Source: a virus. Taken from it: a stretch of 22,161 nt of DNA. The notes below the pieces were generated by a model. It was not told the DNA's origin. It did not search any database and saw only the letters and a program-made list of their open reading frames with translations. This document shows, piece after piece, positions 1-22,161 of the stretch. The stretch spans positions 1-22,161 of IMG/VR virus record IMGVR_UViG_3300035198_000031. One strand, written 5' to 3'. Position 1 is the first letter of the stretch, and each line of letters opens with the position of its first letter. The position numbers and the translations under genes are program-made.

Positions 1-3000
1 TACCAGTTGTATAGCTTGTTCATATCATATTCAACTGTACCATATTCAGTATTAAACATTCCCCTCTCTTTTAATTCGGCAACATTTGCATAGTCATTCA
101 TCAAAGCTCGATACTTCTCAAAGGACGCAATCACTCTGGGATCGGTGGCTTTACGAATGCCAGCCATCTGAAGAGTAAATTCTTGCTTGGCTTTTTCATC
201 ATTCCTCATCCATCCAAGGTACTTCTCAATATATTCTCTGGCATTGGCTCTTGTGACACTACGCATCATATCCATCATTTCACCCAACTGCCCAATATAC
301 CGCATGGTGGGATTCGTGGATCGTGTAATATCTCCCAGTAAGTCAAAGGGATTCATTAAGTCACTGAGTCTAAAATGGGTTGCTCTCTCGGCCTGTAGTA
401 GTGAGGTATCAATGGTATCTTTCATTGTGAGCATATTACGAAGAGCCATACCACGCTTATACTTTAAATATTCCTTGTCAAGATCAATTTCACGTCGTGA
501 CTTTATCAAGTATGTAATGGCTTGCTTAGCATGCTTGACTACATCTTTCAAATCATTATAGGTTTTGACATATGCTTCAGGATTTGTAAAAAACCCAAAA
601 GTTGAACTCATGTAAACAGGGTCTTGCCGTTCAATGGGAGTTCTACGCTTAATAATTGGATCAAGAGTTCCAGCCGCATCTGGATGCACCTTTAGTGTCT
701 TGCCTCGGCCACCATACAATTCCAACATTGCATCATAAAGCTGATCTGCAAACTTTGGATCAAGACTGGAATCAACATTGAATTTTACCAGTGTGGGATT
801 TCCCTTATTGTCAAATGTAACCTTGGCTTCCCCACGGATAACTGGTTCAGTATCTGGTGTTGGGATTTTCCCCTCTCTTGATGACAGGAGGTTGAAGTAA
901 TGAGTCTTGGGGGAATCTCTGAAAATAGATATATTTGCCCCCACATCCCCAAACTGGACAGACCTAACCTTCTTGGCATCATGTACTGCAAGCCCGTAGG
1001 GATCAACTCCTGCCTTAGACTTTGCTTCGCTAGTGGCTTCTTTCCTAATACCCACAATGTCATTTAATGACTTTCTGAGATTTACTAGTTCCTTTGTAAT
1101 ATCAGCTATTTCCTGACTGACACGGGCAATTTCATCCTTCTCCAGATATGGCTTCATGTCCTCTCGGATATAGTCCTCTAGAACTTTCTTGTCAGCCTCA
1201 AGCGATAGTATCTTATTTCGTATTGCAGCCGCTTGGGTATTTGCTTCCTTGGTTAGAGCCTGGGATGAGCTTTTTGTACCCAATGATGCTTTCTTGACGA
1301 TTTCAGCTGCATCCACACTCTCTGTGGGAGTAAAGGGTGCAATGGGAGGAGGCTCTGGAGTTTCATATTTAGTGAGTAGTGCTTTTAGTACATCCTCATC
1401 AGCTACTCCCTGTTCTTTAAGTAACTCAGCATCTGACTTTTCAACAATGGGCTTTTTGGTACGAGTGACTGGTTTTTCATATCCTACATCGGCCAAGAAT
1501 GTCTCTAACTGCCCGCGGTTCCAATTCCTTATCTCTTTTTCCTTCAACCCAAAATCCTCAATCAACATTCTCTTCTCGGCTTCCGTAATGGGTTGACTAC
1601 TATCTTTCGTGGGCAATGTGGGTTCTGGTAATTCAGTCTCGGGAACATATTTACCAGCTGCTTCAGCCTTCTTGATTTCTTCAATTTCCTGTTGCAGTTC
1701 TGCAATAGTACGCCTTATATCCTTCTTCTCTTTTTCGGTTAGCTTGGCTGGTTCGACAATCTTAGTGCCAATCTTGCGTTCTTCAAGGGGAGCTTTTACT
1801 TCTCCCAATCGTATTCTGAGGTTACGAATCTGCTCTTCTCTGGCTGCAATGTCCCTTGCAGCAGATGGCATTTCAGGTTCAGATGCAGTGGGCTTGGCTA
1901 CTGGAATAGGTTCGGCTACTTTTGCTTCAGGTCGGGGTTCTACGGCCTCTGGGGTTTTACGGAGAATTGATATATTACCACTGCGCAGTACACTAACATC
2001 TGATGCAGGCAGTTTCTCACCAATGATTCTATCAACCAACTCAGGCTTTAGCCGTCTGATTTGGCTCTCGCTGTATCCAAGATCCATCAACGCCTTAACA
2101 TCCGCAGGTGTTTTACCAGTTATTGCAGGAACCGCTTCCTCGGCTTTTGCGACTTCTGCTGGTGCTTCGGTAACTTTTGGTACTTTAGGGGCTTTAGCGA
2201 CTCTTGCTTTCTTGGCACTTTCCTGTACACTCTTTATAGCAGATTCTATCTCTTTGATATTTCTACTTATTTCAATAATAGTATTCCTTATCTCTTTCTT
2301 ATCAGCCGCATCTTTGGTTCTTTTCAATTCATCCTGCCATTCCCTTCGGCTTGTTAGTTGCTCATCACGCAATCTATTTAACTCTTCAAGCGATAGTGCT
2401 TTCAATGCAGGAGCTTCAATAGGTACTCCTTCTTTTGGAGCTATTGGTACTGCAGGAGCTTCTCGTGGAGGTACAACAGCTGGAGCAGTAACTTCAGGAG
2501 TTACAGGAGCTTCTGGTGCTGTAGGAACTTCAGGGGCTGCAGCCGGAGCAGCAACTTCGGGGGCTTTTGTAACTTCAGGAGGTGCAATCTTGGCCTTCTT
2601 TAGCTCAGCCTCTCTTTCCTTAATCTCCGAACGCAACTCCTTGATTCTACTCTGAATTTCGCTCAATGAATTACGAACAAATGTCTTCTCTTTGCTGGTC
2701 TTGGCCACATCAAGCAACTTGCGGACTTCAGTTAGTGATTTCCTTTCAGCAGCCAATTGTGATCTAAGACGAAGTATCTGTTCGGTGGGTTCAACTGGAG
2801 TTGTAGCTGCCTCTGTAACTTCAGCCGTCTCTGGTTCTCCGGCAATAGCTTCCTTTCGTGCTTTGGCTTCCCGTAACTTGCTAACTTGCTCACGAAGCTC
2901 AGATGCCCTATTGGCGTCCAGAGTTACACGCAATTCGGCTTCTAAATCCTCAAGCGTGGGTTTCTTGGGGAACTTACCAGCCTTCTTAACAACTAGCTTC

Positions 3001-4295
3001 CATTGATCGCCAACCTTCTCTGGATTACTCAAAGATTCAAGGTCGATAATATAATCTTTTGGCTTTGCATTCTCTTTAATCAAAAACTCTAAATCGCCCA
3101 AGTTCAATAAATCCAAGGCTTCGGGATCAAATCCACGTTTTACTAGAGTATTAGTAAGGCTTTTGTACTTTGCATATACAGCCGCCTGAGTTGCTTCTTG
3201 TGCACGGGTAATATCACGAGGGCGAACTTCCCCTTCATACAAATCAGCCCCCCATGCTTCAAGACCAACTGGAAACTCAGGTGGGGTAGGTCGTGTTGGG
3301 GGTGCAACTTCGGTAGGTATGGGCTGTGCTCCAGGTGCAACTTCAGTAGGTGCAGTAAGGGGTTCTTCTGGTGCAACTCTAGTTGCTTCTTGAGCTGCCC
3401 GCATTGACTCTCTGATAGTTGTAGGAGCGGGTGTTCTACTGCGGTATATTGCTAAACGTTGTTCAAAAGTCGTATTCCTTAAATCTTCAGGAGTCCATCC
3501 TTTACGATATAGCCTTCTAGTAACTGCAGCATCACCTGGCCCAGATATAAATCCAAAGGCAAATTGTGTCAAACCTGATTCAGCTAGCTCTTCCTTAGTA
3601 GGCAATCTTCCTTCACGGACTAAAGTACTGATAGTTTCTGCACCAACCCCTGCTGCTCCCAAAGCAGGTGCTCGAATGAAGCGGGATGCAGGAGCTAAGG
3701 CTTTATAAGTTTTACCAATTCCTGCTCCAAGTAATCCTTCAGTAACTACCTCTTTTGGCCCTCCTCCAGCAGCATATGCATGAAATGCACCCAAACCCCC
3801 CATTGCAGCAGGCATGGGTACGCGTAGAGCATGAGCAGCCATTAGCTCAGTTACTCCAGTTGCAGTCCCTCCAATTATCCTTCCAACACGGTATGCTATA
3901 TCATCCGGATCGCCAGTTTCCATCACATCGGGAGTTAAGGTTTTCTTTAGATTCTCAAACAGTCCACCTTTTTCTAGTCCAGTGGCTTTGCTGATAGAAG
4001 TTGCCATACGATCTAGTCCTGCAAGGAACCGTGCAGGCTCACCCTTTACTTGATCCCAAAATCCCTTTAACGCCTGCCCAATGTGGGACTTCCCTGTAGG
4101 GGCTTGGGTAGTTCCAACTTCTGGAGATGTTACCATTCCCATAGCTTGACGGAAGTCATCCACTGTGGGTGTATAGGAAGGTCTTGCGGATGCCTTCTCT
4201 TTCTCCTCTTCTTCCTCTTCAGCACGAACAGTGGGAGTTGTGGGTTCCGGACGTATTGGTTCAGTTAGTACTGGTAAATCTGCAATACTTGCCAT
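1..4295 (-). CDS. Very large multi-domain virion/ejection-type protein, 3' end outside window
   Basis: The reading frame is open for 1431 codons from ATG at 4295 to the window edge, so the C-terminus is missing. A GAGGT ribosome site overlaps the stop of the upstream gene. Residues 1-60 are acidic and proline-rich. Residues about 120-240 are Ala/Gly-rich and could be amphipathic or membrane-active. The middle (about 440-1080) alternates Ala/Pro/Glu-rich linkers with long charged helices that look like coiled coils. Four copies of a 19-residue motif starting with Gly and having Ile/Leu at position 7 occur at residues 266, 388, 740 and 916. The visible C-terminal part is a mixed then helical region. 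It is last in a set of three rising-size genes, as T7 gp16 is, so an internal virion protein ejected into the cell is the best guess. A 'polyvalent' protein carrying host-takeover domains is an alternative. No catalytic motif was recognised. Confidence 0.85.
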   Translation of the reverse strand, partial: MASIADLPVLTEPIRPEPTTPTVRAEEEEEEKEKASARPSYTPTVDDFRQAMGMVTSPEVGTTQAPTGKSHIGQALKGFWDQVKGEPARFLAGLDRMATSISKATGLEKGGLFENLKKTLTPDVMETGDPDDIAYRVGRIIGGTATGVTELMAAHALRVPMPAAMGGLGAFHAYAAGGGPKEVVTEGLLGAGIGKTYKALAPASRFIRAPALGAAGVGAETISTLVREGRLPTKEELAESGLTQFAFGFISGPGDAAVTRRLYRKGWTPEDLRNTTFEQRLAIYRSRTPAPTTIRESMRAAQEATRVAPEEPLTAPTEVAPGAQPIPTEVAPPTRPTPPEFPVGLEAWGADLYEGEVRPRDITRAQEATQAAVYAKYKSLTNTLVKRGFDPEALDLLNLGDLEFLIKENAKPKDYIIDLESLSNPEKVGDQWKLVVKKAGKFPKKPTLEDLEAELRVTLDANRASELREQVSKLREAKARKEAIAGEPETAEVTEAATTPVEPTEQILRLRSQLAAERKSLTEVRKLLDVAKTSKEKTFVRNSLSEIQSRIKELRSEIKEREAELKKAKIAPPEVTKAPEVAAPAAAPEVPTAPEAPVTPEVTAPAVVPPREAPAVPIAPKEGVPIEAPALKALSLEELNRLRDEQLTSRREWQDELKRTKDAADKKEIRNTIIEISRNIKEIESAIKSVQESAKKARVAKAPKVPKVTEAPAEVAKAEEAVPAITGKTPADVKALMDLGYSESQIRRLKPELVDRIIGEKLPASDVSVLRSGNISILRKTPEAVEPRPEAKVAEPIPVAKPTASEPEMPSAARDIAAREEQIRNLRIRLGEVKAPLEERKIGTKIVEPAKLTEKEKKDIRRTIAELQQEIEEIKKAEAAGKYVPETELPEPTLPTKDSSQPITEAEKRMLIEDFGLKEKEIRNWNRGQLETFLADVGYEKPVTRTKKPIVEKSDAELLKEQGVADEDVLKALLTKYETPEPPPIAPFTPTESVDAAEIVKKASLGTKSSSQALTKEANTQAAAIRNKILSLEADKKVLEDYIREDMKPYLEKDEIARVSQEIADITKELVNLRKSLNDIVGIRKEATSEAKSKAGVDPYGLAVHDAKKVRSVQFGDVGANISIFRDSPKTHYFNLLSSREGKIPTPDTEPVIRGEAKVTFDNKGNPTLVKFNVDSSLDPKFADQLYDAMLELYGGRGKTLKVHPDAAGTLDPIIKRRTPIERQDPVYMSSTFGFFTNPEAYVKTYNDLKDVVKHAKQAITYLIKSRREIDLDKEYLKYKRGMALRNMLTMKDTIDTSLLQAERATHFRLSDLMNPFDLLGDITRSTNPTMRYIGQLGEMMDMMRSVTRANAREYIEKYLGWMRNDEKAKQEFTLQMAGIRKATDPRVIASFEKYRALMNDYANVAELKERGMFNTEYGTVEYDMNKLYNW
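1494..1550 (-). repeat. Copy 4 of 19-residue protein motif
   Basis: Residues 916-934 read GLKEKEIRNWNRGQLETFL. It shares the G, the I-R pair at positions 7-8 and the terminal hydrophobics with copy 3. Confidence 0.55.
2022..2078 (-). repeat. Copy 3 of 19-residue protein motif
   Basis: Residues 740-758 read GYSESQIRRLKPELVDRII. It lies between two Ala/Pro-rich coiled-coil blocks and aligns without gaps to the other copies. Confidence 0.55.
3078..3134 (-). repeat. Copy 2 of 19-residue protein motif
   Basis: Residues 388-406 read GFDPEALDLLNLGDLEFLI. It aligns without gaps to copy 1, sharing G at 1, an aromatic at 2, P at 4, E at 5 and L at 7. Confidence 0.5.
3444..3500 (-). repeat. Copy 1 of 19-residue protein motif
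   Basis: Residues 266-284 of the large protein read GWTPEDLRNTTFEQRLAIY. The pattern shared with the other three copies is G-(aromatic or L)-x4-(I/L)-(R/D), then a second hydrophobic stretch about 10 residues later, like a short helix-turn-helix. Confidence 0.55.
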
Positions 4296-4302
4296 AATTA
4301 CC

Positions 4303-6243
4303 TCACTTTTTAGTTGCTGGTGAAGTTCCCATCTTTCTATGTTGGATTACTACATTCACAAATGCCTCGATTGATGGCAACCCTTTTGTCTGTGTGAGAT
4401 TATAGAAGCCAACTATTTCTTCATCGGTCAAAGGTGGCATATTTTTCCTTCTCAGACTTTCATCTACTCTGGCAATATAATTGCCATATAGTTTTCTAGC
4501 AGATGCTACTCCAAGTCGGAGAGCCTGATCTATTGTTGGTGTTTGTGCCTTTGGACTTTTAAGTTTTATGCTTTGCTCAGTGTTTATTTGATTCAAAATC
4601 TCTTGTTTCTGGTTAGCTGTAGATCCCATTTGATCCACACCCAATCCTACAATGTCTGGAGGCAATCCTCCTGCATGGACAACTCTTTTGGTTTCACTAT
4701 ACAATACATTATCTGGAGAAAGCCCGTAAGTGTTTGTAAATTCTTCATACTTTTTGGGGTCAATAAGGCTTTCCTTGGCTTCACGAATTATCTTAGTAGC
4801 TTCTTTTTCCTTAGCTGCTGTTTTAGCAGTCTCTTCTGCTTCCCTCTCACCAAACATTCCATATGCAGGAAAATGCTGTGTTGCAGCAAAGGTATATAAG
4901 TACGGGGCTATACGATTCCATTGGCTGGATGGCAATTTCTTTCTCAATTCAGCAATGTTATTTATTGTCTCTTGCTTCTTATATTCTTCTTCCCAGTGTC
5001 TGCCTTGCGTGAATACATTGTATTGTCCTAGCTGTCTTTGCCACTCAGCAGCCTCTGCAACATTGTTCTTTTTCAAAGCATCAGTAATCTTTTTCTTGAA
5101 GAAGTATTCAGGTTCAATAGCATGGGAGGGTATTTGCCCCGTCCATGCAAAAATCTCCATATCTTCCGGAGTAGTTAGACCAAGTTTGGGGGCAAGATCC
5201 CTAAGAAAATCAGCTTTGGTTTTCATCTTGTCTAGCTCAACCTGTGTCGGATCTACAGCAATCTTATACTTTTTAGTCTTTGGATCATACAAATGTTTCA
5301 CATCTTCCGGAGCAATGCCCCGCAATCTTGCAATTTCTGCCAATACAGGAGGATCATTAATTATTTGTTGGTGAGCATCAACCAAAGTCTGCAAAAAATG
5401 TAATCTATCAGATATTGCTCGGTTTTCAGCTTCCCTTCGTAAATCCATAGCCTTGCTTAGTGCATTGAATCTATTAATTCTCTCTTGCTGAGTAGCAGCC
5501 TGACCTTTTTCCCAATCAAGCCTTCTTTGAGCCTCCCGTTGCTGCCACAACTTTATCGGATCATAGCCCGCTGCCCTAGCCCCCATTAATGCCAGTACTT
5601 GCCAAATATCAGGCTTCTGGGGTGTATAAGGCTGCCATGTTTGTCCAGGAGGGAATGTAGATTCGTACAAACGCTGGTATTCTGATGCCCAATCCACAGG
5701 ACGTAGTGGTTCCCATGTGGGGAGTGTGGGGGGTGCAGCAGCTTCTCGTTCAGCTTGAGTAGGGAATTCAGGCTCGGGGTATGCAGGTACCATATATTCT
5801 GGAGGCACGGAAGCAGGAAATGGTAATCCCATTTCACTCATCCTCTGAGACAACTCTTCAGGCGTAACTGGTGTTCCAGGTACATATTCTGTGGGTACAG
5901 TAGCAGGGGGTACAATTGTGGGGGACGTTCTAGGTGCAGGAGCAACTGGAGCAGCCTGACGCTGTCTTGGAGTCGGAGTGGTTTTGGGTTGTATTGGAGG
6001 AACAGAAGGAGCAGGAACTGAGGTCGTAGTAGGTGCCGGAGCTGGGGGTAAAATGGGCAATGGGCTAAATGGACTGGCAGGAGATGTGGGAATACCAAGT
6101 TCCCGCATCAATAACAAATCAGCGTCAGTTAATGGCCTATCTGGAAATACTTCTCTAGAAGTAATTGGGGGAACATTAATTACTCCTGGAGATTCCTCCG
6201 GCTCTCCATACAATGAGTAATCAGGAAATTTAAATACTGCCAT
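4303..6243 (-). CDS. Proline-rich, helical internal virion/ejection-type protein (646 aa)
   Basis: Starts at ATG 6243 with an AAGGAGG site about 8 bases upstream. Residues about 45-190 are very rich in Pro, Ala and Thr and are surely a disordered linker. Residues about 210-620 are mostly charged, predicted-helical sequence with few Cys and no signal peptide or membrane segment that I can see. It sits between a Gly/Ala-rich 386-residue protein and a protein of more than 1431 residues; size and order match the middle member of podovirus ejection sets (T7 gp15, P22 gp20). I recognise no sequence motif of those families, so the role is from context only. Its stop is 8 bases before the next start and overlaps that gene's ribosome site. 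Confidence 0.85.
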   Translation of the reverse strand: MAVFKFPDYSLYGEPEESPGVINVPPITSREVFPDRPLTDADLLLMRELGIPTSPASPFSPLPILPPAPAPTTTSVPAPSVPPIQPKTTPTPRQRQAAPVAPAPRTSPTIVPPATVPTEYVPGTPVTPEELSQRMSEMGLPFPASVPPEYMVPAYPEPEFPTQAEREAAAPPTLPTWEPLRPVDWASEYQRLYESTFPPGQTWQPYTPQKPDIWQVLALMGARAAGYDPIKLWQQREAQRRLDWEKGQAATQQERINRFNALSKAMDLRREAENRAISDRLHFLQTLVDAHQQIINDPPVLAEIARLRGIAPEDVKHLYDPKTKKYKIAVDPTQVELDKMKTKADFLRDLAPKLGLTTPEDMEIFAWTGQIPSHAIEPEYFFKKKITDALKKNNVAEAAEWQRQLGQYNVFTQGRHWEEEYKKQETINNIAELRKKLPSSQWNRIAPYLYTFAATQHFPAYGMFGEREAEETAKTAAKEKEATKIIREAKESLIDPKKYEEFTNTYGLSPDNVLYSETKRVVHAGGLPPDIVGLGVDQMGSTANQKQEILNQINTEQSIKLKSPKAQTPTIDQALRLGVASARKLYGNYIARVDESLRRKNMPPLTDEEIVGFYNLTQTKGLPSIEAFVNVVIQHRKMGTSPATKK

Positions 6244-6255
6244 AGAGGTTCCTCC

Positions 6256-7416
6256 TTACAAAGCTAATAATGCCGCAGCGCCACCAGCCATACTACCAAG
6301 CCCACTCAAAAGACTTCCAATATTGAATCCTCCTCCGCCGCCACCAGCAGCTTTGCCAAATTGTCTCATAAGAGCTTCAACTCTGTTTTGTTCCCAAGGA
6401 TTGGGTATAGATCGGATGTATTCCATTATGGGTATCATTGCTGCCTGCTGAGACAGCCAGTCTTGGAATACTCTCTCTTGCTCTCGTCTGGGCGCCCACT
6501 GTGCTTGTAGCATTTGTGGTAGCAATACTCCAGGTGCGCCAATGGCTTCTAAAGCCGCCCGTCCTCCGGCTCGCCTCTCTTGCATTGCCTGTAATGCAGC
6601 CGCAAGGTTTTGAGCAGCTGCAGTCTGGCGCATTTGTGCGGCCTGCTGACGAATAGCAGCTTCTTGGGGAAGAATCTGTGCTAGCATATTTTGATATAAT
6701 TCCTGTGCCCCAACTTGTCGCCTCCCAGACAATCCTAACCGACCACCCATTGCCTGCTCAGCTTGCCGTGCCCACTGGTCAGGCAACATGGCTCGAATTT
6801 GCTGGTATGGCCCAAGGGCAGCCTGTATCTCACTACCAGGGTAGAAGTATTGCCATCCTTCTCTTCCCAAACTACCTACCCATCCCTGCTCAGCTGGCAG
6901 CTGAGCATAGCCTCCACTTTTAGCCAACTGCTGCAATTGGGCTAAAGCCGCAGGCGTATACTGCCCCATAAATTCTGTAGCTTGTTTTGCAGTTTGTTTC
7001 TCAATATCTGTCATCTTGCCAATAGGCCCAGCTTGCAGCCCGCCAGCATATTCTTCAGGCAGAGTACGTTGTTTTTTACCCTTACCAACAGTACCCCTCT
7101 GGGCAAGGGTAAGTGTATCCATAGCACTTTTGAGGGCTGGATACCACCTACTCCATCGTACAGCAGGTTCGGCATATCTGCTATATAGATCCGATGGTAC
7201 ACTAACTCCTCTACCACCCCCACCTTGACCCATAGCACCACCGAACAATGACGATAGTCCACCTAGCAAACCACCAACCCCACCAAGAACTTTTGACCAA
7301 TCAGTTTTACCACCCAAAGAATTCAAGAAAGATTGGTATGAAGGGTATCCGGCATTAGACAACATAGCTTGCCCTAATTCATAATCATAACCTGTTGCTG
7401 CATCCCAACCGTCCAT
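6256..7416 (-). CDS. Gly/Ala-rich internal virion-type protein (386 aa)
   Basis: Starts at ATG 7416 after a G-rich ribosome site (AGGGGGT). Residues about 43-70 form a Gly-rich hydrophobic stretch (repeated G-L-x-G) and the last 30 residues are again Gly-rich and hydrophobic. Between them lies a Gln/Ala-rich helical region (about 170-330). Short glycine-rich hydrophobic ends around a helical core are common in small ejection proteins that insert into host membranes (T7 gp14, P22 gp7 type). It is the first of three rising-size genes that likely form one ejection set. No homologue is recognised with certainty; a tail-length or minor head protein is possible. Confidence 0.82.
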   Translation of the reverse strand: MDGWDAATGYDYELGQAMLSNAGYPSYQSFLNSLGGKTDWSKVLGGVGGLLGGLSSLFGGAMGQGGGGRGVSVPSDLYSRYAEPAVRWSRWYPALKSAMDTLTLAQRGTVGKGKKQRTLPEEYAGGLQAGPIGKMTDIEKQTAKQATEFMGQYTPAALAQLQQLAKSGGYAQLPAEQGWVGSLGREGWQYFYPGSEIQAALGPYQQIRAMLPDQWARQAEQAMGGRLGLSGRRQVGAQELYQNMLAQILPQEAAIRQQAAQMRQTAAAQNLAAALQAMQERRAGGRAALEAIGAPGVLLPQMLQAQWAPRREQERVFQDWLSQQAAMIPIMEYIRSIPNPWEQNRVEALMRQFGKAAGGGGGGFNIGSLLSGLGSMAGGAAALLAL

Positions 7417-7429
7417 ATGTACCCCCTGT

Positions 7430-7771
7430 TTAAATGATAATTATATTACCACTCACACTGGCTGTATTGCAACGCAAATAGAGAGTGGCACTTGTGTTCG
7501 ACGTTGAGCCATCGTAAAAGTTTCCCGTAGCCGTCTGACTAACAACAATATATCCCATGGGCACTCGACCCAAGCTATGGCTGATTGAAAATTCAGTATT
7601 TGGTGTAATTGGTGTACCAAATGCTTTGTAATCACAAAAGACATTTTCAGGTGTTCCCTCACGTACTATTTCAATGGAGTTCACTGCAGTCACAAGTGTG
7701 CGAAGCATTTCATTCAGCTTATACAGCCCACTCTGGTCAAACTTTTCAATACGTCCATGTGCTACTTTCAT
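7430..7771 (-). CDS. Small tail/fibre-associated protein (113 aa)
   Basis: The ATG at 7771 overlaps the stop of the upstream gene by four bases (ATGA), which suggests translational coupling. Residues 1-40 look helical. The rest is beta-type with a stretch H-S-L-G-R-V-P-x-G-Y-I-V-V (about 86-98), a pattern I associate with small beta-rich tail proteins of phages, and the chain ends in four isoleucines. It lies between the large beta-rich tail protein and the internal-protein genes. The exact role is unknown. Confidence 0.78.
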   Translation of the reverse strand: MKVAHGRIEKFDQSGLYKLNEMLRTLVTAVNSIEIVREGTPENVFCDYKAFGTPITPNTEFSISHSLGRVPMGYIVVSQTATGNFYDGSTSNTSATLYLRCNTASVSGNIIII

Positions 7772-9342
7772 ACCAACGTCCGCCCTTTAGGCAAATAGTC
7801 AATTACTACACGGTGCAGTGTCCATGGCCTTGTACCCTGAACATCAAATGCAAATGCCCTTACATACTTTGTGAAGTTGACACGTCGCTCAAGCAAGTTA
7901 TTTGTTCCACACATAGTCACTGTATATGCCGATCCAGCAGCCGTACTTGGTTCAATCCAGTCCTTGTATATTGTAACTTGAGCCGACATAGATTCAGTTG
8001 TAGATTGCCTATCAAACAAAGCCGACAGCCTTGTTATTCGTTTGTTGTTTACCGAACTCCCAAAATCCATCCATATACTTCGCCATATACTGTTGAATTG
8101 CTTCCCATTGTCTGTATCTATATCACCAAATTGGTAAAGAGTTCGACCATATAGAGCAAGAAGCAACTGGCTTGATTTAGCTCCAATTTGTTCACCAATG
8201 ATAAAGTCATAGGAATTATATGGATCTGGAAAATTAGCATATATAATGTTTTCTCCCCAAGCTACTGCTCCAATAGCATCACAGGCTAAATCGTAAATTG
8301 ACCAACTTCCCAGCATCAAATCATAAACATAAACACGATTCTTTGTATCCGAACCATCTTCAGCAATAGATACCCAAATTTGCTGATGTTTTTCATAATA
8401 TACTACTTCAGATATACTTGCTGCATTATGATTGAAATGTAACAAGAACCTATCCCTAACTTTATCTGATAGGTAAGTGATAGTATTTCCATCATATGAA
8501 TACAGACCATCATTGGCCAGAAAGTACAATATTCCACGTACTTCCACTACAGCACGAGGCCCCACACACCCAACATGGGTGCTTACTCTAACAAAGTCAA
8601 ATAACAGGCTACCTCCAACCCATTGAACGTTAAAGATTTTATTATACTTGAACACAACCAGCACATCACGAAGCATCTTCATGGCGGTAATAGAGTCGCC
8701 ATCATCGGGATCTAAATCCAAGTAGTAAGAATCTGGCCATGTCCATTTATCCCCAACTTGATTCCAGTACACACGGGAATGTTGCCTAATACCACTTACA
8801 AGTACATTGCCCAAGAATATATATCCATACCATGTTGCTAATGTTTTAGACCCACTGGGTGCTCCACTAAGATAAGTTGGAATATCTGATGTATTGCCAT
8901 TCCAAATCCATGGGCACATGTCACTCCCACAGATAAAGACTCCAGATCCCTCATATGTCGAAACACCAACATTAGAAGCTGAAGTTGTCCACCATCCCGT
9001 AGGGCCGGCTGTAGATGCACACAATATCCTAGTTAAAGTAGCCGGACTGCCAAACAATGAGTATATTTCCCCGCTTACACCAGTTGAAGCAGGATATGTA
9101 AACACAAGAGTATAATCCTTATTTTGGTAATCTGTAAATTGCCCAATTCGGCAAATGTTGTTGCCAGTAGCTACCACAGCCGAAGAACTGACGGTAGCAT
9201 ATCCCATGCGCCTGCTGACTGTCCCCCTGGGATAAAATTCAACATTGTATGCACATGTGGCATCAGTGATTGCCAGTTGTACCTTGCTCGACACTGCATT
9301 GCTATGTAGTCCGCCAACAAATTTATCAATCACTAAAAGCAT
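7768..9342 (-). CDS. Large beta-rich tail/connector protein, beta-propeller-like (524 aa)
   Basis: Starts at ATG 9342 and overlaps the end of the upstream fibre gene by 10 bases. The sequence is almost all beta: repeated hydrophobic strands with Trp/Tyr and Gly-Asp turns. An N-terminal segment (about residues 31-48) has the N-V-x-F-Y-P-x-G-T-V pattern and the middle (about 285-310) has G-x-L-Y-F-L-A-N-D-G-L-Y. These patterns are typical of a family of podovirus tail or head-closure proteins (P22 gp10-like stabilisation proteins). A tail-hub or neck component is likely. Assignment rests on these patterns and on position after the adaptor and fibre genes. Confidence 0.85.
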   Translation of the reverse strand: MLLVIDKFVGGLHSNAVSSKVQLAITDATCAYNVEFYPRGTVSRRMGYATVSSSAVVATGNNICRIGQFTDYQNKDYTLVFTYPASTGVSGEIYSLFGSPATLTRILCASTAGPTGWWTTSASNVGVSTYEGSGVFICGSDMCPWIWNGNTSDIPTYLSGAPSGSKTLATWYGYIFLGNVLVSGIRQHSRVYWNQVGDKWTWPDSYYLDLDPDDGDSITAMKMLRDVLVVFKYNKIFNVQWVGGSLLFDFVRVSTHVGCVGPRAVVEVRGILYFLANDGLYSYDGNTITYLSDKVRDRFLLHFNHNAASISEVVYYEKHQQIWVSIAEDGSDTKNRVYVYDLMLGSWSIYDLACDAIGAVAWGENIIYANFPDPYNSYDFIIGEQIGAKSSQLLLALYGRTLYQFGDIDTDNGKQFNSIWRSIWMDFGSSVNNKRITRLSALFDRQSTTESMSAQVTIYKDWIEPSTAAGSAYTVTMCGTNNLLERRVNFTKYVRAFAFDVQGTRPWTLHRVVIDYLPKGRTLV

Positions 9343-11162
9343 GGATCTCCCATCCTGTGTATAACAATGTATGATCGATTTACGCCGGCTTCAATACTAT
9401 CATGTGCTCCATACTTTGTAGCACAAACAATTGCCGAATCAGAACTACACATTAGTGCCACGGCTTCTAGAGTAGTTGTGTAATGCTGAGAATCAGTTGA
9501 CATACCTGGAAATTCCCGCATTTGATAACGTTTAACCGACCCATCAGCACTAAGGATGTCCAGTTCAATGCCATTCCAAGGAGGTACGGGCATGTAGAAG
9601 GCTTTTATGGCTGCTCCCGCAGCAGATAACCCCTGCCCTGGGTACACACTTCCCCAAAATCTAGCACTATATATAGGATAGGTTACGTTAGATGAACGAG
9701 AAATTTGATCTCTAACCCACTGAGTACTATAGACACGATATGGAGATGTTATTGTATTACTTGTCCATGTAACACTATTCATAATGGATGTATTAAATTC
9801 TATTGTTGTTGCCCATGTCAATGCTGTCCCAGATAGACCACTACCAAAACTTACGCCAAACCGCGGCCACCCATACCCAACAGCCGACAGAGCTTTTGCT
9901 GTAACTTCAACTGTCAAATAATTGATACGCGCACTTGGGGGTACGGTATCAAAAACAGGATAAACAGATGTGTATAGATCTTCCCACGACGAACTCGTAG
10001 ACACCCACATATAAGTAGAATCACTACCATCTCCTAATGCATCGGCATTAGACCTATCATAATAGTTACAGAAATTTGTCCGTATTCTCGTAACTCGCAT
10101 CTCTCCAGTAGTTCGGAAATCTTCAGCACATACTGCTACTCCACGGATATTACACAAATGATATGAATCCCAATATCCAGAAGTTACAGGATTGTATTCC
10201 CAGTAATAGTTCGGAAAAGTAGTTACAGGCCAGTCTGCGGTAACAAGTATACTATCTGACCAATAAGTGGTTGTAGGATATGCTCCCGCACCAAATATAA
10301 GTCCTACCCTAACATATCCCGTACTGGCTGTAGTTCGTGCCCTGACATACACTCTAACCCCAGATACTGGTCGAACATTACTTGTGATAGTAGGAGTTTG
10401 AAAGTAAAAATTATAGTATGATCCCGTACTGGAAGTATAAATGTATGTTGAATCATCATTATCAGATATAAGTTCGTAGGCTTGTTTATCAGGATTGGAA
10501 CGAGACCACCCGCTATAGCTTCCATCTGCACTTGGAAATATATTGTCTTTTGAAGTAAGGGTTGCAGAGGAAGTTCTCCATTCATCCTTCCCATACATTG
10601 TGGGGTCAATATACCAGCATTTAGCTGTTAGTATAGTTGAAGTAGCAGTACCTGGAGTTGTTATTGCCGATGCACCCGTACATGATAGGCATATCCCAAA
10701 GTAATAATTTCCACGGGTCTTTGGTACAAAATACCCAGTTGTGTGGTTATATGATGACAAAGTGTCATATTGTTCTGTGTCAAAAACAACTAATTTTGCT
10801 ACTTCTGCCCCAGTAATTGCCCCCTCAGTAAAATCCAGAGCAGTACCCAATGATGCACGTACTCTATCCCATTGATCTTTGCCTAATGCCTGCCAGCTAT
10901 TATCCCAATAAGTGAGCAAAACTCCCTTGTCTTCGACTTCAACCAATGCCCCACTCACGGGTATAATATCACTTGTCACAGCATAGGACGATACTGCCAT
11001 TGCAGCAACTCGTCCTGCAATATGCCTACCAGACAGAGATGAGCTAAATCCATAATGTTCCTTCTCCAAAGTTGCTGATAGCGCCTGGAAATTCTCCCGT
11101 GTTTCACGTGGAACATCTCGTATATTGGAATCAGAACTTGGCTTACCTGCACTCCATGCCAT
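9333..11162 (-). CDS. Long fibre/receptor-binding protein with internal duplication (609 aa)
   Basis: I chose the ATG at 11162, which overlaps the previous stop as TAATG; an upstream in-frame start at 11252 would lie inside the previous gene. Residues 1-95 match the N-terminal module of the two preceding fibre genes (W near the start, K-P, N-F-Q-A-L, H, G-R-H). Residues about 120-185 resemble the first half of a C1q/TNF-like jelly roll (V-V-F-D-T-E, then G-Y-F-V-P-K). Residues about 530-604 resemble its second half, ending in I-V-I-H-R. In between are two related beta modules at about 215-365 and 366-525, sharing D-S-T-Y and V-G-(L/V)-x-F-G-(A/S)-G. A receptor- or glycan-binding role is inferred. 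Confidence 0.9.
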   Translation of the reverse strand: MAWSAGKPSSDSNIRDVPRETRENFQALSATLEKEHYGFSSSLSGRHIAGRVAAMAVSSYAVTSDIIPVSGALVEVEDKGVLLTYWDNSWQALGKDQWDRVRASLGTALDFTEGAITGAEVAKLVVFDTEQYDTLSSYNHTTGYFVPKTRGNYYFGICLSCTGASAITTPGTATSTILTAKCWYIDPTMYGKDEWRTSSATLTSKDNIFPSADGSYSGWSRSNPDKQAYELISDNDDSTYIYTSSTGSYYNFYFQTPTITSNVRPVSGVRVYVRARTTASTGYVRVGLIFGAGAYPTTTYWSDSILVTADWPVTTFPNYYWEYNPVTSGYWDSYHLCNIRGVAVCAEDFRTTGEMRVTRIRTNFCNYYDRSNADALGDGSDSTYMWVSTSSSWEDLYTSVYPVFDTVPPSARINYLTVEVTAKALSAVGYGWPRFGVSFGSGLSGTALTWATTIEFNTSIMNSVTWTSNTITSPYRVYSTQWVRDQISRSSNVTYPIYSARFWGSVYPGQGLSAAGAAIKAFYMPVPPWNGIELDILSADGSVKRYQMREFPGMSTDSQHYTTTLEAVALMCSSDSAIVCATKYGAHDSIEAGVNRSYIVIHRMGDPCF

Positions 11163-11950
11163 TATATCACCCGTGTAATTTTCAATGTGCTTGGCATACC
11201 ATATGATGCAGCACAACCATAAACCATGATATACCAGGTATATGCTTCGCATTGCATGTAAAGTTGTTGCCCAGCAGATAAAAAGATAGTGTCACTATAT
11301 GATATACTATACCATGGTGCTGCACCTAATTTAATTGATGTGCCATCTTCCTCATATATTGACGGTATATAGCTTGATGTTAAAATATAGGATACATGCC
11401 CGTCACCTGATATTGCCGAGCCGTCAACTCTGGGGTATAGATGTATCCATAAATTTGTATGTGATACTGTAGTATATGGTCGAGCGGCTGCTGTAGCCTC
11501 AACACGAAACAGTCCGCTGGCTTTGGGTGTAAAAACACCAGAATTAAATTCTCCCAAACTATCTAACAATTCAGTATCATATAGTACATTAACCGTTGGA
11601 AGCACGCCAGAACACAGTGGTACAGACAGATATGCAATAACATGAGATGTAGGACTTGCTTCAGAAAAGAATTTCCAATCAGGAAATACTCTGATTGCCC
11701 CCTTATTTTCATCCCATGCCATTGCCCCACTTGGAACATTACTCAAGGCAAGAATCTCGGCTGAAGTACCCTTATACAATACGGGAATCTTTCCTGCCAG
11801 ATGCATTCCAGCAGAGGCCGAATCCATACCCTCATGTCCAGTAGCAATTGCGGATTCTAATGCCAACCAGTTATTGCTATGAACCAAGGGTATATCAACA
11901 ATTTCTGTTCCCGTAGTGGGTAAAGTTTTATCCCAAGTTTGGTATGGCAT
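11162..11950 (-). CDS. Fibre protein with C1q/TNF-like C-terminal domain (262 aa)
   Basis: The ATG at 11950 overlaps the upstream stop (TAATG). Residues 1-60 are the shared fibre N-terminal module (N-N-W-L-A-L-E, then A-G-M-H). Residues about 105-262 are a beta-sandwich of C1q/TNF type: N-V-L-Y-D-T-E, then G-V-F-T-P-K-A-S-G-L-F, and strands ending in L-K-I-T-R. The V-(L/V)-(Y/F)-D-T-E and F-x-P-K signatures match the first half of the split domain in the next gene, so the two are paralogues. C1q-like heads trimerise and bind ligands, so a receptor-binding tip is likely. Confidence 0.88.
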   Translation of the reverse strand: MPYQTWDKTLPTTGTEIVDIPLVHSNNWLALESAIATGHEGMDSASAGMHLAGKIPVLYKGTSAEILALSNVPSGAMAWDENKGAIRVFPDWKFFSEASPTSHVIAYLSVPLCSGVLPTVNVLYDTELLDSLGEFNSGVFTPKASGLFRVEATAAARPYTTVSHTNLWIHLYPRVDGSAISGDGHVSYILTSSYIPSIYEEDGTSIKLGAAPWYSISYSDTIFLSAGQQLYMQCEAYTWYIMVYGCAASYGMPSTLKITRVI

Positions 11951-12672
11951 TAGGATAACCTCTCAACAAGCAGCATTCCATACTTACCAATTTCAGCAGA
12001 ACTAGTATGGTCGTGATAGGCACAAACACAAACAGTAGTACCAGCAGCTAGATAACGTATGTCAAACACATTTAATGCCAGATATTGGTAATAATCTGGG
12101 TTTCCTTCCCGATCTTCAATCTTCAGATACTTTGATGTATATGCTAGCCATGTGCCATTAATGTTGCACGTAATTGCAATAACACGATGGTAGTTTGCCT
12201 GGTCGTCTTTCCAGTGTACGTTGGCCTGAATTCTATAATAACCGTTAAATGGAATAGTAATTATAGTTGTATCATCTGTAATTCCAAGAGGGTCGTACAC
12301 TACATTATTGAAAGGAATTGGTGTCCAAGTTGTTGGCTGAATTGTGATACCTGTTATGGTATGAGTACGAAAGGCTTTGGCTGCATAGCCCATTAGGACA
12401 TTAGACCATGCTGAAGTTGCAGTAGAATAAATCTGGAATACACCACTTGCAGTATCGGCTCGGAGTGCTCCATGCCCAATATCACCCGTTATTTCAGAAG
12501 AGCCTACATATAACACTCCCATTGGCCCATAGTGTACTCCAGCACTATCGGCAGACAGTGATCCATGTTCAGTGCCTATGTAGTCCTCTAAAGCCTGCCA
12601 ATTGGCTTTGATGTCCTCTACACTGGCACTTACGCCGTCTGTATCTGCAGGTTTATTTGCATTCCAGCCCAC
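11950..12672 (-). CDS. Fibre protein with C1q-like C-terminal domain (240 aa)
   Basis: Starts with GTG at 12672. The ATG two bases upstream is out of frame and a GGTGGGGG site precedes it. The N-terminal module (residues 1-55: W-N-A-N-K-P, N-W-Q-A-L-E, H, A-G-V-H) is shared with the two following genes and probably joins fibre to virion. Residues about 98-240 match C1q order: A-F at the start, P-I-P-F-N-N-V-V-Y-D, then I-P-F-N-G-Y-Y-R-I, a middle pair of strands, A-A-G-T-T-V, and a final G-M-L-L-V-E-R. It is the closest of the three to standard C1q. Confidence 0.88.
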   Translation of the reverse strand: MGWNANKPADTDGVSASVEDIKANWQALEDYIGTEHGSLSADSAGVHYGPMGVLYVGSSEITGDIGHGALRADTASGVFQIYSTATSAWSNVLMGYAAKAFRTHTITGITIQPTTWTPIPFNNVVYDPLGITDDTTIITIPFNGYYRIQANVHWKDDQANYHRVIAITCNINGTWLAYTSKYLKIEDREGNPDYYQYLALNVFDIRYLAAGTTVCVCAYHDHTSSAEIGKYGMLLVERLS

Positions 12673-12689
12673 ATTCTACCCCCACCAAA

Positions 12690-13427
12690 TTAGTTAGTTG
12701 TTTTCATCAATCTCTTAAACGTGTCGAGGTCATAATCACGCCATGTCTTAATTCTAACTTTGAGGTCACGAGCTTTCTTGTTCTTTTCCCTCTGTATCAT
12801 TTCAGAAATGCAACGCTGGTATTGCTCCCAATAGTTAGCTTTTTTCTGCTCGTCATCTAAAAACAAAGCCCCTCGCCAAGCTGCCCCAAATATTACAGCC
12901 TCAAAATGGAATTTGGTAATATAGTCTGCACATGTTGCATAGCTACTAGCAGCTGAAGCAGATTCACCCCAAGAAGATGGCATGGCAAAATACTTGAGTG
13001 TCATTGTGTAGTCCGAGTCTGGTGTGGGATATAACTGTATTTCCATACCACGTTCGATGTAGTAGTCAGGTGCGCCTACTTCATATGTCTGAGCAATTGC
13101 TGATTCTGTTTCCAGATAGAGTGTTGCACTTGTCGAAGTAGAGTCGGTAGGAGTTAGCTCATCTGCCTCACGTGGACGTAATTTGGACAGTTTCTTTTGT
13201 CCAACCCATATCGTAAGGTGGCCCAAATAATCAGAGGGCAGGCCATATTTAGCCTGCCCTTCTGTTACAGCACTTGTTGCCTCGGTGTATAAGTAGTCAC
13301 AATCATACTTTTCGAGGGTAAGAGCCAGATCCTTACGGGTATCATTGATCCATCCACGTATCTTGATGTCTAAATCATCCCTATCAAGATATGCAGCAAC
13401 CCGTGCTTGTATATCCTCATATGTCAT
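12690..13427 (-). CDS. Head-tail adaptor protein (245 aa)
   Basis: The ATG at 13427 overlaps the upstream stop as TAATG. The N-terminus (M-T-Y-E-D-I-x-A-R-V-A-A-Y-L-x-R-D-D) and helix with W-I-N-D-x-R-K-D-L are typical of podovirus head-tail adaptors (P22 gp4/gp6-type connector families). A beta region follows (about 55-150, with Y-G-L-P-S-D-Y and I-Q-L-Y-P-T-P), then a long charged helix (about 170-240). The protein would bind below the portal. Position after the head genes and before the fibre genes agrees. Confidence 0.87.
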   Translation of the reverse strand: MTYEDIQARVAAYLDRDDLDIKIRGWINDTRKDLALTLEKYDCDYLYTEATSAVTEGQAKYGLPSDYLGHLTIWVGQKKLSKLRPREADELTPTDSTSTSATLYLETESAIAQTYEVGAPDYYIERGMEIQLYPTPDSDYTMTLKYFAMPSSWGESASAASSYATCADYITKFHFEAVIFGAAWRGALFLDDEQKKANYWEQYQRCISEMIQREKNKKARDLKVRIKTWRDYDLDTFKRLMKTTN

Positions 13428-13975
13428 TATTTCTGGCCTCCAAATAGTTCAGGATGGGCTTGCTTCTTATGAGCACCCAATGCAGGCCCACTAGTAAACT
13501 TCAGGCCACATCCAGGTACTGGGCAAGTCCAGGAACGAGGTTTTATGAGAATTCTTGGTGTACTTTGGGCTGACTTCAATGTTTGAATCTCAGACAAAAT
13601 TGAACTCATTGCTTCTGAAATCCTTTCATCAACATACTTCTTGATGTCGTCTCCTTTCACCGAACTAGTATCTGTTCGATCCTCTTTGGGTTCAACATCT
13701 ACTGTAGCCCTAGCACCGCCCAATATACGAAGCTGTGAATTCAATTCGTCAATCTTCTTTGCCTCACTGTCGTCAATTGACGAAAATGTCCTTCCATACT
13801 CAGGATGACTTTTCAGCCAATTGATGATCTCAGGATCATCTGTCTTATACCGTCCCCCCACAAACTCAACACGTTCACCATGCAGTATAACCACCTGCCG
13901 TGACGCCCCATCAATGATTCTGTCCGCAGGCTTTTTAACAAGCCGTAAGTCCTTGATTTTGCTAACAAATAACAT
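13427..13975 (-). CDS. Head-type protein with C-terminal C2H2 zinc finger (182 aa)
   Basis: I chose ATG 13975 because an AAAGGAGG site lies 6-8 bases before it; the in-frame ATG at 13996 would start inside the previous gene and lacks such a site. Residues 1-70 are a small beta domain ending in a D-D-P-E-I-I-N-W-L-K-S-H-P-E-Y-G pattern that I associate with small phage head proteins. Residues about 75-135 are a charged helical linker. The C-terminus has a complete C2H2 finger: C151, C156, H169, H174, with F160 and L166 as core residues and a basic stretch A-H-K-K-Q. It could bind DNA inside the head, or use zinc only for folding. Confidence 0.85.
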   Translation of the reverse strand: MLFVSKIKDLRLVKKPADRIIDGASRQVVILHGERVEFVGGRYKTDDPEIINWLKSHPEYGRTFSSIDDSEAKKIDELNSQLRILGGARATVDVEPKEDRTDTSSVKGDDIKKYVDERISEAMSSILSEIQTLKSAQSTPRILIKPRSWTCPVPGCGLKFTSGPALGAHKKQAHPELFGGQK

Positions 13976-13976
13976 A

Positions 13977-14363
13977 TTATCCTCCTTTCTCCTCATCCTG
14001 TTTGAGGAGTTTTAGACGTGTTATATAAACAATATTGGTATCTTCCGATGGAGTGTTGGTTTTCTCTTCCCAAAATTCAATGCCAACCGTTGCTTGATCT
14101 TTACGCACTCTCAAATAAGGCAAAACAGACTTCAGGAATAAGTAGGCTTTCTTATCCTTCCATCTGGCCCTATACTGTGAATCATGGCGCTGGATAAAAG
14201 CCCCAAGTGCCTGTAAAGTTTCAATGAGTTTAAAGTTCTTATGTGTTACCCAAGCAAACAGTGAAACACCAGAGGTTTTGGGTTCGATCTTTACACATCC
14301 CCCAACATCGAATACCCCACCAACATAAGCCAATAACTCTTTATTAGATTTAGTATCTTGCAT
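13977..14363 (-). CDS. Stand-alone degenerate LAGLIDADG-fold protein (128 aa)
   Basis: ATG at 14363 has a strong AGAGGAGGT site. Residues 13-22 read Y-V-G-G-V-F-D-V-G-G where active endonucleases have (Y/W)-L-A-G-L-x-D-x-(D/E)-G, so the catalytic acid position holds Gly21. The rest keeps the fold: H-K-N-F-K-L-I-E-T-L (about 42-51) and F-L-K-S-V-L-P-Y-L-R-V-R-K-D-Q-A (about 76-91), the usual C-terminal helix pair of single-motif LAGLIDADG enzymes. It is not in an intron: it sits between the MCP stop with its stem-loop and the zinc-finger gene. Its last codons carry the next gene's ribosome site. Cleavage activity is unlikely; DNA or RNA binding is possible. Confidence 0.82.
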   Translation of the reverse strand: MQDTKSNKELLAYVGGVFDVGGCVKIEPKTSGVSLFAWVTHKNFKLIETLQALGAFIQRHDSQYRARWKDKKAYLFLKSVLPYLRVRKDQATVGIEFWEEKTNTPSEDTNIVYITRLKLLKQDEEKGG

Positions 14364-14383
14364 GATACCTCCTCTGCAATAAG

Positions 14384-14410
14384 CTGGTGGGTGGCATGTC
14401 CACCCACCAG
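14384..14410 (-). terminator. Strong stem-loop after the capsid gene
   Basis: A perfect 11-base-pair stem (CTGGTGGGTGG with CCACCCACCAG) closes a five-base loop, 11 bases after the MCP stop. No U-run follows on the minus strand, so it is not a textbook intrinsic terminator. It may act as a partial terminator, an RNA processing site or a 3'-end stabiliser that sets capsid transcript level apart from the genes below. Confidence 0.6.
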
Positions 14411-14421
14411 GCTAGAATTTG

Positions 14422-14751
14422 TTAGCCAGTCACCCCGTACAGTTTACCGTGTTTCTGTTCGTTGTGGAACTCCATTCCAACTTCACAAATATACTGATCC
14501 TTAAAAGAATCATCACCAGGAAGCTGGATGTCGGTCTCCAACTGAACGTCACGGTTCTGGAGATAGCGATATACGAGGTCTTCTAGTTCAACTGCAAATG
14601 CGTACCCAGCATAGTAGCTGGTACTGGTTGTGCTACCAGCATGTTCCAATAGCACTTCCTTCACCAGGTTAACCACACCATGTGGACTAATATACTGAGT
14701 AACAGCAATCCCGTAAGAACGGTCTTTGGGGAACATCTGCAGTTTTCCTTG
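14422..14751 (-). CDS. MCP exon 4
   Basis: Codons 290-398 and TAA. It begins Q-G-K-L-Q-M-F-P-K-D. An ATG inside it at 14736 could be mistaken for the start of a separate 104-residue gene, but it has no ribosome site and the upstream residues belong to the capsid motif. Confidence 0.9.
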   Translation of the reverse strand, partial: QGKLQMFPKDRSYGIAVTQYISPHGVVNLVKEVLLEHAGSTTSTSYYAGYAFAVELEDLVYRYLQNRDVQLETDIQLPGDDSFKDQYICEVGMEFHNEQKHGKLYGVTG

Positions 14752-17566
14752 CTTGTGTTATCTCTAATTACTTAGAGTGTCGGACTATGTCTTCATCCAC
14801 ATTGGATGTGTAGCATATAGTCTCTACGGATTCGAGGCACTTCCGTTTCTGCTTCTTCAATACATTGTATAACTTAATGTAATCCTTAACATTTTCTTCA
14901 GAAGCACCCTTGACTCCATATATATTATTGGAGTACCCGTACTTCTGTATGTAAGAAATTACATATTCAGCAGAACGCTTCGTACGAGTAAGATCGTTTA
15001 CCAATAAGTGCAATAATTTCAATATTTCGCTTTTCTTAGCTATAACGATCTCTGCCGTGTGCTTAGAACATCCATCTCTATATTTATATTCAATGCCCTC
15101 ACTTCTAAGTAGCTGACCTACTTTTTCCATAAGTAAAGTTGAGCCATTGGTAATAATTACACGGATGTCAAAGTGGAAACGCCCATTACTTTTTCTATCA
15201 TGTTCTGGCTTCCACGGCTTAGAAGCATGAATGCATCCTTCACCATCAAGGACTCCAGCTAACCAGCCTATATCCTTGTCATTCATGGATTACCTCGTCT
15301 TTCCTCGGCGTTAACCCGTGGGTCTTCACCGATATAGCTACATTTATTACTGCATAATTGCTTATGCAGAGGCCCAAGGTTGAGCCCACTGACTGACTAC
15401 CGAAATAATCAGCGGAGAAGCAAACAGGTATCTGGTATCTCCACCATACCTGAACACTGATCTCAAGAAGCCTTCAAATTCAGCCTCTGTGAGAACGCCC
15501 CCAGCATTGGTTGCATTGGTGCTGATATAGTAGTTAATACCACCCGAAGTTCTTCGTGGATGGGTCAAGCTAGTGTCAGTAGATCCCGTATCCTGCAAAG
15601 GTTCACCATAGAGGAAAGTCCTCTCCAGCTCTCTCATTAGCTCAATACCTTTCTTCTTCCTCTGATAGTCTCTATCGGGGCCTCCGTAGAGTTCGGTATT
15701 GGCCAATGTACGAGTAATCTCCACAGATTTACGGAAAATCTGACAATAGTTAGTAGCCGATGCGACCTTTGTTGACTTTGTTGCCAAAGTACTGTACAAA
15801 GATCCTTCTTCAAAAGCTGAACCAACAATCAGCAAGTTAGACCCTGCTGTTGCTGTTGCGGCTGCGGTTGTACCGTAACCTCTCACTGCAGTAAAGCCAG
15901 TAGTAGAGGAAACGCTGGTAATCAACAGCATTTCCCCAGTTTCAATGACCTTCACCAAGTCATACTTATTCAGTATGCCTGGAGTAGAAGATGAAATCGT
16001 ACCCGTCGTGCAAGTCGACCCGCTGAGATCAACAGCCAACGTCGTCCACGAGGGATTAAGAACCAGTTATGTTATCCTAATATTACTATTAGGCTCGGAC
16101 TTTATCTTCACTGATGTGTTTCACATAAAGTCTCTGAGGAGCGGAGTTCTGAAAGATCCAATACTTCATTGGCCTTTCGTGATAATCTAGACATATCATA
16201 TCGTGCATGCTTGGCTGCTTGGAAGCTACGTATTAACTTGTCTACATAGGCCCTATCGATATAATCTTTGTATCTGCCATCAGGCCCTCGTTTCTTGATT
16301 AATTGCTCTCTATAATTCGCATACTCTAACAAAATATCAACTTCAACTTTCTTAGTTTGCATATAGGGCCTAACTGCTTCAAGAAGTACTTTTGCGCTTC
16401 CCACTGAATTACACTTAATTGTTATCTGATCTGCCCATTTCCCTTTACCTTTAGACCAAATATAATGGAACTTAATACCCAGCCTCTTCCATATTTCGCT
16501 AACTGCTCTAATCAAATAGGGATTGGTATTTGCAACATGAACTGTAATTGTAGTGAAGACAGCACTGTAATCTCTTCCAGTGGGGACACGCCTTTCATAA
16601 CTTAATGAAAGACATCCCTCACCTTCTAATATCGCAGCCATCCATGCTTTCTCTTGCTCCGATACCACATAAACTCCTTTCCTGCGGATTGCCCCAGCTA
16701 GTAGATTATTACATTGCGTACTGCCGCTATAGGGTATCCCCGCACATGGTGAAATTTATAGAGAACGTTTATATCACATCCTCTAGCCAATAGAACTGAG
16801 GGTTAATGGCAGGTCGCTTGTTCAGCTTTGAAACCATAACGTACAAAGGAGCAGCATTGGGTTCCAAAAGGTAGATCTTCAGTTGAATCCAACATATCGC
16901 TATGTTGCTTAGACTATACCTTCATCTCTAATGGAAGAGATGCCGTACGTTGAAGTCGTTGAGGGTTGACAGTCTTCACTCTAAGAGAAATGAGTCTGTC
17001 TACATACTTGACTTGAAGTTTTTGATATTCTTCAATTGGCATTCTCTTGCCGTGACAGGCTCGCATTTCTTTATTAAATTCTCTTAGTAGTTCAGCTTGG
17101 TCTTTCTTAGCAACTAGGAATTCATGTATTAGATCAATTACTTTATCTGTACTCCCCTTACCAACACACACTATTGACAGTGCAAATCCAGAAGCAGTTT
17201 TCTTGAGTTGGTAATAAAACTTGCAACCCAATTTATATAGAATCTTACTAACTTCTCTGATAATCCGAGCATCCGCATTGGTTACTGCGATACATGATCT
17301 AAATGTCACTTTATTCCTAGTCAACTTATGCCTGACAATCATTAATGATCCTTCACCTTCAATGATTGCCGCCAACCAAGCTGCCTCTTCCCTGCTGATT
17401 TGCTCCACCATATTCTTTTCCTCTTTGGGGTTTTGGATACAGAGCCGTTCCAGCATTTGGTACGGTTTAACGCCGACTAGATTGTTCGTCCATCGGCCAT
17501 ATCAATTACCTTACGTTCTGCCCTAACTAGACCCGTACCCGCAGCTCCAATCATGGTTACTGCCAT
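14422..17566 (-). CDS. Major capsid protein, gene split by three group I introns (398 aa after splicing)
   Basis: ATG at 17566 follows an AGGAGGTG site. Coding exons are 17566-17492, 16888-16778, 16063-15383 and 14751-14422 (residues 1-25, 26-62, 63-289, 290-398). Joined, they read without a stop through motifs typical of HK97-fold capsids of this class: L-L-E-P-N-A-A-P-L, then P-Q-F-Y-W-L-E-D in exon 2; E-I-T-R-T-L-A-N-T-E-L and R-E-L-E-R-T-F-L-Y-G-E in exon 3; and exon 4 with G-K-L-Q-M-F-P-K-D, Y-L-Q-N-R-D and H-G-K-L-Y-G-V at the C-terminus. Each exon alone runs into a stop inside the next intron. It lies directly after the scaffold gene, as expected. Expression must depend on three splicing events. 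Confidence 0.93.
14752..15382 (-). ncRNA. Group I intron 3 of the MCP gene (631 nt) with LAGLIDADG gene
   Basis: P1 pairs exon-end GGGCU with guide GGCCU (15374-15370), ending in U.G. The five bases just 5' of the guide, CCUUG (15379-15375), pair perfectly with the first five bases of exon 4, CAAGG: a clear P10. P2 is an eight-base-pair stem with a GCAA loop. P3 is UGUAGC (15342-15337) with GCUACA (14814-14809). P4 is UCGGUG/CGCCGA and P5 ACCC/GGGU. P6 is CGAGG/CCUCG. P7 is GACUAU (14822-14817) with AUAGUC (14788-14783). P9 has a GUAA loop (14777-14762). The terminal G is 14752. Confidence 0.94.
14768..15286 (-). CDS. LAGLIDADG homing endonuclease in intron 3 (172 aa)
   Basis: ATG 15286 has a GAGGT site eight bases upstream that also forms part of P6. 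The motif at residues 8-17 (W-L-A-G-V-L-D-G-E-G) is the closest of the three to consensus, with catalytic Glu16. One motif and 172 residues suggest a homodimer. The last 22 codons (from about S-V-E-T-I-C to the end) are also the ribozyme's P7, P3', P8, P7' and half of P9; the stop codon TAA falls in the P9 GUAA tetraloop. The likely target is the intron-less exon 3/4 junction of the capsid gene. Confidence 0.91.
   Translation of the reverse strand: MNDKDIGWLAGVLDGEGCIHASKPWKPEHDRKSNGRFHFDIRVIITNGSTLLMEKVGQLLRSEGIEYKYRDGCSKHTAEIVIAKKSEILKLLHLLVNDLTRTKRSAEYVISYIQKYGYSNNIYGVKGASEENVKDYIKLYNVLKKQKRKCLESVETICYTSNVDEDIVRHSK
15383..16063 (-). CDS. MCP exon 3
   Basis: Codons 63-289, from V-L-N-P-S-W-T-T to S-Q-W-A. 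A TTG at 16039 could look like a start but has no ribosome site; the capsid frame simply continues from the exon's 5' end. Past 15383 the frame runs seven codons into the intron (Q-P-W-A-S-A then stop). Confidence 0.9.
16064..16777 (-). ncRNA. Group I intron 2 of the MCP gene (714 nt) with LAGLIDADG gene
   Basis: P1 pairs exon-end AGAGGAU with guide GUUCUCU (16766-16760), seven pairs ending in U.G. The bases just before the guide (AAC) can pair with the first bases of exon 3 (GUU) as P10. P3 is UUUCAC with GUGAAA. A P4-P5 region with GCGGGGAU and AAUCCGC lies at about 16746-16685. P7 is GACUUUAU (16132-16125) with AUAAAGUC (16105-16098), eight perfect pairs. P9 is a seven-base-pair stem with a GUAA tetraloop (16093-16076). 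The terminal G is 16064. Confidence 0.92.
16108..16668 (-). CDS. LAGLIDADG homing endonuclease in intron 2 (186 aa)
   Basis: Starts with GTG at 16668, five bases after AAAGGAG; the nearby ATG at 16670 is out of frame. The single motif at residues 9-18 (W-M-A-A-I-L-E-G-E-G) places catalytic Glu17. Later parts show the fold's strand-helix pattern, with V-A-N-T-N-P-Y-L-I-R-A-V (about 49-60) and M-Q-T-K-K-V-E-V-D-I-L (about 101-111). The gene begins in the P6 loop. Its last codons (S-S-E-T-L-C-E-T-H-Q) encode the P7 5' strand, P3' and P8; the stop ends three bases before the P7 3' strand. A homodimer cutting the intron-less exon 2/3 junction is expected. Confidence 0.9.
   Translation of the reverse strand: MVSEQEKAWMAAILEGEGCLSLSYERRVPTGRDYSAVFTTITVHVANTNPYLIRAVSEIWKRLGIKFHYIWSKGKGKWADQITIKCNSVGSAKVLLEAVRPYMQTKKVEVDILLEYANYREQLIKKRGPDGRYKDYIDRAYVDKLIRSFQAAKHARYDMSRLSRKANEVLDLSELRSSETLCETHQ
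16778..16888 (-). CDS. MCP exon 2
   Basis: Codons 26-62, a 111-base exon from I-Q-L-K to Y-W-L-E-D. Both junctions fall between codons. It has no start or stop of its own and is recognisable only by its capsid motifs. Confidence 0.88.
16889..17491 (-). ncRNA. Group I intron 1 of the MCP gene (603 nt) with LAGLIDADG gene
   Basis: P1 pairs exon-end GCCGAU with internal guide GUCGGC (17477-17472), giving a U.G pair at the splice site. P3 is CCGUAC (17465-17460) with GUACGG (16948-16943). P4 is GCUGG with UCAGC, the latter inside the endonuclease gene. P7 uses GACU (16957-16954) and the S element AUAGUC (16917-16912). P8 is AUCUCU/AGAGAU (16941-16924). P9 is a seven-base-pair stem with a GCGA tetraloop (16907-16890). 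The intron ends in G at 16889, and the exons then join in frame. Confidence 0.9.
16914..17411 (-). CDS. LAGLIDADG homing endonuclease in intron 1 (165 aa)
   Basis: I chose ATG 17411 because AGAGGA lies about 8 bases upstream; an earlier in-frame ATG at 17456 has no site and would overlap P3. One motif at residues 12-21 (W-L-A-A-I-I-E-G-E-G) puts the catalytic acid at Glu20. One motif and 165 residues mean it should work as a homodimer. The later V-A-K-K-D-Q-A-E-L-L segment (about 113-122) is the usual C-terminal family helix. The first codons overlap P4/P6 and the stop codon TAG lies within the P7 S element, so the gene shares most of the ribozyme core. The likely target is the intron-less MCP exon 1/2 junction. 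Lys and Arg are plentiful, as in DNA-binding proteins. Confidence 0.9.
   Translation of the reverse strand: MVEQISREEAAWLAAIIEGEGSLMIVRHKLTRNKVTFRSCIAVTNADARIIREVSKILYKLGCKFYYQLKKTASGFALSIVCVGKGSTDKVIDLIHEFLVAKKDQAELLREFNKEMRACHGKRMPIEEYQKLQVKYVDRLISLRVKTVNPQRLQRTASLPLEMKV
17492..17566 (-). CDS. MCP exon 1
   Basis: Codons 1-25, ending ...V-I-D-M-A-D with GCCGAT at the splice site. If unspliced, only four more codons follow before TAG. Confidence 0.88.
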
Positions 17567-17581
17567 AAACTACACCTCCTA

Positions 17582-17620
17582 ATGGAATGTTCTATACAAA
17601 ATTGTATAGGTTTATGGAAT
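17582..17620. promoter_or_regulatory. Dyad flanked by direct repeats before the capsid gene
   Basis: In the 62-base gap between scaffold and MCP genes, CTATACAA and TTGTATAG form an eight-base inverted repeat around AA (17592-17609). It is flanked on both sides by the direct repeat ATGGAAT (17582-17588 and 17614-17620). This could be an operator, a promoter element (TATACAAT on the minus strand resembles a -10 box, but I see no convincing -35), or an mRNA hairpin just ahead of the strong MCP ribosome site. Confidence 0.45.
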
Positions 17621-17628
17621 ATGACGTG

Positions 17629-18687
17629 CTATTCTAATTGAAGACCCTTTGGGCCTGACTTTAGCATAGCTTCAAATATCATATCCTCTTCAGATTGTGG
17701 TTGTTCCTTTGGAACTTCTTCAACACGTTGTGTAGGAGTAGATGGAGCACTGCCTCCTAGAACGCCTGATGCAGCACGACGACGATTCTCTTGAGCAAGC
17801 TCCCGTAGTGCCTGCCTGATTTGTTCCCTTATGTCCAGTGGAGATTGCGGGACTTGTGTCTGTTGTCCCTGTGCCACTTGCGCTGTTTGGGAGGGTTGCT
17901 GATTGGGCAATCCCAACTGGGCTTTCAAAGCCTCAATCTTTTGAGTCCTACGACTCTTTGCGGCTTCATAAATAATAGGAAGGGCATCTATCCTATTATT
18001 CAAATCAGGGCGCTCAGTCAATATCTCCCTCATCTCTGTAACATACTGGTCAAAATCAGGATGGCTTCGCTTGAACTCTTCCATCATCTTCTGACGTTGC
18101 GCTTCCGCAATCAGATAATTATGGTATTGAGCCAAAGCTTCCTGAACTCGCTTTTTGACAATCGCATCAGTAACTTTTGGAATGACTTCCCGTGGACGCT
18201 CCAGAAAATCCACGTCCTCAAACTCAACCTCATCAGTCCCTTCCTTGGCCTCTGCCGGATGGGTTGTGGGCTGTGTTGGAGGGGGCGTTGGGGCCTGGGC
18301 CTTTGGTGCAACATAAGACTCAACAAACTCCCTCAGCCTAGCCACTTCCTCCTGTTGCTTCTGGAACTGCTGCTCTAGTTCCTGGTATGATTTAACCATC
18401 TTCTCTGTAGAAGATTTCACGTCTTTATCCCTGAACTTTTCAGGCAAAAGCTCAAGGATATTTTCCATAGGTTCTCCCTTACCAGCTTCACCATCAGGAG
18501 GTACTGGTTCTGATACAGGGGCCTGTCCCGTTATTGGAGTGGTCGGTTCCACTTTGGGCGGCTCAGTGGCACTTAGCGCTTCCGCCGTGTCGTTGAACAA
18601 CGCCGCTAAATCTTCTGCTGACTGAAGGCCGGAACGCCCATCAGCAACAATCTTTTCCAAATCTTCAAGTGTTTTTGGCTTTGCCAT
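17629..18687 (-). CDS. Capsid scaffold-like protein (352 aa)
   Basis: ATG 18687 follows GGGAGGAAGG. The protein is highly charged and low in hydrophobics, with Pro/Thr/Gln-rich linkers (about 40-70, 125-145, 255-280), a coiled coil at about 85-120, and long helices at about 160-250. Scaffold proteins of P22-like phages are of this kind, sit between portal and capsid genes, and help MCP assemble before being removed. Here the gene lies right before the MCP gene. Family membership is by character and place, not by a conserved motif. Confidence 0.83.
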   Translation of the reverse strand: MAKPKTLEDLEKIVADGRSGLQSAEDLAALFNDTAEALSATEPPKVEPTTPITGQAPVSEPVPPDGEAGKGEPMENILELLPEKFRDKDVKSSTEKMVKSYQELEQQFQKQQEEVARLREFVESYVAPKAQAPTPPPTQPTTHPAEAKEGTDEVEFEDVDFLERPREVIPKVTDAIVKKRVQEALAQYHNYLIAEAQRQKMMEEFKRSHPDFDQYVTEMREILTERPDLNNRIDALPIIYEAAKSRRTQKIEALKAQLGLPNQQPSQTAQVAQGQQTQVPQSPLDIREQIRQALRELAQENRRRAASGVLGGSAPSTPTQRVEEVPKEQPQSEEDMIFEAMLKSGPKGLQLE

Positions 18688-18699
18688 ATCCTTCCTCCC

Positions 18700-19005
18700 T
18701 TACAAGTTACGCAGCTCATTGGCTGCTTTACTGCCATCCTTTATCTTCCTATCAATAAAGTTAAGCAGGTCAAGTAGTTCATTGATCGCAGCCCTCTCTT
18801 CCGCCAGTTTATCTTTGTCTGCCTGGCGTATACGATCCATGCTGCTCCGTGGTGTAATCCAATCCTTCTGAAGTTTACTCCATCCAGGATGGCTGACTAG
18901 ACTAGCAAATAGTCCACCTTCTTCAGCAATTGCTTTCAATTTTGATATGTCAACTCTTGGCTTGTCGGGTTCATTCATTAACATATCAGCACGTGATATT
19001 GGCAT
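18700..19005 (-). CDS. Small protein between portal and scaffold (101 aa)
   Basis: ATG 19005 follows AAGGAG. The protein has a mixed N-terminal half with a P-G-W motif at about 40-42 and a charged helix at about 60-95. I do not recognise a family. Its place in the head cluster suggests a structural or assembly helper. Spacing to both neighbours is 12 bases. Confidence 0.78.
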   Translation of the reverse strand: MPISRADMLMNEPDKPRVDISKLKAIAEEGGLFASLVSHPGWSKLQKDWITPRSSMDRIRQADKDKLAEERAAINELLDLLNFIDRKIKDGSKAANELRNL

Positions 19006-19017
19006 ATAAACTCCTTT

Positions 19018-20829
19018 CTACCCTACATTCTGTGGAGTCGCTGGGCCACCCTTGATTAAACCTCCCCCCACAACCCGTGCCAGTTCAGCCATCTGTCGTT
19101 CAGCCGGTACGGGGCGTATGCCTGGTTCAGGCGGCTGGGGTGGCGGAGGTACTCCAGCCATCCCTGGTAAACTGACGCCAGCTTCCTCGCCGCCCTCTCC
19201 TTCGGCGCCTTGGGGAGGCATTTGTCCTTGCATCTGTTGGGCCTGTTGGGCCATCATTAACTTCTGAGGGTCAATGAGTAGCTTATCTACATTCTTAATA
19301 TCCAGTACATCAAGAACCATCTTTCTAAGTTCCATCTGGTCAATAAGAGGATCATTATTAAATAGCTGAAAAGCCTGCATGATTTGCTGAATCCTGATTT
19401 CTTTAATGGCTGTTGTAGATGATCCCATGGGCATAAAGTGATACATCTTGAGAACATCTGTAATGGGTAATTCATAAAAAGCCTGTCCACCATATTTAGC
19501 AAACTCTTCTGGGCCTACAATCCTTGCAAACTCCTCAGGGGGCATAAATTCCCTATCCAGCCACAATGCTGTCTTAGCAATGTTACGTAACACTGTAAAC
19601 TCAATGATCTTAATGACAGTATCAAATCTTATATTTGTTGCCTGCTGTAACCTCACAATCCCAGTTGCAGTCTCACGTCTGGCTGGAGTTTCACCCCTGC
19701 TGTATCCCCATTCTCCCGTAGCATTTTCAATATCTCTCTTAATTGTCTCTTCTTCCAGATATGCTGACTTGGTTACATCATTTGTATCCAGAGGTTTGAT
19801 TGCATTAATGTCATTCGTCAGTATAACATTTCCAGGGTATGATACCAACTGGTCAAAATCAATATCAGCATACTTATTGGCAATGAACATTCTGTTGATA
19901 ATGATATTGACGTTATCCATCCTCTGATTTCTAACGGTATTCAATTCTTCCTGTAAACTCTCGGCCATTTCTGGAATGCCAATTCCATAAAGCTCATGTT
20001 GCACTGGGCAGTATCTTGACATGATAAATGGGATCAACCCATTAAATGGATTATTCTCTTCTTTCAATACAACATGCCGTGCCCCAATAGTATATATCTT
20101 CTCTCTATCCCAGTATTCCAGTACTTCAACAATCCTGCGATTAGGATCAAAACCATACTCATCCAGAATTCCCACATCCGACAATCTCTTTCTCTTATAG
20201 GAATCCACTGAAGCCATGCTCTCGACACGATGCTCTACGTCCTTAACATTCTTATAGAATCCTTTCCTCTCCATCTCTTCAAGTTCGTCAAAATCCATAT
20301 ATGACAGTTGAATCAAATACTTCATTCTACGAACTGACTTTGCACGATAGTCTGGAAATACATGAAATATATCTATTGGCTCAATATCAATATAGCTAAA
20401 TGAAGATTCCTCATCATCCTCGAACTTTGGAACAATCTTTGCAAACGCCGTCCCATAGATTGCAGTTTCCTTAAAGAACTCCAGGATTTTATTAAAGAAT
20501 TCCAATCGCTCGTCTTCCAGTTGATAGTCCAGTAGTCTCTCCAGCAGTCGTGCAAGCTCTACAGATGCCCCATGACGGGGAGTTACAGATATAACCGGCC
20601 TGACATTGAACAACGTACCAAGCATCTTGGGCACTACACTTTCAATAATAGAAAATGTAAATGGTACAAAGATGTTGGACTTAAACGGAAAGTCAGTTGG
20701 ATCTCTATAGCCCCGATATAACTTATAGAATCTCTTCCATCTCTTCTCAAACGGTTCCCGCCATCGCTTGAGGGTCTCATAGAGATTAGTTATATACAAC
20801 ACTGGGTCGTCCTTCAGTCGTGTTATCAT
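19018..20829 (-). CDS. Portal protein, P22-like (603 aa)
   Basis: ATG 20829 is preceded by a G-rich site (AGGGGGTAGG). The N-terminal part has R-W-K-R-F-Y-K-L-Y-R-G-Y, then F-K-S-N-I-F-V-P and a helix with S-V-V-P-K-M-L-G-T-L-F. The middle has Y-G-T-A-F-A-K-I, I-E-P-I-D-I-F-H-V-F-P-D and G-I-G-I-P-E-M-A-E-S-L-Q-E-E-L-N, and a long helix region follows with G-E-T-P-A-R-R-E-T-A-T-G. These are standard for podovirus portals of the P22 gp1 kind. The last 90 residues are Gln/Gly/Pro-rich and disordered. It forms the dodecameric DNA channel at one head vertex and docks with terminase and the adaptor. Confidence 0.93.
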   Translation of the reverse strand: MITRLKDDPVLYITNLYETLKRWREPFEKRWKRFYKLYRGYRDPTDFPFKSNIFVPFTFSIIESVVPKMLGTLFNVRPVISVTPRHGASVELARLLERLLDYQLEDERLEFFNKILEFFKETAIYGTAFAKIVPKFEDDEESSFSYIDIEPIDIFHVFPDYRAKSVRRMKYLIQLSYMDFDELEEMERKGFYKNVKDVEHRVESMASVDSYKRKRLSDVGILDEYGFDPNRRIVEVLEYWDREKIYTIGARHVVLKEENNPFNGLIPFIMSRYCPVQHELYGIGIPEMAESLQEELNTVRNQRMDNVNIIINRMFIANKYADIDFDQLVSYPGNVILTNDINAIKPLDTNDVTKSAYLEEETIKRDIENATGEWGYSRGETPARRETATGIVRLQQATNIRFDTVIKIIEFTVLRNIAKTALWLDREFMPPEEFARIVGPEEFAKYGGQAFYELPITDVLKMYHFMPMGSSTTAIKEIRIQQIMQAFQLFNNDPLIDQMELRKMVLDVLDIKNVDKLLIDPQKLMMAQQAQQMQGQMPPQGAEGEGGEEAGVSLPGMAGVPPPPQPPEPGIRPVPAERQMAELARVVGGGLIKGGPATPQNVG

Positions 20830-20855
20830 GCCTACCCCCTAGCAGTGTACGGATA

Positions 20856-21242
20856 TTAATCTGATTTCTTAATATCTTTGGGCTTCTTCTCTGGTTTTTC
20901 TTCAGGCTCCATGCGACCCGTACCAATGGGTTTGCCGGTTGAATCTTTACCCGTCTCAATGCGTTTCTTCTGCTCCCTCAGTATGTGAATAGTCGGCCCA
21001 ATAAGCGGAATCCATTCCCCTGAACCCTCTTTCTCTTCAGTGGGATGCTCTTCCTTCACCGGACTATTGCAAGTTACCTTTTTGGGAGGGGGCGTGGATT
21101 CCATGGAATAGCCAATTCCAAACCAAGTATCCCAATCACCAGCCCGTCCTGAATAGAGTACTTCTCTCTTTTTAGCAGGAGCAGTTGGTACACTGGGGGC
21201 TTCAAGTGGTGTTGGTGGATGCTTTCTTTGTGGTTTGCTCAT
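20856..21242 (-). CDS. Disordered charged protein between terminase and portal (128 aa)
   Basis: ATG 21242 follows GGGAGG. The chain is dominated by Pro, Lys, Glu and Thr; only residues about 33-48 (with D-W-D-T-W-F-G-I-G-Y) and 75-90 look able to fold. Its ends are strongly charged. I recognise no family. Its place suggests a packaging or portal accessory role. Confidence 0.75.
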   Translation of the reverse strand: MSKPQRKHPPTPLEAPSVPTAPAKKREVLYSGRAGDWDTWFGIGYSMESTPPPKKVTCNSPVKEEHPTEEKEGSGEWIPLIGPTIHILREQKKRIETGKDSTGKPIGTGRMEPEEKPEKKPKDIKKSD

Positions 21243-21263
21243 ATTTCCTCCCTTTCCTTCAGG

Positions 21264-21283
21264 CCCTGTCCTTTAGGACGGGG
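21264..21283. other. Short stem-loop after the terminase gene
   Basis: GTCC and GGAC close a four-base loop, with a further C-rich/G-rich arm offset by one unpaired base. It lies between the terminase stop and the next ribosome site. No U-run follows on the minus strand; its function is unclear. Confidence 0.35.
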
Positions 21284-21299
21284 TAGTTGACTACAAATC

Positions 21300-22161
21300 T
21301 TAGAAGTAAGCCGTCACTTCATTTGGCTTAACTTTCGGCATATCCCTGCGTAATGAAAACTCTGGATGCCGGTACACAAGATTGGAAGCAATGACGTATC
21401 TAGTTGCATCAATCAAATGATCGTCTTTCTTAATGGGTCTCTCCTTGGGATCTTTCTTCTCTTTACGCCGTGCCCAATCATCCCATACATAATGCTTCAT
21501 TTCCCTAATCAGATTATAACAATTGCGTGTCACCAATAATCCTGGGGGATCACTTTCTAGCAATCTGGCAATACGCTCACGGCCAATCTTTACATCTTTG
21601 TAGGCATCAACAACATACAATCCATATCTCATAATGAGTTCGTCTTTGATACTTCGCCCAGCAATGGATTGCTGAATATTACCATAAGTATCCATAATTG
21701 CCAAGTTAGGAGGCCATCGACCACCCAACCGCTCTTTAATCAAAGTCACCAGTTTGTCTAATGTGCATCGTTCCAAAATCTCATCAAATACAATCCATGT
21801 GTTATCTGGTGTCAATGCCATGAACACAACACCATGTGGATTGCGGTCATGTGGATCAATGCCCAGTACAATCATCCAATTAGTTGGCATTGCTCCCACA
21901 GGTTCAATAACATGTTTGTCCAAATCAAATTGGGGGAAGATCAATCCCACTTTGGAGATAAACTTCCCTTCCATTGCAGCTTCCAGGCAATCCTGCATCG
22001 AGGGATCATTCTTGACTTGGTCAATTGCTGCACGTGATAAGTGCGGGTTGTCATAAATACTTACATGAACATACTCCACGTAAGGTGGAACTGCTCTTGG
22101 ATTATCATACAGCTCATCATATAACCATGTCAGGCCATGTAGGGGGGTTGCTGCAATAATC
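21300..22161 (-). CDS. terL: Terminase large subunit, C-terminal part (5' end outside window)
   Basis: The last 287 codons are present. At the window edge the frame reads A-A-T-P-L-H-G-L-T-W-L-Y-D, the coupling motif at the end of the ATPase domain. The rest is the RNase-H-fold nuclease: first acid in V-L-G-I-D-P-H-D (visible residue 102), second in L-A-I-M-D-T-Y-G-N (157), third in D-D-H-L-I-D-A-T-R-Y (247-251). These residues would hold two metal ions and cut packaged DNA. The ATPase Walker motifs are outside the window. A GTG at 22079 is internal, not the start. Confidence 0.94.
   Translation of the reverse strand, partial: IIAATPLHGLTWLYDELYDNPRAVPPYVEYVHVSIYDNPHLSRAAIDQVKNDPSMQDCLEAAMEGKFISKVGLIFPQFDLDKHVIEPVGAMPTNWMIVLGIDPHDRNPHGVVFMALTPDNTWIVFDEILERCTLDKLVTLIKERLGGRWPPNLAIMDTYGNIQQSIAGRSIKDELIMRYGLYVVDAYKDVKIGRERIARLLESDPPGLLVTRNCYNLIREMKHYVWDDWARRKEKKDPKERPIKKDDHLIDATRYVIASNLVYRHPEFSLRRDMPKVKPNEVTAYF

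Follow-up and report, generated by a model that had tools for sequence, protein, structure and literature searches.

The window analysed here is the whole of IMG/VR record IMGVR_UViG_3300035198_000031, a linear virus fragment of 22161 bases, the minus strand of which encodes a head and tail module in the order TerL, portal, scaffold-like gene, major capsid protein (MCP) gene, small gene, and tail genes (Table 1). Every ORF in this module is open. The MCP gene is present as four coding pieces, separated by three putative group I introns that each contain a LAGLIDADG ORF, and is followed by a free-standing LAGLIDADG-derived gene. Matches of TerL and portal to cultured phages are all below 30% identity, and searches of cultured phages with the endonucleases of window intron 2 and of the intron in a related contig (L015) give zero matches; the single match in bacterial genomes is a distant MCP in a Nitrospirae MAG. 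In the tail region (positions 9333-12672, minus strand), three adjacent ORFs begin alike (N-W/F-QALE...H-G...SAG-H), as if these shared N-terminal segments were one duplicated domain.

Table 1. Coordinates and properties of the MCP gene, its introns, and associated LAGLIDADG genes in the window.
Feature	Position	Strand	Properties
MCP gene, four coding pieces	17566-14422	minus	
MCP exon 1	17492..17566	minus	75 nt, MAVTMIGAAGTGLVRAERKVIDMAD; last base U; junction with exon 2 reads MAD/KIYLL, the family consensus
MCP exon 2	16778..16879	minus	102 nt; start corrected to 16879
MCP exon 3	15383..16063	minus	681 nt; Pfam SU10_MCP E 1.2e-25
MCP exon 4	14422..14751	minus	330 nt including stop; Pfam SU10_MCP E 1.7e-10
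Group I intron 1	16880..17491	minus	612 nt, ends in G; RF00028 E 6e-4
Intron 1 core	16960-16882	minus	window-excluded model E 4.3e-11
Intron 1 pairings		minus	P1 GCCGAU/GUCGGC; P3 AUGCUG/CGGCAU; P8 and P9 paired
Intron 1 LAGLIDADG endonuclease	16914..17411	minus	motif LAAIIEGEG
Group I intron 2	16064..16777	minus	714 nt, ends in G; RF00028 E 8e-4
Intron 2 core	16135-16068	minus	window-excluded model E 3.4e-11
Intron 2 pairings		minus	P1 UAGAGGAU/GUUCUCUA, 8 bp; P3 UUUCAC/GUGAAA; P7 GACUUUA/UAAAGUC; P9
Intron 2 LAGLIDADG endonuclease	16108..16668	minus	motif MAAILEGEG
Group I intron 3	14752..15382	minus	631 nt, ends in G; RF00028 E 1.2e-7
Intron 3 core	14825-14753	minus	window-excluded model E 1.8e-10
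Intron 3 pairings		minus	P1 GGGCU/GGCCU; P3 UGUAGC/GCUACA; P7, P8, P9; P10 CAAGG/CCUUG (direct reading)
Intron 3 LAGLIDADG endonuclease	14768..15286	minus	motif LAGVLDGEG; Pfam LAGLIDADG_1 E 6e-5
Free-standing LAGLIDADG-derived gene	13977..14363	minus	just 3' of MCP; catalytic acid replaced (FDVGG)

The joined capsid protein

The four exons join in frame without a stop, as the initial annotation had proposed, although the product has 395 aa rather than the 398 aa first given, owing to a correction at the first junction. The junctions 16778/16063 and 15383/14751 stand, whereas 17492/16888 is replaced by 17492/16879. At this position, MAD-KIYLL or an equally long close variant is found in every uninterrupted homologue compared (L005, L006, L007, L010, L012, L014, and others; 60-67% identical), whereas the earlier join reads MAD-IQL-KIYLL. 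Because the three extra residues (IQL) are absent from all homologues, the 3' splice site of intron 1 was moved by 9 nt, from between 16889 and 16888 to between 16880 and 16879; the terminal base of the intron thereby becomes G, the base with which group I introns end. Differences between the MCP genes of the window and L004 number 94/45/221 by codon position, which indicates purifying selection on the spliced frame.

The products of exons 3 and 4 both carry the PHROG label major head protein. A 12-member MCP family profile aligns along the full length of the Vibrio phage VP1 capsid, a solved structure (9in6, E 3.4e-41), and with part of the head protein of SU10 (7z45, E 1.5e-7), both being distant in sequence. 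Together with the Pfam SU10_MCP matches, this homology supports an HK97-type fold for the joined protein; AlphaFold gives a pLDDT of 35 for an intronless homologue, for which the alignment is too shallow. The protein has full-length homology to known MCPs and its gene lies between scaffold and tail genes, as expected of an SU10-like MCP. To our knowledge, no introns have been reported in the VP1 or SU10 capsid genes.

Exons 3 and 4 each have possible internal starts, so that the MCP pieces might be translated separately; alternatively, the insertions might be inteins. Either would be most improbable. Stop codons separate the exon frames from the endonuclease frames, such that there is no continuous polypeptide from which an intein could be excised, and scans against Pfam and PHROG give no match to an intein (Hint) domain; the intein reading was rejected on both counts. 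Furthermore, the boundaries in related MCP genes obey the U...G rule of group I introns at sub-codon phases, which speaks against separate pieces as well as inteins.

Intron RNAs and splice sites

An Rfam scan of the window at gathering thresholds detects zero introns. A local search with RF00028, the covariance-model check proposed in the initial annotation, recovers all three by E-value (Table 1), with each falling short of the 50 bits required for gathering, since its core is divided by the endonuclease gene. Over 18 related records, RF00028 matches are confined to those with an interrupted MCP, with 0 matches in the intronless ones. A covariance model of the intron core, trained on 19 introns of other contigs with the window excluded, matches the window at exactly three places, namely the three intron ends; in 31 intronless MCP loci (368 kb) it identifies no core at E<0.05, the best being a weak match at E 0.1.

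The helices P1, P3, P7, P8, and P9 that had been read from the sequence alone are paired in all three introns, with full pairing of P3, P7, P8, and P9 in the segments tested; for P4, which was tried in intron 2 with a guessed segment, pairing is incomplete. At the proposed sites, P1 has a mean length of 6.4 bp, compared with 3.4 bp for swapped exons and 3.5+/-0.25 bp for shuffled introns (maximum 4.7 in 2000 shuffles). P10 comprises 4, 3, and 5 bp in introns 1, 2, and 3, respectively, and its mean over the set is 4.2 bp vs. 2.1 bp with swapped exons. An alignment of the 3' core of 22 introns from MCP genes of the window's family, which share ancestry, has 93.4% of P7/P9 cells paired (69% when shuffled) and a P7/P9 covariation score of 0.621 (0.153+/-0.024 when shuffled; slid controls <=0.126). 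All three window introns have a U.G pair at the 5' splice site in P1 and G as the last base; the same is true of the introns of relatives, which were delimited using that rule.

From these features we infer that the MCP transcript of the window is spliced. A decayed phage or prophage, in which endonuclease insertions have broken the capsid gene and the introns splice no more, would be in keeping with the seeming cost of three insertions in one essential gene. We regard this as very unlikely, given that the codon positions of the exons show purifying selection, the ORFs of the head and tail module are all open, the splice-site pairings are intact in 3/3 introns, and the same architecture recurs with different introns in ten other contigs.

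LAGLIDADG proteins and their target genes

The ORF in each window intron encodes one LAGLIDADG motif, including the catalytic acid, and resembles I-MsoI and I-CreI in length and layout. By itself, Pfam gives weak matches for two of the three; a profile of the endonuclease family matches I-MsoI (E 4.5e-12), and also I-CvuI and I-CreI. These enzymes are like the window proteins in having a single motif per protein and in being located in group I introns, but their introns lie in algal organelle rRNA genes. The intact motif suggests that the window intron proteins are active endonucleases. For intron 1, the start was placed at the second in-frame ATG with its ribosome site, the ORF itself opening upstream at 17456. 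The 3' ends of the endonuclease ORFs overlap P7/P3/P8, and thus the core RNA of the intron and the protein share sequence. All four LAGLIDADG-type proteins of the window match PHROG phrog_5046, the HNH endonuclease label of which looks wrong.

The fourth of these proteins is encoded by the free-standing gene, relatives of which (41-49% identity) occur directly or shortly after the MCP gene in 12 other contigs, including intronless ones. Its profile aligns both to the intron endonucleases (hhalign 95.5%, E 1.4e-8) and to I-CreI-type chains (E 1.5e-8). The catalytic acid is replaced in 13/13 post-MCP copies (by G, L, I, A, H, or V), whereas intron proteins nearly always retain it. The product is predicted to be a catalytically dead LAGLIDADG protein, with a possible maturase or DNA-binding role.

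To survey target genes, only the endonuclease alignment was used to search IMG/VR, with no regard to the host gene, and loci with an intron core were retained. Among the 30 loci in which the interrupted ORF was annotated, 26 are major head proteins and 4 have no match; another identified gene is found in 0 of the 30. The 26 head proteins belong to several unrelated PHROG families (1357, 1328, 334, 371/133, 10/617, 9953, 267). By contrast, scanning for the RNA core motif GATGATATAGTCCGAAC irrespective of gene and endonuclease yielded 30 loci that comprise 12 head proteins, 9 other named genes (two DNA polymerases, RNR, ThyX, dUTPase, terminase, portal, tail tube, and glycosyltransferase), and 9 without assignment. 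Head vs. other among identified genes is therefore 26:0 for the endonuclease search and 12:9 for the RNA-core scan (Fisher P 2e-4, for loci that are non-independent and loosely de-replicated), and we treat the capsid bias of the endonuclease lineage as a lead rather than a measured rate. A bolder reading, which we consider speculative and rather unlikely, is that this LAGLIDADG intron lineage is specialised for capsid genes across unrelated families, and that the dead protein encoded after the MCP has been domesticated by phages of the window's group, either as a trans splicing helper for all capsid introns or as a shield of the capsid gene against cutting.

Probable homing in related phages, and known systems

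Introns were placed exactly in the MCP genes of ten further related contigs, and the window's phage group has 0-7 MCP introns at about 16 insertion sites. One intron each is present in L004, L011, L015, L016, and L017; two in L013 and L066 (one uncertain, one interrupted by the contig end); at least two in L067; and five in L020, including two without an ORF (L020:4724-4943, 220 nt, and L020:4977-5147, 171 nt), of which the latter would be unusually small for a group I intron. The MCP gene of L105 (L105:3881-10546) is divided by seven group I introns into eight exons, of which three measure only 23, 36, and 32 nt; when spliced by the U...G rule, it gives a perfect 395-residue family protein. 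Rfam intron signal is present at 7/7 of these introns, which carry single- and two-motif LAGLIDADG genes, and in one intron the gene precedes the guide sequence.

Most introns at the same site carry mutually closest endonucleases. The endonuclease of window intron 1 is 70% identical to that of L011, that of intron 2 is 59% identical to that of L020, and that of intron 3 is 52% identical to that of L067 and 80% identical over 94 aa to that of L066 (L197 is the L066 contig). Window intron 1 and L004 have a common site and unrelated endonucleases (34%), and two sites separated by 14 nt in L004 and L015 hold endonucleases of one lineage (80%).

A pair of alleles bears on the intron of a relative rather than on the window introns. 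Identity between L071 and L054, the latter being the contig of L004, is 99.86% across 5818 bp and 100% across 240 bp further downstream; a single, precise 732-nt intron at the predicted site (site 1) sets the two apart. They also differ by three synonymous changes, all within the final 7 nt of the exon before the insertion (P about 1e-7 relative to the background). This pattern would be the expected trace of intron gain by homing with co-conversion: the patch beside the insertion fits gain, whereas loss via spliced RNA would have retained the intron-plus flank. The pair also bears on assembly or binning artefacts, a concern insofar as every sequence derives from metagenome assemblies. Such artefacts are a negligible prospect, given alleles that differ by one exact intron, the same design in independent contigs of many metagenomes, and homologous introns at the same site in different phages.

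The reading that we favor, at a probability of about 0.94, is that the MCP gene of the window contains three group I introns that are spliced out and encode homing LAGLIDADG endonucleases, and that this gene is a recurrent target. It is supported because the three U/G junctions restore the family protein, and the corresponding claim of a capsid gene with three LAGLIDADG group I introns holds up by homology, RNA covariation, splice-site rules, and intron-minus relatives. A late transcript would carry the interrupted MCP gene, with each intron folding around P3-P9 and its internal guide sequence forming P1 with the last bases of the preceding exon (U.G at the cleavage point). A two-step reaction initiated by guanosine would excise each intron, to give one 395-residue HK97-type capsid protein. 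The I-CreI/I-MsoI-like proteins presumably cut intron-free capsid genes at the insertion site, and repair would then copy in the intron plus a short flanking exon segment. The window would represent one member of a phage group in which the capsid gene is a repeated intron target.

Several known systems share parts of this design. In mycobacteriophage LittleE, the MCP gene contains a single intron with a LAGLIDADG gene, and its splicing in vivo was demonstrated by RT-PCR together with N-terminal sequencing; like the window, LittleE has a probable group I intron in the MCP gene and an I-CreI-like LAGLIDADG protein, but the intron is single and the endonuclease gene is on the opposite strand (PMC3706429). 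Among crAss-like phages, MCP introns occur in the Delta group, and the MCP of OLRF01000054 (Zeta group) is in five pieces (Yutin 2021, PMC7886860). These metagenomic phages resemble the window in a multi-exon MCP gene with introns of group I type, but belong to an unrelated order, their MCP is not SU10-like, and three of the four gaps carry intron-type domains (PMC7886860); relatives of the window reach seven introns per MCP gene, compared with the five pieces of the crAss-like MCP. Twort orf142 and the DNA polymerase or terminase genes of Bastillevirinae have up to three introns per gene (PMC11878797), as does the window, albeit in other genes and mainly with HNH endonucleases. Jug phages have numerous group I introns, and metatranscriptomes support the splicing of 37 of the 76 tested (PMC12363816). 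Published MCP introns (PMC7886860, PMC3706429) and genes with three introns (PMC11878797) mean that the rarity initially ascribed to the window was overstated. Our search of the open-access literature turned up neither a phage gene with seven introns nor a LAGLIDADG lineage biased toward capsid genes.

Few genes of a phage are normally expressed as strongly as the capsid gene. Tolerance of three introns here (and seven in a relative, with one exon of 23 nt) is a demanding test of the efficiency and accuracy of phage self-splicing. The fragmented MCP, with standard Rfam cut-offs that miss every intron, explains how capsid genes are lost in the automatic annotation of viral metagenomes. Near-identical genomes with and without an intron constitute a natural homing experiment, and the concentration in capsid genes, with a conserved dead relative alongside, makes it testable whether these elements are selfish passengers or useful parts.

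Other contigs have unusual arrangements. L211, L273, L263, and L268 each have 4-6 intron cores within a few kilobases, with a link to the MCP in L263 and L268 only. In L128 and L129, the MCP is of a distant SU10-like type and its gene contains four intron cores, one apparently just past the second codon. In L085 (8592-9272), an intron core and LAGLIDADG ORF lie 3' of the MCP stop codon and are followed by a repeat of the last codons (MLTGVTG-stop), by which the MCP C-terminus could be identical with or without splicing; a search for P1 of this intron found no convincing one. L099 has an extra intron (5980-6770) directly after the second MCP codon (ATGGTT/.../ACTATG), upstream of which is a duplicated MCP N-terminus fused to a lysine-rich tail.
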